Below, in pieces: positions 1 to 59,040 of a DNA stretch of 59,040 nucleotides. Made by a program: the position numbers and the translations under genes. The stretch lies in contig JALVXB010000006.1 in the NCBI GenBank assembly GCA_027023025.1, forward strand, positions 1 to 59,040, given 5' to 3'. Source of the stretch: Caldisericaceae bacterium. Lineage in GTDB: Bacteria; Caldisericota; Caldisericia; Caldisericales; Caldisericaceae. The notes beneath the pieces are model-generated. The model ran no database searches and was not told where the DNA came from. It saw only the letters and a program-made list of their open reading frames with translations. Numbering within the stretch: the stretch's first letter is position 1; each line of letters starts with the position of its first letter.

Positions 1-153
1 AGATGCGAATGAAAATAGAGAAAGGAGATAAAGATAGTGGAGAGGGAGAATTTCAGTGGAGGTAATTTTAAGGTGATTAAACAATTTATTGTGCTTGGAC
101 GGTATTTGCACTTTTCCGGTCATTCTGTAGGTTTTCCCTGGTATTCTGACATC

Positions 154-405
154 GTCCCTGTCACTCTGAGCGAAGCGAAGAGTCTCTGCCTTAACGGCGG
201 AGCATTTTAGTTCTGTCATTCTGAACGAAGTGAAGAATCTCAGCCCTAACTGTTTCACCTGCTTTGTTAACCTTAAAAACATCAAACTGTACGCCAATCG
301 CTTATGAGGTCCTTCGCTCGCTAACGCTCGCTCGAGGACGACAAAAAACCTGTTATTCTGAAAGAGCAGAACAGGTGAAGAACCTCTGCCTTAACCTCTG
401 TCTGA
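154..405 (+). repeat. Array of dispersed short repeats
   Basis: Several related units follow each other: an ACTCTGAGCGAAGCGAAGAGT-type unit near 160-195, a diverged one (ATTCTGAACGAAGTGAAGAAT) near 217-250, a GGTCCTTCGCTCGCTAACG-type unit with GAGGACGAC near 308-343, and another diverged unit near 352-405. Each ends in a CTCTGCCTTAAC-like tail. The same units recur at 13167-13660, 25170-26340, 48075-48545 and 50290-50575. Each CTCTGAG unit has short inverted arms (ACTCT/AGAGT). The array lies directly upstream of the ECF promoter at 473-500. Nothing upstream (1-153) is recognisable as a gene. Confidence 0.8.
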
Positions 406-472
406 CAAATCTCCATTACACCAACTTTTCCGCTATCTTCCTAAAACTTTTTTAAAAATTCTTCCAGAATCG

Positions 473-500
473 TGGAACTTTTTATTAGCTTTTCCGTCTA
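473..500 (+). promoter_or_regulatory. ECF-type promoter, copy 1
   Basis: TGGAAC, a 16-bp spacer and CGTCTA. It lies inside the conserved ~60-bp element (about 447-515) with the upstream AAAATTCTTCCAGAATCGT block and downstream TTGTATGAGG. It points at the SurA-like gene at 838, more than 300 bp downstream, which also has a nearer promoter. Confidence 0.7.
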
Positions 501-790
501 TTGTATGAGGAGAAAAAATTTAACGAAAAATTTGAGTGAAAAAACAGAAAATTGTGAAAGAGTTTTAAAAGATTCTTCGGCTATTTATTTGCACTGTAAA
601 AAGCGTTGTGGATAAAGTGGACAGAAGCGCAAAGTTTTTTGATAAATTACACGATGTATGCTACCGGCAAAACCGGGCAGGGATTTAGAAGTGCAAAATG
701 TACATAAAAAAGTAATTAAAAAGTGTATAGTGCCGCAGAAATACTGTTTAAAGTGTATTCTTATGCAGCAAATTATTTTTGTAAAAACTA

Positions 791-819
791 TTGACAGGAG
801 AGAGAATATATAATATGTT
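791..819 (+). promoter_or_regulatory. Sigma70-type promoter of the SurA-like gene
   Basis: TTGACA (791-796), a 17-bp spacer and TATGTT (814-819), followed by AAGGAGG just before the ATG at 838. The surrounding TAAAAACTATTGACAGGAGAGAG resembles the promoters at 31650 and 37903. Confidence 0.65.
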
Positions 820-837
820 TTGTAAGGAGGTAAAAGA

Positions 838-1686
838 ATGAAGAACAAAACGAAAATTATCCTCACAGTTATTCTGATCGTCTTTGTAACGGGACTTATA
901 ACAGGTGCCGCAATTTATGCTGCACGGAGAAGAGCATCCAGCAAGAAAACTGCATCCAACTTTGATAGCAGTACTTATGGAGCACTTCTTGGGAAAATAC
1001 TGAAAAACGACGAAGTCGTAGCAACGGTTAACGGAGAACCCTTCTATTTAAGCGAAGTAGCAATAGCATACTTACCTGCAGAGTATTCTTATCTGGAAAC
1101 GAAAAACGCCCTGAAAGATGCTTTGAACAATCCAAATGTTTCTGAATCTCAAAAAACCTACATAAAGAACCGTCTTTCAAACCCTCCTGACCCGATTGCT
1201 ACAATGAATAACCTTATAGGCTCTATGCTTTTATATCAAAATCTTAAAAAGGAAGGAAAGGCTCCTACGGATAAGCAGGTTACTGAAGAAGTTGAAAAAA
1301 TGATAGATGCGTGGGAATACAACCTATCACACTACCCGGACAGCAAAGAAAGTAAAAAGTATGCGGCACTAAAGAAAGCACTGGGCAATAACAGTAAGAA
1401 AATCCTGATTAACTGCTTCAAAAGGGAGCAATATTTAAGGGATTCTTTCGACTATTATGTGAAAGAGGTTCTGCCTACGGCTCCAGAGCCCACCGAAGAC
1501 GAAATAGAAAAAGAAATGAAGTCGCACAATGTGCCAAGAGAACTTGCAATTCGCGACTTAAAACTTAGATATGCCGGCAATATCGTTGAAAACAAAAGAA
1601 AGAGTCTAATAAAAACAGCCGACATAAAAATAATTGATGCTAATGCAGTAAAAAAACTTGCGGACTACTTTAGCGGAGGAAACTAA
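838..1686 (+). CDS. Membrane-anchored SurA N-domain-like protein
   Basis: The 282-residue product starts with a basic residue cluster and one hydrophobic segment (about residues 6-28), then a helix-rich extracytoplasmic part. The stretch VATVNGEPFYLSEV (about residues 61-74) is the hallmark opening of SurA/PrsA-type foldase chaperone N-domains, and alternating charged helices follow. No parvulin (peptidyl-prolyl isomerase) domain is visible, and the protein ends soon after the helical part, so a chaperone or holdase role at the outer face of the membrane is inferred rather than isomerase activity. The start follows AAGGAGG with good spacing. It is expressed alone, downstream of an ECF-type and a sigma70-type promoter. 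Confidence 0.65.
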   Translation: MKNKTKIILTVILIVFVTGLITGAAIYAARRRASSKKTASNFDSSTYGALLGKILKNDEVVATVNGEPFYLSEVAIAYLPAEYSYLETKNALKDALNNPNVSESQKTYIKNRLSNPPDPIATMNNLIGSMLLYQNLKKEGKAPTDKQVTEEVEKMIDAWEYNLSHYPDSKESKKYAALKKALGNNSKKILINCFKREQYLRDSFDYYVKEVLPTAPEPTEDEIEKEMKSHNVPRELAIRDLKLRYAGNIVENKRKSLIKTADIKIIDANAVKKLADYFSGGN

Positions 1687-2230
1687 GCTGCTTATCAGGC
1701 GATAAGGATAAATTCCAGAGTAAAAGTTACTTTTTGAAATACTATAATTTGCGGAGTTTTACCGGAGTTTTACACTAAACCTAAAAGGAGTGCAAACTTT
1801 CAGGTACGCCCGTATCGTGAAAACAAAGATGTGCTTTTAAATGCAGCCCATATTTGCGTCTGTCCGCCCAATAGAATAGAAACAAACATTGCCTTACCGT
1901 AAAACTTGAGCCGAAAGCAAAAAACTACACTCCGATTGAGAAGAGATATTGAAACACTCTCACGGTTTGAAGCAAATTGAAGCAATCGGCTGGAGTTCTC
2001 AGAATAAAAGCAGGCAGGCATGCTGCTCGTTAAAAACATAAGGACTCAAGGAACACACGAAAGCCTTCGTATGCCTCAATCTTATGTAGAGGGCAATGTT
2101 TACGGGAGCGTGTTAATAAACAGGGAAACTAAAGCAAAAACAACAAAGATGCTTCTTTATTCGTTACAAATTAAAATCCAGATTATAACAATCAAAAAAT
2201 TTTTGAAAAATTCTCACAAAATTCTTCCGA
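1687..2230 (+). other. Gene-free stretch, possibly decayed coding DNA
   Basis: About 540 bases without a convincing gene. On the plus strand, 1801-1902 reads as a short open stretch that ends in a stop, and the following 300 bases keep open pieces in different frames, which would fit an eroded gene. I could not identify its origin. No repeat array is seen here, unlike most other ECF loci. Confidence 0.3.
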
Positions 2231-2235
2231 AATTG

Positions 2236-2321
2236 CGGGAAATTTTCCTCTAAAATTCGTCTATCGTATAGAAGAAAATGTGCAAAAAAATCGTGAAACT
2301 TTTCGTTGAGTTTTCCGTCTA
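2236..2321 (+). promoter_or_regulatory. ECF-type promoter, copy 2 (tandem)
   Basis: Two elements in tandem. The upstream one is degenerate (CGGGAA near 2236, 16 bp, CGTCTA 2258-2263, with a CTAAAATT spacer end like copy 14). The downstream one is canonical (TGAAAC 2294-2299, 16 bp, CGTCTA 2316-2321, then TTGTATGAGG). Both point at the gene starting at 2561. Confidence 0.65.
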
Positions 2322-2515
2322 TTGTATGAGGAGAAAAATTAAGCAGAAAGTTCAGGCAAAAATATTTTTTTGAAAAAGATGCACTGCGTAAGTAAGGGAA
2401 AAACTGCGAGAAAGCGAGAAAAACTTTTTTATTAAAGTGCAACGCACAGAAAAAAACTTACAAAAAACGCTCAGGCAAAGTGGCTTAGAGCGCTTTTAGA
2501 AGAGCACAGGTGAAT

Positions 2516-2543
2516 TTGCAAAGTTTTTTAGACAAAATAAAAT
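2516..2543 (+). promoter_or_regulatory. TTGCAA-family promoter
   Basis: TTGCAA, a 16-bp spacer starting AGTTTT, and TAAAAT, ending 17 bases before the GTG start at 2561. It would lie inside the coding region if the upstream in-frame GTG at 2510 were used, which argues for the 2561 start. Confidence 0.6.
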
Positions 2544-2560
2544 TGATTGGGAGGCAAGGC

Positions 2561-3787
2561 GTGAAAAAAGTAGACAAAACAATTTTAGCTAAGTTTATCG
2601 TATCGCTCGTCATCGTTATCGGAATGATCTGGCCGATAAGAAGGTGTATCGAGAGTTTAACTTTTGATGCGGCTCTTACGGCGAACCAGGCACACTCCGC
2701 AGTAAGCATACATATTACGGCACTGTCTCCAGACGGAAAGTACGCCGTGATTCCTGAATACATGATAATAAGAAATCTGGACGGCAGGATAGCAAAAGGG
2801 CAGAAAACAGGCGTTTTGCCTTTTTACCCCATCGTAGCGAAAACTATTCCCGCAACCTGGGTCAGTATGGAATTTGACAGGTTTGGCAGGGGAGGAACAC
2901 AGATTTACAGCCACAACTTTATTCCAGAGCGCTTTGAGATAGTGGTGCTCTCTCCTGACGAAGGACTCGTCGGCTCAAAAATCGTATCCGTAATTCCAGA
3001 TAAGCCGTTTGTCGTTAAAAGCGTCCGAATCACGATGCACAAGAGCGCATTTAAAAAGCAAATAGGCACTCACTTTCTAAAAAAAGAAACGGGATACACG
3101 ACTGTAGAGGAGTACAAAACATTCAACGCAAAAACAAATATAGGGTTCGTTTACTCTGCACCGGGTGGAGAATCACACTTCGTGTTTGAAAAAGGTTCAA
3201 TCGCATACATACAGTCGAAGTTTAGAATATCTCCTGATGAAACACACTTCGGAAGATGGCTGGACGATGGAGCCGTTGCAACGCCGTCTAAAGAAGAACT
3301 TAAAGCATTAAACGCAAGAAACGGGGAAAAGTGTGCAATAATCGCCACGGTAAGGTACGCCTACAAAAGAGAGAAAACGGTTATTTACACGAGCACAGGC
3401 ACATTCACGAACTACAGGGAAGCCGTTTACCCTTTGCAAATCCTCGACGCAACGAAAGACAGCACCCACTACCACATACCTCCTATGCCAGAAACGATTA
3501 CAGGGAACAAACTATTCGTTGGGCATCTTTCAGGGGAGATGACGATAATTCTTCTCGGAGGAGTGCCCGTTTACTACACACCCGCTGCAACTCTGAACTT
3601 CAGCGCTTCTTACGGAGGCAAAGGCATACCTTCAAAAGTTTCCGTAACGCTGATGCTGCAAAAGCGCTACGCCCAGAGGGTCGCAATACGAACAAAGGTA
3701 ATAAAAAGCAATCCGAAGGAAATACTTACCGCTTTTGACGGAAAGACGAACTGGGGTGTAATCTACTTCAAGTGGACTAGCCATTAA
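2561..3787 (+). CDS. Membrane-anchored protein of unknown function
   Basis: The product has 408 residues from the GTG at 2561. That start follows GGGAGGC and leaves the promoter at 2516 outside the gene; an in-frame GTG at 2510 would add 17 residues but has no ribosome site. One N-terminal membrane segment (about residues 9-27) is followed by a long, mostly beta-rich exported region with no family I recognise. There is no lipobox and no obvious catalytic motif. It stands alone between two ECF-type promoters, so it belongs to the envelope regulon proposed here. Confidence 0.7.
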   Translation: MKKVDKTILAKFIVSLVIVIGMIWPIRRCIESLTFDAALTANQAHSAVSIHITALSPDGKYAVIPEYMIIRNLDGRIAKGQKTGVLPFYPIVAKTIPATWVSMEFDRFGRGGTQIYSHNFIPERFEIVVLSPDEGLVGSKIVSVIPDKPFVVKSVRITMHKSAFKKQIGTHFLKKETGYTTVEEYKTFNAKTNIGFVYSAPGGESHFVFEKGSIAYIQSKFRISPDETHFGRWLDDGAVATPSKEELKALNARNGEKCAIIATVRYAYKREKTVIYTSTGTFTNYREAVYPLQILDATKDSTHYHIPPMPETITGNKLFVGHLSGEMTIILLGGVPVYYTPAATLNFSASYGGKGIPSKVSVTLMLQKRYAQRVAIRTKVIKSNPKEILTAFDGKTNWGVIYFKWTSH

Positions 3788-3855
3788 GGCGATGAACTTA
3801 ATAAAAGTGCGCAGAACTGCAGAAAATTTTTCAGCTGCGGAATACTTTCTAATGC

Positions 3856-3883
3856 TGGAGCTTTTTCGTAAGTTTTCCGTCTA
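3856..3883 (+). promoter_or_regulatory. ECF-type promoter, copy 3
   Basis: TGGAGC (one step from TGGAAC), a 16-bp spacer and CGTCTA, followed by TTGTATGGAG. The usual upstream AATTCTTCC block is diverged here. It drives the gene at 4134. Apart from this and the next promoter, 3788-4133 holds nothing recognisable. Confidence 0.65.
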
Positions 3884-4091
3884 TTGTATGGAGAAGAAAA
3901 ATTAAGCAGAAGAAAGTGAAATATTTTTGCAGAAATTGAACCTATGAAAGTGAAGGAAAATTACGAGAAATATACGAAAATAAAAATTACAGAATCGAAT
4001 TAAATGAAAGGAGAAAAAACTTCTATTTCAAGTCTCAATACTTACTTTGCAGGTAAGACGAACAAAGATAAAATCCACGAAAAGCCCTTGC

Positions 4092-4119
4092 TTGCAAAGT
4101 TTTGAAACGGGAATAAAAT
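4092..4119 (+). promoter_or_regulatory. TTGCAA-family promoter
   Basis: TTGCAA, AGTTTT plus 10 bases, TAAAAT (16-bp spacer). It is followed by TATAGGAGG and the ATG at 4134. Confidence 0.6.
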
Positions 4120-4133
4120 TTATAGGAGGAAAA

Positions 4134-5006
4134 ATGAGCAAAATTGCAAAGAAGATTTTTTTAACTTTATTAGTAATTGCAGTAATATTTTTAACTCTGA
4201 TTGCTTCTTATCACATCTACAAATTCGTTAAGCCTCGTTCTGTGGGAGCAGAGGATCTACCAATCGGAGAGTTTATAGGTGACCCTGACGACATATCTGG
4301 AATAAAAGATGCCTATGTAAATTTTGCCGTCTCTGAAAATCCTTACGATTATACGGTTACATTATCCGAATCTTACGCAGTTGAGCCATCCACACTTCCT
4401 GCAGTTGCCTTAAAAGATATGCAAACACTTGGCTTGTGGAACGGAAAAGGGAAAATAAATTATTGGTCAGTATGCAAAATAGGAGACTTACACAGCAAAA
4501 AAGCGGAAAAGATTATTTTGAGCCTATGGAACGACTGGAGGAAGCACCGCAAAGAGTGCGAAAGCATATTTAAAGAGTTAGAAAAAGCTCCTGCAAAGAT
4601 GAAGTACACTGACGAAGACTTCAAACCTATTTTAGATAAAATAACAGATCCTGAAGAGAAAAGGATACTAAACGATCTCGTATTTCTCAGTGAAGTGAAC
4701 GAGCAACTTCAAACAAAAGAAGTCCTTATCAATTATTTGAATAGCCCACATCCTCCTATAGTTAAAAATAAAGTAAATAAAGAGGAGTTGAAAAAAATTT
4801 TACTTGATCAGATAATAGGAATTAAGGTTAATGGAGATAGAGCAGTGCTCGTAAATGGGGTGCCAGACGGATTACTGGTAAGTCTGTATAAATTCGTAAA
4901 AATAGACGGGAAGTGGAAAATTTATGTTGTAGATGAGCATCCACAAATCAGTGAAACTACTTATCGTGATTTGCACAATTACTGGGCAAAGAGATTAAAA
5001 CATTGA
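4134..5006 (+). CDS. Membrane-anchored protein, paralogue of the 14881 product
   Basis: The product has 290 residues from the ATG at 4134, which has a good AGGAGG; an earlier in-frame start at 4047 lies upstream of the promoter and is rejected. One membrane segment (about residues 8-28) is followed by an exported domain shared with the product of 14881-15762. The two align end to end, with conserved blocks LPIG, IKDxY, TLxESY, LWNGxGKIN, KIGDLH, RKH and, near the C-terminus, a VNGDRA/VNGNRA - K-GKWKI/NGEWKI - DEHP pattern. That last part looks like an NTF2- or lumazine-binding-like beta sheet, but I would not name a family. Function unknown. Confidence 0.75.
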   Translation: MSKIAKKIFLTLLVIAVIFLTLIASYHIYKFVKPRSVGAEDLPIGEFIGDPDDISGIKDAYVNFAVSENPYDYTVTLSESYAVEPSTLPAVALKDMQTLGLWNGKGKINYWSVCKIGDLHSKKAEKIILSLWNDWRKHRKECESIFKELEKAPAKMKYTDEDFKPILDKITDPEEKRILNDLVFLSEVNEQLQTKEVLINYLNSPHPPIVKNKVNKEELKKILLDQIIGIKVNGDRAVLVNGVPDGLLVSLYKFVKIDGKWKIYVVDEHPQISETTYRDLHNYWAKRLKH

Positions 5007-5612
5007 GAAATTTTATTGCATTACTATTTTCCGCATCGGGGAGTTATTCCCCACTGTTGAGAGCACTTTAGCCCTGCGAGTAATTCGAAGTGAGAACTTA
5101 CGCTTCACGGGAGAGTCATAACGGGACCGTCAAAAATAGATCTAAAAGTTTCCTTCGGTCCTCCGCAAAGGTGGCTCAGGACAAACGCACCTGCCCACAG
5201 ACAAAGAGGTCGTACGGAATACTACTTTTTACAAACGACGGAAAAGTTTTTGCTCACCGTGTCAATAAAAAAGTCGTTCTTCGTTAAAAGAAGTTTTAAG
5301 AACAATTAAAAAAAACCTCCCTGTTTAACAGGAACCAAAAACCTCTTATTTTATCCGTTTAAGAAAGTTCTATGCTTTATAAAGGCGTAGAAAGTAAAAC
5401 ACTCCACTAACAGCAATGCGCCCTATTCATTTTATCAAATCGCTTTTTCAGACTTTGCAAAGATAATTAAATCGGCAAAATACACTAAACTAAAAAAAAT
5501 ACATCAGGAATCCAAAAAACTGCTTAAGAAAAGTTACATGCACCACTTTAAAGCATTACTCTCGATAAAAAAACTCAGGTAAAGACGGCCCCCGCAAAGT
5601 ATTCGGCAAGAC
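5007..5612. other. Intergenic region between convergent genes
   Basis: About 600 bases with no supported gene. A small GGGGA/TCCCC hairpin lies near 5037-5052, and a GGTCCTCCGCAAAGG stretch resembling the dispersed GGTCCTTCGC repeats lies near 5154-5180. The open stretch 5090-5287 has no ribosome site and is not considered a gene. Confidence 0.4.
5303..5335 (-). terminator. Possible terminator of the FAD oxidoreductase gene
   Basis: Read on the minus strand, a short CCTGT/ACAGG stem is followed by GAGG and a run of eight T. It is far (about 280 bases) from the stop at 5613 and the stem is short, so this is tentative. Confidence 0.3.
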
Positions 5613-7112
5613 TTAAACTACTGCCCGGAACTTTTTCCCATCTTTTCTACACATTATCTGAGCAAGGTTCCGTCCAGATAATGCCACTGTTGGTATGCCT
5701 CCACCTATCTCTACCCACTGCCCTACCATGTAAAAATTCCTCAACCCTGGCAGTGTTTTCTCTATCCTTTTTCCAAACACTTTCGGCGTCGGCAGCCATC
5801 CTTCGAAACTGCTCTTATAGTTGTTCGTATATCTGAAGTATGTAGCAGGGGTCGCTACATCCAACACTTCGACTTTATCAGATACATTTCCGATCTTTTC
5901 GTCCAGCACCTTAACAACACTGTTTGCCAGGCTTTTTTTCGCATTCTCGTAATTGCCGTCACCGGCCTCCTTTAGTGTATACCAGTAATCGTAATCCGCA
6001 GGAAGCGTTACAATTATTGGCGTACTTCCGTGAGGTGCTAAAGCCGGGTCAAAATTATAAATTTCTGCATACATTCTGCTTACTTCGTGTTTCGGATCAA
6101 CCCTTAGCGGCTTTTCTAAAGAGAAGTTTACTGCGTGCGGATATCCGTCGAAGTTTTGTTTTACGCCAATGGAAACCTGGCAGATCGCTGGAAACAAGTC
6201 CCAGTTTTCGTATCTGTTTTTAACTTTACTTCCTGCGTATCTTCCGTTAAGCAAGTTAAACACCGAAAAGTATCCATCGGCCGCTGAAACTACTGCATCA
6301 CTCCTGTAAGTGCTGCCGTCTGCAAGTTCTATTCCTGTAGCCCTGTTACTTTCGATTATTACTTTTGAAACCTTTGAATTGTAGTGTATCTTGCCTCCCA
6401 GGGAAATATACCTTCTCTCAATTGCCCGTGCAAACTCCAGTGAACCTCCAAGCGGATATCCTGCACACTTTTTGTGTATCCAGGCAAGCGTCATCAGGAG
6501 GATTGCCATAGAAATACGGGTGTCAAGCCCCAAAAGTTGAGGGAAAATTATCTTCATGTCGGTATTTTTAAACTTTTTTCCGTAATCTTCGATGCTTACG
6601 CTTTTCCACTTTCCAAGCAGTCTCAGGAAAGGTCCGTACTTGAATAAAAGTTTAATGCCGTCAATTGCTCCGTATAATTCCGGCGCTTTGTCCACTGGAA
6701 AGTCGTACTTTGCAAATTCTTTTACGGCACCTATAAATTCTCTTATCGTTTTCTCGTCCTCAGGTGCAACCTTCAGCATTTCACTCTCAAGTTTGTCTGC
6801 ATCAGAATATACGCTAAAAAATTTTCCTCTGCCAAACTCAATCCTGACGAACTCGTCGTGGTTTACGACTTTTGAGTCGTCAATTGCGTGGAGTTCTTCC
6901 CAAAGCCTGTGCATATTTATGTCTTTACAGGTCCCAACCAACCAGTGGATAGAACCGTTGAAAGTGTAATTTTTCCTCTTCCAGGATGTACACAATCCAC
7001 CAGGGAGGGAATTCATTTCAAATATTTCCGTATTGTAGCCGTTCATCTGAAGGTAGCAGCCCGCAGACAGGCCTGCTATACCTGCCCCAATTATCGTCAC
7101 TTTTTTATTCAT
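5613..7112 (-). CDS. Phytoene desaturase-like FAD-dependent oxidoreductase
   Basis: The 499-residue product opens with the dinucleotide-binding signature VTIIGAGIAGLSAG (residues 5-18), then an acidic strand end (EIFE) and GGLCTSW, as in the phytoene desaturase/carotenoid isomerase (CrtI/COG1233) group. The C-terminal FAD-binding segment NFYMVGQWVEIGGGIPTV (about residues 460-477) is the expected partner motif. Length fits the family. The substrate is not clear: no carotenoid or prenyl genes are nearby, and this group also contains amine and retinol-type oxidoreductases. The start has GGAGG at proper spacing. It is a single gene, with its own promoter, surrounded by plus-strand genes and without an ECF element. 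Confidence 0.8.
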   Translation of the reverse strand: MNKKVTIIGAGIAGLSAGCYLQMNGYNTEIFEMNSLPGGLCTSWKRKNYTFNGSIHWLVGTCKDINMHRLWEELHAIDDSKVVNHDEFVRIEFGRGKFFSVYSDADKLESEMLKVAPEDEKTIREFIGAVKEFAKYDFPVDKAPELYGAIDGIKLLFKYGPFLRLLGKWKSVSIEDYGKKFKNTDMKIIFPQLLGLDTRISMAILLMTLAWIHKKCAGYPLGGSLEFARAIERRYISLGGKIHYNSKVSKVIIESNRATGIELADGSTYRSDAVVSAADGYFSVFNLLNGRYAGSKVKNRYENWDLFPAICQVSIGVKQNFDGYPHAVNFSLEKPLRVDPKHEVSRMYAEIYNFDPALAPHGSTPIIVTLPADYDYWYTLKEAGDGNYENAKKSLANSVVKVLDEKIGNVSDKVEVLDVATPATYFRYTNNYKSSFEGWLPTPKVFGKRIEKTLPGLRNFYMVGQWVEIGGGIPTVALSGRNLAQIMCRKDGKKFRAVV

Positions 7113-7141
7113 TGCTTTTCCTCCTTAACAAGCCACTTACG

Positions 7142-7169
7142 ACTATAGTACCTTTTAAGGCGCTGTCAA
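7142..7169 (-). promoter_or_regulatory. Sigma70-type promoter of the FAD oxidoreductase
   Basis: On the minus strand: TTGACA (7169-7164), 16 bp, TATAGT (7147-7142), about 30 bases before the ATG at 7112. Confidence 0.7.
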
Positions 7170-7412
7170 CACCCTATTCAAGATCGCCTCCGGTGTGGCA
7201 GAACAAATTACTTGAGAAAGCAGGCATACACGAGAATAAAAATTTTTAACAATTCCTTCTTTTTATTTAAAACACACTCGTAACTTTTTCCATTGTAGAC
7301 AAAGAAAGTATCTTTGAGACAACCACCTTACCTATAAAATCCCCGTTCCCAGAGGTTTTTCGCTATCTTCCAAAACTTTTTTCAAAAATTCTGCAAAATT
7401 CTTTCAAAATTG

Positions 7413-7440
7413 CGGAACTTTTTCGTGAGTTTTCCGTCTA
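7413..7440 (+). promoter_or_regulatory. ECF-type promoter, copy 4
   Basis: CGGAAC, 16 bp, CGTCTA, followed by TTGTATAGGAGAGG. The upstream block (AAAATTCTGCAAAATTCTTTCAAAATTG) is a longer variant also seen in copy 11. It drives the lipoprotein gene at 7615. Confidence 0.7.
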
Positions 7441-7573
7441 TTGTATAGGAGAGGAATTAACGAAAATTCAGGTGAAGAAAGTGGAAGATTGTGAAAACAT
7501 TTTTAGAGAAACTGCGTCTATTGCACGAGGGGGAAGTTATGGAATAAAAATCGTGCCACTCGTTCACATAAAT

Positions 7574-7602
7574 TTGCAAAGTTTTTTGGAAGGAGGTAAA
7601 AT
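7574..7602 (+). promoter_or_regulatory. TTGCAA-family promoter
   Basis: TTGCAA, a 17-bp spacer beginning AGTTTTTT, then TAAAAT, ending 12 bases before the ATG at 7615. The AGGAGG inside the spacer would then not be transcribed from here, so either this start makes a nearly leaderless mRNA or the ribosome site is used only by the ECF transcript. Confidence 0.45.
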
Positions 7603-7614
7603 TGAAATTAAGAG

Positions 7615-8286
7615 ATGAATAAAAAAGTTATAGAGCGCCATACAGCAGAGGCAAGTAAAGCGAACGAGTTAAAAGCCTTCCTCGTTTTGTTGGTTACAAT
7701 TTTTATCCTGTCGGGATGCAGCGTCCGCAGAACGGTAAAAAATCTCCCTCAGCAAGCGAACCAGCCCCAAAAAGGTTCAGAAAGTTATTGCGACGCAAGG
7801 AAAGTATATGAGAACCCGCCCGTACTTTACGAAGAGCCGTTAAGCGTAAGTGCGAAGATAAAAAGTGTAAATTCTAACAGTCTCGTGTGCTACGACGAGA
7901 AAATAGGGCTTTTCACCATAGACAAATCATACATTAAGCCGATCCCTGCCAGATTTCTTATGGAGCACGGCATTGAGTTTCACGCACTGGTAAAACGCAT
8001 CAAAGATTCCAACGCATACAAAATCCTAAAAGACCCTTACGGTGTAGGAGACATAAGTATTCTCGTAAATGGGGTTTTCGTAAAGGAATTATCCCCTGAT
8101 GTGTTCGTGTTCAAAACGGACGAAGGCGTAAAACTAATCGTATCCGGTATGAAAGTAGACGGTATGGACAAGAAGGTGCTGGCAAAGAAAATACGCTCAA
8201 GAATACGATGCGCAGTAACCGACAGAGTTGTTAACGGCACACCTGTTTTCAGGTACATAACTGGAAAGGACCTGTCTGGTGATTAA
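7615..8286 (+). CDS. Lipoprotein of unknown function
   Basis: The 223-residue product has a long n-region, a hydrophobic core (residues 21-35) and a lipobox LSGC, so it should be acylated and held at the outer face of the membrane. The mature part is mixed alpha/beta with no family I recognise; it contains a repeated type of strand (SVSAKIKSVNSNSLV, RRIRC-like end). The stop overlaps the start of a second small lipoprotein frame at 8279. It is driven by ECF copy 4. Confidence 0.7.
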   Translation: MNKKVIERHTAEASKANELKAFLVLLVTIFILSGCSVRRTVKNLPQQANQPQKGSESYCDARKVYENPPVLYEEPLSVSAKIKSVNSNSLVCYDEKIGLFTIDKSYIKPIPARFLMEHGIEFHALVKRIKDSNAYKILKDPYGVGDISILVNGVFVKELSPDVFVFKTDEGVKLIVSGMKVDGMDKKVLAKKIRSRIRCAVTDRVVNGTPVFRYITGKDLSGD

Positions 8287-8476
8287 GAAACTCTTTGTAC
8301 TCCTGGTCGTTGCATCCGCCCTTTTTACAGCTTCAGGATGCGGAAAGCATAGCGCACTTACCCAGAATAAAGCAGGTTCTTCGCTGCAAAATAGCAACAA
8401 AAAAACACGCCCGTTTTTCTCGAAGTTTCTTTCAAAATCGCGGAACTTTTTCGTGAGTTTTCCGTCTATTGTATAG
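8279..8476 (+). pseudogene. Small lipoprotein gene truncated by an ECF promoter element
   Basis: A GTG start overlaps the end of the upstream lipoprotein gene by 8 bases. The first 21 residues form a typical signal with lipobox (FTASGC), followed by about 22 polar residues. From about residue 43 on, the reading frame simply runs through the conserved ECF element (about 8412-8476), and the stop codon is the TAG inside its TTGTATAG. The C-terminus is therefore translated promoter DNA, which suggests the element was inserted into, or replaced, the rest of the gene. It could also be an intact short lipoprotein whose tail was recruited; truncation seems likelier. Confidence 0.55.
8441..8468 (+). 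promoter_or_regulatory. ECF-type promoter, copy 5
   Basis: CGGAAC, 16 bp, CGTCTA, then TTGTATAGGAGAGG, inside the reading frame of the small lipoprotein remnant. It drives the gene at 8555. Confidence 0.7.
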
Positions 8477-8505
8477 GAGAGGAATTTTGCAGCAAGATTT
8501 TATTA

Positions 8506-8533
8506 TTGACATAATTTAGAAGTATGTTAGGAT
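8506..8533 (+). promoter_or_regulatory. Sigma70-type promoter
   Basis: TTGACA (8506-8511), 16 bp, TAGGAT (8528-8533), followed by TGGAGG and the GTG start at 8555. Confidence 0.5.
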
Positions 8534-8554
8534 GTAAAAAGAATGGAGGCAAAA

Positions 8555-10516
8555 GTGAAAAAATTGGCACTCGTATTGATTGTTTTGCTTTTCGTGCTTG
8601 CAATTTTCAGCAGCACAAATTACGGCTCTACAAAAGCAGACGAAGGGGCAATTGAAGAAACTGCGTCTAACATTATTCCCGTAAATAGTTCACAGATAGA
8701 ACTCGAAAAAGAGGACCTAAAAATCACCCTGACGGACAATTGGACTGCGTATGTCGATGCCGTATTTATTATGAAAAACACAGGAGAGAAAGTAAATCAA
8801 AAAATGGGTTTCCCTTCCGAACAACCTGCGGAAATTCCGTCTTCATTTAAAGTTTTCGTGAACGGCAAGGAACTCCCGCTTAGCAATGTAGAAGAAAAAG
8901 TTTCAGGAAGTAATGTGTGGGAAATTTCTACTATACCGTTTAACAAAGGTGAAGAAAAAACAATCCGCGTTACATATGTGGTCGAGCACCTATACGGTTA
9001 TTCGTTTAATTACATTCTGAAGACGGGTGCAACCTGGAAAGGGAGTATAGGCAGTTTGGACATTACTATTACGCTGCCTGGTAAAGCCACGCCGCCTTTC
9101 CTGCTAAAGGCTTTGCCTTCTGGATACACGGTAAAAGGAAACGACATTATTTACCACCTCAAAAATTACGAACCAGACCAGAACATCGTGGTGGACTTTC
9201 TTCCAGACTACTTTTACAAAAAGATTACTTCGCTTAAAGAAACGGCAGAGAAAACAGGTGCGCCGAAGGATTGGTACACATACATTAAGGCACTTTTGCC
9301 CGTTGACATCGTGGGCCCATACGGCAGCAGAACTCCACACAGATACTTTGTAAACGAATACAGAACGGACGGATACGAAGAGTTTGTGCAAAAAGAACTT
9401 ACCGAGGCAATGAAAAAGTGTAAAGGCACCACTTACGAAAAGATTTTACAGATAGCAGAGGCTGCACGCTTTAATAAGCAGAATACATTTTACGGGGGAG
9501 TTTACGGGATGAAAGACTTCACTCAGATTGAGCGCGCATTTGGCACGAGCCTCGAAAAACCAGAGACAAAGGAAGTGGGGCGCATCGTTGCGTATTACTA
9601 CTGGTGGAAGGCAAACGCCCTTGGAGATATGAATAAGTACGAAGGCTTTGACGCACTCGTCCGTTTTATAAAACTTGCACCCAGGTACATTCCGTTCGGC
9701 GAATGCGAAAATATGCAAAACCCCGAAGTCGTAGGATGTACTCCATTTCCGCCGAGTAAATATGCTATATTTGAGGAATTTGTATATCCAGAAAAGGTCG
9801 TTATCCAGACAAAAAACGGCAGAGTCTATGCAGTAAAGTTTTACTTCAAAAATTCTATGGAAAAAGGATTATCTCAGCTCAGGGACTTCCAGAGGCACCT
9901 AAAATATGAAGCTGACAAAATACTACAAAACGGCAGCGACATACAATTCGACTTTAACAATCTGTATTCTGGGGAAATCGTTGCAACCTATGCAGTGCCT
10001 TTCGGCAAACTGGATGCACTTAAACAAACTGTGGACAAAATCCCGGAAGTGGTGGGAACAAAAGACAGTCCGTTTTATGTATATCCCAATGCACTGATAA
10101 CGCTATTACGGCAAGGAAGTGTGCCGAAAGAGTGGGACATAAGCAGTATTAGAAACAATATCGTTGCACAACTCAGCAAAACGGAGGCGGAAATAAAAGA
10201 GGGTGCAAAAAATCCTTATTGGGAAAAGATGAAAGGCGACGACGATTACGACAGTAGTAATTATGAAAATACGTATAAAGCCACTATCAGTCTCCCCCTT
10301 GAATACATAGAAAACAATAAGTACTTTTTAGAAAAAGTGCCTGATAAAGTAGCTATCGAGGTGGAGCAGAATTCCGAAGTGGCGCAGAGTCCTGACGAAA
10401 AAACGCAAAACCCGGTTTCAAACAGCGCGCAGCAAAAAGCAGGTAAAGTAGTAATGTGGATTGCAATTATTTCGGCAGTAGTGTTGTTTCTGCTTTACGA
10501 AAAAGACAGGCTATAG
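8555..10516 (+). CDS. Large exported protein with two terminal membrane anchors
   Basis: The product has 653 residues from the GTG at 8555, chosen because the ribosome site GGAGG overlaps the upstream ATG at 8543. It has an N-terminal signal/anchor (residues 3-20) and a C-terminal membrane helix (about the last 25 residues) followed by the basic tail EKDRL, so the bulk is extracytoplasmic. The first 180 residues are beta-rich and resemble the DUF4424-like type of exported domain (a weak resemblance only). The central region is helical. There is no known catalytic motif. A polytopic membrane protein gene follows 69 bases downstream and may be co-transcribed. Confidence 0.7.
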   Translation: MKKLALVLIVLLFVLAIFSSTNYGSTKADEGAIEETASNIIPVNSSQIELEKEDLKITLTDNWTAYVDAVFIMKNTGEKVNQKMGFPSEQPAEIPSSFKVFVNGKELPLSNVEEKVSGSNVWEISTIPFNKGEEKTIRVTYVVEHLYGYSFNYILKTGATWKGSIGSLDITITLPGKATPPFLLKALPSGYTVKGNDIIYHLKNYEPDQNIVVDFLPDYFYKKITSLKETAEKTGAPKDWYTYIKALLPVDIVGPYGSRTPHRYFVNEYRTDGYEEFVQKELTEAMKKCKGTTYEKILQIAEAARFNKQNTFYGGVYGMKDFTQIERAFGTSLEKPETKEVGRIVAYYYWWKANALGDMNKYEGFDALVRFIKLAPRYIPFGECENMQNPEVVGCTPFPPSKYAIFEEFVYPEKVVIQTKNGRVYAVKFYFKNSMEKGLSQLRDFQRHLKYEADKILQNGSDIQFDFNNLYSGEIVATYAVPFGKLDALKQTVDKIPEVVGTKDSPFYVYPNALITLLRQGSVPKEWDISSIRNNIVAQLSKTEAEIKEGAKNPYWEKMKGDDDYDSSNYENTYKATISLPLEYIENNKYFLEKVPDKVAIEVEQNSEVAQSPDEKTQNPVSNSAQQKAGKVVMWIAIISAVVLFLLYEKDRL

Positions 10517-10585
10517 CATAAAAGGACACTTGAAAACTTCCATAAATGGTAAAACATAAACGAAAAGCGAGTTAAAGGAGGCAAA

Positions 10586-11674
10586 ATGATGGACATTAAA
10601 GAAAGCTTGAAGTACGGCTGGAAAAAGTTAGCTGAAACCTGGTGGTGGATTACCCTTGCATCGTTTTATATACCAATTGGCAGCGCACTTTATCTTCTTG
10701 CGGGGTTTACCGCGTCACGCTGGACGAACAATCCAGACATCCTTGGTGCGTTAAATTACAGAACATTTTTGTCTTTCCTTCAAATCCCTACGAACTTAAA
10801 GTTGTTCGTTGGGTATGCAATAGCCACACTCGTAATGTTACTCATAGTTTACTTTTTTGCAGGATATATTCCTTCAAAATGGGCAGCAAACAAACGACAC
10901 AATCGCGTAATGTTCCGGACGGCACTGATACTTTTTATTCTTAATGTCACATTTGCCTTTTTCTCTTACCTTGCAATTGCCACTGCTTCAAAACAACCAC
11001 ACTTGTTTTCGTTTAATATGCTCATCTCCCAATACTTCACTCAAATTACAAAGGGTGTGTTTGGTACTACCATACTCGTTTTGATTGCCGTGATTTCTTA
11101 CATCTACGAGAAGTTTACGGTGAAAAGTGCGCTTCACCTCGTCGTAATTTACTTCGTCACGGTAACGCTTGAATTCCTGCTTTTGCAACCAGTTACATTC
11201 AAAATGGTGGCCAACCAGCGTGTAGTTACTCCTTCAATCGGAATTATCATGGCACTGCTCTACTTCGCATTTACCACGATAGCACTGTTTATTTCTGCTG
11301 AAACGGTTATACAGGACGACCTTGGCAAAGGCACGAAAAAGGGACTGCACCTTCTTTGGGCACGGAGCAGTATTTTGTGGACATATCTTTTGGTGTGGAT
11401 CGTTACTTTCGCTATTTCGTACATTGTTGAATATTTCGTAATGCTTGGCTTCAGGCTCACGCACGCCGCCCCTTCTTTTCCTTTCTTAAGTACATCTGCA
11501 ATTATGCTAACGATAACGATGCTTGGCGAGGCCTACCTTGCAATTGCCACATTCAAACTTGCTCGTATTTTTGAAAGTAAAGAAAGTGAAAAAGAAGATC
11601 AGGAGGATAGCGGCGAACCCACAGACGAATTAAAATCGGAAGGAAAAGTTTCCGAAGGCGAGGCGCAGGAATAA
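10586..11674 (+). CDS. Polytopic membrane protein of unknown function
   Basis: The 362-residue product has about seven or eight hydrophobic segments between residues 15 and 330, then a highly acidic cytoplasm-like tail of some 35 residues (ESKESEKEDQEDSGE). The region around residues 200-330 resembles a generic 'glycerophosphoryl diester phosphodiesterase membrane domain' type fold, but I would not assign it. AGGAGG precedes ATGATG; either ATG may be used. It lies between the exported 653-residue protein and two further envelope genes, probably in one operon from the promoters near 8441-8533. Confidence 0.65.
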   Translation: MMDIKESLKYGWKKLAETWWWITLASFYIPIGSALYLLAGFTASRWTNNPDILGALNYRTFLSFLQIPTNLKLFVGYAIATLVMLLIVYFFAGYIPSKWAANKRHNRVMFRTALILFILNVTFAFFSYLAIATASKQPHLFSFNMLISQYFTQITKGVFGTTILVLIAVISYIYEKFTVKSALHLVVIYFVTVTLEFLLLQPVTFKMVANQRVVTPSIGIIMALLYFAFTTIALFISAETVIQDDLGKGTKKGLHLLWARSSILWTYLLVWIVTFAISYIVEYFVMLGFRLTHAAPSFPFLSTSAIMLTITMLGEAYLAIATFKLARIFESKESEKEDQEDSGEPTDELKSEGKVSEGEAQE

Positions 11675-11782
11675 AGGCAGAGTGTATCCCGAAAGCAGGC
11701 GTTAAAAGTTTACAGGCGGAAACAAAAAAGGGCTTTAATGTGAAAACGCTGCTTACCTTTAAAGCAGAAAGAAGCAAATACG

Positions 11783-12229
11783 ATGCGTAAAAGTGTGCGA
11801 AAAGTTACCTTAACCGTACTTGTGCTGTTTCTCTTTGGAATGTGGGGTGCTTCTTTTTTGCCTGGCTCCCCCATTTCGTCTGTGCTCTTTCTGAGCCTTA
11901 CCGCGGGAAAGCCGTTTACCGTACGGCAGATGCGCACAGCACACTCAAGGGCAGAGTGGCAAACTTTTGTGGCAATAAACTACCCGGGCGGGCAAAAAAC
12001 GCTCGTATTTTTTGAAGATTCTCCCTCTCCGCTTATTTTTCCTAAAAACGGCATAAACAGGAAAACTGCAGAAGAAGTCGTAAAAAAGCTAACGGGAAAA
12101 GGCGTTCACGGCACTTACCTGGTGTACAAAGGTAGCAAACTATACTGGCGCGTTTTTTCAAACAGCACGAAGTATTACTACGATGTAAGTGTTACGACGG
12201 GAAAAGTAGAAGAAAGAGGCGCGTTGTGA
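11783..12229 (+). CDS. Small anchored protein with a PepSY-like C-terminus
   Basis: The 148-residue product has one N-terminal membrane segment (about residues 8-27). Its last 40 residues read YWRVFSNSTKYYYDVSVTTG, a pattern like PepSY domains (Y-W-x-V ... Y-x-D-x-x-T-G-x-V), which are small extracytoplasmic modules. No clear ribosome site precedes the ATG. A 16-codon frame starting at GTG 11740 ends across this ATG and could couple translation. The stop overlaps the next start (GTGA at 12226). Confidence 0.6.
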   Translation: MRKSVRKVTLTVLVLFLFGMWGASFLPGSPISSVLFLSLTAGKPFTVRQMRTAHSRAEWQTFVAINYPGGQKTLVFFEDSPSPLIFPKNGINRKTAEEVVKKLTGKGVHGTYLVYKGSKLYWRVFSNSTKYYYDVSVTTGKVEERGAL

Positions 12230-13137
12230 GGAGAAGTTTCGCGGCAGAGAAAATCGTTAGAAACATTCAGTGCGACATCCTGTACGGCGTATCAACGGCG
12301 CTTCTATACGCGTTCCTTTTGTTTGCAATAAGAAGCGTAAATCCGTACGCAAACTACCTGTTTCTATTTGCTGCATCCACTTTGTCCATTGCCGTTTTTA
12401 CCCCAACTCTGTACCTTACGCCCGTTTACTACGCGATAGGAAAAGTCGCCCTGCTTTTCTTCGGCGGGGGCAACTTACGCTGGAGCGAGGGCACGACGAT
12501 TCTCCTTACTTACATCTCGCCGCATTCCAGAGAAAACCCTTTCGTTGCGCATAGTTTCTCCCAGCCGTACATACTTAACTCAATCCACTATAGACTTCAC
12601 TACCTTTCTGCAGTATTTGCCCACTTTCACATTATTTCAATAATGGAGGTTCTCGTAATAGCGTTTTCGGTAGTCCCTTTCCTGCTCGTAAAAAGAAAGT
12701 TAGAGTCCTCTACAGAGAAGCACACTACAAACGAGCAAAGCTGCGAGGAGAGCGGAAAACTCAGAAAACTATTTTACCTGTTCCTCTACGGCGCATTGAT
12801 TGCCGTTCCCTCAGATTACCTGCTATCTTTTCTTATAGTAAAAGGCATCTCGAGCGTTTACATACTTCCCGTAGTTCTTCTTATATTTTCAATTGCAGTT
12901 TCCGTGCTGCTTACGGATAAATTTTTTCCTCACATAAAAAAGTTGCAGGTAATCTTTTTGCCGCTCGTCGCTCTTTCCTTTTTCTACTTCGTCGTATCGG
13001 GCGGAACAATTCTGCTGCTGCCGCTTCTTTTACCTGACGGGCTGCTCAATGCGCTAATAATTGCCTTTCCCTACTTTGAGCTGCCTCTGATTCTGTCTGG
13101 AGTGGTTGCATACTTATACGCAAGGAAAGCGCAGTGA
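12226..13137 (+). CDS. Polytopic membrane protein of unknown function
   Basis: The 303-residue product has roughly seven or eight hydrophobic segments and a charged loop near residues 155-180 (KRKLESSTEKHTTNEQ). The GTG start overlaps the stop of the upstream gene (GTGA), so the pair is translationally coupled and the two products probably act together, for example as a membrane partner of the PepSY-like protein. No transport or enzyme motif was seen. Confidence 0.65.
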   Translation: MRRSFAAEKIVRNIQCDILYGVSTALLYAFLLFAIRSVNPYANYLFLFAASTLSIAVFTPTLYLTPVYYAIGKVALLFFGGGNLRWSEGTTILLTYISPHSRENPFVAHSFSQPYILNSIHYRLHYLSAVFAHFHIISIMEVLVIAFSVVPFLLVKRKLESSTEKHTTNEQSCEESGKLRKLFYLFLYGALIAVPSDYLLSFLIVKGISSVYILPVVLLIFSIAVSVLLTDKFFPHIKKLQVIFLPLVALSFFYFVVSGGTILLLPLLLPDGLLNALIIAFPYFELPLILSGVVAYLYARKAQ

Positions 13138-13166
13138 AATACTAATATTATATCTTATGCGAACTT

Positions 13167-13660
13167 GTGGCGTCACTCTGAGCAAAGCGAAGAGTCTCTG
13201 CCTTAAATGCAAAACTTTTAAGCCATTTGCATTTTTCCAGTCATTCTGAACGAAGTGAAGAATCCCTGCCCTAACCATTTTACCTCTCTGTCGTGTCACT
13301 CTGAGCGCAGTGAAGAGTCTCCGCCTTAACGACAAACATTTATGAATCACTTGCATTTTTCCTGTCATTCTGAAGGAGCGAAACGACTGAAGAATCTCTG
13401 CCCTAACTGCTTTCCCATTGAAAAAGCGCAGCAGAAATTTTACCCTTTGGTGTGCAGAAAGATATTTTGTAATTTGCCTACCAATTCATCTTCCACCTCT
13501 ATAGGAAGAAAAGTTAGAAAGGAAACCTCGTGTCCGCTCTAAAGAGATGAGGTCCTTCGCTCGCCTGCGCTTGCTCGAGGACGACAAAAAAGAAGCGCTT
13601 GCTCGAGGACGACTCCCTTCCTGTCACTCTGAGCGAAGCGAAGAGTCCTTGCCTTAACGG
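13167..13660 (+). repeat. Array of dispersed short repeats
   Basis: Units of the ACTCTGAGCGAAGCGAAGAGT type occur at about 13172-13205, 13242-13280, 13290-13335, 13363-13412 and 13621-13660, some with the ATTCTGAACGAAGTGAAGAAT variant. Two GGTCCTTCGC/TCGAGGACGAC units lie at 13554-13612. The array comes directly before ECF copy 6. Units alternate with spacers that are themselves repeated elsewhere (see 13417-13555). Confidence 0.8.
13417..13555 (+). repeat. ~135-bp dispersed repeat, copy a
   Basis: This stretch (from CCATTGAAAAAGCGCAGCAG to the ATGAGGTCC unit) recurs in reverse orientation at about 48238-48366 at high identity, and its second half recurs at about 26150-26215. It carries GAAACCTCGTGTCCGCTCTA. 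No coding sense is evident. Confidence 0.75.
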
Positions 13661-13739
13661 CAATGCAACAAAAAAACACCTCATTTATGCTGTGGTTCTT
13701 ACTATGCGGAAAAACTTTTTAAAAATTCTTCCAGAATCG

Positions 13740-13767
13740 TGAAACTTTTTCGTGAGTTTTCCGTCTA
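13740..13767 (+). promoter_or_regulatory. ECF-type promoter, copy 6
   Basis: TGAAAC, 16 bp (TTTTTCGTGAGTTTTC), CGTCTA, then TTGTATAGAGG. It matches the Bacillus SigM-type consensus in both boxes and in spacing. It starts leader cassette A upstream of the amidase gene at 14258. Confidence 0.75.
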
Positions 13768-13961
13768 TTGTATAGAGGTGTAAAAATTTAAGTAAAAATT
13801 TGAGTAAAGAAACAGAAAATTGTGAAACATTTTTGGAGAAATTGCATCTATATAAGTAAGAGGAGAATTGTGAAAGAGGAATTTGAGAAGTGGAAAAGAA
13901 AAATGGAAGCAGGTTTTGCAGTTAATAAAAGCGCTTTTTATAAGGAGGTGGTGTAATAAAT

Positions 13962-13994
13962 ATGAATGTAGTGATTATAAAAACTAACTGTTGA
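13962..13994 (+). CDS. Leader peptide, cassette A (10 aa)
   Basis: ATG to TGA encodes MNVVIIKTNC, preceded by a strong TAAGGAGGTGG. Sister frames at 26625, 31693 and 37955 start MNVGG and end KTKY, KINC or KAKY in the same place, and TGAGCAAAGGTAAA follows the stop in A, C and D. Conservation of the start, ribosome site and stop, but not of each residue, suggests a translated leader rather than a functional protein. Confidence 0.55.
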   Translation: MNVVIIKTNC

Positions 13995-14069
13995 GCAAAG
14001 GTAAAGTAGCAAAGAGGTTGTATGTGAGGAAGTATCGTTTCATTATTGCAAAAAGTGTTCATAAATTGC

Positions 14070-14212
14070 CGTTAAAAATCTCAGCGCAAATTGCCTTTAC
14101 AGACTTCACAGAACCGCTCTTCGAACCTGTTGACCGTAGCACCAGAACCTGAACTTCAATAAGTGCTTTGCAGAGAAAGTGTAAAGATTGCGTAAGTATA
14201 AACGCAAACTCG
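14070..14212 (+). ncRNA. Conserved leader block, cassette A
   Basis: About 140 nt conserved in four places (also 26728, 31742, 38034). Shared blocks include GCAAATTGCCTTTGC, GAACCGCTCTTCGAACCTGTT, a CGTAGCACCAGA segment and CTCAATAAGTGCTTTGCA. Possible stems are GCAAA/TTTGC and GCAC/GTGC. It sits between the leader peptide and the gene-proximal promoter. Whether it acts as RNA, as DNA, or is only a recent duplicate is not settled. Confidence 0.45.
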
Positions 14213-14213
14213 T

Positions 14214-14241
14214 TTGCAAAGTTTTTAAAACAAACTAAAAT
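14214..14241 (+). promoter_or_regulatory. TTGCAA-family promoter
   Basis: TTGCAA, 16 bp starting AGTTTT, TAAAAT; then GAAAGGAGG and the ATG at 14258. Confidence 0.6.
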
Positions 14242-14257
14242 TTGAAAGGAGGAAAAG

Positions 14258-14818
14258 ATGAAGAAAGTTATTACTTTATTTATGTTATTTTTCTTTATTT
14301 TTAGCACTTTTTTTGTCTTTCCTTTGTATGCTTCTGCCTACAACGGAAGCAGTGCAGCAAACTACGCACAAGAATGGGCTTATTCATATAATCCTCAGTA
14401 TCCTGTTTCCACAAACAGGGAGGACTGTACTAATTTCGTATCGCAGTGCATAAGAGCTGGTGGGATTAGCTATATGTGGTACGGAAACCCAACAACTTAC
14501 CTGCCGTGGTGGTATATTCTTTACGAGCACGGCAGTAGAAGCTTTACAGACGCAGTACTTTTAATAAAGCACTTTAACTTCGTAAGAAATGTGCCATACG
14601 GAGAAGCTCAATTGAAAGAAGGTACACTATACAGCTGTCCTTACTCAAGAGAAGGTGACATTATGCAAATTGCTGTATCTAGTACATACCCTCCATCCAC
14701 GGACGATATTTACCATTCGAGAATAGTTGTGTATCTATTGGGAGGCATACCTTATTGTGCCCAGCACACGACAAACTATTATGGAGTAAGGTGGGATTTA
14801 CGAACGGAGAGAGTTTAG
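14258..14818 (+). CDS. Exported amidase_6-type protein, probably frameshifted near its end
   Basis: The 186-residue frame has a signal peptide (about residues 1-27, ending YASA). The mature part has the hallmarks of the putative amidase domain PF12671: an N-terminal helix (AANYAQEWAYSYNPQYP), the catalytic-Cys block NREDCTNFVSQC (about 49-60) followed by AGG, and a His in YHSRIV (about 151-156), then AQHTTNYY. Family members continue past this point with a hydrophobic end. Here the frame stops at 14816-14818, but from about 14797 the next frame reads TNGESLGDLDRYVTVFYWT and ends at 14868, 12 bases before the next gene. One extra T in the TTT at about 14795 would restore this. Likely acts on the cell wall or extracellular amides. 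Confidence 0.75.
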   Translation: MKKVITLFMLFFFIFSTFFVFPLYASAYNGSSAANYAQEWAYSYNPQYPVSTNREDCTNFVSQCIRAGGISYMWYGNPTTYLPWWYILYEHGSRSFTDAVLLIKHFNFVRNVPYGEAQLKEGTLYSCPYSREGDIMQIAVSSTYPPSTDDIYHSRIVVYLLGGIPYCAQHTTNYYGVRWDLRTERV

Positions 14819-14868
14819 GAGACTTGGACAGGTATGTTACGGTTTTTTATTGGACACCGCACAATTAA
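14796..14868 (+). other. Out-of-frame C-terminal end of the amidase
   Basis: In the +1 frame relative to 14258-14818 this stretch encodes a plausible 20-odd-residue end (TNGESLGDLDRYVTVFYWT, then PHN and TAA). The stop lies just before the ribosome site of the 14881 gene, as expected of the original gene end. Confidence 0.6.
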
Positions 14869-14880
14869 ACGGAGGCAAAG

Positions 14881-15762
14881 ATGAAGAGTATGCGTAAAAA
14901 ATTTATAATTATATCTGCAGTTTTGATAGGCATCTTTGTATTGCAATTCGTTCTTTTAAGATTTTGGCACTATTTTAAACCACACGAAGCATCGGCGTCT
15001 AACCTTCCGATAGGAATTTTCTCGGGCAGCAAGGCAGACATTGCCGCAATAAAAGATGTATACTTGAAATTTAGCGTAATGCCAGATAGGTACAAGTATA
15101 CTGCGACACTCCCTGAATCCTACATAATAGACCCTGAATCAATTCCGGAAATTGCAAGAGCGGACCTCAAGAAGCAATACCTGTGGAACGGAGAAGGGAA
15201 AATAAATATCTGGGCACTTGCAAAAATAGGCGATTTGCACTTTGCAGAAGGTTTAAAGGCACAGCATTTTTTATGGGAATCCCGCAGAAAACACTCTGAA
15301 GAATTCGAGTCTGCTCTTAAACTGTTTCGCTCCATTCCTGCAAGCAAAAAAATAACACCTCAATATCGCAAAAACAAAGTGAACGCTATCAAAAACCCTG
15401 TTGAGAAAGAGATTTTCTCAAAGATGCTCTTTCTTAGAGAAGTTGAAGGTTTCTGTCCAGAGTACATAAACACGATAGCAAACGGGCCAGAACCCATAGC
15501 TCAGGTGAAAGCAACCCAGATAAAAGAAAGGATGAAAAGAGTTAAAAAAACACTGGATGTTTGCATAATAGGAATATCCGTAAACGGAAACAGGGCAACG
15601 CTACTCTACAGTGCACCAGAAGGGTTTCTGCTGCACATCGTAAAGTTTGCAAAGTTGAACGGCGAGTGGAAAATAATTGCAATAGACGAACATCCAAAAC
15701 TAACGGAGTCTGATGAGAGAGCCGTGGTTAACTACTGGGAAAACTACCATAATACCCATTGA
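14881..15762 (+). CDS. Membrane-anchored protein, paralogue of the 4134 product
   Basis: The 293-residue product has one membrane segment (about residues 7-26), then an exported domain colinear with that of 4134-5006 (NLPIG, IKDVY, TLPESY, LWNGEGKIN, KIGDLH, RKH, NGNRA, NGEWKI, DEHP). GGAGG precedes the ATG by a normal distance, 12 bases after the presumed original end of the amidase gene, so the two form an operon under ECF copy 6. Function unknown; retention of two diverged copies, both behind ECF promoters, suggests a dosage or variant role in the envelope. Confidence 0.75.
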   Translation: MKSMRKKFIIISAVLIGIFVLQFVLLRFWHYFKPHEASASNLPIGIFSGSKADIAAIKDVYLKFSVMPDRYKYTATLPESYIIDPESIPEIARADLKKQYLWNGEGKINIWALAKIGDLHFAEGLKAQHFLWESRRKHSEEFESALKLFRSIPASKKITPQYRKNKVNAIKNPVEKEIFSKMLFLREVEGFCPEYINTIANGPEPIAQVKATQIKERMKRVKKTLDVCIIGISVNGNRATLLYSAPEGFLLHIVKFAKLNGEWKIIAIDEHPKLTESDERAVVNYWENYHNTH

Positions 15763-15961
15763 TGTGCACAGATTGCATCTGAAACACTTCGTAAATAGCC
15801 TTACAAAGCAAAACAGGAAATTTTAGCCAGCATGTATTGACGAAAACTACCTGTTTCAAAAACGGCAAAATTATAAAATGGCATTCTTTGCGCTTATATC
15901 TCTGCCATTATAAATAAATGATCTGATAATAACCAGGTTTTTAAAAATTCTTCCAGAATCG

Positions 15962-15989
15962 TGAAACTTTTTCGTAAGTTTTCCGTCTA
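15962..15989 (+). promoter_or_regulatory. ECF-type promoter, copy 7
   Basis: TGAAAC, 16 bp, CGTCTA, then TTGTATAAAG. Only about 20 bases separate it from the GGAAGGAGATA ribosome site of the gene at 16025, with no second promoter between. This is one of the cleanest places to test it. Confidence 0.78.
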
Positions 15990-16024
15990 TTGTATAAAGT
16001 GGTAGAATAGGAAGGAGATAAAAA

Positions 16025-17287
16025 ATGAAAAACGCAAACAGGTGGATTATCGTATTGGTGGGAATTGCAGTCGCGCTTTCCCTGACTTACTTTGCTCGTT
16101 TTACTGCAATACCTGAAACTGGCAATGCAGGTGCAGAAAGTGTTTCAGGGTACAGCACTCCGCTTTCAAAAAGCGCGGCAACCAAAAACAAAGTTATCTT
16201 CGTGTCAGTAAACCCACCACAAACGAGTGCAGAACGCCTGTTTTTGAAAGAACTTCTGAAAGCATACGACATCAAGTTCCTGAACGAAAAGGAAGCGAAA
16301 AGTTACGCAGAAACGAGTAGAAAAGAAAGGCTCACTTTTATCGCGTTTGGGAACAAAGAAGACTTTTTGAACTCACTCGTGAGTTCTACCCCCGAAAAAC
16401 CGCCTGCACAAACGAAGGCACCTGCAGAAGGATTAAAAGCACGGGAAGGTACTACATTTCTCATCGAAAGAACGGTAAGCATCCTGAACAAAAAAGTATC
16501 AATTGAAAAGTGGTCTTTAAAAGAAACGCTCTGCGGGGTGAAAGTGGCACGCGGCAGTGTAGTCTCCAGATTTGCACAGGCATCCAGCGCAGGGCCGCTC
16601 CTTAACGACGCTTTAAAAGCCTGGGTAGAAGGCAAGTCTGAAAACTTTTCTCCGCAGAAAAAAGGTGTAGGCGCACTATTAAACACCGCACCGCTTAAAA
16701 CTTCCGAAAAAGTAACGGACCTCGTGTGCAGTCCTTACGGTGAACTTATGCAAGTCGTTTACACCTACCGTGTGGACAAGGAAAAAGGAAGTTATACCCA
16801 CTACGCAGTCCAGGTGCTCGATACGGCAGTGCAGGAAGCGTGTAACACGGCAATGCAAAAAACACACACGCACTTCCACGCAAAACAGCTAAAGGCGTAC
16901 ATTGCATCGAATAGTCCGGATGCAGAGCTGATGGACTGGGGCCCTACGACTACGAGCATACCCAGAGGAAAACGGCAACCTTACTCCGTGGACATCCCCA
17001 TAGGCAACGGAGTGCTATCGTGGAAAGGAGAAGTTAGCAATACAAAAAGCATTCTGGACTGCACGCTCCCCTCGCAAAGAAGTGCTGCCTGGGAATTAAA
17101 CTTTACGCAAAACGCCGCAGAGGGAAGTTGCGCACTTTCGTTTGAGCCTGGTAGTCTATTTGCCGTAAAGGAAAGCGAAAGCCCACTGCTCTACACAGGT
17201 GAGTCCTTGACGCTTGCAAAACGCAGGTTCTTTATACTGAACACAACTGTAACGCTGGAAGTAGAAGGAGGCGTGGATACGCCATAA
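16025..17287 (+). CDS. Membrane-anchored protein of unknown function
   Basis: The 420-residue product has an N-terminal membrane segment (about residues 8-27), then about 390 exported residues. Residues 55-120 have an alpha/beta look (NKVIFVSVNPP, IKFLNEKEA, LTFIAFGNKE). The rest is beta-rich, with two His-containing stretches (KTHTHFHAKQ near 280). No family recognised. Its mRNA would begin at the ECF promoter about 20-30 bases upstream of the start, so this gene looks wholly dependent on that sigma factor. It converges on the aro operon with a short (73-base) gap and no clear terminator. Confidence 0.7.
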   Translation: MKNANRWIIVLVGIAVALSLTYFARFTAIPETGNAGAESVSGYSTPLSKSAATKNKVIFVSVNPPQTSAERLFLKELLKAYDIKFLNEKEAKSYAETSRKERLTFIAFGNKEDFLNSLVSSTPEKPPAQTKAPAEGLKAREGTTFLIERTVSILNKKVSIEKWSLKETLCGVKVARGSVVSRFAQASSAGPLLNDALKAWVEGKSENFSPQKKGVGALLNTAPLKTSEKVTDLVCSPYGELMQVVYTYRVDKEKGSYTHYAVQVLDTAVQEACNTAMQKTHTHFHAKQLKAYIASNSPDAELMDWGPTTTSIPRGKRQPYSVDIPIGNGVLSWKGEVSNTKSILDCTLPSQRSAAWELNFTQNAAEGSCALSFEPGSLFAVKESESPLLYTGESLTLAKRRFFILNTTVTLEVEGGVDTP

Positions 17288-17360
17288 AAAATGCCTTAAA
17301 AAGGGAGTTTTAAAAAGCACTGGAGCGCTCGAGACGAATACGCTAAAATACCCAAAGCAA

Positions 17361-17792
17361 TTATTCTCCGCCGCGTTCTTTGAAGTACCTCAGTGCAAGC
17401 AGGTAGCCTTCAGCGCCGAGTCCTGCAATTACTCCTTTTGCAGCGCCGCCAGTAATCGTTTTTCTGCGGAATTCCTCACGCGCAAAGATGTTCGTTATGT
17501 GCACCTCAACTGCGTCAACGCGCACCGCAGAAAGCGCATCCCTTATTGCAACACTCGTGTGCGTGTAGGCAGCAGGGTTTATAATGATTCCGTCAAATAC
17601 TCCCTCTGCATGCTGCACTTTCTCGACGATTGCCCCCTCGTAGTTCGACTGGAAAAACTCCACTTCAATACCCAACTTCTCCGCATAAGCGCGGACTTTC
17701 CCCACGAGTTCCTCCAGAGTAAAACTTCCGTAAACTTTTTCCCTCTTTCCTAAAAGGTTCATATTCGGGCCGTTAATTACAAGGACTTTCAT
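17361..17792 (-). CDS. aroQ: 3-dehydroquinate dehydratase, type II
   Basis: The 143-residue product matches type II dehydroquinases in length and motifs: VINGPNMNLLGKREKVYG (residues 5-22, containing the catalytic Arg and Tyr region), FQSNYEG (47-53), INPAAYTHTSVAIRDAL (about 71-87), EVHITNIFAREEFR (about 95-108) and the end GLGAEGYLLAL. It removes water from 3-dehydroquinate to give 3-dehydroshikimate (step three). It is the last gene of the operon, and its start overlaps the end of aroKB by 20 bases. Confidence 0.95.
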   Translation of the reverse strand: MKVLVINGPNMNLLGKREKVYGSFTLEELVGKVRAYAEKLGIEVEFFQSNYEGAIVEKVQHAEGVFDGIIINPAAYTHTSVAIRDALSAVRVDAVEVHITNIFAREEFRRKTITGGAAKGVIAGLGAEGYLLALRYFKERGGE

Positions 17793-19431
17793 TCAACACC
17801 TCCAGAATTGTTTTTTCTACTTCGCTTATCTCTACTTTCCGCGCAATCGAGCGGTTAAACTGCACGGGCAAAATCCACAACACTTTTTCACCGATGCGTT
17901 TTTTGTCTGCATACAGCACCTTTCGAAGTTCCTCCGCCTCTACACCTTTTTCTTTCAGCAACCTCGAAACGGACGAAAAGTCAAAGCCCGTAACTTTATA
18001 AAGCATACATATTCGCTCAAAGTCTGCACTTTTCAGAAGATTACTTTTCAGCGCATAAAAAGCGGAAACGACGATGCCGAATGCAACTGCCTCCCCGTGT
18101 GGAACGGAAAAGTCCGTGAGCTTTTCTACGAGGTGTCCTACCGTGTGCCCCAGGTTGAGGAACGCGCGTTTTCCTTTCGTGTCTGTTAGGTCGCCCTCTA
18201 TCCAGAGCAGTTTTTCGGAGATAGAGCGTTTCAAAATGCCAGAAAACTGCACGCTTTTGTGAAAGTGTACTTTACCGTTTCCCCGCGCGGAGCTTGCGCC
18301 GCTTGCACCGCTTGAGCCACTTGAAAAGAGTTTTTCGAGGTCTTCAAAAATTCCGTTCTCAGAGAGCAGAGCATACTTAAACACTTCGCCCATACCATTC
18401 AGCACTTCTTTTTCAGGCAGAGTACTTAAAAATGTCGGGTTTATCACAGTAAGAGTGGGGATGTAAAATGTGCCGATCACATTCTTTACGCCTTTAAAGT
18501 TCACGCCGTTCTTCCCGCCAATTGCACTATCCACAGCGGAAAGGAGCGTGGTGGGGAATGCCCGCAGTGGCACTCCACGGAGAATCGTTGCAGAAACGAA
18601 TCCCGCAATGTCGCCCGAGACGCCGCCGCCCACATAGGATAGGGTATCTCCTCTTGAAATGCGCAGGGAGAAGAGTTTTTCGTAGAGTTCCTTAACGGTT
18701 TCAAGCGTTTTGCTCCGCTCGCCCGGCTCAATCACCACTGCGTTTTTGCCTGCAAACAGGTTTCCGTAGAGAGCGCCTGTGGAAAACTCGCCGTGCGCGA
18801 CACCGCCGTAAGTTGAAAACACATTCCCGTCCGTTATAACGAAATGCCCCATCCTTTTTGCAGTATCAGAAACAGGTTCTGCCTTAAAAAGAATCTTCTG
18901 GATGCCGCTAAATTCCGCTTCGGAAACGAGTGCTTTTATTTGCTGCGCAATAACTTCCGGAGCCGTTTCGTCAGTTTCCACAAAAAAGGGAAGTTGCTCG
19001 TAAACGGGTTTCCTCTCGTAAAAAAGTTTTTTGAAAGATCCAAAGTCTTTTGCGAGCGGCCTATCCGTGCCCTTTGCCCTGTCAAAACACACTTCTATGC
19101 TGCACTTTAAGTACACGGGGACGCTTTTTGAAAGAACGCTTTTAAGAGTTTTTCGCGAGGTAAGTGCACCGCCCCCAACGGAAATTACGCAGTCTCCGTC
19201 TTTATTTAGCACCTCAGAAGTAACGCCTTCCTCAACTCTTCTGAAAAACGCCTCGCCTTTGCGCGCGAAAATGTCGGGAATTGCACCGTACCGCTGCTCG
19301 ATTATCGCATCCGTATCTACAAACGGAACGCCGAGCAGAGTGGAAAGCACCCTTCCAACGGTCGTTTTACCTGCGCCCATAAACCCTGCAAGCACTATCT
19401 TTGCCAGAACTTTCGCCTCCTTGAAAGCCAC
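17773..19431 (-). CDS. aroKB: Shikimate kinase / 3-dehydroquinate synthase fusion
   Basis: A 552-residue bifunctional enzyme. Residues about 10-170 are shikimate kinase: Walker A GFMGAGKTTVG, D-T-D, SVGGGAL and the lid RPLAKD. Residues about 195-550 are 3-dehydroquinate synthase: EPGERSKT, GGGVSGDIAGF, TTLLSAVDSAIGGKNGVN, NGMGEVFKYALL and LNLGHTVGH. So steps two and five sit on one chain; a similar fusion is known in Thermotoga. A Ser/Gly/Ala-rich insert (SSGSSGASGASSARGNGK, about 365-382) interrupts the synthase half. The start is uncertain: ATG at 19431 contains AAGGAGG just downstream, so a later CTG or GTG may be used, but the first beta strand needs most of the N-terminus. Confidence 0.92.
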   Translation of the reverse strand: MAFKEAKVLAKIVLAGFMGAGKTTVGRVLSTLLGVPFVDTDAIIEQRYGAIPDIFARKGEAFFRRVEEGVTSEVLNKDGDCVISVGGGALTSRKTLKSVLSKSVPVYLKCSIEVCFDRAKGTDRPLAKDFGSFKKLFYERKPVYEQLPFFVETDETAPEVIAQQIKALVSEAEFSGIQKILFKAEPVSDTAKRMGHFVITDGNVFSTYGGVAHGEFSTGALYGNLFAGKNAVVIEPGERSKTLETVKELYEKLFSLRISRGDTLSYVGGGVSGDIAGFVSATILRGVPLRAFPTTLLSAVDSAIGGKNGVNFKGVKNVIGTFYIPTLTVINPTFLSTLPEKEVLNGMGEVFKYALLSENGIFEDLEKLFSSGSSGASGASSARGNGKVHFHKSVQFSGILKRSISEKLLWIEGDLTDTKGKRAFLNLGHTVGHLVEKLTDFSVPHGEAVAFGIVVSAFYALKSNLLKSADFERICMLYKVTGFDFSSVSRLLKEKGVEAEELRKVLYADKKRIGEKVLWILPVQFNRSIARKVEISEVEKTILEVLNESPCN

Positions 19432-20612
19432 CCTTCAAAGTTTGCCTTTACATCCGCTGCGCTGTCGCCCCCAAACTGCTCGCTCAAAACGGTGGAGAGC
19501 GCAAGCGAAACGCGCATTGCAGAAACGACCGTCCCCGCAGGCACGACGCAGGTGTCCGAGCGCACATAAACGCTCCTTTTCTCGCTAAAGTCGGAAAGGT
19601 CAACAGACGGAACGCCTTTTAACACGGTGGGGATAGGCTTAAACCCCACGCGGATTACGATGTCTTCGCCGTTTGAGAGTCCGCCTTCAATTCCGCCTGC
19701 GTTGTTCGTCCTGCGCGTGAGTTTGCCGTTTTCAATAAACAGTGCGTCGTGGAACGCGCTCCCCGTAAAGCCATCCTGTAAAAATGCGTCAGAAAGCGTG
19801 CCGACTTCAACGCTCTTTACAGAGGGAACGCTCATTACGAAGTGCGCAATGATTCCGTCGAGTTTGTCTAAAAAGTTTCCGTAGTGCCCCACCCCTGGCG
19901 GCACACCCTTTACGACGACCACTCCGCTCCCTCCGATTGAATCGCGCTGAGAAATTGCACGGTCCACTTCCGCTTTCATCGCTGCGTAGTCACCAGAGGG
20001 AGGAACGAGCAAGTCGTTTTTAAGCGCATACTCAAACGCTTCTTTCGTAAGTTTGCCTTTTTCAAGTGCACCTTCTGCACGCACGCTTCCAATCCGTTCC
20101 GCGAAAAAGTACACCTCTATGCCGAACAGTTCAAGGTAAGAAAGAAGCAGTGCCCCTGCTGCAACATCCATTGCGGTAGTGCGCGCACTCGTCCGCTCCG
20201 ACGGTATCGCCGCATTTTCAAAAGCAAACTTCACCGTGCCCGCAAAGTCAGAGTGCCCGGGACGCACGACTGTAAAAAAGCGCTTCGTTTTGTTCAGGGT
20301 GTAGTCCCTGTTTTCTATCAGCATCCCAATGGGCGCGCCGCTCGTTTCAAGCAGCAGGTTTTCGGGTTGCAGATTTTCGGGTTGCAGGCTTTCTCCCGTG
20401 CCGCTATCAGAAAATTTTTCAGTAACTCCGCTTATAATGCGCACCTTGTCTTTTTCTATCTGCATTCTCTTTCCCCTGCCGTAACCGCGCTGCCTCAGCG
20501 AAAGCATTGCGTTTATCCGCTTTATGTCAACTGCAATGTGCGCTGGGACATTCTCTAAAATCCCAACGAGTGCTTCGCCGTGCGAGTCGCCAGCAGATGT
20601 GTACTTAATCAT
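19395..20612 (-). CDS. aroC: Chorismate synthase
   Basis: The 405-residue product carries the chorismate synthase signatures: AGDSHGEALVGI (7-18), RQRGYGRGKRM (about 40-50), RPGHSDFAG (about 117-125), ARTTAMDVAAGALL (about 142-155) and the C-terminal RSDTCVVPAG (about 354-363). It converts EPSP to chorismate (step seven) using reduced FMN. A 15-bp tandem duplication creates LQPENLQPEN near residues 77-86 in a surface loop. The start overlaps the end of aroE by 8 bases; the C-terminus (RRRKFWQR) overlaps the 5' part of aroKB. Confidence 0.95.
   Translation of the reverse strand: MIKYTSAGDSHGEALVGILENVPAHIAVDIKRINAMLSLRQRGYGRGKRMQIEKDKVRIISGVTEKFSDSGTGESLQPENLQPENLLLETSGAPIGMLIENRDYTLNKTKRFFTVVRPGHSDFAGTVKFAFENAAIPSERTSARTTAMDVAAGALLLSYLELFGIEVYFFAERIGSVRAEGALEKGKLTKEAFEYALKNDLLVPPSGDYAAMKAEVDRAISQRDSIGGSGVVVVKGVPPGVGHYGNFLDKLDGIIAHFVMSVPSVKSVEVGTLSDAFLQDGFTGSAFHDALFIENGKLTRRTNNAGGIEGGLSNGEDIVIRVGFKPIPTVLKGVPSVDLSDFSEKRSVYVRSDTCVVPAGTVVSAMRVSLALSTVLSEQFGGDSAADVKANFEGWLSRRRKFWQR
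20359..20387 (-). repeat. 15-bp tandem duplication inside aroC
   Basis: TTTTCGGGTTGCAG occurs at 20359-20372 and again at 20374-20387 (period 15), encoding LQPEN twice. It is in frame and probably a recent slippage event in a tolerant loop. Confidence 0.85.
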
Positions 20613-21516
20613 CTTCCTCTCCTTTCAGTCCCCATATCTTAAGGTTTTCCTCAGCCTGCGCTTTGAGCATAGGCAGTCCGTTTACAACGGTTGCGCCCCG
20701 GGATTTTCCGATGCGCAGAAAGTCCGTTTCCTCAGGGTTGTATATAAGGTCGTAAAGAATTTGCCCGCTAAAAATTGATTGCTCAGGGATAATGCTCTTT
20801 TCGCCCTTCAGCCCGACGGTCGTTGCGTTTACGATAATCGCGCTGCTCTTTGCGGTTTCAAAAAGCGCTTCTTGCAAAACGGGTTGCACGCTTCCGTTTT
20901 CTTCGTTTTTAAACAACTCTGCAAGGCGCACCGCCCGCTGGAAAGTCCTGTTGTAAACGAACACGCGCTTTACCCCCGCGTTGAGCAGCCCCTTTACGAC
21001 CGCAGGTGCAACCCCGCCAGCACCCAGCACGAGCGCGTCCTTCCCAAAAATGCGCGCTTTGAATGCGCCGAGCGTTTTTTCAAAACCCGCCCTGTCCGTG
21101 TTGTACCCGATAAACTTTCCGTTTTCCCTGCTCACACAGTTTACGGATTGGAGAAACACGACATCCCCGGAAAGCCCGTCAAGGAACTCTATAATGCGCT
21201 TTTTGTACGGCTGAGTGACATTAAACCCGCAAATGCCTTCAGCAGAGAGAAGCGCACGCACCTTTTGCTCAAACTCTGGTTCCTTTATCTCGTAAAGCGC
21301 GTACTCTGCGCTGATTTTGTGCTCCTTGAAAAATGCATTGTAAATTGACGGGGAAAGCGAGTGCGCAATGGGGTATCCTACAAGGAAAAACCGCTTTATC
21401 GCCTGCGAAGACGCGCTGTTTACACTTTCTTTAGATGCGCTTTCAGTCTGCGCAGAAGTTTTGCGCACTGTTTTTTCCTTTGCAAACTTTCCCTTTGTAA
21501 AATTTTCCTTACTCAT
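20605..21516 (-). CDS. aroE: Shikimate dehydrogenase
   Basis: The product has 303 residues from the ATG at 21516, which overlaps the aroA stop by 8 bases; an upstream in-frame start at 21600 lies well inside aroA and is rejected. Motifs: HSLSPSIYNAFF (shikimate-binding Ser-x-Ser), GFNVTQPYKKRIIEFLD with the catalytic Lys, GYNTDRAGF, the NADP loop LGAGGVAPAV and NRTFQRA. It reduces 3-dehydroshikimate to shikimate (step four). An odd feature is a charged, Ser/Lys-rich extension of about 40 residues before the first strand (KRFFLVGYPIAHS), not usual in the family. Confidence 0.94.
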   Translation of the reverse strand: MSKENFTKGKFAKEKTVRKTSAQTESASKESVNSASSQAIKRFFLVGYPIAHSLSPSIYNAFFKEHKISAEYALYEIKEPEFEQKVRALLSAEGICGFNVTQPYKKRIIEFLDGLSGDVVFLQSVNCVSRENGKFIGYNTDRAGFEKTLGAFKARIFGKDALVLGAGGVAPAVVKGLLNAGVKRVFVYNRTFQRAVRLAELFKNEENGSVQPVLQEALFETAKSSAIIVNATTVGLKGEKSIIPEQSIFSGQILYDLIYNPEETDFLRIGKSRGATVVNGLPMLKAQAEENLKIWGLKGEEDD

Positions 21517-22822
21517 AAGAAAATCGCTCCAGCAGTTCAAAAAACTCGGGGAACGAGATCTCCACACACTCCGCGCCGTTAATAACGATTCCCTCTTCAC
21601 TTACGAGCCCAAGCACGGCAAAGGACATTGCAATCCTGTGGTCGGAGAAAGAGGAAACTACGCCCCCTTTCAGAGTGCCCCCTTTCAGCCCGCTTGAGCG
21701 TGGCGGGAGCACCTCAAAACCGTCTGGGAATTCCCTGCACTCCACTCCGAGGCGTTTCATATTTTCGCACACCGCCTTTATCCTGTCCGTTTCCTTAAAG
21801 CGCAGTTCCTCTGCACCGGTCACCTTTGCCCCGTTTTTTGCCGCGCCAATTACAGCAATAAGGGGTAGTTCGTCTATAAGGAGCGGCACTTCCTCTGCGC
21901 TTACCTCGATAAAAGACACATCGCTGCTCCTCACCGAAATGTCCGCAACGCTTTCTCCGTTCAGCACCCTTGTATTTTTAAGCGCAATGTCTGCACCACT
22001 CTTTTTGAGTTTTTCTACTAAGTAAGAGCGCGTTCTGTTTACTCCGACATCTTTAAGAAGGATGTCGCTTTTTTCAGTAATCAGCGCCGCAGCGATAAAG
22101 TAAGCAGCAGACGAAAAGTCGTTTGGTACGAACACGGAACGCCCTTTTAGGGGTTTTTCAAGCGGATAAACCGTTACAGCACGCCCGTGCGTTTCTATTT
22201 TTCCGCCGAATTCCTTCAGCATCACCTCCGTGTGGTCGCGCGTAATGCCCTTTTCTATAATTTCGCTTTTTCCGTCTGCTGAAAGCGTTGCAAGGATCAC
22301 TGCGCTCTTCACCTGTGCCGACGCAACGCCCATTTCAAAGCGTATTCCGTGAAGTTTGCTGCCGTAAATTGCAATCGGCGCAAAGTTTCCGCCTGCGCGC
22401 GCAAAGATTTCCGCGCCCATTTCTTTCAAAGGCTCCGTAATGCGCTTCATCGGCCTTTTCCTTAAGGAGTTATCCCCGCTCAACACGAAAAGTTTCCCTT
22501 CTATTCCTGAAAACAGCCCGGACATAAGGCGCATCGTCGTTCCGGAATTGCCCGCATCGAGAACATCTTCAGGCTCCTTTACGCTAAAAATGCCGTCTGA
22601 CTTTATCCTCACCGTTTTTTCGTCCCTGTAAACGACGCTGCTCCCGCACTGCTCCACGATGCGCAGGGTGGACGCGCAGTCTGCGGCGCTGCTGTAGTTT
22701 ACGACCTCCGTTTCGCCGCGTGCAATAAGGGAAAAGATAAACGCCCTGTGCGTTATGGACTTATCCCCCGGGACGCTTACCTCCCCTTTTAATCCTTTTT
22801 TGCGTTTTACCGTTACTTCCAT
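21509..22822 (-). CDS. aroA: EPSP synthase (3-phosphoshikimate 1-carboxyvinyltransferase)
   Basis: The 437-residue product shows all main motifs: PGDKSITHRAFI (18-29), LDAGNSGTTMRLM (about 88-100), RKRPM, RDHTEVML, NDFSSAAYF, DELPLIAV with the catalytic Asp, RFKETDRI and SDHRIAMSFAVLGL. It joins phosphoenolpyruvate to shikimate 3-phosphate (step six). Length is typical. Its start overlaps the end of tyrA by 10 bases. Confidence 0.96.
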   Translation of the reverse strand: MEVTVKRKKGLKGEVSVPGDKSITHRAFIFSLIARGETEVVNYSSAADCASTLRIVEQCGSSVVYRDEKTVRIKSDGIFSVKEPEDVLDAGNSGTTMRLMSGLFSGIEGKLFVLSGDNSLRKRPMKRITEPLKEMGAEIFARAGGNFAPIAIYGSKLHGIRFEMGVASAQVKSAVILATLSADGKSEIIEKGITRDHTEVMLKEFGGKIETHGRAVTVYPLEKPLKGRSVFVPNDFSSAAYFIAAALITEKSDILLKDVGVNRTRSYLVEKLKKSGADIALKNTRVLNGESVADISVRSSDVSFIEVSAEEVPLLIDELPLIAVIGAAKNGAKVTGAEELRFKETDRIKAVCENMKRLGVECREFPDGFEVLPPRSSGLKGGTLKGGVVSSFSDHRIAMSFAVLGLVSEEGIVINGAECVEISFPEFFELLERFSYE

Positions 22823-23644
22823 ACTTCGTCGCGCCTCTCCTTCACCGCTTTTAACTTTTCGGGGAGCGTGCCGCTTTCGAGCAAAGTGCGGAACTCCTTG
22901 AGGACTTTTTCAAACTCCGAAAGTGCCTTCATTATGTTGTCTTTATTCGTTTCCAGCATACCGTAAGACATCACTGGATCGCCCGATGCAATGCGCGTCG
23001 TATCCCTCAGCCCGCTTCCTGCAAACTCGAACAGTTCGGGTAAGATGCTTTCCTTTTCAGAAACGAGCGCAAACAGCGCAGCAGAAACAAAGTAAGGAAA
23101 GTGGCTCGTGTAAGCAAGCAGTTCGTCGTGGCGCGCACTTTCCATAAAAACGGGCACTGCGTTAAGCGTGCTAATAACCTGCAAAATGACGCTTTTCCCT
23201 TTCTCGGAAAGGCGGTTTTCCTTCGTTAAGACGAACTTTTTCCCTTCAAAAAGCGTTTCTGACGCACTTTCTGGGCCGCTCTTTTCCTTCCCTGCAATGG
23301 GGTGGCCGCCGACGAACTCAACGCCCTGCGGCAAAGTTTTCATTGCGTTAACGACCAATTCTTTCGTGCTGCCCGTGTCCATTACGACGCTGCCTTTTTT
23401 GAAAAGTGCGCCGTTTTCTTTTATAAACTTCGGTATAAACTGCACGGGAATTGCAATAATTACGAGCTCTGCGTTAAGCGCGTCTTTTACGCCGTTTGCG
23501 ATGCGGCAAATTGCCCCTTCCCTTAGCGCAGCTTCGGCATTCCCCTTTGAAGCGTCAAACCCTTTAACGAAAAATGCGTCCTTTTTTGAGCAAAGCGCTT
23601 TTCCAATGGATGCGCCTATCAGCCCCGTCCCGACGATGGAAACG

Positions 23645-23664
<20 letters not shown>
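22813..23664 (-). CDS. tyrA: Prephenate dehydrogenase
   Basis: The 283-residue product has an NAD-binding start ([16 protein letters not shown]), [23 protein letters not shown] (about 120-134), the [15 protein letters not shown] block with the conserved His, and the C-terminal [16 protein letters not shown]. It oxidises and decarboxylates prephenate to 4-hydroxyphenylpyruvate on the way to tyrosine. The start is a TTG at 23664 inside aroF, or a second TTG at 23652; both overlap the end of aroF. There is no ACT domain, so feedback control must act elsewhere. Confidence 0.93.
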
Positions 23665-24660
<996 letters not shown>

Positions 24661-24664
<4 letters not shown>

Positions 24665-25020
24665 GTTTCGTCCTCCTTAAAAAGGTCTCTGCGCAAAACC
24701 CGTGCGCCGCGCAGATAAACAGGGGCAAGAGGACGGCTCGTATCTGCGAAAACGAGCATCCTGATGCAGAGCTTTAAGTCCGTTTCCACGAACTTTTGCT
24801 CCATGTCGAGCAGCGCCGTGTCCGTGTAGCCCATTTCCCTTACGGCACGCGACGGAAACGCCTTCGTGATGTCTTTCGTTGCAGTGAAAGTAACTGAAAT
24901 AATCTCGCTTTTCTTCAGCGCATTTCGCTTTACGAACTCAGAGAAAAGTTCTCGCGCGCCATCGAGAATTGCGCTCTCGCTGTTTTCGCTGATCGTAATT
25001 GCTCCTCTTCCCGCTTTCAT
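24661..25020 (-). CDS. aroH: Chorismate mutase, AroH type
   Basis: The product has 119 residues from the ATG at 25020; an earlier in-frame GTG at 25071 would add 17 basic residues but has no ribosome site, and family members begin just before the RGA motif. It fits the Bacillus AroH family: RGAITI near the start, [32 protein letters not shown] and CIRMLVF with the active-site Arg. It converts chorismate to prephenate, feeding tyrA. First gene of the operon; GAGGAGG lies about 15 bases upstream, AAGGAA closer. Confidence 0.88.
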
Positions 25021-25103
25021 ACCGCTTTCCTTATGCCTCCTCTTGCACTCCTTTTCGTACTTCTTTTGCACTTCGCTGTGCTTCTTTTGCGTAAAATTTT
25101 CAT

Positions 25104-25131
25104 ATTATATGCACAGGTAGAAAATATGCAA
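25104..25131 (-). promoter_or_regulatory. Promoter of the aro operon
   Basis: On the minus strand: TTGCAT (25131-25126), 16 bp, TATAAT (25109-25104). The only strong sigma70-type promoter seen upstream of the eight aro genes. No leader peptide rich in aromatic residues or attenuator was found. Confidence 0.65.
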
Positions 25132-25169
25132 ATGGTGGGGCGGGGCAGCGCGCAGGGAACGGTTCAGGA

Positions 25170-25235
25170 CAATATAGAGAAAAATCGCTCGCTCAAGGAC
25201 GACCATCTCTCCTGTCACTCTGAGCGAAGCGAAGA
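25170..25235 (+). repeat. Dispersed short repeats
   Basis: A TCGCTCGCTCAAGGACGAC unit is followed by CACTCTGAGCGAAGCGAAGAGTC. They lie between the divergent-looking aro promoter and the end of hicA, without an ECF promoter following; this is an exception to the usual layout. Confidence 0.75.
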
Positions 25236-25322
25236 GTCTCGTTCTCGACTGTATGATAATACTCAAGTTGTTATTTACATTATGCGAAATAATAAAATTT
25301 AGAGCAACAAAATACTTTTACT

Positions 25323-25523
25323 TCAGTCTTTTTGACTTATCGTTTTTAACAACTGTTTCACGATTTTAGGGTGTAAAATTCTATTGTTGTGAAACGGAAT
25401 GATTATTCTTTTAGTGTCTTTAATGTATATCCTGTGGCTTCCTTTACTCCTTGCAAGGATAAAGCCTGCTTCAAGCAGCAACTTTTCAGCATCTTTTGCC
25501 GTTAGCCTGGGCAACTTAGCCAA
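25323..25523 (-). CDS. hicA: HicA-type mRNA interferase toxin
   Basis: The 66-residue product fits the HicA family (PF07927): LTAKDAEKLLLEAGF helix, RSKGSHRIYIK with the catalytic His, then a strand IIIPFHNNRILHPKIVKQLL. It would cut mRNA when free of HicB. The gene overlaps hicB by 8 bases on its upstream side, so antitoxin is translated first. No ECF element is near. Confidence 0.9.
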   Translation of the reverse strand: MAKLPRLTAKDAEKLLLEAGFILARSKGSHRIYIKDTKRIIIPFHNNRILHPKIVKQLLKTISQKD

Positions 25524-25740
25524 CTTTTACCTCTAATGAAGTGTTCAAAATTTCTTTACTGAGTAGAGCGTCTATTTCGTCTTTTGGTATTGTTTCCAGA
25601 TAAAGTTCTACTGCTTCTTTTATGTTGTTTAATACTTCCTCGAAAGAATCTCCCTGAGTCTGACAACCTTCTAACTGCGGACAATATGCGTAATAACCGT
25701 ATTTGTCTTTTTCAATTACTATACTTACTTTATACTTCAT
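25516..25740 (-). CDS. hicB: HicB-type antitoxin (short form)
   Basis: The 74-residue product fits the HicB N-terminal fold: YKVSIVIEKDKYGYYAYCPQLEGC, QGDSFEEVLNNIKEAVELYLE. It neutralises HicA. It lacks the C-terminal ribbon-helix-helix or helix-turn-helix DNA-binding domain of longer HicB proteins, so self-repression may be weak or need another factor. GAGGAGG precedes the ATG, and a TATAAT at 25779-25774 on the minus strand may be the -10 box. Confidence 0.88.
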   Translation of the reverse strand: MKYKVSIVIEKDKYGYYAYCPQLEGCQTQGDSFEEVLNNIKEAVELYLETIPKDEIDALLSKEILNTSLEVKVG

Positions 25741-25954
25741 ACGCTCCTCCTCGCCGAATTTATTTCCTGATTAATTATAAAACATTTAATCCTTTAAAAA
25801 AATGCAAGGCTTCGTTCACATAATGATCACTTAAAGTAACAAAACATCTCTTATAATAATTATAAATGGTAAAATAGAAACTTCTTTCTCTATCCCAATT
25901 CTCATTGCTAAGATAATAAAAAATTTTATATACCGCCACCCTGATAATCCTTTT

Positions 25955-26340
25955 TGTTGCTCTAAGCAAAGGTTTTTGCCTCCTTAACAGCAGTTGCATT
26001 TTCCTGTTATTTGCATCTTTTCCGTAACTCTGAGCAAAGTGAAGCATCTCTGCCTTAACAACTTTCATTTGTAAAAATGCATCTATCAGATTTTACTTTT
26101 TTATTATGCGAAACTACTTTTTGATATAATTAGCTTCCCATTTATTTTCACCTACACAGGAAGAAAAGTTGGAAAGGAAACTTCGTGTCCGCCCTAAAGA
26201 GATGAGGTCCTTAGCTCGCTAACGCTCGCTCGAGGACGACAAAAAGTGGAGATTTGCCTGATAACAAAAGAAATTTCCAATTTAGCAGAATACACTTCAC
26301 GCTGTCACTCTGAGCGCAGCGAAAAGTCTCTGCCTTAACG
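25955..26340 (+). repeat. Dispersed repeat array
   Basis: Diverged ACTCTGAGCAAAGTGAAGCAT-type units lie near 26025-26060, part of the ~135-bp repeat at about 26150-26205 (GGAAGAAAAGTTGGAAAGGAAAC, split here only for reading), a GGTCCTTAGCTCGCTAACG unit at 26205-26240 and an ACTCTGAGCGCAGCG unit at 26302-26338. The array runs into ECF copy 8. The stretch 25741-25950 shows nothing else. Confidence 0.7.
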
Positions 26341-26418
26341 GCAATGCAACAAAAAAACCTCATTTATACTATAGTTCTTACTATGCGGAAAAACTTTTTT
26401 AAAATTCTTCCAAAATTG

Positions 26419-26446
26419 CGGAACTTTTTGTTGAGTTTTCCGTCTA
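26419..26446 (+). promoter_or_regulatory. ECF-type promoter, copy 8
   Basis: CGGAAC, 16 bp, CGTCTA, then TTGTATGGAGG. It starts leader cassette B. The preceding 50 bases (26348-26400) are nearly the same as 13670-13720 before copy 6. Confidence 0.72.
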
Positions 26447-26624
26447 TTGTATGGAGGTGCAAAAATTTAACGAAAAAATTGGGTGAAGAAAGTGGAAAAT
26501 CGTGAAACATTTTTGCAGAAATAACATCTACATAAGTGAGAAGAAAAATGACGGAAAATAAAAAAGAAAAATGGAAGCAGGTTATGCAGTCAATGAGAAT
26601 GCTTTTTACAGGAGGTAGTGCAAT

Positions 26625-26690
26625 ATGAATGTAGGTGGTTTAAAAACAAAATACCGAGCAAAGGTAAATGTGCAGAGAGGTTGCATGTGA
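26625..26690 (+). CDS. Leader peptide, cassette B (21 aa)
   Basis: MNVGGLKTKY, then eleven more residues: the TGA stop present in the sister cassettes is CGA here, so the frame runs on to TGA at 26688. AGGAGG precedes the ATG. Same position within the cassette as 13962, 31693 and 37955. Confidence 0.5.
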   Translation: MNVGGLKTKYRAKVNVQRGCM

Positions 26691-26727
26691 GGAAATATCA
26701 CTTATTGTGAAAAGTGTTAATGAATTA

Positions 26728-26866
26728 CATTTAAAAACCTCAGCGCAAATTGCCTTTGCAAATTCTTCGGAACTGCTCCTCGAACCTGTTAACCGTAGCA
26801 CCAGAGCCTGAACCTCAATAAGTACTTTGCAAACAAAATACAAAAATTGCGTAAACATAAATTCGT
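26728..26866 (+). ncRNA. Conserved leader block, cassette B
   Basis: Contains the GCAAATTGCCTTTGC hairpin, GCTCCTCGAACCTGTTAACC, CGTAGCACCAGAGCCTGAAC and CTCAATAAGTACTTTGC. Closest in its upstream part to cassette A. Confidence 0.45.
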
Positions 26867-26894
26867 TTGCAAAGTTTTGAAAAGAGGGTAAAAT
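26867..26894 (+). promoter_or_regulatory. TTGCAA-family promoter
   Basis: TTGCAA, 16 bp beginning AGTTTT, TAAAAT, about 25 bases before the ATG at 26920. Confidence 0.6.
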
Positions 26895-26919
26895 TTTTGA
26901 TTAGGGAGACAGATAAAAT

Positions 26920-27573
26920 ATGAAGAAAGCAATTACTACTTTGGTAATTTTCATTTTAGCACTTTGCCCGACTTCTTTTATGGTAAACGCAAAAACACTA
27001 CCAGGAAGTAGTAATATTCAGTATCCAGTTTTAATTAAGGAAACCGCCAAAACTATATCTTTGTCTGAAGCCATTTCGGGGCTTAAAAAAGCTGAAGGAT
27101 TAAACCGTCGCAAGGCTGTGGAATACATTATAAACAACGAAAAAGCATTTGAAAAGTTGCATCCAGAGCTTTTCACTTCCCATTCTAACATTTCTTCAGG
27201 GCACTACGAGTATGTGCAACTTTCTCGTTCTGAGTATTTTGGGCAGGTCCACTGGAAGCATTGCGGAATAGAGAGAAGCATGCCTATAGTTGTCCAGCAA
27301 TTTGTATATGCAGAAGTTTATGTTGACGAATCTTCCAGGCAATTCGTCTGGGTAAGCGATCCGTTTACTACACCAATTAGCGGTAGGTATACTTGGCACC
27401 CGACATATAACCATACGCGACAGGATTCACCTGCTCAATTCACAGCAATGAGCAACGGATATGCGGAAGTTTCTACAAGTTCTTCTATATTTTTCTGCTC
27501 TTTAGGAAGCACCTATTATTACAGGAAAGCCTGTGACTTTTCGATGTGGACTTATAACTTACGCAATTGGTGA
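26920..27573 (+). CDS. Exported protein of unknown function
   Basis: The 217-residue product has a signal peptide (about residues 1-24, ending VNA) and no lipobox. The N-terminal half is helical (LSEAISGLKKAEGLNRRKAVEYI). The C-terminal half is Ser/Thr/Tyr-rich and beta-like with several Trp and two Cys that could form a disulphide. I do not recognise the family. The ribosome site is weak (GGGAG, 12 bases from ATG). It is governed by the full cassette: ECF promoter, leader peptide, conserved block and proximal promoter. Confidence 0.65.
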   Translation: MKKAITTLVIFILALCPTSFMVNAKTLPGSSNIQYPVLIKETAKTISLSEAISGLKKAEGLNRRKAVEYIINNEKAFEKLHPELFTSHSNISSGHYEYVQLSRSEYFGQVHWKHCGIERSMPIVVQQFVYAEVYVDESSRQFVWVSDPFTTPISGRYTWHPTYNHTRQDSPAQFTAMSNGYAEVSTSSSIFFCSLGSTYYYRKACDFSMWTYNLRNW

Positions 27574-27633
27574 TGTTACAACCTGGCAAAGTTTTATTGG
27601 TAGAACATAAACTGTACCGAAACACAAACTCAT

Positions 27634-27661
27634 TTGAAAAGTTTTTTAAAGAAAGTGAAAT
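27634..27661 (+). promoter_or_regulatory. TTGCAA-family promoter (variant)
   Basis: TTGAAA, 16 bp beginning AGTTTT, TGAAAT. The preceding ACCGAAACACAAACTC matches the 3' end of leader cassette C, so this is a fragment of the cassette without its ECF part. Confidence 0.5.
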
Positions 27662-27717
27662 GGAAAAGGATTTTTAAAAGTTTTTTAATGCATTAAAAGT
27701 AACGAAAGGGGGGCGAG

Positions 27718-28227
27718 GTGAAATTTAAAAAGATATTTTTAGCCGTTTTAGCAATTGTGCTCGTCGTTATCTTAGCATCTGCTTTACTCGTGTATGGTTT
27801 GCTGAGGGTAAGACACTGGGAAGTTGCGTATTACGGAAAAAGTAACGGCGTTGCATGCGAAGTGCTCTACACTGAAACACCTTACCGCACGCTGAAGCAA
27901 TATCTTGCACACAGACATTCCTCGAACCCTTTGTACTACTGTGAAACCTGGATAAAGTTAGACAAGTCTATCGGCGGTGCGTACGACTTCAGAGTAGAAA
28001 ATTACGACCCTTATCCTGCGGTTCCCGCTGATACCTGGGTTAAAGTGGACAGCAGGTTTTGCACTCCAGACCTTAACAAACAGAAAACCTTCCTGCTGAG
28101 CGTAGCGTACCATTACGAAAAGTACGGCAAAGGCGTAGGCGTTGCAACTCTGGAAATGTCGCGCATAAGAAAACCGCCGTTTCTTCCGAAGTGTAAACCA
28201 GGGCATCCGTTTTCCTGGAACTTTTAA
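27718..28227 (+). CDS. Small membrane-anchored protein
   Basis: The 169-residue product starts at GTG behind GGGGGGCGAGG, with one membrane segment (about residues 5-25). The exported part is beta-rich, with repeated Tyr and Trp, three Cys (including CETW and FCTP) and a mature C-terminus ending in WNF. No family recognised. It has only a cassette-type proximal promoter and lacks its own ECF element; read-through from copy 8 is possible. Confidence 0.6.
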   Translation: MKFKKIFLAVLAIVLVVILASALLVYGLLRVRHWEVAYYGKSNGVACEVLYTETPYRTLKQYLAHRHSSNPLYYCETWIKLDKSIGGAYDFRVENYDPYPAVPADTWVKVDSRFCTPDLNKQKTFLLSVAYHYEKYGKGVGVATLEMSRIRKPPFLPKCKPGHPFSWNF

Positions 28228-28411
28228 CTTCGGTTATAAAACCAGAGCAAAGAATAGCGTAAAACCTACAGAAATGAGGAGAATAAAGCAGATTTGAGCA
28301 AAGAAAAGTGTTTATCCGTAAGGAAGCAGCATTTATTGATAAAATCGGAACAAATGGGCTTTGTAATGCAAAGTGTTTTTGTATCTTTACGATAATTTAA
28401 TGGAGGAGAAA

Positions 28412-29656
28412 ATGGCAAAGTTAAGTAAAGTTTTGATTGCAATGGTCGTAATAAGTATGCTCGTCGTTTTCTCTGGTTGCAACAATAAAACAAATACGGC
28501 AAGCCAGAATAAAAACCCGTCTAACCAGAGTGAGGCACAGATTGCTTCTCTCGTAAAGTGCAAAAAATCCGTTAACTTAGACGCCCTAAAGTACGACGAA
28601 GTTGCTATCCCAAAAGATTACCCGTCGGTTGCAGGAATTGCAGTTAGCGGAGATACTCTGTTTTTCTGCTCTGGCAGCGATAAGCCTTCAAAAAGTACTG
28701 CACCCTGCCTCACATACATAGAAAAGCTGTTCAGTTACAACTTAAAAACGAAAGAATTAAAAACCGTTGCAACAATTGACAGAGGTTTCATTCAGATAGA
28801 TTGGGTTAATGCCGATAACGATTGGGTCGTTTACAGAGAGATAAGGGACGAATACGGCGGGCCTGTGCGGATATACGCAATAAGTAGAGAGAGCAATGCA
28901 AAAACGCTCGTGTACGAAGAAAAAGGCTGCACAAACTGCAAAGGCGTAAGCTCCTCGCATACATTCAACTTAGACCTGTGGAAAGACTTCCTTGTTATGC
29001 CTCAAGTTTCGTTTGATGCGACGAAGAAAAACAAGAACGGTGAAGTAGAGGACGGCATTTTTCACAATTCAATAAAACTGCTGAACCTTAAGACGGGCAA
29101 AACGAAAGTAATATTTAGCAAGGCCTCGCCTCTCAGTTTAAGCGGGGCTATTTTCTCGGTAGGTGTCAATTCTTCCCACCTTATTTTTAACTATGCAGAG
29201 GGCGGGAAGCAGAGCATATACATTTACTCTTTTGATAGTGGCAACCTTAAGGACATTCTGGATGTCCCGATAAGAAAGGATACAAGTGGGGATAACAATT
29301 ACATTATGGATAAAGTTTTGCTTACTGAAGACGACTGCGTTATTTTTGATTACCCCGTTAACTTGCAGAAAAACACTTTCCTTAAAGTTATCGCTCCCAT
29401 TGAAAACATAAAACAAATGAAGTCTATTCCTATTAAATCTCCGTACTATTACCTTACCTTCCCGCAAATAGAGCTAAAAGATTACATCGTCTGGGCAAAC
29501 AGGAAGAGCGACACGCTTTACATTCTTAACAGAAATTCGGGCTGTTTGAAAACTATCGAGTTAGGAGTTGGGTATATGTGGATCGCAGATAGCAAACTTT
29601 TCTTTGTAAATAAAAAGTCTTTTGCCGTTGTGGACTTAAAGAAGAACGGGTTTTAA
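28412..29656 (+). CDS. Lipoprotein with predicted beta-propeller fold
   Basis: The product has 414 residues from the ATG at 28412, which follows GGAGGAG; an upstream in-frame ATG at 28373 would precede the ribosome site and bury the signal. The lipobox is VFSGC (about residues 18-22). The mature part shows repeating four-strand units with small turns (ISGDTLFFCSG, LFSYNLKTKEL, IYIYSFDSGNLK, DTLYILNRNSG), as in TolB/YncE-like propellers, so surface binding is a reasonable guess. Nothing catalytic is seen. The gene has no ECF element of its own. Confidence 0.65.
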   Translation: MAKLSKVLIAMVVISMLVVFSGCNNKTNTASQNKNPSNQSEAQIASLVKCKKSVNLDALKYDEVAIPKDYPSVAGIAVSGDTLFFCSGSDKPSKSTAPCLTYIEKLFSYNLKTKELKTVATIDRGFIQIDWVNADNDWVVYREIRDEYGGPVRIYAISRESNAKTLVYEEKGCTNCKGVSSSHTFNLDLWKDFLVMPQVSFDATKKNKNGEVEDGIFHNSIKLLNLKTGKTKVIFSKASPLSLSGAIFSVGVNSSHLIFNYAEGGKQSIYIYSFDSGNLKDILDVPIRKDTSGDNNYIMDKVLLTEDDCVIFDYPVNLQKNTFLKVIAPIENIKQMKSIPIKSPYYYLTFPQIELKDYIVWANRKSDTLYILNRNSGCLKTIELGVGYMWIADSKLFFVNKKSFAVVDLKKNGF

Positions 29657-29883
29657 GAGTGTAAAATTGGTTTTAAGTGTATATAATCTACAGAGAGGTA
29701 CAGATTAAAGAATTAAAAAACTTTTAAGCGGAATAAATTTTACACGCACGGGAAGCATTGTGATAGCAGTTTGAAAAAAAGCGTAGCGCAATAAAAGTGC
29801 TTAATACAATTTTTAAAGTGTGCATACCAAACTGCATACTGACTGTGTGTTAACTGTTCTGTTCGTGTTAAGAAAGGAGAAAT

Positions 29884-31236
29884 ATGAAACTACTTAAACT
29901 GCAATTTGCACAGACATTTGCACGGAAGGGCAAAGGCTTTATACTCGTGCTGATTTTACTTTCGGCCGGGCTTTTGCTCGGAGCGTTCTCGTACGGCAGA
30001 ATCAGTGCGAAGATAGCACTGGACGAGGAGGCGTCTAAACTCGGAGCAGAAACATCTTTTGTATTGCAAAGGGGAGATAGCGGCGTATGGAAAGAGGTGC
30101 ACGACACCTTCACGAGCAGTACGGAGAATTGCCCCGTTTCCGTCGCAATTCCAGAGGATAAAAGCAGTGTGGTGCTCGTAATAACGGCAGACGGAAAACT
30201 CTTTCACTCGCTGGATTACGGGCGGCACTTTTCGCAGGTTGCGGACCTTGGCTACCATAGCCTCACACCTGCAGGCGGAACTCAACGGTGCAAAGTTGCG
30301 TGCGGCACTTCCGGGGTTGCTTACCTGTTTGCAAAAAACGACGACTCTTCAACAATTGGGTTAAGCGAAGATTACGGAAAGACATTCCGTTTCGAGAAAC
30401 TCGACTTTGCCGTTTCAGATGTTTTTACGCTGAGTGCTTCAAAGGACACCGTTTACTTTACTTTTCCAGAGCGCGTGTACTTTAGCAAAAAGCAAAGCAG
30501 TATGTCAGAGGGGTGCTCCGGCTTCGACTTTGCTAAAAACGCCTTCGTGAAGGTTTCGGGTTTTTACCCGGGTAATTATTGGGCAACTGCTGGCATTGCG
30601 CCGGTGCACGCTTACGGAAGCAGTTTATACTTCTCGTTTGCAAACAACGAAGGTGTAATATACAGGACGAGCGCTTCAGAAGATGCTTCTGGAGTTAAAT
30701 TTTACGGAGGCTTTAACTCTCCGCTCGTGCAGACTTTTTCAAAAGTTGGGGACTTCTGCGTGGAAGACAACGGCCAGACGATTATTGCAACGGACTGTGG
30801 GATATTTTCTGTAGATGTTTCTGATGACGCAAAACACGGGAAAGTAGAAAGTATAAACAAAGTCCTTGCAGGAAGTAAGTCGCTGGAAGTAACGAAGAAC
30901 ATTTTAATAAAGCCTGACAAACTGGTGTACGATAAAGAACACAAAACGGTTTTTATGTCGACTGAATCAAACGGGTTATTTGCAGGTTTGCACTATAAAG
31001 GAACGCTTTACTGGGTGGCTGTCCCCGTTTTTGGGAATGTAAATTTATACTCTGCAGAAAACACGGACTGGGCAAGAAACCCCCTTTCTGTGAAAAATCG
31101 CTTTTTGCTTTCCCCGCTCTCTCAGCAGTCGCCGCCTCTGTCCGTTTACGACTTTGCAATTTCACACTCGCCTTACCGCATATACCTTGCAACAAACTAC
31201 GGATTGGCCGTGCTTAAACTCAAAGAATTCCACTGA
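29884..31236 (+). CDS. Membrane-anchored BNR/sortilin-like beta-propeller protein
   Basis: The 450-residue product has a signal anchor (about residues 19-40). The exported part has BNR-type repeats, e.g. HSLDYGRHFSQV (about 100), LSEDYGKTFRFE (about 160), and further propeller-like strands to the C-terminus. Such propellers bind glycans or proteins in other families; no sialidase catalytic residues are evident. AAGGAG precedes the ATG. The 227-base upstream gap has a TATAAT near 29693 but no convincing -35 and no ECF element. It resembles the propeller part of the 44550-46754 protein. Confidence 0.65.
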   Translation: MKLLKLQFAQTFARKGKGFILVLILLSAGLLLGAFSYGRISAKIALDEEASKLGAETSFVLQRGDSGVWKEVHDTFTSSTENCPVSVAIPEDKSSVVLVITADGKLFHSLDYGRHFSQVADLGYHSLTPAGGTQRCKVACGTSGVAYLFAKNDDSSTIGLSEDYGKTFRFEKLDFAVSDVFTLSASKDTVYFTFPERVYFSKKQSSMSEGCSGFDFAKNAFVKVSGFYPGNYWATAGIAPVHAYGSSLYFSFANNEGVIYRTSASEDASGVKFYGGFNSPLVQTFSKVGDFCVEDNGQTIIATDCGIFSVDVSDDAKHGKVESINKVLAGSKSLEVTKNILIKPDKLVYDKEHKTVFMSTESNGLFAGLHYKGTLYWVAVPVFGNVNLYSAENTDWARNPLSVKNRFLLSPLSQQSPPLSVYDFAISHSPYRIYLATNYGLAVLKLKEFH

Positions 31237-31418
31237 TCCGGGGCCGTACACGATAAGCAACGCGTGGCAATAGTGGGGAGCAACCTTTGTTAGGAAAGTA
31301 CGCTGCGCAAAATGCGGAAGCGCATCTTACACATAACATACGGTTCAACTGTGCGGCACTTGCTCAAACGGCATTCGTTAAAATCTTACAAAATTCTTCG
31401 TTGATTTTACGAAAATCG
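31237..31418. other. Intergenic region before ECF copy 9
   Basis: The first 140 bases after the propeller gene show no gene, terminator or dispersed repeat. From about 31380 the conserved upstream block of ECF copy 9 begins. Confidence 0.3.
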
Positions 31419-31446
31419 TGAAACTTTTTGTTGAGTTTTCCGTCTA
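31419..31446 (+). promoter_or_regulatory. ECF-type promoter, copy 9
   Basis: TGAAAC, 16 bp (TTTTTGTTGAGTTTTC), CGTCTA, then TTGTATAGAG. Start of cassette C. No CTCTGAG repeat array precedes it. Confidence 0.72.
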
Positions 31447-31649
31447 TTGTATAGAGAGAAATTTAAGTAAAAATTATAAAACATTTAGTGAAAATCTTAT
31501 CTAAACCATAATTGGAACATTATGAGTAAATTGTGCAAACGAATAGTGCGAAATCAATAAAGCTTTTATCAGGTTTATGTGGTACAAAAGGCTGCATAAA
31601 ATTACAATTTTCTGTATTAAAAAAATTTTTCACTTTTTTCATAAAACTA

Positions 31650-31676
31650 TTGACAAGAGAGAGTATAAAATATGTA
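31650..31676 (+). promoter_or_regulatory. Sigma70-type promoter of the cassette C leader
   Basis: TTGACA, then AGAGAGAG and TATAAAATATGTA. A 15-bp spacing gives TATGTA as -10. Compared with 37903-37930, an 8-bp AGAGATAG-type unit is missing, bringing TATAAA too close. Confidence 0.5.
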
Positions 31677-31692
31677 CAAGGAGGTGGTGTAT

Positions 31693-31725
31693 ATGAATGT
31701 AGGTGGCATAAAAATTAACTGCTGA
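31693..31725 (+). CDS. Leader peptide, cassette C (10 aa)
   Basis: Encodes MNVGGIKINC with TGA stop, behind AAGGAGGTGG. Confidence 0.55.
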   Translation: MNVGGIKINC

Positions 31726-31741
31726 GCAAAGGTAAATGTGC

Positions 31742-31879
31742 ACCAGAGTATCGAGTGCAAATTGCCTTTGCAGATTTTACGGAACCGCTCCTCGAACCTG
31801 TTAACCACAGTACCAAAACCTGAACCTCAATAAGTGCTTTGCAAATGAAGCGAAAAATCACACCGAAACACAAACTCGT
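31742..31879 (+). ncRNA. Conserved leader block, cassette C
   Basis: GCAAATTGCCTTTGC hairpin, GCTCCTCGAACCTGTTAACC, GTACCAAAACCTGAACCTC and AAGTGCTTTGCAAATGAAGC. GTAC/GTGC arms can still pair through a G-U. Closest to cassette D in its 3' part. Confidence 0.45.
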
Positions 31880-31907
31880 TTGCAAAGTTTTGAAAAGAAA
31901 GTAAAAT
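31880..31907 (+). promoter_or_regulatory. TTGCAA-family promoter
   Basis: TTGCAA, 16 bp beginning AGTTTT, TAAAAT, then GAAAGGAG before the ATG at 31931. Confidence 0.6.
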
Positions 31908-31930
31908 TTGAAAGGAGATAAAGGAGAAAA

Positions 31931-32032
31931 ATGACTAAAAAAGTAATTATTGCTATTATTTTGTCGGTGTTGTTAGTCCTCGTAGTTATGATCGTGCTAT
32001 TTTCTGGTGTTAGTTTCGCTCCGCAATTTTAG
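31931..32032 (+). CDS. 33-residue hydrophobic membrane peptide
   Basis: MTKK, then one hydrophobic span of about 22 residues, then the short end SFAPQF and TAG. Its first 18 residues closely match the signal peptide of the 38215 product (KKxIIxIILSVLLV), so it may be the remnant of a related exported protein whose mature part is lost. But a very similar-looking 33-residue peptide also occurs right behind the 38215 gene (39003-39104), which leaves open a real small membrane protein. It has the complete regulatory cassette and good ribosome sites. The 158 bases after it hold no gene. Confidence 0.5.
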   Translation: MTKKVIIAIILSVLLVLVVMIVLFSGVSFAPQF

Positions 32033-32212
32033 AATTTATACAGGATAAGTTGCTTATATTAGCACTTTCTATTTTGCGAGAGGGCTGCACAGGATACGGC
32101 AGTGTTACTAAAGGCCTGCTCTGCTACTTTTATTGCACAACCCGGACGATTCTTCAAATTTTAGCGGTTTGTGTAAAGAGTGCAAAAAACTTTAAAAATT
32201 CTTCCAGAATCG

Positions 32213-32240
32213 CGGAACTTTTTCGTGAGTTTTCCGTCTA
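32213..32240 (+). promoter_or_regulatory. ECF-type promoter, copy 10
   Basis: CGGAAC, 16 bp, CGTCTA, then ATGTATAGAGG. It lies about 35 bases before the GTG start at 32275 with no other promoter between. Confidence 0.75.
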
Positions 32241-32274
32241 ATGTATAGAGGCGCACTTTTCAGGGAGGCGAAAA

Positions 32275-33288
32275 GTGAAAAAATTACTTGCCGCTGTTTT
32301 GCTTATTTGCGTGATTTTTACTGCAATTGGGCTTGCAAACGCCCGCGTGTTCGACTTTCGCACGCACAAAAACCGGCCGTCTACTATAAGCGGATTGTCC
32401 GTTGACAACCTGCCGCACCTGTACTACTGCAGCACGGCAGAATACGGCTACTCTGGCATATTTGTGGGCGATACGGTAAAAGTTTCCGGCACCGTAAAAG
32501 GCCCGCAAAAAAGCGTTGATGTGGAGTTTCCTTCAGGAAAAAAGGTAAAAATTCCCGTTTCAAACCACTACTTTGAGAAGGTGATTACATTTAACGAAGA
32601 GGGGCAGTACAAAATAAACGGCGAACCGTTCGAGGTGGACTACAGGGCGATTATCCTGCCACCCACGAAAACGGCAAAGGACATCCTGCACTACGAATGC
32701 GCGGCGAACGACGAGTACACGAAGACTTTCGTAAACTGGAACAATGCGTGCGTTGCAGAGGAAGGGAAAAGCAGCACTGCGCACCTGCTTATCGTGGACA
32801 GAAACGGAAACCCCATACCGAACCTCAGGGGGCGAAAGTTTACGACGGATAAGTACGGCACTACTGAAGTACCGTTTTCTTCGCGGGCGATAACCGTATA
32901 CGGCAACATAAAGGCAGTAGAATACGACAAAGTCGTGTTTGACAGAAAAGGCAATGTCGTTTATTCCACTATAAAGAATAAGCCGCTCAGTGCACTTTAC
33001 GAAGACGGGCAACTTTTCGTTGACATTTACGCGTTTATTGATTACGCTTCTTTCCGTTGCTACACCGTTCCCAAAAAAGACATAGAAGTAGGCAAATCGT
33101 ACATCCGCTTTGTGCCTTCGGATGCTGCATATCCTGCAAAGGTTATTGAAAAAGACGGCAAAGTATACGCGAACATAGAGGCGCTGCTTGCAATCGTTAA
33201 CAGTTTGCCAATCGATGTGCGCGGCGTTTCCGTGCGCTACTACACGGACAGGACGGAAGTTTACATCGTAAGGGATAATGTGGCGTGA
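32275..33288 (+). CDS. Exported protein of the FPSGKK-domain family
   Basis: The 337-residue product starts at GTG behind GGGAGGC and has a signal peptide (about residues 1-23, ending ANA). Residues about 45-140 form the domain I call the FPSGKK domain: YGYSGIFVGDTVKVSG, VEFPSGKKVKIPV, FEKVITFNEEGQYKI, FEVDYRAI. Then a second Ig- or transthyretin-like module (LLIVDRNGNPIPNL ... ITVYGN) and a C-terminal stalk-like part (DGKVYANIEALLAIVN). The same order occurs in the IS-split gene next door and in the products at 44550 and 49146. Unlike them it lacks a PEGA domain and lipobox. The stop overlaps the next start (GTGA), so both lipoprotein and this protein are co-translated. Confidence 0.7.
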   Translation: MKKLLAAVLLICVIFTAIGLANARVFDFRTHKNRPSTISGLSVDNLPHLYYCSTAEYGYSGIFVGDTVKVSGTVKGPQKSVDVEFPSGKKVKIPVSNHYFEKVITFNEEGQYKINGEPFEVDYRAIILPPTKTAKDILHYECAANDEYTKTFVNWNNACVAEEGKSSTAHLLIVDRNGNPIPNLRGRKFTTDKYGTTEVPFSSRAITVYGNIKAVEYDKVVFDRKGNVVYSTIKNKPLSALYEDGQLFVDIYAFIDYASFRCYTVPKKDIEVGKSYIRFVPSDAAYPAKVIEKDGKVYANIEALLAIVNSLPIDVRGVSVRYYTDRTEVYIVRDNVA

Positions 33289-33673
33289 GCGATGTGAAAA
33301 AGATAGTTGTAATTTCGGTTCTTCTTTTGATTTTTGCCGGCACTTTCGCTGGATGTGCACGGCACACGGCAACGGTTAAAGTGGATTCCATCCCGAGCGG
33401 CGCAACGGTGTCGGTAAACGGCAAAGAAAAGGGTACGACTCCCCTCGTGCTCACGCTTCCTTACGGCAGGTATAAAGTAAGTGCAGAAAAGGAAGGATAC
33501 GGAAGTAAGCAAACTGAAGTCGTCGTGGACAAGCCAAGTGTCGTCGTAAACATTAATATTGGGCAAACTGCAGCTAAAAAGTTTAACATTACGATTTCCG
33601 ATAGCCCCCGCGCTCCTTACGATCCCCAGCACTATACGGTTTATCTGGACGGGCACTTTGCAGGTGTTACGAC
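33285..33673 (+). pseudogene. PEGA lipoprotein gene, 5' part (split by an IS)
   Basis: The GTG start overlaps the stop of the upstream gene. A signal with lipobox FAGC (about residues 18-24) is followed by a PEGA domain (VKVDSIPSGATVSVNGKEKG ... LPYGRYKVSAEKEGYG) and the start of a second PEGA domain (YTVYLDGHFAGVTT). There the IS begins, and the frame runs eight codons into it before a stop. Joined to 35680-36694, the frame is continuous, giving a 467-residue protein. The truncated product may still be made as a one-PEGA lipoprotein. Confidence 0.85.
33666..33673 (+). repeat. Target site duplication, left copy
   Basis: GTTACGAC, repeated exactly at 35672-35679 on the other side of the IS. 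Confidence 0.85.
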
Positions 33674-33726
33674 CCTAAATCCCTATCATCTTAACTATTA
33701 ATTCATAGAAATCTCGTATAAACCTA

Positions 33727-33754
33727 TTGACTTTGTTATTTATATAGTTATCAT
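33727..33754 (+). promoter_or_regulatory. Promoter of the transposase gene
   Basis: TTGACT, 16 bp, TATCAT. The -10 box ends 6 bases before the ATG at 33761, and no ribosome site is present, so the mRNA should be leaderless. Confidence 0.6.
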
Positions 33755-33760
33755 ATCGTT

Positions 33761-35650
33761 ATGAGCTATATTGTGAAGCAAAAAAGAGGAAACAGTATAT
33801 ACGTATATAGGGCAACAAGTTATTGGGATAAAGAGAAAAACCAGCCCAGACAGAAGAGGGAATACCTTGGAAGGATAGATACTGTAAGTGGGGAGTTCAT
33901 TAAGTCAACAGGGATAAAAGGCAAGAAAGCAATGAGTATGATGCCAAAGACATCAAAGGACTATGGCAATATATACCTGCTTGATAAGATAAGTGAGAAG
34001 ATAGGGTTAAAAGAGATACTCAAGGAGATATATCCATACAGATGGAACAGCATCCTATCCCTTGCATTTTTTGCCATAAGTGAGAGTTCTCCATTCTATC
34101 TCTTTGAACAGTGGAAGGCACATACATACATCAAAGGGCTGAGGAATATCTCTTCTCAGTCAATAAGTAGGCTGTTAAAAGAATTAGGCAGATTGGATAG
34201 ACTTCAGTTAGATTTCTCTATCAATTGGTGTATTAAGAAAGGAGATACCAGTGCTTTAATCTTTGACATTACATCTATATCATCCTATTCAGAACTTATG
34301 GAACTTGTTCAATGGGGATACAACAGAGATAAGGAGCACTTACCACAGATTAACATAGGTGTGGTATTTGGAGAGCCTTCTTCTCTTCCTCTCTTCTATT
34401 CTGTATATCCTGGCAGCATACCTGATATTGTGACACTAAAGAATATAGTTCTTAGACTAAACAAGTTTCATATTAAAATTCACCTATTTATTCTTGATAG
34501 AGGCTTCTACAGCAGAAGTAACATAGAGCTATTGGACAACAACAATATCTCATTCCTTATGCCTATCTCCTTTTCAACAAACATTGCAAAGTCTATCATA
34601 GAGAAACATAAAAGCACAATATCCTCTCCGTCAAACTCATTCCTTATTAATGGAAAGGTTGTATACGGAGAGGAAGACAGCATAGAGATCTGTGTAGGAG
34701 AATGCAGAGGAAATGGTAGAAACAAAGAGAAAGAAGATATGAAAGATAAAGAAGTAAGTAAAAACAATGGTAAAGGGAACAATGACAGCAGCAAAGAAGT
34801 AACTAACAATGAAGGTATCAGTAGTAATAACAATGACGATAGCAATAAACATCAGAATACAAGCATTATTAAGCTAAAGGCATTCATCTATTACGATGAA
34901 GAAAGGGAATCTACTGAAAAACAGAGGTTTATGAAGCACTTATTGGAAGTAGAAGATGAAGTATACCTCAGGCATAGAGAAAAACCATTCAAAAGTATAG
35001 ACGAAGTAAAGGAATGGATGGATAGAAAGTCCAAAGAGTTTGGTATGTCTAATATATCCAAGTACTTTGACGTGCAGATAAAACAAATAGAGGTAAAAGG
35101 AATTAAAGGAGAAAAAAGAGAAGTTAGAAGAGAAGATAAAGGAGCAAACAACAATGAAAACAACGAAGATAAAGGAAGAGAAGACAAGGAAATTAACCAT
35201 AACAGCAATATATCATTAAAGATCATAAAGAATGAGAGGTTCATATTGAATAAACTCAGTAGGGGTGGTATGACGATTCTCATCACGAATGATAATGCAT
35301 TAAACAAAGAAAAGGCACTTTCTCTATACAGGAGAAGAAACAATGTTGAAATGATATTCAATGTATTGAAAAACAGGTTGGATGGAGGAAGATTAAGAAC
35401 TCATTCCACTGATGCAGCGTCGGGGAAGTTATTCCTTCTTTTTATCTCTTTGATTCTTTACAGTGCACTGGATAAGCTAATGAGGGATAAAAAGGTATAC
35501 AACAAATATACAATCAGTGAGTTATTGGAAATGCTTAAGAATATCCGTATTGTTAAATTGCAATCAGGTCTCACTTATCTTACAGAGGTACCTAAGAAAG
35601 CAAAAGATATCTTCAAACTATTCGGCATTGAACCATTAGACTCCCCATAG
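33761..35650 (+). CDS. Transposase, IS4 superfamily DDE type
   Basis: The 629-residue protein starts MSYIVKQKRGNSIYVYRA and REYLGRID, the usual opening of IS1634-type transposases. Catalytic triad candidates are Asp169 (LIFDITSIS), Asp246 (FILDRGFYS) and Glu530 within YRRRNNVEMIFNVLK, the Y-(2)-R-(3)-E-(6)-K signature of the IS4 superfamily. Two hydrophilic inserts rich in Asn, Lys, Glu and Ser (about 320-370 and 450-490) interrupt the fold and make it longer than usual; they look like simple-sequence expansions. The frame is intact, so the element may be active. Confidence 0.9.
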   Translation: MSYIVKQKRGNSIYVYRATSYWDKEKNQPRQKREYLGRIDTVSGEFIKSTGIKGKKAMSMMPKTSKDYGNIYLLDKISEKIGLKEILKEIYPYRWNSILSLAFFAISESSPFYLFEQWKAHTYIKGLRNISSQSISRLLKELGRLDRLQLDFSINWCIKKGDTSALIFDITSISSYSELMELVQWGYNRDKEHLPQINIGVVFGEPSSLPLFYSVYPGSIPDIVTLKNIVLRLNKFHIKIHLFILDRGFYSRSNIELLDNNNISFLMPISFSTNIAKSIIEKHKSTISSPSNSFLINGKVVYGEEDSIEICVGECRGNGRNKEKEDMKDKEVSKNNGKGNNDSSKEVTNNEGISSNNNDDSNKHQNTSIIKLKAFIYYDEERESTEKQRFMKHLLEVEDEVYLRHREKPFKSIDEVKEWMDRKSKEFGMSNISKYFDVQIKQIEVKGIKGEKREVRREDKGANNNENNEDKGREDKEINHNSNISLKIIKNERFILNKLSRGGMTILITNDNALNKEKALSLYRRRNNVEMIFNVLKNRLDGGRLRTHSTDAASGKLFLLFISLILYSALDKLMRDKKVYNKYTISELLEMLKNIRIVKLQSGLTYLTEVPKKAKDIFKLFGIEPLDSP

Positions 35651-35671
35651 TTATCAAAAAGAGGATTTGGG

Positions 35672-35679
35672 GTTACGAC
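35672..35679 (+). repeat. Target site duplication, right copy
   Basis: GTTACGAC, identical to 33666-33673. Confidence 0.85.
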
Positions 35680-36694
35680 GCCCTGCACTCTCGGCGGAAT
35701 TAGCGAGGGAACGCACACGATAAAACTCGTTAGCGTAAACAAGCAGTTAGTTAAAACGGTTAATCTAAGTAAAGACGAAAGCTTTAGCCCTATGGCATTT
35801 GACGAAGTAAAAACTCTGGACAGGTGCACCGTGGATGTGGAGGACTACTCCGGCAGGAAGAAGTTTCCCTCGAGGTGGATCGTGTTTGACGACGGAAAGC
35901 CGTGTGTACCACATTCCCTTTCGATGGTAGGTCGGGGGTATTCCGATGTTTTCGTTGGAGAAACGGTACGCCTTAACGGATTCGTCGCAAAAGGCCTGAA
36001 CGCAAAGAAAGTAGAGATTACATTCCCCTCTGAAAAGAAGGTCGTAATTCCGCTAAAAAACGAAAACGGCAAAGAAGTTTTCTCAAAAACGGTGACATTT
36101 AACGAGCTGGGGTACTATTCCATCCGCTGCGGCAAAAACTCAAGCGCTTTTGAAGTGCTCTACCGTGCAACGCCGCTCCCGCCGCTAAAAACCGTAAGGG
36201 ACTTGTTTAATTACACAAAAGACATCCAGGAAAACAGTGCAATTACTTTTCCTTACGGCAAAGACGAAACGATAAGACTTTTTGTTACCGATGCAAACGG
36301 CAACCCTATCGTGAACAAACCCATAGGGATGTACGACGCAAAAACGGACGGAAGAGGCATCGTCACGCTGCAACTGAAGTATAAAAACGGGGAGGAAACG
36401 ATAAACGGAAAGAGAGTGAACTGGTGGTGGCTTTACGGCTACTTATTGTACTTTCACTACATAGAAACGGACATAAACATTAAAGATACGGATGTTAAGT
36501 ACATTAACGGAGACATTTACATACCAAAAACGCAGGTTCTGGGATACTTTTCAAACGACGACATTCGGGACACAAAAGTGATAAACGGAAAAGCGTATGC
36601 AGACCTCGACACCCTCCGCTCGGGTACGGGCACTTCAGTTATTGTAACGGATAAGAAAATAAGGTTTATGAAGGTTTGGTTTCTTGCGCCGTAG
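35680..36694 (+). pseudogene. PEGA lipoprotein gene, 3' part (split by an IS)
   Basis: The frame continues exactly from 33673: the second PEGA domain ends here (PCTLGGISEGTHTIKLVSVN), then comes the FPSGKK-type domain (YSDVFVGETVRLNGF, ITFPSEKKVVIPL, FSKTVTFNELGYYSI, FEVLYRAT), a DANGNP Ig-like module and a C-terminal stalk-like segment (VINGKAYADLDTLRSG). It lacks its own start signals; an ATG at 35792 has no ribosome site. Probably silent unless the IS supplies a promoter. Confidence 0.85.
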
Positions 36695-37620
36695 GCTGCG
36701 CTGTGAGCGCCTTCACGACGAAGTAGCAAATTGCAAGGCGAAAAAATTTGCGTGCTTTTTAAATACTCTTGCGCGTCTTCGCACTCGTGACTTTGCGGCA
36801 TGCGTGTAGTCTTTTTAGGCACTTCTGCGGTATCGTTTCTGTAACGATAGTGAATGCTGTTTGCCGGGAAAAACAAAAGTTGGTTAACTCGTCTCGAGAA
36901 AGAGCGCTTTTAAGAAGTGTGCACTTTCGCTGCGCTCAGAACGGCAGGTGACCGGTGGGCAAATCCATAGAGCATCTACTATTGCGATAAAAACTCTTTA
37001 ATTTATTTTTAGAACATCTTTACGCAGAATGTGCCTCGTTCCCCGCACCAAAGAGAACACAAAAATTTTTAAGCACATTTTACTTCTTTAATTCAAATGC
37101 TTTCGAATTTACTGCAAGCAGCCTATTTGCATAGGAGCGAAAAACACGGTAAGATTGTGCTTATCGGTAAAGTGCGATGCGCGAGCGTGCGCCGTGAAGG
37201 CGTGCAACTCCAAAATTTTTTAAGTGTTTCATGTGAAACATTTTTAATTGCGGATGTTGCAAATAATACGCGTTAAACTTTAAATTCTTTTTTAAAACTT
37301 CAAAGAATAGTTTCGTCTGCTTTTGTCGAACGACTCTTTTTGCCAGCCTCACTCGTTGGAATGGCGCTAAAGTCTTCTGCATAATTTTTAACTGAAAAAA
37401 TACTGCGGAAAATGTTTAGAACCCGAAATTCAGTTCAGAAAATTAAGTGCCACACACCAAATTTTAACGCATCCTGCTCGTGCCATTGCAAGTTAAACAC
37501 GCCGTGTTCACGAGAAAACTTTTAAGTGAGTGCTCGACCTTCATATACTTTTAGCGAAGTGACGATCTCTGCCTTAACCGCCTTACCAATAAATCCCATT
37601 TGCATCAGGTTTCACATCCT
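36695..37620. other. Gene-free region with palindromes
   Basis: No supported gene in about 900 bases. It holds a TATCGTT/AACGATA hairpin (36831-36849), a partial CTGCGCTCAGA repeat unit near 36930, the parS-like site at 37225 and a diverged GCGAAGTGACGATCTCTGCCTTAAC repeat unit near 37553-37580 just before ECF copy 11. Open stretches at 36769 and 37161 lack ribosome sites. Confidence 0.4.
37225..37240 (+). promoter_or_regulatory. parS-like centromere site
   Basis: TGTTTCATGTGAAACA differs at one base from the bacterial parS consensus TGTTTCACGTGAAACA, bound by ParB/Spo0J. A match this close is not expected by chance in a window of this size. It is intergenic. True parS sites usually cluster near the replication origin, which would place this window there; parAB genes are not in view. 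Confidence 0.55.
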
Positions 37621-37666
37621 CTCCTAAAACTTTTTGCAAAAATTCTGCAAAATTCTTTCAAAATCG

Positions 37667-37694
37667 TGAAACTTTTCGTCGAGTTTTCCGTCTA
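37667..37694 (+). promoter_or_regulatory. ECF-type promoter, copy 11
   Basis: TGAAAC, 16 bp, CGTCTA, then TTGTATAGG. Start of cassette D. The upstream block is the long variant shared with copy 4. Confidence 0.74.
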
Positions 37695-37902
37695 TTGTAT
37701 AGGAAAGGTAAAATTTAAGTAAAAGTTATAAAACATTTAGTGAAAATCTTATCTAAGCCATAATTGAAACATTGTGAGTAAATTGTGCAAACGAATAGTG
37801 CGCAATAAATAAAGATTTTAACAGGTTTATATGGCACAAAAGGCTGTATAAAATTACAATTTTTTGTGTTAAAAAAATTCTTCACTTTTTTCCATAAAAC
37901 TA

Positions 37903-37930
37903 TTGACAAGAGAGAGATAGAGAGTATAAA
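37903..37930 (+). promoter_or_regulatory. Sigma70-type promoter of the cassette D leader
   Basis: TTGACA, 16 bp of AG-rich DNA, TATAAA, then AAGGAGGTGG and the leader peptide. The 200 bases before it match 31450-31640 closely. Confidence 0.65.
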
Positions 37931-37954
37931 ATATGCATAAGGAGGTGGTGTAAT

Positions 37955-37987
37955 ATGAATGTAGGTGGCGCAAAAGCAAAATACTGA
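37955..37987 (+). CDS. Leader peptide, cassette D (10 aa)
   Basis: Encodes MNVGGAKAKY with TGA stop, behind AAGGAGGTGG nine bases upstream. Confidence 0.55.
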   Translation: MNVGGAKAKY

Positions 37988-38033
37988 GCAAAGGTAAAGT
38001 AGCAGAGAGGTTATTCATAAAAATAGGTGTGCT

Positions 38034-38171
38034 CGTTAAAAACCTCGGCACAAAATGCCTTTGCAAACTTCCAGAACCGCTCTTCGAACCTGTTGACCGT
38101 AGCACCAGAGCCCGAACCTCAATAAGTGCTTTGCAAATGAAGCAAAAAATCACATCGAAACATAAACTCGT
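38034..38171 (+). ncRNA. Conserved leader block, cassette D
   Basis: GCTCTTCGAACCTGTTGACC, CGTAGCACCAGAGCCCGAAC, CTCAATAAGTGCTTTGC. The first hairpin is changed: GGCACAAAATGCC here, against GCAAATTGCCTTTGC in B and C, keeping a stem with different bases. Confidence 0.45.
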
Positions 38172-38199
38172 TTACAAAGTTTTCAAAACAAAATAAAAT
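38172..38199 (+). promoter_or_regulatory. TTGCAA-family promoter (TTACAA)
   Basis: TTACAA, 16 bp beginning AGTTTT, TAAAAT, then AAAAAGGAA before the ATG at 38215. Confidence 0.55.
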
Positions 38200-38214
38200 A
38201 CAAAAAGGAAAAAT

Positions 38215-39000
38215 ATGAATAAAAAAAGAATTATTAGTATCATTTTATCGGTGTTGTTAGTAGTAGTATTAATGCTTCCTGCTACTAATGCAGACGCTGC
38301 AGATGGAATATCCGCAAACTTAGTAACATTAATTAATGTGCAAAGCAATAAGCTCGTAGAATATCTGAAATTAAATGCCTCAAAGGGAGAACCCCATATC
38401 TTAATAGAGAATTTTATGAAAGATAACAAGTTTCCACTTCCTGGCACTCTTAATAATAATTTGGTAAAACTTTCTGAAACCAATAATATTTATGTGTTAA
38501 AAAGTGTTGATTTAGGCAATGGCTGTTACTTAACTTTTCTAAGTAACGGAGTTTTTTATTTAGATGAACTGAAAGAAAAGCAACTAAAATATCCATATCC
38601 GAGCAATTTATCTGCAGTAAATGTCACAAATAATTACTCATCTTCAACAAGTCAGATTCATTATAAATTTGCATCAAACGATAGATATGCATATAACATA
38701 TTTGGATGGCCTTTGTTTAGAATACACATAGAATCAAATTTCGGATACAATGGAACAAAGGCCTGGTATGCAGGAGGGTTAGTTGGCTATTACTCGAGAT
38801 ACATTTCTGGCGGTATTTGGCAGGTGTCTAACTGGCAGGTTGGTACTACTGTAATTAACGGAGGCGAATACTGTAGGGCATATGCAAGAGGGAATTTTCA
38901 CTTTGGAATTGAATACCAGGGAATTGGATGGATATTTCAAGATGTATATGAAGATGTAAGAGTAAGTGTAACGAGAAATGGCACTGTTTACAGGAACTGA
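38215..39000 (+). CDS. Exported protein of a Gram-positive-like hypothetical family
   Basis: The 261-residue product has a signal peptide (about residues 1-28, ending DADA). After a short helical propeptide-like part, the C-terminal 110 residues are beta-rich with many aromatic residues (YNIFGWPLFRIHIES, GTKAWYAGG, YCRAYARGNFHFGI, DVYEDVRVSVTRNG). This resembles exported hypothetical proteins I know from Firmicutes (a shared W/Y-rich Ca-independent beta domain), with no assigned function; some such families are antimicrobial or surface proteins, but that is not shown here. A 33-residue membrane peptide follows after two bases, so the pair could act as effector plus immunity or helper. Confidence 0.6.
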   Translation: MNKKRIISIILSVLLVVVLMLPATNADAADGISANLVTLINVQSNKLVEYLKLNASKGEPHILIENFMKDNKFPLPGTLNNNLVKLSETNNIYVLKSVDLGNGCYLTFLSNGVFYLDELKEKQLKYPYPSNLSAVNVTNNYSSSTSQIHYKFASNDRYAYNIFGWPLFRIHIESNFGYNGTKAWYAGGLVGYYSRYISGGIWQVSNWQVGTTVINGGEYCRAYARGNFHFGIEYQGIGWIFQDVYEDVRVSVTRNGTVYRN

Positions 39001-39002
39001 AT

Positions 39003-39104
39003 ATGAGCAGTAAGATAATACTGAAAATTATCTTCGCTATTATTGTAGTTGCCGTAATTATAATTGGGCTGCTTTTTCTTATTAGCTACGCTAAGCACTA
39101 TTAG
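39003..39104 (+). CDS. 33-residue hydrophobic membrane peptide
   Basis: MSSK, then about 23 hydrophobic residues, then SYAKHY and TAG. The start lies two bases after the stop of the 38215 gene, so translation is probably coupled; no separate strong ribosome site. It has the same length and layout as the 31931 peptide (Lys-containing start, one span, short aromatic end). It may be a membrane partner or immunity peptide for the exported protein. Confidence 0.5.
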   Translation: MSSKIILKIIFAIIVVAVIIIGLLFLISYAKHY

Positions 39105-39164
39105 TACTAAAATATGGGAGTCGTTGTAAAATAAATTCTTTCACATAGGCACTTTCCACCTTAT

Positions 39165-39222
39165 GGCAGACCACATAGGAGGATACAGCAATATCCTTAA
39201 AAGGTCTGCCTTCCTATTTTTA
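39165..39222 (+). terminator. Terminator after the 38215-39104 pair
   Basis: A GGCAGACC/GGTCTGCC stem encloses an inner AGGATA/TATCCT stem (39165-39210), followed by TTCCTATTTTTATT. Confidence 0.75.
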
Positions 39223-39286
39223 TTGCTAACTTAAGCGATTCCTTAACTTTTATTAACCTATTTTTTAAAAAATTCTTCCAAAATCG

Positions 39287-39314
39287 TGAAACTTTTTGGT
39301 GAGTTTTCCGTCTA
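39287..39314 (+). promoter_or_regulatory. ECF-type promoter, copy 12
   Basis: TGAAAC, 16 bp (TTTTTGGTGAGTTTTC), CGTCTA, then ATATATAGG. It drives the leader frame at 39556 and the membrane protein at 39642. Confidence 0.72.
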
Positions 39315-39512
39315 ATATATAGGAAATGAAAATTAAGCAAAAAATTTTTATGCCTGATTTATTTAAGGTTGTGCAAAAAGTAAACAAAGTACTGCATAGC
39401 GCTTTTGAAAAAGTAACTGCGCGAGGCTGAAAAAAGAAACGCTTGCACAGGCGAAAAAGGCTTTAAGCGAAAAAAATTGTTTTTTACGAGAGACGCGTTA
39501 AATTATGTGAAT

Positions 39513-39540
39513 TTGCAAAGTTTGTGGAACGGGCTAAAAT
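39513..39540 (+). promoter_or_regulatory. TTGCAA-family promoter
   Basis: TTGCAA, 16 bp beginning AGTTTG, TAAAAT, then TAAAGGAGG before the GTG at 39556. Confidence 0.6.
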
Positions 39541-39555
39541 TGTAAAGGAGGCAAA

Positions 39556-39642
39556 GTGAAAAGCATAAATAATTGTAGAAATTTTAAGGAAAACCTCAAA
39601 GGGAATCTCGATTCAAAAACTTCAAGGAGGTATGTCACCTGA
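39556..39642 (+). CDS. 28-residue leader frame coupled to the 39642 gene
   Basis: GTG behind AAGGAGG; 28 hydrophilic residues (MKSINNCRNFKENLKGN and on, ending RRYVT). The TGA stop overlaps the next ATG (TGATG), and an AAGGAGG within it serves the next gene. So translation of the two is coupled. No membrane span or family. Confidence 0.5.
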   Translation: MKSINNCRNFKENLKGNLDSKTSRRYVT

Positions 39643-40256
39643 TGGAAGAAGTAACTAAGCAAGCAAATGCCAAATTAAAGTCTCTACAAGAAATCGCAGC
39701 AAGCGCAAATTGGTTAATTGCTTTTTTCTTCGGCACGGAAACTGGAATTATACTTTACGACAAGAACTCGTTTGCAAAGTTGAACGGCGGGCTGCTAAGC
39801 AGCAAAGCACTAACCACGACTATCGTGATACTGTTTTTTGCCCTGTTTTTATTGATTTTGGGTTTTTGCATTCCCGTATACTCAAAGAAACGGGTGTATG
39901 ACGACTCAGTGCTCTGGAAAATTCCCGAAAGAATGCTTACTGCACTGCGGGTATTTAGCGATGTAGTATTATTCTTCGTAATTTTGTCCACTATATTCCA
40001 CCGGAATAAAGCGCTTCTCACCACGGAAGTGTTTGCCGTTTTGTTCTTGTTCTCCCTGCAAATCCTGATGTTTTCAAAGAGGTTTAAGTATGTGCTGCTT
40101 CTTTTTATTGCAGCTGCTTTTTCCGCTCTTGCACTGATGTCTGCAAAACTATTATTCAGCCCGAATGCGCAAATTTTTTCTTTCTGGATACTGAGCTTCG
40201 TTCTCGTGGAATTGGTAGATGCGGTTGCCTGCATCGTAATAAAGGAAAACACTTGA
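39642..40256 (+). CDS. Polytopic membrane protein of unknown function
   Basis: The 204-residue product has an N-terminal helix of about 25 polar residues, then five or six hydrophobic segments. No motif recognised. It starts within the stop of the 28-residue leader frame and is followed at 40 bases by the next anchored-protein gene, so 39556-41744 is likely one operon. Confidence 0.65.
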   Translation: MEEVTKQANAKLKSLQEIAASANWLIAFFFGTETGIILYDKNSFAKLNGGLLSSKALTTTIVILFFALFLLILGFCIPVYSKKRVYDDSVLWKIPERMLTALRVFSDVVLFFVILSTIFHRNKALLTTEVFAVLFLFSLQILMFSKRFKYVLLLFIAAAFSALALMSAKLLFSPNAQIFSFWILSFVLVELVDAVACIVIKENT

Positions 40257-40270
40257 ACGGAGGTCGTGGA

Positions 40271-40312
40271 ATGAAAAGGAGACGCAAGGCAAAAAATGAA
40301 AAGCGTTGGTAA
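40271..40312 (+). CDS. 13-residue basic leader frame (possible)
   Basis: ATG behind ACGGAGGTCG encodes MKRRRKAKNEKRW; its stop lies 16 bases inside the next gene. It could tie translation of 40296 to its own. Short frames like this arise by chance, so confidence is low. Confidence 0.3.
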   Translation: MKRRRKAKNEKRW

Positions 40313-41744
40313 ATTACGGATAGGCATCGTCGCTTTAGTTATCGCGCTGCTCGTATCTATCCCTTTTGTCGGCACACTTAACTCTACACCGCTCACTCTC
40401 TTTAGTGTAAGCATCACCCAACGGCAGGAATACAGAATACAGTTTGACCTGCCTCACATTAAACCCGTTACTTCAGCAGTAAGACAAAAAGCAGAAGCAC
40501 GCCTTTCTGAACTGTTTGGAATACCGCAGCCAATACTTAAAAGTAAAAACTTACTTTCAAAACCACTCGTAGTTTTAAAGAGATCCTTCGCAACAAACAC
40601 ATACGCGGGCTACATCAAGATAGGTAGTGCCACTATACCTTTCAGCAAAGTTAAAGCACAATTCGGTAACGGCGATAACGAAAACGAACCACCCCCTAAA
40701 CTACTCCTCACTGCATACTTTACTGCAAACACTACTCCGTTTCGTGCAAACATCTTTATTATAAACAGTGGCTCCGTTTTGCAGTACGCCTCTATGACCG
40801 TTCAGGGCGAAGAGGACGATGTGCTTGCAATGTTTACGCACGGGAGGGCAAACTTTTCTTCGTCAGAATCGTGCCCTGGCAAAGTGGATAGCACCTTCTT
40901 TTCAAGCGTTGTATCCAATTCTTCAGAGCAGAAAAACGGAGCGCCTTCAGGTTCGCCAGAGGCAGGCTCTTCTTCCTGGGCAACTGAAAAGGTTCTAAAG
41001 CACGGGGTAAAGTACATCACGATAAGTGACCCTGCGTGCAATTTGCCACCTCAGAAAGTGCCTGCAATAATGCTCGATGCAATGACTAATTATCCGTTCA
41101 ATAACTACAGAGGTGCGTCCAACGCGCTTTCTTTGAGAGCGTGGGCATTCAGTAAGCAAGTCGAAAGTGCCTATAAAGACTTTTACCAGTCTGCAGGCTG
41201 GGGAAGCGTGGGTGCACACGCCTACATAAACGGCATTGAGGGTACCATTGAAACGAAGTTTCCTTCAGAGATCAACGAGTCGAGCCTCTATCCGAAAGAA
41301 TCGCGCGACCACTTTACCCACGCAGAAGTATCTTTCAACCTGTTTGGCGTAGAAAGCGTAAGTTATCCGTTGACTTCTGAAAGCAAATTAAGAACGGCGT
41401 GGACGCTTAAAAATACGCATTCAGGTGAGTGCAAGGATTCAGAGCCGTTTAACTACGGAAAACTCACGGCGATTCCTTTCAATGCTTTTTCCCTGTGCGG
41501 CCCGGACCTGTTCTGGAGGTTTTCCTTAAACGATGCCCCAAACGATAACAGCCGCAGTGACTACGGAGGTTTTTACTGCAGGTACCAGACGACTCTCTAC
41601 GAGTCTGGTAAACACCTCTACGCACTTTACTCCTCAAAAGTTTACTACGGTATAAAGGTCGTTTCAACGGCACACAAAAGAGTGGATTACTATTGTTTCT
41701 CCGTGTCGAAGAGTTTCCCGGAGGTTAGCCTTGACGGGCAGTGA
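40296..41744 (+). CDS. Membrane-anchored protein of unknown function
   Basis: The 482-residue product has one membrane segment (about residues 8-26), then a large exported part with a Pro/Ser-rich linker near residue 215 (SSEQKNGAPSGSPEAGSSS). Several Cys (CPGK, DPACNLP, GECKDSE, SLCGPDLF, GFYCRYQ) could form disulphides. No family recognised. Ribosome site is poor (GGAG 15 bases upstream), consistent with coupling to the basic leader frame. No ECF element directly upstream; probably expressed from copy 12. Confidence 0.65.
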   Translation: MKSVGKLRIGIVALVIALLVSIPFVGTLNSTPLTLFSVSITQRQEYRIQFDLPHIKPVTSAVRQKAEARLSELFGIPQPILKSKNLLSKPLVVLKRSFATNTYAGYIKIGSATIPFSKVKAQFGNGDNENEPPPKLLLTAYFTANTTPFRANIFIINSGSVLQYASMTVQGEEDDVLAMFTHGRANFSSSESCPGKVDSTFFSSVVSNSSEQKNGAPSGSPEAGSSSWATEKVLKHGVKYITISDPACNLPPQKVPAIMLDAMTNYPFNNYRGASNALSLRAWAFSKQVESAYKDFYQSAGWGSVGAHAYINGIEGTIETKFPSEINESSLYPKESRDHFTHAEVSFNLFGVESVSYPLTSESKLRTAWTLKNTHSGECKDSEPFNYGKLTAIPFNAFSLCGPDLFWRFSLNDAPNDNSRSDYGGFYCRYQTTLYESGKHLYALYSSKVYYGIKVVSTAHKRVDYYCFSVSKSFPEVSLDGQ

Positions 41745-41895
41745 GACAGGTTTCAACGAGCACACCTTTTTACGCGCTCTGCGCATGTTCGCTAAAGAAT
41801 TTATTGAAAAAGCAGTCTCGTTAAGAGTTAGTTTAGAAGTAAGTAAGCCTGCGCCGTACAAAGGCTTAAAGTTTTAACTTTAAAGGAGGTGTAAG

Positions 41896-42921
41896 ATGGA
41901 AATTGTAAGCGGTTTTAAAAAGCGTTTTTCAAAAAGTTTAACGCCCGTAATAGCGGTTATCGTCGTTGCACTGCTCGTGTTTTCTGGGATCTTAGTTTTT
42001 AAAAACAGGGCTAACTCCAGAAGTTTAGACTACATTAAGCCCGGGGCATACATTGCAAAGTGGTATGCCTATTCAGGAGTAGTTTCTGGTAAAGACGGGA
42101 AGCAAGCCGTAAAAGCAGAAATTCCGTTTGTTCTGGTGGAAAAAGTACCTTTTGCAGGTAGCAAGAATTCCCCTGGCGAAGTTTTTCAAACGGAAAACCG
42201 CCCGTCTTCGGACTACTTGCTCGTAATTGACGGATTGCGCAAACACCTTCAAGCACTTCCCACCTGGCAAAAGGGTAACGAAACGACTTACGGTAGAGAA
42301 AGATTTGTTTTTTACACTTTGCACATTCAAACGCCGCTGCTTTCAACGGGAAAACACAAAGTTGAAACACTGTTAATACACACGAAAGACGGAACTTACG
42401 CATATCCCCTTAACTGGATCGTAGACATAAAGGAGAAACAAAAAGCACAGTGCGCAGCGGTAACGGGGCAGTCCACGCTTACTGGTGACCCTGCTATAGG
42501 ATTTGACGCCCGCATAAAGAATACCTGCAAAAGTCCGTTGAAAGTGGAGGGAATGGATGTGTCGTTTCCTGATGTGGGGATAAGCACAAAGATTACTGGC
42601 TCAGGCAACATAAGCGGAAAAGAACCTTTACCCGAAGCAAACGGGAATAAGCCGAAACCTGCTGCACGGAATTCTTCGCCTGTGAACCCCATTCTTTTGC
42701 CAGGGCACGCCGGTTGGTTTCACTTTGTGTTCTACTCACAAAATGGAAGCAAGGTTCCCAGGTTTATCTGGCTGGACACTTTCGTAAAGTATTCTGTAAA
42801 CGGAAAGGTGTTTTACGCGAAGACCTACTCTCCGATAATATTTTCCGTATTCCCGCTAACTCCACAGGACACGGCAGAGTTAATTAAAAAAGAGTTTCTG
42901 ATTGGCGCGCACGAAGAGTAA
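41896..42921 (+). CDS. Membrane-anchored protein of unknown function
   Basis: The 341-residue product starts after AAAGGAGGTG and has one membrane segment (about residues 15-35). The exported part has two beta-rich halves joined by a linker with two Cys (KAQCAAV, IKNTCKSPL), then a Pro/Asn-rich stretch and a C-terminal Ig-like sheet (PGHAGWFHFVFYSQ). A DUF4352-like (telokin-like) exported fold is possible for the second half, but the resemblance is weak. It lies 151 bases after the 40296 gene and may belong to the same transcript. Confidence 0.6.
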   Translation: MEIVSGFKKRFSKSLTPVIAVIVVALLVFSGILVFKNRANSRSLDYIKPGAYIAKWYAYSGVVSGKDGKQAVKAEIPFVLVEKVPFAGSKNSPGEVFQTENRPSSDYLLVIDGLRKHLQALPTWQKGNETTYGRERFVFYTLHIQTPLLSTGKHKVETLLIHTKDGTYAYPLNWIVDIKEKQKAQCAAVTGQSTLTGDPAIGFDARIKNTCKSPLKVEGMDVSFPDVGISTKITGSGNISGKEPLPEANGNKPKPAARNSSPVNPILLPGHAGWFHFVFYSQNGSKVPRFIWLDTFVKYSVNGKVFYAKTYSPIIFSVFPLTPQDTAELIKKEFLIGAHEE

Positions 42922-43459
42922 ACCATTCTGATTGTGCAGATTGATTGGAAAAAACCTTTACCGTTTCTGAAATTCGTGCCTGGATTTTTCCGTGCAGATG
43001 CCTTTATTTGTGCAAAAGAGTAGTTTGCACCCCTGTGCTACTGAAAGTTTTTTAGAGAAGCGTGCATCAGCAGTAGAAATTAGCAGCAAGGCAGCGGTAA
43101 GGTGGCAGGCTTTGGCCGTTATCGTTCTGAAAGCAACTAACTCGGAGAATTGTGCAGCACACCAATACGGCATATCAGTGCGGCGCACCAGAAAGCATTT
43201 TTGCTGAAACGAAAATCTTGCCTCATAAAGTTCAGTAGTCGTAAAATTTTTGCAATGCAAGTGCCTTTTCAGGGACAACTTTTTGACAGCGTTTTGATAA
43301 TGCAAATCACTTCCAAAATCGTTATTTAAGTGCAAATATGCCAAAAAATTCTCGCTTAAAAGTTCGGGTAAAAGTTTACAATTTACGCCGCTCTTTAGTG
43401 CATACGCCTTAATTTGGTGAATAATGTCTTGCATTGCTTGAACTGCATTCTAAATTAAA
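42922..43459. other. Intergenic region, no supported gene
   Basis: About 540 bases. The minus strand is open over 42958-43434 (158 codons) but has no ribosome site, several Cys and low-complexity runs, and no family resemblance; it may be chance or an eroded gene. No ECF element or repeat array lies here. Confidence 0.35.
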
Positions 43460-43487
43460 TTGAAATTTTTGGGAAATGTGATAAAAT
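43460..43487 (+). promoter_or_regulatory. Sigma70-type promoter
   Basis: TTGAAA, 16 bp, TAAAAT, then GCGGAGG before the ATG at 43518. Confidence 0.6.
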
Positions 43488-43517
43488 AATGGAAAGCGAA
43501 GCGGAGGATAATACGAA

Positions 43518-44027
43518 ATGCAAGCAATTTTAGGCGAAGCAAATACAAATTGGTACATCGCGAACACTGTTTTGCTGGTTTTTGTGCTTGCCCTGCACCT
43601 CGTAGGGCAGTTTGCAAAAAAGCGTAAAATACCGGAAATCGTCGAAACGCCTATGATTCTGTACGACGAAGAAAAACACGAAGCGCTTTACAAAATGCGC
43701 TCGCGAATGATTTTTACTATCTTTATTCCCCTACTTGCACTGAACACTTTATTCTGGGCTACGGATAAAACTGGCATTTATGCGTTTGTCGTAACGGTGC
43801 TTATTGCACTTTCAGTTATTGCATACTTTATTGCACTCGTTATCTACACGGATGTTATGGAGCGAAACTGGGAAAAAACGCTAAAGCAAAAGGGCATTGC
43901 GCCTCCCAGGCACGAATTCTCGTTTTCAGATGTGCGGCGCAGAAGTATTGCCCGTGCATTTGCCGTAATACTCGCTCTCCTTGCAATTGGGTACATATTT
44001 TTGCACATCGTGCACTCCCACTCGTAA
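43518..44027 (+). CDS. Small polytopic membrane protein
   Basis: The 169-residue product has four hydrophobic segments (about residues 11-30, 68-85, 90-115 and 145-165) with a charged loop between the third and fourth (ERNWEKTLKQKG). No family recognised. It is one of the few envelope genes here with an ordinary promoter only. Confidence 0.65.
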   Translation: MQAILGEANTNWYIANTVLLVFVLALHLVGQFAKKRKIPEIVETPMILYDEEKHEALYKMRSRMIFTIFIPLLALNTLFWATDKTGIYAFVVTVLIALSVIAYFIALVIYTDVMERNWEKTLKQKGIAPPRHEFSFSDVRRRSIARAFAVILALLAIGYIFLHIVHSHS

Positions 44028-44030
44028 AGC

Positions 44031-44056
44031 TGCATTTGCTTTGTAGATGTAATGCA
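44031..44056. terminator. Possible shared hairpin between convergent genes
   Basis: CTGCATT/AATGCAG stem of 7 bp between the ends of the 43518 (+) and 44528 (-) genes. Neither side has a good T-run, so this is tentative. Confidence 0.3.
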
Positions 44057-44096
44057 GGTATCAGGCCTTTTCTCTGCGATATCTACTTCGGCTGAG

Positions 44097-44528
44097 TCAC
44101 TTTTTCAATCCGAGGTACGCAACGAACAATCCACAGAGGCTTACGAGAGGCAAAATAAGGTAAGCAAAGACCGGCCAGAAAGAGTGCAGCACAGGAACAC
44201 CTGCAGGCACTTTAAACGGACGGACGCCTCCTGGGGATATAAGGTGAACCGGAAACAGAGAGATGTTGCGCTTTCCTATAAGTAAAATGGACGCAAGGAC
44301 GAAGAGAGATGCGACGGCAATCGCGAATTTTTCAAAGTTCTGCAAATTTTTTGGCAGCGTTCTGGAATCTGTTTCAATTGAAAGAATCTCCAGCGCTATA
44401 ACGAGCACGCTTATTGCAGTGACCACGACGAGCGTAACTGGGTTTTCAGAAAATAGCAAACAGGAAATAGCAATGATAAACCCTGCATACACTTTCCCCG
44501 AAACTTCTTTTAATCCACTTTCTTTCAT
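44097..44528 (-). CDS. Small polytopic membrane protein
   Basis: The 143-residue product has four hydrophobic segments. AAGGAGAG precedes the ATG, 22 bases after the stop of the upstream 734-residue lipoprotein gene. It is the last gene of a three-gene operon (47806-44097) led by ECF copy 13. No family recognised. Confidence 0.6.
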   Translation of the reverse strand: MKESGLKEVSGKVYAGFIIAISCLLFSENPVTLVVVTAISVLVIALEILSIETDSRTLPKNLQNFEKFAIAVASLFVLASILLIGKRNISLFPVHLISPGGVRPFKVPAGVPVLHSFWPVFAYLILPLVSLCGLFVAYLGLKK

Positions 44529-44549
44529 AGTACACTCTCCTTTCCTTTA

Positions 44550-46754
44550 TCAGTGTTTTTGAGGCTGCAGGTTGCACAGCCTGTAAAAAGTAATCGTGCC
44601 GCCCGTTGATCCTTTCTCCACGCGGGCTGCTGCAACATTCGTCCTGATCTGGTTTGCGTCTATGTAGGGCGTGCCGTTAATCACCCTCCATTGCGGCGGT
44701 TTGGTCATCACGCTTCCGTTTCTCAGGAAAAAGTAGTTGCTCAAAAGAACCCACTTGCCACCTTCGTAAACAAAGGGCACGCCACACAGGTCTGCGTACA
44801 GTTTTCCGTTTCTATCTACCGTAATGCTTGCGTTTCTAAATGTGCTCAAAGTTTGCACGGTGCCGCTAATGTTTTCAAGTGTCTTTCCTCCGTTCTCCGA
44901 CCTGAAAATGCCGTTTTCCGTTAGTGCGAACACCTCTTTAGTGTTTATCGGGTTTATCGCGATGCTCCGTATTCCGCTTAGCCCCTGCTCGTTAACGAGC
45001 GTCCAGCTTTCCCCGCCGTTTTCCGACTTAAAGATGTATCTGTCCGTAACGGCGTAAACGGTGTCTGCATCGCCCGGGCTGAATGCAACCTGCACGATTT
45101 TGCTCCACGCGGTAGGATACTTTTCGAAAACGGGAATGTCGCTCCAGCTCTTTCCGCCGTCTGTAGACTTTCTAAACCTGCACTTCGTTACGAAAACAGT
45201 ATTCGAATTAAGAGGGTTTATCCACGCAAAACCCGTGCAGGAAAGCACACTTTTCCAGCTTTCCCCGCCGTCAGTTGAAACGAACAGACCGGTGTTATCC
45301 GTTACGAACAGTTTCTTATAGTCCTTCGGATCCACTGCAATGTGGCTCACCGCGCTGAAACTCCCTATCTTTTCAAAGTGTGCGCCGTAGTCTGTGGACT
45401 TAAGCAGTGCGCTGTTTTCTTCGTCCCAGCCGTAGATTACATTGGAGAAGTCCGTTGCAGTTGCTATTTTTGCAAAAGTGATCCCCTGTGAAAACTCTCT
45501 GAACGACTTTCCTCCGTCTTTCGATACTGCGCAGTCCGTATAAATCACGGAGGGGTTCTTTTCGTTCACTAAAATTCCGCTGTTTTTGTTTCCGAGCCCT
45601 ACATCGCAAAGCGAAAGCCCCGTGCACTGAAACGGCACAAATGCGTGCGCGTCTATCACTTTCACACCTGCTCTGGGAAGGTTCTCGGGGGAGTAAACCT
45701 GCAGTTTTCCGTCTTTGCCTGCGCGTGCAAGGCATGCTTCCTTAAAGCGTCCGTTTATGTCGTATTCAATAAAGCAGCTGCTCATTCCGTAGACATTTCC
45801 GTATATGTGGAACGGAGAAGCGCTTTGCAAACTTGCACTTACGGGGATTGTGAGGTATCCGTTTTCGTCCGTGATGTAGTTTCCCTCACCTGCGGGCACA
45901 CTTTTTGCAACGACGCCCCGCGCATCCATAAGAAGCATTTTTACACTCACCGTTTTTCCTATGGGCGTTATGGGCACAAAAACGGCCTCTTCGCCCTGGG
46001 CACTTCCAGAAAATGCAGAAAGGTACGGCAGGTTCGTAACGAGTGCTTTGTAAAGCACGGTGAACTTATAAGGTGTTTTGCCGCTCGTAAGAAGCACTTT
46101 TCCGTTTGCGTAAACTTTATAGGTGCCTGCTTCGTCGAACGATACGCTCTTTGCAAACACTCTAAGATAAGCGCCGCCTTCCGTTTTTATTGGCGTTTGC
46201 TCCGTTTCGATGTGTACTTTCTTTCCTGATGGAAACACGATGTCGAAGGACTTTAGCAGCGTTTCGCCGGTTATCTCTGCGCGCGTATCCACGAATATGC
46301 CAGAAAAATCGTACTTGCTGCTCAGCGAAACTCTCGGTACGCCGTAAAAAGTGACTACTCCTATTATTACTTCAGGTTCTTTCGTAAGTTTTACGGAAAA
46401 GTTTACCTCGTTTTCTTTGTCTTTTATGCGAAGCGCCCCTCTGTAAATACGGTATCCCGGTAAGTAAATCGTGACGGTGTATGTACCGCTTTTGAGTTTG
46501 AGCGTGCACGGCGTTTTGCCTGCGAGTTTTTCGTTAATGTAAACTGCTGCACCCTGAGGCGTGGAGTTGACCTTTACCGTTTTTATAGTTTCCTGCTGGG
46601 CACTTTGTGAAGCGTTTTGCGAGGTATTTTGCGAACTTTCCTGAGAGCCGCCTGAAGCGCCGCCGTTTTTTGCAGTCGGTTTCCCGCACCCTGCAAAAGT
46701 TGTTACCAGAGCAATCACGAGCAATACCGCAAGAAATTTTTTCAATTTTTTCAC
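44550..46754 (-). CDS. Multidomain lipoprotein: PEGA, FPSGKK domain, BNR propeller, stalk
   Basis: The product has 734 residues from the GTG at 46754 (AAGGAGAG eight bases before); an upstream ATG at 46820 has no ribosome site and would mask the signal. Lipobox FAGC ends at about residue 23, then a Gln/Ser-rich linker, a PEGA domain (about 58-115: STPQGAAVYINEKLAGKTPC), the FPSGKK domain (about 130-245), an Ig-like module (LLMDARGVVAKSVPAG) and a BNR/Ycf48-like propeller (about 395-650) with SKDGGKSF, STDGGESW, STDGGKSW and SENGGESW repeats. The end (TPYIDANQIRTNVAAARVEKG) resembles a copper-amine-oxidase N-domain stalk. A surface-exposed binding role is likely; no enzyme motif is seen. Confidence 0.75.
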   Translation of the reverse strand: MKKLKKFLAVLLVIALVTTFAGCGKPTAKNGGASGGSQESSQNTSQNASQSAQQETIKTVKVNSTPQGAAVYINEKLAGKTPCTLKLKSGTYTVTIYLPGYRIYRGALRIKDKENEVNFSVKLTKEPEVIIGVVTFYGVPRVSLSSKYDFSGIFVDTRAEITGETLLKSFDIVFPSGKKVHIETEQTPIKTEGGAYLRVFAKSVSFDEAGTYKVYANGKVLLTSGKTPYKFTVLYKALVTNLPYLSAFSGSAQGEEAVFVPITPIGKTVSVKMLLMDARGVVAKSVPAGEGNYITDENGYLTIPVSASLQSASPFHIYGNVYGMSSCFIEYDINGRFKEACLARAGKDGKLQVYSPENLPRAGVKVIDAHAFVPFQCTGLSLCDVGLGNKNSGILVNEKNPSVIYTDCAVSKDGGKSFREFSQGITFAKIATATDFSNVIYGWDEENSALLKSTDYGAHFEKIGSFSAVSHIAVDPKDYKKLFVTDNTGLFVSTDGGESWKSVLSCTGFAWINPLNSNTVFVTKCRFRKSTDGGKSWSDIPVFEKYPTAWSKIVQVAFSPGDADTVYAVTDRYIFKSENGGESWTLVNEQGLSGIRSIAINPINTKEVFALTENGIFRSENGGKTLENISGTVQTLSTFRNASITVDRNGKLYADLCGVPFVYEGGKWVLLSNYFFLRNGSVMTKPPQWRVINGTPYIDANQIRTNVAAARVEKGSTGGTITFYRLCNLQPQKH

Positions 46755-46816
46755 AAGCCACTCTCCTTTTTTAAAGTTTTTTATAGTGCACCGCTCTATG
46801 GAAGTTTTGAAGTTTT

Positions 46817-47806
46817 TCACTTTTTGGAGCTTTCCTTCGTTTTCAGCGGATTATTTGCAATAATCTCGCTTACTTCTTCGTATCCTGCAAGGCGCACGGA
46901 ATCGTATTGCGGAGAGAGTGCAAACACGAACTTTTCGTTTTGGCCGAGTTCCGTTGGATTAACCGGTGCCGTGCCAATGTGAAGTCGTCCGCTTTGCAGT
47001 GCCGTCCACTGCTTTCTGGTAAAAACCATTATGGGGATGTCCTGCGTCCTATTCTGCACGCTCCAGTGTGGGTTTCTTACGATAATCAACGGGCCGCTCA
47101 GAGGAACTTCTGCGCTGCCTTTTGTTGCTTTGCCTTTCCACTCTGACTGGATAACCTCGTATCCCTTCCAGTCGAGCGGCAGGTAAAACGAGAATCCGTA
47201 CCTGTCGTTTTCGTACTTTACCGTGCTCAGGCACTTTTTCATCAGGTTTGCGCTTATGTTGAGCAGGTGGTTTATGTTTATCCTCCCCGGGTAACCCTTC
47301 CACACCGACGCAATTGAGCCGTTGTCGTCTTTACTGGTGAGCAGCCACACGCTGAACCCGTTTTCGTTTCTGTTTCTGAACGCAAAGAACGGGATACCAA
47401 ATATAGGAATTCTGAGTTTGTCTGCCATTTCCGCTTCGTTTCCCACCCCTAGCAGAATTATTGGGCAGTAATTTTGGGGCGTTCCAAATATCCACCTTTT
47501 GGGCAAAAGTTCTATTGCGCTTTTGTCAATCCAGATAGTAACTATCCGTTTGCTTATTTTGTTTTCGAGGGTTTCGTAGTCGTTTACCACCGTAACTTCC
47601 GGGTGTTTGCTGAGTATCCTTTTACTTATTATTCCGCCCGAGCGAGGTACAAGGTAAACTATCCCCGTTTTCTCGTTAAGCATCCGTGCAGACTTTTCTT
47701 CCCGCTGGAACAGCGCAAGCGCTTTGAGTGCAAAAATCGCTGCGCATACTACGGCAGATACTACGATCAGCGCTAAAATTGTTTTGTTTTTCAATAGTTT
47801 GTTCAT
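46817..47806 (-). CDS. Membrane-anchored protein with a conserved C-terminal exported domain
   Basis: The 329-residue product has one membrane segment (about residues 10-30), then a first part with alternating strands (TGIVYLVPRSGG, IVTIWIDKS, CPIILLGVG). The second part, from ENDRYGFSFYLPLDWKGY through GPLIIVRNPHW, DIPIMVFTRKQW to FVFALSPQYD and GYEEV, matches an exported domain I know from many Firmicutes lipoproteins of unknown function. The ATG has GGAGG upstream. First gene of the operon behind ECF copy 13. Confidence 0.7.
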   Translation of the reverse strand: MNKLLKNKTILALIVVSAVVCAAIFALKALALFQREEKSARMLNEKTGIVYLVPRSGGIISKRILSKHPEVTVVNDYETLENKISKRIVTIWIDKSAIELLPKRWIFGTPQNYCPIILLGVGNEAEMADKLRIPIFGIPFFAFRNRNENGFSVWLLTSKDDNGSIASVWKGYPGRININHLLNISANLMKKCLSTVKYENDRYGFSFYLPLDWKGYEVIQSEWKGKATKGSAEVPLSGPLIIVRNPHWSVQNRTQDIPIMVFTRKQWTALQSGRLHIGTAPVNPTELGQNEKFVFALSPQYDSVRLAGYEEVSEIIANNPLKTKESSKK

Positions 47807-47960
47807 AACTTTGCCTCCACTTTTTTACATCGTAACATATTTTCAAATTAAGTCCAGCACAAGTGCGCTGAAATTTTTTACTTCCACAGGTGCGACTTCC
47901 GCAGAAGTGTTTCACCTCTTTTGCTCAAATTTTTCGCTAAATTTTTGCACCTCTATACAA

Positions 47961-47988
47961 TAGACGGAAAACTCACCAAAAAGTTTCA
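47961..47988 (-). promoter_or_regulatory. ECF-type promoter, copy 13
   Basis: On the minus strand: TGAAAC (47988-47983), 16 bp, CGTCTA (47966-47961), then TTGTATAGAGG. It drives the 47806-44097 operon. The upstream TTCTTCCAGAATCG block is present. Confidence 0.73.
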
Positions 47989-48074
47989 CGATTCTGGAAG
48001 AATTTTGCAGGTTTTTTGAAAAAGGCTTGAAAGGCAGAAAAAAACTTGGCTGAAAGGAAAATTTTTAAAAAGTT

Positions 48075-48545
48075 TTGGGAAAAAGGGAAGGAAACCTGTG
48101 GGAGTTTGTGCTTATAGGGAAAGTTATTAGGGCAGAGACTCTTCGCTGCGCTCAGAGTGACCATGCTCTCCGTCGTCCTCGAGCGAGCATTTTTCCTTTC
48201 CGTCGTCCTGAGCCGTTTTTGCGAAGGACCTTATCCCTTTTAGAGCGGACACGGAGTTTCCTTTCTAGCTTTTCTTCCTGTGGAGGTGGAAAATGAATTG
48301 GTAGGCAAGTTACAAAATACCTTTCTGCACACTAAAGGGTAAAATTTCTGCTGCACTTTTTCAAAGGTAAAATGGTTAGGGCAGAGATTCTTCACTCGCT
48401 TCGCTCCTTCAAAATGAGGCGCCTGAGAAAAATTATTAATTCAAAAGTGTTTTGTTACATCCAATATAACTTGAAAAACGCAAGGAGTTTAGCAATGTTT
48501 GTCGTTAGGGCAGGAATTCTTCGCTCCGCTCAGAGTGACAAAACA
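48075..48545 (-). repeat. Dispersed repeat array (inverted)
   Basis: On the minus strand: ACTCTGAGCGGAGCGAAGAAT near 48545-48510, a diverged unit near 48415-48372, the ~135-bp repeat copy b (about 48366-48238), GGTCCTTCGCAAAAACGGC and GTCCTCGAGC units (48235-48170) and ACTCTGAGCGCAGCGAAGAGT (48160-48135). The last 115 bases (48075-48190) are nearly identical to 50297-50410. The array precedes ECF copy 13 in the direction of transcription. Confidence 0.8.
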
Positions 48546-48635
48546 AAAATCTGATCTTAATAGAGAGATTTTTTACCCTGTCCAGGGAGATAAACAAACA
48601 TAACTCCTTTTTTGAGTTTTCGATAGAAGTTTACG

Positions 48636-48709
48636 CCCATACGGAATAGCACTTCTTAACTTATTTCGTAGTTTACCCATAATAAAAGAAGTCCGAATGC
48701 CGTATAGGG
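48636..48709. repeat. Imperfect inverted repeat, 74 bp
   Basis: Arms CCCATACGG-AAT-ACTTCTT (48636-48658) and AAGAAGT-CCG-CCGTATAGGG (48684-48709) pair over most of their length around a 25-bp centre. It lies about 90 bases downstream of the minus-strand lipoprotein gene. It lacks a T-run, so it may be a decayed small mobile repeat or an RNA hairpin rather than a plain terminator. 48546-48635 and 48710-48798 show nothing. Confidence 0.5.
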
Positions 48710-48798
48710 AACGATGCTTCTTTCTGTTTTTTGCCCGCGAATTTTTTATTTCGAATAGAAACTTTGCTACAGATGTTGCTATAGATGTATATTCCCAT

Positions 48799-49145
48799 TT
48801 ACGGCACCATTTCTATGAGTCCGTATATCACATAAGCGTCTGAAGTTTCCTTTATTGCAGTGTCAGGGTATTCCTTTTTATTTTTCATTATCTCCGTGAT
48901 GTCTGCGTATTGTTTGTCGTTTATTGTAGTCCACTTTGGCATTCTTCGTGTACAGGGCACAACGCTTTCAAGCGGGAGATACAGATCGCCGTCTTTTTTA
49001 ACTGCATACTTTTTGTTTATCGTTATCCTGCGCACGAGACTTGCAGAAACATCCCCGTATATGAGGAATGGCGGTGCATGTTTTCCATTCACAAATAATT
49101 CTCCGCAGCAATCAGTGGAGCTTTCGGAAGGAGATTTGCCTGTTA
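48799..49145 (-). pseudogene. Out-of-frame C-terminal part of the PEGA lipoprotein gene
   Basis: On the minus strand this frame is open from about 49152 and encodes an Ig-like end (VITGKSPSESSTDCCGELF, then FLIYGDVSASLVRRI) and a stalk-like segment (KKDGDLYLPLESV, INDKQYADITEIM). It corresponds to the C-terminal part of the sister proteins at 32275 and 44550. It follows the stop at 49146 directly, in another frame: one extra T in the TTT at 49150-49152 would join both parts into one protein of about 464 residues. Confidence 0.7.
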
Positions 49146-50192
49146 TTACAAAGTGACTGTTCCGTTTTCGTTCGTCTTTAATCCGTATGCGCCTATTGGA
49201 GTGTTGCGCATAATCTTTCCGTTTGCATCTTTGATGAGGAACTTTACTTTTTCGGTTTCTCCCTCAAATACGGCGATCGCGTCCCCTGGTAGGTGGCTGA
49301 GAGTCGTATCAAATATGTCTTTTACCTTGATCACATCTGAAGAAGGAATTGCTTTGTAGTATACGGCAAAACTCTCGTGCGGAATATTGGATTTGTCTTC
49401 TATCTTGTAGTAGCCAGGTTCGTCGAAAGTGACTGTTTTTTCGAAGTAGTTTGCGCACTCGTCGCAGTTTCCCTGAGTTGTGTTTACCTCTATCTTCTTG
49501 CCGGAGGGGAAAACAAGATAAAACACTTTTATTGCGCGCTCAGTATATCCTTTCAAAGTAACCGTTTCATTTACATAAATGCCAGAATATGTCGTGGCGG
49601 CTGCCGAGCAGCAGGCAATACGCGGAACGGAACTTGCAAATTGCTCGGGGGAAAAAAGCTGACTCTCTGGAAATTGCGGGCCTTCTTTTTTGAAATTATC
49701 CTCAGTAAGTAGAGTATCCTTTTCTATGTCGAATGTCCCGATAAGGGAATATGGCCTGTGCAGCGTTTCCCAGTTGTTTATCAGATGGATTTCGTGCCTT
49801 CCTCTACTTACGATAATGGGCAGTCCTGTAAATTCCCATAGGCATTTTTTATCCAGCACGATAAAGAATTTTTCTTTCGTGTTTATCAGCACGGTAGGCT
49901 GCCTGCGTGCTTTCTCAAGCGCAATGTTCAAAGTGATGTGCTTTGAGGAACTTATCGTAATTTCTTTTTCCATAGGAGAATAGCCCTCTTTCCAGATATA
50001 TATTTTGTGAGTTCCTTTTGATAGTAGTAAGTTTTCCACTGGCGCAGTCAACTCTTTTTCGTCTATTAGCACTGTGGCGCTTTTCGGAGTAACATTAACT
50101 GTAATGGTTGCTTTGCCAGAAGGTGTGCTGCAACCTGCAAGCACTAAGGAAAGCACGGCAATTAAAACTACACACACCAATAATTTTTTCAT
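49146..50192 (-). CDS. PEGA/FPSGKK-domain lipoprotein, probably frameshifted
   Basis: The product has 348 residues from the ATG at 50192; the ATG six bases earlier (50198) abuts AGGAG and is less likely. Lipobox LAGC, then a PEGA domain (about residues 28-90: VTPKSATVLIDEKEL, KGTHKIYIWKEGY), a middle region, and the FPSGKK domain (about 200-285: YSGIYVNETVTLKGY, LVFPSGKKIEV, FEKTVTFDEPGYYKI, FAVYYKAI), then the start of the Ig-like module (FLIKDANGKIMRNTPIG) where a stop comes early. The rest lies out of frame at 48799-49145. It would sit on the outer face of the membrane. Driven directly by ECF copy 14. Confidence 0.7.
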   Translation of the reverse strand: MKKLLVCVVLIAVLSLVLAGCSTPSGKATITVNVTPKSATVLIDEKELTAPVENLLLSKGTHKIYIWKEGYSPMEKEITISSSKHITLNIALEKARRQPTVLINTKEKFFIVLDKKCLWEFTGLPIIVSRGRHEIHLINNWETLHRPYSLIGTFDIEKDTLLTEDNFKKEGPQFPESQLFSPEQFASSVPRIACCSAAATTYSGIYVNETVTLKGYTERAIKVFYLVFPSGKKIEVNTTQGNCDECANYFEKTVTFDEPGYYKIEDKSNIPHESFAVYYKAIPSSDVIKVKDIFDTTLSHLPGDAIAVFEGETEKVKFLIKDANGKIMRNTPIGAYGLKTNENGTVTL

Positions 50193-50226
50193 TTTCATCT
50201 CCTATAAATTTTACACCTCTATACAT

Positions 50227-50254
50227 TAGACGAATTTTAGGAGAAAAAGTTCCA
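50227..50254 (-). promoter_or_regulatory. ECF-type promoter, copy 14
   Basis: On the minus strand: TGGAAC (50254-50249), 16 bp (TTTTTCTCCTAAAATT), CGTCTA (50232-50227), then ATGTATAGAGG. Only about 20 bases lie between it and the AGGAG of the 50192 gene. The spacer differs from most copies while both boxes and the 16-bp spacing are kept, as expected of a real promoter. Confidence 0.78.
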
Positions 50255-50289
50255 CGATTTTGGAAAAATTTTGCAGGATTTTTGAAAAA

Positions 50290-50575
50290 AGTTTTGGAAA
50301 AGGGAAGGAAACCTGTGGGAGTTTGTGTTTATAGGGAAAGTTATTAGGGCAGAGACTCTTCGCTGCGCTCAGAGTGACCATGCTCTCCGTCGTCCTTGAG
50401 CGAGCGTCAGCGAGCGAAGGACCTCATAAGAAATTGGCGTGCACTTTGATGTTTTTAGTGCAAACAAAATGACTTTTTGTTAAAACAGAGATTATTTACT
50501 TTGTTCAGAATAGCGCCAAAAAGATTTGTTTTAATGTAGAGACTCTTCGCTGCGCTCAGAGTGACGAAGTCAAAA
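50290..50575 (-). repeat. Dispersed repeat array (inverted)
   Basis: Units of ACTCTGAGCGCAGCGAAGAGT lie near 50565-50540 and 50385-50350, with a GGTCCTTCGCTCGCTGACG unit at 50432-50395. Positions 50297-50410 nearly duplicate 48075-48190. It lies just upstream of ECF copy 14 in the minus direction. 50576-50769 shows no gene. Confidence 0.8.
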
Positions 50576-50769
50576 AAGTTCTGCATTAGTGCTTACTTTC
50601 CTCCCTTTTTAAATTTCACAAAGAGCGTAGAGCCTACCCAAAACTGCTTTTTATTTGAATTTTTAGCCGAAAATCCCATAGAGCTAACAATAAGTATTTT
50701 TTCTTACACAGTGTAGAAATCACATAAATCTGCTTTTAAGTTGCAAAACACAATTTCAGGTTTTAGCAG

Positions 50770-50800
50770 TAAATAAAAAGGGCGGTACAATGCCGCCCTT
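50770..50800 (-). terminator. Terminator of the metallophosphoesterase gene
   Basis: On the minus strand: AAGGGCGG/CCGCCCTT stem with a 7-base loop, followed by TTTATTT, 34 bases after the stop at 50834. Confidence 0.85.
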
Positions 50801-50833
50801 AAATTAAAATAGATATTTGTTATTTGCTATTCT

Positions 50834-53779
50834 TTACGGTGTATACGAAATCGTTATCGTCCGCGTCGAGGCGTTCCACTCCACTTTGCAGCCCAGATTC
50901 TCCGCAACAAATCTCAAAGGCAGCATCGTCCGCTCGTTTATAATGATAGGCTTAACATCGTGGTTGCTCGGGTCTATCCACTTCATTACGCCGTTTACTC
51001 GTGCCTGAGGTTTTCCTATCCAGAGGTTAATCGTGGTGCTATCGAGGTTTATCGTAACCATTCTCTGCACGGGATCCCACTCTATCGTTCCGCCCAGTGC
51101 TTCAACGATTGCGCGGATTGGAACGACCGTCCTGCCCCACTTCGGGATAATAACGGGTTTCGTGCCTCTGCCGGGATCGATTTCTTTTTTAACTCCGTTT
51201 ACCGTCATCATCGGGTTGTCCGGCTGAAGCGTAATAATTATCTGCGGTTTATAAATCACAGTTATCGTTTTCGTCGTTTTGTTGCCCGCTTTGTCCGTTG
51301 CAACGATCGTAATCGCGTTTTCGCCTTTATGGAGCGCAACGCTCGTTGAAAACGAACCGTCTTTTTGCAGCACGACGATGTTTCCTTTTACGAAAACGCT
51401 GTCAAGCCCTGCACCTTCGTCGCTTGCCTTTCCTTTCACCGTAACGAGCGAGTCGTGCACCACCGCTCCGTTTTGAGGTTCGCTTATAGAAAGTTCTGGC
51501 GGGGTGTCGTCCTTTATCTCGGCACTTACTTCCATAGAGGGTGCAGAGTAGTTCGGAGGGTTCGCATCGTCAAATGCTTTTACGACATAATAATACTTCT
51601 TTGCAATTTCCACATTCCTGTCCGTGTAACTCGTTTCGTCTTTAGACACAGTTGCAATTGGGTCTGGAGATTCCTCGCCGGGTTTTGTGCCGCGGTAAAC
51701 TGCATACCCTGCAAGTTTGTCGTAGTCCACCTTGCTCCAGTTGATTGAAATGCCTTTTGCAAATGCAATTGCGTTTACCGTCTTTGGCGCTGGTATACCA
51801 CAGTTTCTCTTTATAACGAACGAATCCGTCACCTTTCCGCTGATCCTTATGTGCTTCACTTTCAACTCGTCGTAAGAAGCGGTGATTTCGCTGAAGCCAA
51901 AACCGTTTTCAGAATACACGGTGAAGTAGCTGTGCGATGCACCGTACTGAGGCGCGCCCGCACAACCGTCAACGACATAAATAGGATAGTTCACTCCACA
52001 GTATTCGTTTTTATTCCTGCTCATTATCTTTCCGTCGTAACTGATCGGGTATGTGCGCTCGTAGTCGTGCTCGTGTCCGTTGTAAACGAGGTTTACATGG
52101 TATTTGTCAAACAGCGGGCAAAGCGTGTCGCGTATGTCCATATTGCTCGCACCAACCGATGTAAACGGCGGCCTGTGGAACGCAACGACCACCCAATAGT
52201 CAGGATGCGTCTTTTTAATGTTTTCAAGGTCTGAAACGAGCCACTTGTACTGCGCAGAACCTTTACGGTAGTCAGAATCGGTAGACAAACTGATAAAGTG
52301 GATGCTTCCGTAGTTGAACGAGTACCAGAGGTTGTTGTTCGGGAAAACGAATTGCTTGAGGTAGTTTACCCACGGCTCCGCAGTTTTGTAGTGATATTCG
52401 TGGTTGCCCACCGCCTCCATAAACGGTGCAGTTGCAGAAAGCGGCTGCACATAGTTAAACCAGATGTCCCAGAAGTGCTGGTCCCCTCCGATAAAAACAT
52501 TGTCGCCCGTGAAAATGACGAACCTGGGGTGCACTTTTAAAACTCCCTGGACGACTTTGCCCCAGTTAGACATATCGTCGTCGTAAGGAGACTTGTTTCT
52601 CGAGTCGCCCATCACGACGAAGTTGAATGTTGCTTTGTCAGAAGCAGGCGCAGTGGTAAATGTGTAGTCCTTGCTCCACCCGCCGACCGGGTCCCCGCAC
52701 CTGTAGTGGTATGTCGTGCCCGGCTCAAGGCCAGTAAGTTCCACGCTGTAAATGTATCCGTTTGCGCCTTCGTAAGTCCAGGTTAGGTCCTTTGCCACGC
52801 TCCCGTAATTTTCGCTCGTTCCGTAAACGACTTCCGCGGGGACATTGTGGTTTTCCTTCGTTTCCCACATCACGACGACGCTCGTTTTCGGGTCGCCATT
52901 CCAGCTGAGGTGGATGTGCACAGGCGAGTCGCTCCCCGGAAGATACTCGTTGGACGCAGAGGATGCGCACCAGTCCACGATGTTTACTCCAAACACGGAG
53001 TCGTCGTAGTCGTCCCAATTGTCGTAGAGCTTGTCGCCGGGGTCGCCTTTTCCGTCGTCAAATACGGAAGAATCACCTATCGCAACGACTTTTCCGCTGC
53101 CGTAAGTTGCTGCAGCAGCAACTGGGCCTTTGTAGGAATTTGCCACATACTTTGCGCCGTTTGAAAGCGTAAGCGTTGCACCGCCCCATATACCAATAGA
53201 GTTAACGCCTTTCAGCATTTTGGGAAAGTCTTTTTTGTTGAGGTCAGTTATCGGATGGTCGGAAACCTTGTCGCTATCAAATGTAATGCCAAAGTCTGCA
53301 GTTTTCAAACTGTCGTCGAACACCTTTACCGCGTCCCAGCCGCTGTAATTTCTGTCAGCTCCGGCGTGGTCAGAGATAATGATTAAACCGCCGCCGTTGT
53401 GCACGAAGCTTTTTATTGCACTTACTTCGCTGTCGGAAAAAGGATTCTGCGGCTCGGGTATCACGAAGACGGACACACCGCTCAAGTCACTTTCCGTGAC
53501 GCTGCTGCCGCTGAGTTCTTTTACAGTGTAGCCTTTGTTTTTCAGCGCATCTGCCCACTGAGAGTAAGCGCCAGTTATCACCCAATCGGCGTTGCCCGCA
53601 GTTTCGTCTTTCGTATCGTCAAACAGCACGACTTTTGACGCCGCAACGGTCTTGTCCTGAGAGAAAAACACCGCAGGGTTTGCCATATAGTAGAGAAAAC
53701 CAAAAAGAATAAGAGCAATAAGTACAAAGGAAAGTATGCTCTTTCCTTTCGACCTGAAGTGCACTTTAAAATTATTCAT
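50834..53779 (-). CDS. Exported modular metallophosphoesterase (purple acid phosphatase-like) with stalk domain
   Basis: The 981-residue product has an N-terminal membrane anchor (about residues 14-33). Domains in order: a DUF4350/GATase-like alpha/beta domain (about 45-270: VFVIPEPQNPF, GGGLIIISDHAG); a purple acid phosphatase N-terminal Ig domain (about 285-385); the metallophosphoesterase core with GDSR, FTGDNV, GNHEYHY, FHRPPF and GHEHDYERTYP metal-ligand blocks (about 390-600); a fibronectin III domain (about 660-755); a bacterial Ig domain (about 760-845); and a C-terminal copper-amine-oxidase N-domain stalk repeat (about 850-981). It likely hydrolyses phosphate esters outside the cell. 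Own promoter and terminator; no ECF element. Confidence 0.85.
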   Translation of the reverse strand: MNNFKVHFRSKGKSILSFVLIALILFGFLYYMANPAVFFSQDKTVAASKVVLFDDTKDETAGNADWVITGAYSQWADALKNKGYTVKELSGSSVTESDLSGVSVFVIPEPQNPFSDSEVSAIKSFVHNGGGLIIISDHAGADRNYSGWDAVKVFDDSLKTADFGITFDSDKVSDHPITDLNKKDFPKMLKGVNSIGIWGGATLTLSNGAKYVANSYKGPVAAAATYGSGKVVAIGDSSVFDDGKGDPGDKLYDNWDDYDDSVFGVNIVDWCASSASNEYLPGSDSPVHIHLSWNGDPKTSVVVMWETKENHNVPAEVVYGTSENYGSVAKDLTWTYEGANGYIYSVELTGLEPGTTYHYRCGDPVGGWSKDYTFTTAPASDKATFNFVVMGDSRNKSPYDDDMSNWGKVVQGVLKVHPRFVIFTGDNVFIGGDQHFWDIWFNYVQPLSATAPFMEAVGNHEYHYKTAEPWVNYLKQFVFPNNNLWYSFNYGSIHFISLSTDSDYRKGSAQYKWLVSDLENIKKTHPDYWVVVAFHRPPFTSVGASNMDIRDTLCPLFDKYHVNLVYNGHEHDYERTYPISYDGKIMSRNKNEYCGVNYPIYVVDGCAGAPQYGASHSYFTVYSENGFGFSEITASYDELKVKHIRISGKVTDSFVIKRNCGIPAPKTVNAIAFAKGISINWSKVDYDKLAGYAVYRGTKPGEESPDPIATVSKDETSYTDRNVEIAKKYYYVVKAFDDANPPNYSAPSMEVSAEIKDDTPPELSISEPQNGAVVHDSLVTVKGKASDEGAGLDSVFVKGNIVVLQKDGSFSTSVALHKGENAITIVATDKAGNKTTKTITVIYKPQIIITLQPDNPMMTVNGVKKEIDPGRGTKPVIIPKWGRTVVPIRAIVEALGGTIEWDPVQRMVTINLDSTTINLWIGKPQARVNGVMKWIDPSNHDVKPIIINERTMLPLRFVAENLGCKVEWNASTRTITISYTP

Positions 53780-53807
53780 ACTACCTCCTATAAATATTTA
53801 GCACCTG

Positions 53808-53836
53808 ATTATACCACAAGTTATAAATCTAAAAAG
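53808..53836 (-). promoter_or_regulatory. Possible promoter of the metallophosphoesterase gene
   Basis: On the minus strand a clear TATAAT (53813-53808) with only a weak -35 (TTTTT-rich) about 17 bases upstream, followed by ATAGGAGG and the ATG at 53779. Confidence 0.45.
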
Positions 53837-53866
53837 GAACCTTAAAAAGCAGGTATTAAGCGAAAA

Positions 53867-55135
53867 CTATCCAATTGCAAATTCTGCTTTGTAGGGAAGG
53901 ATAAACTCTACCAATTTGCTTCCAAGTTGCAGCTCTGTTTCCGTAGAAGTGTTTACGATGTAGCCCTTTTTAACCTCGTACTTCTCAAGGAAGATTCTGA
54001 AGTTTTTGAACACTTTAGGTTTTTTCATTTCGGTTGCTTTTACTTCTACAGGAATGATGTTTCCGTAAAAGTCTTTTACTACAAAGTCCACTTCGTTTTT
54101 ATCCTTCGTGCGCCAGTAGTTTACGCTTAGGTGTTCGTTCCTTATAAGGGCAGAGAACACATAGTTTTCAAGCAGACTTCCTCTGTCTTTGCGCAGTGAA
54201 AACTTCTCAAAGTTTCTTACTGCAAAGTTTCTTAATCCCGTATCTATGAAGTAAATCTTCGGCATTTTCGTAATCTCTTTCCGTTTATTCGTAAAGAACG
54301 GATGCACTCTTCGTATAACGAATGTCTGCTCAAGTGCGTGGATGTAGTTTTCCAGAGTTCTTATGTGGATGCCGAGCAAATTTGAAACACTGCTGAAGTT
54401 TATGCCTGAACCTACCTGGTCTGCTAACACCGTAATAAGCTTTGAATACTTGATAGGCTCCTTCACATTAAGGTAGCCTATTACATCCTTTTCTATGTAA
54501 CTCGAATATATTTCGTTAAGCGTCTGCACTTTCTCTTCCCTATCTTCTGAAAGAACAACGCGCGGGTAGCCCCCGAACACGAGGTAATCGTAAAAGTGCG
54601 AGAGTATTTTATCCCTGTTTATGCGGGAAGTATTCTTTTCTTTGAGTAGTCCTGAAAGTGCAGGTGCTTTTGCCTGAATGTATTCTTTAAACGAAAAAGG
54701 CCAGACATAAAAAACTCTTTTTCTTCCGGTAAGATACTCTCCCACCTTTGACTTTATCTCAAGAGAAGAAGAACCCGTAACGACGAACTTTACGGGAAGG
54801 TTCAGGTCGTAAATCCCTTTGAGGAATATTCCGGGGTTTTCAATGCGTTGCACTTCGTCTATAAACACATAAAGAAACTTTTCTTTCTTCAACTCTTCCT
54901 TTATGTACTTTACAAACTCAGTCTGGTTTTTTACACTTTCAAGGTCGTAGAAAAGGTCCAGATTAAACATCTTTATACTACTTTCAGAGACGCCGTTCTT
55001 AGTGAGCCTGTCTTTCAAGTATAAAAGAACGGTTGTTTTGCCCGTTTGCCTTGCACCCGTAATCACCGTTATTTCTTTCCTATCAAGGTGCGCGTAAACT
55101 CTATCAAAAATCTCTCTGTGAACTATTTTATCCAT
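53867..55135 (-). CDS. AAA_14/DUF4143 ATPase with nuclease-like C-terminus
   Basis: The 422-residue product has Walker A GARQTGKTT (about residues 22-30), Walker B LYVFIDEVQR (about 88-97), a sensor VVTGSSSLE (about 117-125), a winged-helix middle part, and the DUF4143 end with LLENYVFSAL, DKNEVDFVV and IPVEVKA, which matches the PD-(D/E)XK pattern. Such proteins are common in prokaryotes, often single genes with unclear role (suspected mobile or defence-linked). The ATG lies only 8 bases after the -10 box and has no ribosome site, so it is translated from a leaderless mRNA. Confidence 0.85.
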   Translation of the reverse strand: MDKIVHREIFDRVYAHLDRKEITVITGARQTGKTTVLLYLKDRLTKNGVSESSIKMFNLDLFYDLESVKNQTEFVKYIKEELKKEKFLYVFIDEVQRIENPGIFLKGIYDLNLPVKFVVTGSSSLEIKSKVGEYLTGRKRVFYVWPFSFKEYIQAKAPALSGLLKEKNTSRINRDKILSHFYDYLVFGGYPRVVLSEDREEKVQTLNEIYSSYIEKDVIGYLNVKEPIKYSKLITVLADQVGSGINFSSVSNLLGIHIRTLENYIHALEQTFVIRRVHPFFTNKRKEITKMPKIYFIDTGLRNFAVRNFEKFSLRKDRGSLLENYVFSALIRNEHLSVNYWRTKDKNEVDFVVKDFYGNIIPVEVKATEMKKPKVFKNFRIFLEKYEVKKGYIVNTSTETELQLGSKLVEFILPYKAEFAIG

Positions 55136-55143
55136 ACACTGCT

Positions 55144-55171
55144 ATTTTAGTACGATTATTTTTACAGTCAA
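55144..55171 (-). promoter_or_regulatory. Promoter of the DUF4143 ATPase (leaderless)
   Basis: On the minus strand: TTGACT (55171-55166), 16 bp, TAAAAT (55149-55144), 8 bases before ATG. Confidence 0.65.
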
Positions 55172-55309
55172 GTGCTATTTTGGTAAAAGTTGTATTTGCA
55201 ACGAAAAGCCAACCCAACCAGAGATTCACGCTTTCGCAGATAAAAATCAACTTCCGTTACTACACCTGAAAACACTGTTCTTAAAAAACTGCACGATTTC
55301 AAAAATATA

Positions 55310-55338
55310 TTGACTTATTTTGCATTTTTTATTAAAAT
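55310..55338 (+). promoter_or_regulatory. Promoter of the DUF505 gene
   Basis: TTGACT, 17 bp, TAAAAT. It leaves a leader of about 95 bases before AAGGAGG and the ATG at 55444; I found no clear riboswitch there. 55172-55309 shows nothing else. Confidence 0.6.
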
Positions 55339-55443
55339 TGTTTTGCGGGCGAAATAGCACAATAGTCATAACTTACTGCACAAAATAACAGCAGCATTAT
55401 TTCAAACAAAATTTAATCCAAAATAACCTAAGGAGGTGAAAAG

Positions 55444-57444
55444 ATGATTATTCGAAAAGAACACGCCATTGCGTTAAGGAAATTGCTTGCAGAGAAAAAC
55501 AACAATGCTCCGTACAGCAAATTTTTAGAAAGTGAAACGCCTGTGCTGCTGGAACTTGAACGCGCAGGACTGGTAAACGAAGAAAAACCGCTTCAGTGGG
55601 TTTTAACATATGCGGGAGAAGCCGTTGCAACCGTTTTAAACAAAGCTTACGAAAACGGCGCAGTCCCCTACATTGAAGGAAAACCCGAAACGGACATTGA
55701 AGTGAAAGAATCGCTCAAATTAGACAAACCAGAGGATTGGGCAGACGACTTCCGCTGGATAGGCAGCGAGATTATCGCAATGCTTGATGCAGCAAACAGA
55801 GCAGGCCGCGTTGGTCCAAAGTCCGTAGAGCAACTGATAAAGCGCGGACTTGCCGTGCGCGTGTACGACAAAGTGGCAAAGAAAGAGTACACCGTGCTCA
55901 GCGAGGCGGGAAAAAGCATTCTGGACATTTACGAAAACGCACACCCTCGCCTCATCATCGACGCAAAACTTGCAGACTTCATAAGGAACGCGCCGATAGG
56001 GCCTGCTGAAACGAGCAGATTGCCGCTTGGCTCCCACGAAGAGCACCTTTTAGAAGCAATGAGGCTGATCGCTTACAGCGCGCCTTCCTCAGATGTGTTT
56101 GCCTTTACGGCTCTGGGGCAGGCAGTAAAACACGCGCTGGAAAACGGCGGGTTCGGAAGCGAGACCTGCTTCTCAGAAGAAATTATGTGGAACATTGCTC
56201 ACCTTGCAGACGGTGAAGAAGTGCCGAAAGAAGCGCTTGCCCTTTTGCAGGAACTTGCATTCGTGGACGCAGAAAACGAACTTTTGCCTGCAGGCGAGTG
56301 GGCACTTGAAGCGTTCCGCATCTGGCACGACGGCCCAAGAAAAGATGTGTGGACATTTGCAGTAGAGGCAGAAGAAGTCGGCGTGCTGCAGACGATAGAA
56401 ACGCTTGCAAAGAAGTACGAAGCGGTTAAAAACGAAAGCGTTTTGCCGACATTTGACAACATCAGAAGAGAGATGATCGACCGCAAAGTAAAGGAATACA
56501 AAAAACTGCTGGAGCGCTACGGAAGAAAGATTAAAGAAATTCCGGAAAAGTTCAGAAAAATTGCAGAACAGTTCTCAGAAGCAAAAGACTTTGCAAAGTG
56601 GTACGACGACAACTTTATGCTGAGAGAATCGCTTTACAGCCTTGAGTCGTTCAACCTGGTAGAAAGCGTAAAGGACGAAAAAACTGGAAAGGAAGTCTTT
56701 GCAATTACTGAAACGGGAAAAGCGGTGCTTGAAGAGCAAAACGGCGCGCAGAGGGACATTTCCTCCACCGCAGTGAAGGCAATCACTATAACGCGGAAGA
56801 TGTTCTCCGCACCGTCTATCGAGTGGTTCAGGGAAGCGCAGGAAGCAAAATTGGTGGGAACGGCAGAGCCCACGAAGAGCGGATACCTCTACGCAAAACT
56901 TTCAGAAACGCTCAGTCGTAAACCGCACCTTACGAAGTTTGAGCTGGAAGTTTTCCACACGATCCCCGCAAAAGGCGTAACCGAGCAGTTCGTTTACGAA
57001 GAACTGGAAAAACGCGGATACGACGAGGAAAAGATTCGCTGGGCACTGGAAAAGTTAGAAGCACGCCACCTCATAGAAACACTGCCAGACGGAAACATCG
57101 TTGAAACAAACGCAGGCGTGAAGATGGACGAAGCGCTGTCAGGCGCACCGGCAGGGCTGGGCAACCCGATAAACCCGATTATCTACCGCGTGCTTGAGGC
57201 ACTGCGCAAGGTCGGGACGCTCTATGTGAAGGAAGAAAAAGTGCGCATACTTCCAAGGAACATAAAGGAAGCGCTGAAACTCAGCGGGCTCAGCAAAGAC
57301 GCATTTGACGATGCGGTAAAAGTTGCAAAGGTTGCAGGCTTCCTCGGCAAAAACTCCATAACGAGAGCAGGGCTTCTCGTGCTGGAAGCAGTTAAGGAGA
57401 TGAACCCGCAGGAGGGAAGCGGCCTCGACGCGTTCGTAGAGTAA
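55444..57444 (+). CDS. DUF505 family protein
   Basis: The 666-residue product is a soluble, highly charged protein with repeated winged-helix-like units (helix, LTYAGEAVATVL; YTVLSEAGKSIL; FAFTALGQAVKHAL; FAITETGKAVLEE; NSITRAGLLVLEA). This repeated TxxG turn is the pattern of DUF505 (PF04458), known mainly from archaea and a few thermophilic bacteria. Function is unknown; repeated wHTH units suggest nucleic-acid or protein scaffolding. It has no signal peptide, an ordinary strong promoter, AAGGAGG and a clear terminator, so it looks like a well-expressed single cytoplasmic gene. GC content is higher than in the neighbouring intergenic DNA. Confidence 0.75.
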   Translation: MIIRKEHAIALRKLLAEKNNNAPYSKFLESETPVLLELERAGLVNEEKPLQWVLTYAGEAVATVLNKAYENGAVPYIEGKPETDIEVKESLKLDKPEDWADDFRWIGSEIIAMLDAANRAGRVGPKSVEQLIKRGLAVRVYDKVAKKEYTVLSEAGKSILDIYENAHPRLIIDAKLADFIRNAPIGPAETSRLPLGSHEEHLLEAMRLIAYSAPSSDVFAFTALGQAVKHALENGGFGSETCFSEEIMWNIAHLADGEEVPKEALALLQELAFVDAENELLPAGEWALEAFRIWHDGPRKDVWTFAVEAEEVGVLQTIETLAKKYEAVKNESVLPTFDNIRREMIDRKVKEYKKLLERYGRKIKEIPEKFRKIAEQFSEAKDFAKWYDDNFMLRESLYSLESFNLVESVKDEKTGKEVFAITETGKAVLEEQNGAQRDISSTAVKAITITRKMFSAPSIEWFREAQEAKLVGTAEPTKSGYLYAKLSETLSRKPHLTKFELEVFHTIPAKGVTEQFVYEELEKRGYDEEKIRWALEKLEARHLIETLPDGNIVETNAGVKMDEALSGAPAGLGNPINPIIYRVLEALRKVGTLYVKEEKVRILPRNIKEALKLSGLSKDAFDDAVKVAKVAGFLGKNSITRAGLLVLEAVKEMNPQEGSGLDAFVE

Positions 57445-57495
57445 ATTTGTGCAAGAAGTTAGGCTTCAGTACTGGGTTTTATGTTGAAGTAAAGG

Positions 57496-57536
57496 CTGCG
57501 GTGCTCCGCATTAACGCGGATGTTGCCGCAGTTTTT
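57496..57536 (+). terminator. Terminator of the DUF505 gene
   Basis: CTGCGG/CCGCAG stem with an inner CCGC/GCGG stem, followed by TTTTT. Confidence 0.85.
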
Positions 57537-57655
57537 CGTTGCGCATTTTCGTTAACGGAGTTTTTAAAAACTTCGCTGCATAAATTCGCCGCACATTTTC
57601 TCAAGAATTGCTTTTAAGAACTTCAAACATTAATCCTATACAAAGCCTTATAAAA

Positions 57656-57698
57656 CAAAAACTGCCCCGCTTCTTGCAGTGAGTTTGATGCGGGGCAG
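57656..57698 (-). terminator. Terminator of the stalk-domain protein gene
   Basis: On the minus strand: CTGCCCCGC/GCGGGGCAG 9-bp perfect stem followed by TTTTTGTTTT, 24 bases after the stop at 57722. Confidence 0.9.
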
Positions 57699-57721
57699 CA
57701 TGTATACTTACGAGTTAAAAA

Positions 57722-59040
57722 CTACCCGAAGTAGTATACGGTGATTGTTCTGGTTGATGGGTTCCAGTCCACCGTGCAGCCGAGATGTTCAACGATAAAA
57801 CGAAGAGGAAGGTAGGTTCTGTTATTTATGATGATGGGGGTAACTTTGCCGTTTCTGGGGTCTATCGGCGTCTTTATGCCATTAACGAGTGCTGTGGGTT
57901 TGTCTATAGTAAGGACGATTGTGTTGCCGTTGAGCTGTATCGTTACTTCTCTCGTTTTTCCGTTCCAGCTTATCGTTCCTCCCAGTGCTTCTATAAGGGA
58001 GCGGATGGGGATGAGAGTTCTGTTGTTCTTTATTATGGGCTTGCTGTTCTGTGCATCTATCTTTTGTTTTGTTCCGTTTATCGTAATGAAGGGGTTTCCT
58101 ATCTGGAGGGTAATGATATTTGATCTATTTCTATTTGAGTTAACGAAGGAAACTGTGTAGGTCTTTTTGAATGTATTGCCTGCTTTGTCTGCTATCTCTA
58201 TTGTGATGTTGTTTACGCCTGGTTTAAGGGAAATGGATACCTTGAAGGTGTTATCTGCTGAAACTGAAACAGGTTTTCCGTTTATCGTAAAGGATGCTAT
58301 GCCTGTTGTCTTATCGTATGCACTGCCTTTTATGGTAAGGGTGTTTGAGAAAACTGATCTGGGAATAGGAGTAGTAAGTTCCACTGTGGGTGCTTTTGTA
58401 TCTGATATAACGGTAAACTTTTTGGTCGTGTAGTTCCCGTAGAAGTCGTATACTGTAACTTCTATGTTATTTTCTCCTTCAAAAAGGGTAATCTTTGGGT
58501 CGTTTCCTTTTGGAAGGCCATAAACATCTTTTATCTTTATTCCGTTGTCTTTTATAACTGTGCGGGATATCATACCAGAGTTATCCGTTGCAATAAGGGT
58601 AAAGGAAAGTGTAGGAGAGTTTGTAACTGTTAGGGAGTTTGTGTTTATCTCGGGAATTGAAACGGAAGGAGGAGTCGTGTCTACCTGTTTTACTTTTGGC
58701 GTCTTAAACGATTTGTCCTGTCCGTAAGATGTGCCTGCCGAACTTACTGCAACTGCCCTGAAGTGGTAGGTCGTGTTGGGTTTAAGGAAGGAAAGGTTTG
58801 CAGAGAAAGTGCCAGTTGAAGTAAGTGCCTGGTGAGGAGTGGTATGCCCGTAATTTGCAGTCGTTCCGTATTCAAAGTATACGGTAACTGAGGTTGAAGT
58901 GCCAAGGTCTGTAAGGCTACCGTTAAGCGTTGCGGTGGTCTGGGTGATGTGAGAGGGAGGAAGGGTGATAAGTGCTGCGGGAACGCTGATATTATACATG
59001 TAAATGCCTCTATCTGTTGCAATGTAAAATGTCCTTCCGG
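57722..59040 (-). CDS. Exported repeat protein with Ig and stalk domains (5' end beyond window)
   Basis: The frame is open through the window edge: before the internal Met at 58999 it reads GRTFYIATDRGIY, a typical propeller blade, so the real start lies past 59040 and the visible 439 residues are the C-terminal part. Domains: end of a beta-propeller, a fibronectin-like domain (ITQTTATLNGSLTDLGT ... YHFRAVAVSSAG), two bacterial Ig-like domains (TPPSVSIPEIN; KAPTVELTTPIPRSVF) and a copper-amine-oxidase N-domain stalk pair (RTLIPIRSLIEALGGTISW; RTYLPLRFIVEHLGCTVDW). It is probably a surface protein like the one at 50834, with which it shares the last two modules. Slightly more AT-rich than its neighbours. 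Confidence 0.8.
   Translation of the reverse strand, partial: GRTFYIATDRGIYMYNISVPAALITLPPSHITQTTATLNGSLTDLGTSTSVTVYFEYGTTANYGHTTPHQALTSTGTFSANLSFLKPNTTYHFRAVAVSSAGTSYGQDKSFKTPKVKQVDTTPPSVSIPEINTNSLTVTNSPTLSFTLIATDNSGMISRTVIKDNGIKIKDVYGLPKGNDPKITLFEGENNIEVTVYDFYGNYTTKKFTVISDTKAPTVELTTPIPRSVFSNTLTIKGSAYDKTTGIASFTINGKPVSVSADNTFKVSISLKPGVNNITIEIADKAGNTFKKTYTVSFVNSNRNRSNIITLQIGNPFITINGTKQKIDAQNSKPIIKNNRTLIPIRSLIEALGGTISWNGKTREVTIQLNGNTIVLTIDKPTALVNGIKTPIDPRNGKVTPIIINNRTYLPLRFIVEHLGCTVDWNPSTRTITVYYFG

Follow-up and report, generated by a model that had tools for sequence, protein, structure and literature searches.

Does the small lipoprotein frame at 8279-8476 record the insertion of a promoter into a gene, or does it merely run into the promoter of its neighbor? 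We addressed this question in a window of 59,040 nucleotides (the whole stretch of DNA that was analyzed) from the genome of a Caldisericaceae bacterium (G000), and by comparison with its relatives, among which G001, a 77%-complete draft, is the only sister species. The host family consists of deep-branching thermophiles with little laboratory genetics. The following features surround the frame.

7399-7458, + strand: neighboring copy of the element, 59 of 60 positions identical to 8427-8486
7615-8286, + strand: lipoprotein gene (orphan, 223 aa), overlapping the GTG at 8279 with its 3' end
8279-8476, + strand: small lipoprotein ORF, GTG start, 65 aa, 3' end within the promoter element; translation MIKKLFVLLVVASALFTASGCGKHSALTQNKAGSSLQNSNKKTRPFFSKFLSKSRNFFVSFPSIV, then stop
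8415-8486, + strand: putative ECF-type promoter element (full extent of similarity), with conserved block 8427-8486, -35 GGAACTTTTT at 8442-8451 and -10 CGTCTA at 8463-8468
8506-8533, + strand: sigma-A-like promoter, TTGACA-16-TAGGAT, between the element and the gene at 8555
8555-10516, + strand: downstream gene and likely promoter target, starting with GTG at 8555 behind GGAGG; encodes a secreted or membrane protein whose DUF4424 match is below threshold

The lipoprotein frame and the element it enters

The frame ends in a member of a dispersed promoter family. The initial annotation had described a small lipoprotein that closes in a translated ECF element, TAG included, and we confirm this: the ORF is present, and 27 further sites in the genome resemble its last 50 nt (E = 2e-18 to 1e-5). 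Element copies, two of which we label by the start of their -35 (the 8442 copy is block 8427-8486, the 7414 copy block 7399-7458), number about 30 in G000 and 14 in G001. The pattern of GGAACTTTTT and CGTCTA at fixed spacing recovers 27 of the G000 copies. A model based on sequence alone and derived from 24 of them gives 30 strong hits in the genome (E <= 5e-9). An ungapped alignment shows strong conservation across 8427-8486 and weaker 5' similarity from about 8415. The ungapped consensus of the 27 copies is AAAATTCTTCCAAAATCGTGGAACTTTTT(C/G)(G/T)TGAGTTTTCCGTCTATTGTATAG, and the core -35 and -10 positions are kept by 26-27 of the 27 G000 copies and by 10 of 10 in G001. Related elements with genus-specific versions of the spacer and -10 occur throughout the family, with weak hits in G002 and G005. 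One promoter base has changed species-wide, the third after CGTCTA (8471 here; position 29 from the -35 G): 26 of 27 G000 copies have G there, and 8 of 10 G001 copies have A.

From the GGAAC-type -35, the GTC-type -10 and their fixed spacing, we infer that the element is a stress-type promoter recognized by an ECF sigma factor. G001 carries an ECF sigma gene (TIGR02937) at C31:889, divergent from an element at C31:527 and followed at C31:1593 by a gene for a possible anti-sigma membrane protein; the same layout is found in G009. Judged by position only, the C31-type ECF sigma is a candidate for the cognate sigma of the elements.

The frame's 3' end now coincides with the 5' part of the promoter of the next gene. 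Strictly element-derived are the C-terminal 16 codons plus the TAG (of TGTATAG), or about 20 codons if the less conserved 5' part is included, close to the 22 or so residues first reported. The signal and lipobox had been called perfect; the lipoprotein signal is indeed there, while the lipobox, TASGC, is acceptable rather than perfect.

This signal bears on whether the ORF is a gene at all. The N-terminus could be signal-like by chance, with only the promoters functional in this intergenic region. The codon score is ambiguous: 98% of long genes score higher, and 78% of shadow ORFs lower. No Pfam family matches, and a search for homologues in 20 relatives returned only look-alike signal peptides and the element. 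Set against this, a comparable lipoprotein-like signal occurs in just 1 of 460 shadow ORFs of 50-110 codons, the GTG overlaps the end of the 7615-8286 ORF, and AAGGA, a plausible ribosome-binding site, lies 8 nt upstream of it. We regard a non-gene as unlikely. Probably the frame is a genuine gene, or what remains of one, with its translation coupled to that of the gene at 7615, for which no orthologue was found in 60 relatives.

Insertion, overlap and vertical retention

At this locus we find no support for the initial proposal that a 60-bp cassette inserted itself into a longer lipoprotein gene, because no target duplication was found at the edges of the 8442 copy and because in silico removal of 8427-8486 adds only 7 codons before a TGA. 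All three frames downstream of the element close within 10 codons. The proposed search for breakpoint microhomology came out negative as well: the longest word shared by the two flanks is 4 nt, as expected by chance. No empty site for the 8442 copy was found. Since no orthologue of the lipoprotein was found either, its truncation stays hypothetical: the ORF may never have extended further, or may go untranslated.

Transposition of a small promoter cassette, MITE-like or as a mobile promoter, would nonetheless account for near-identical 60-nt copies before unrelated genes. It would also fit the close identity of the 8442 copy to its neighbor, and a perfect 10-nt inverted repeat (8383-8392 / 8484-8493) that brackets it, an arrangement seen at 0.3% of random sites. 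The inverted repeat, however, is not common to other copies, and no RAYT/Y1 transposase gene was found in G000 (the Y1 family was searched) nor any recombinase or transposase linked to the element. With no common inverted repeat, no duplication at 8442 and no Y1 transposase, the element does not resemble a transposon or MITE, and we consider transposition into the lipoprotein gene improbable. The 8442 and 7414 copies lie 1,028 bp apart, with 7414 upstream, and their identity (59/60) ranks third among all pairs; the next best matches of the 8442 copy reach 56/60 (a copy in G001) and 53/60 within G000. This near-identity suggests that one may have been copied locally from the other.

A plainer reading involves neither insertion nor recombination here: in a compact genome, the lipoprotein gene and the next gene's promoter simply overlap, the upstream frame being by chance open into a promoter with stops in two of three frames. 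An ORF of at least 50 codons enters 7 of 27 elements, this case included, so such an arrangement is not rare in itself, and the missing target duplication and the failure to restore a longer frame are as simple overlap would have it. The signal peptide sets the 8279 ORF apart from the other ORFs that enter elements: no other element in G000 overlaps a convincing upstream gene. Moreover, the block common to the 8442 and 7414 copies ends abruptly on both sides, which counts against simple overlap.

Simple overlap also draws support from vertical retention, as elements are conserved before orthologous genes in the two species. The 8442 promoter likely belongs to the gene at 8555, because a paralogue of that gene (C43:73472) and the paralogue's G001 orthologue (89% protein identity) both carry the element 29 nt before the start codon. 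In G001, the 8555 gene itself matches only this C43-type orthologue, at 37-43% identity, and it was left out of the nine elements whose downstream gene has a clear G001 counterpart. Seven of these nine counterparts have an element at a readable distance (C43:73419, C33:29915, C1:73215, C1:5142, C1:12452, C6:2295 and C33:25805). In the case of C26:3015 and of C6:26420, the G001 contig breaks off within the element or shortly past it, which is consistent with its presence there, though unread. The distance from element to gene is nearly kept in five of the seven pairs, and at C33:25805 it is 492 nt vs 213 nt in G001. At C6:2295, the G001 matches are paralogues, of 54% and 36% identity. Synteny is conserved on both sides of two elements, C43:73419 and C33:29915, which speaks against the module movement proposed below. 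In the orthologous pair C43/C65, a point change would fit better than wholesale replacement of a cassette, because the third base after CGTCTA differs while copy-specific spacer letters persist. We hold simple overlap at this locus to be possible but doubtful.

Sequences around the elements recur in their own right. A conserved leader of roughly 450-510 nt spans element to start codon at 13741-14225, 26420-26920, 31420-31930 and 37668-38215; Rfam gave no match in the window, these leaders included. The conserved flanks of the other copies, previously attributed to cassette insertion or recombination, are largely explained by promoter architecture and such shared leaders. Segments similar to the sigma-A-like promoter at 8506-8533 also occur at 47850 (- strand) and C1:59467 (- strand), at all three loci between ECF element and start codon. 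A REP-like repeat, GTCACTCTGAGCGAAGCGAAGAGTCTC, often lies just upstream of elements; it has 54 copies in G001 and is found in the window at 160, 215, 13172, 13240, 13295, 13623, 25214, 26024, 26304, 48135, 48513, 50352 and 50539. A dispersed repeat of about 300 nt (C40:21984-22291, C1:17548-17860) has at least 10 copies in G001.

Promoter-gene modules in two sister species

Modules of promoter and gene occupy different places in the two species. In G001, an element and a lipoprotein gene lie on C25 between a CcdA-like gene and a gene of 235 aa. The same flanks, 89-91% identical over most of their length, enclose only REP-rich non-coding DNA on C25 of G000. The missing unit is located in G000 at C1:5099-6382, 89% identical, in a block that begins at the promoter's 5' edge; the lipoprotein gene copy is frame-disrupted in G001. 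Two further cases involve the exchange of what stands behind a promoter or at the front of a gene, the first of them at an element copy in the window.

31412-31456, + strand: element copy with an internal synteny switch relative to sister-species contig C15; the downstream gene differs

On C15, the upstream part and the element match C6:26461-31456, and the sequence past the element matches the gene behind C1:73215. On C23 of G001, a gene is 95% identical over 462 nt to the C33:25805 gene, but from the promoter through the leader to about codon 16 it looks like the C6:2295/2510 paralogue. These two cases are tentative because both lie on short contigs of the draft (4.0 and 7.9 kb), and they could be misassemblies at repeats. 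Across the genome, synteny ends at elements four times, where other intergenic DNA would lead one to expect 1.3 (P = 0.04; 4/33 without contig edges, 6/40 with them), a weak excess.

These comparisons support promoter-linked movement of modules in the genus, with one firm case and two tentative ones. The claim that promoter cassettes move thus stands in part: promoter-bearing segments do change place, but where breakpoints are readable the moving unit is promoter plus gene, or promoter plus leader and first codons, and a bare hop of the 60-bp promoter is unsupported.

We propose that in this genus promoters and the genes behind them recombine as modules made up of a REP-rich flank, ECF promoter, leader and gene, possibly by homologous recombination. 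Such reshuffling would turn promoter edges into junctions. A junction of this kind, or a local copying event from the 7414 promoter, 1 kb upstream, would have left the 8279 frame entering the promoter and stopping at its TAG. We lean, by a little over even chances, towards a frame that was cut by, or merely overlaps, the 5' edge of a recombining promoter-gene module.

For the locus itself little follows beyond one small lipoprotein whose tail is encoded by a promoter. More broadly, were promoter copies to act as joints for recombination, gene capture could enlarge a regulon without binding sites having to evolve one at a time. The occupied and empty C25 sites and the module swap make gene capture testable in this family.

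Comparison with known systems

The elements resemble ECF sigma promoters of the RpoE/SigW class in their GGAAC -35 with a T tract, GTCTA -10 and fixed spacing. As in RpoE/SigW-class regulons, many targets are envelope or secreted proteins, and a sigma gene and possible anti-sigma gene stand beside one copy. Unlike in such promoters, conservation here extends past the hexamers to the spacer, the upstream AT-rich part and the start region; it is also genus-specific, and copies within a genome look mutually copied.

Mobile promoters are described in the cited sources as short near-identical promoters before non-homologous genes (Matus-Garcia et al. 2012 and van Passel et al. 2014, as cited in PMC8049555 and PMC9208149). 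Near-identical copies likewise precede non-homologous genes within G000. Unlike mobile promoters, however, the copies bring with them a gene or the front of one and are conserved before orthologues across species. No empty site lacking the promoter alone was found, and the sole empty site found lacks promoter and gene together.

The PeSL elements of T4-type phages are, according to the sources cited, repeated promoter-bearing sequences between small genes at which modules are shuffled (Arbiol et al. 2010 and Comeau et al. 2014, as cited in PMC4503421). Here too, gene modules appear to be shuffled at repeated promoter-bearing sequences, but on a cellular chromosome and with an ECF promoter in place of a phage early promoter. 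The terminator stem-loop shared by PeSL is not established here; one scan of the 8442 copy gave a weak hairpin at 8438-8456. We raise as a speculation, which we would not yet bet on, that near-identical ECF promoters in this family provide the homology by which genes are shuffled on the chromosome. Genes for secreted proteins would be exchanged behind promoters, and promoters, together with leader and signal-peptide codons, would be exchanged in front of genes. The elements would then be a cellular counterpart of PeSL, and the 8279 frame the scar tissue of one event.
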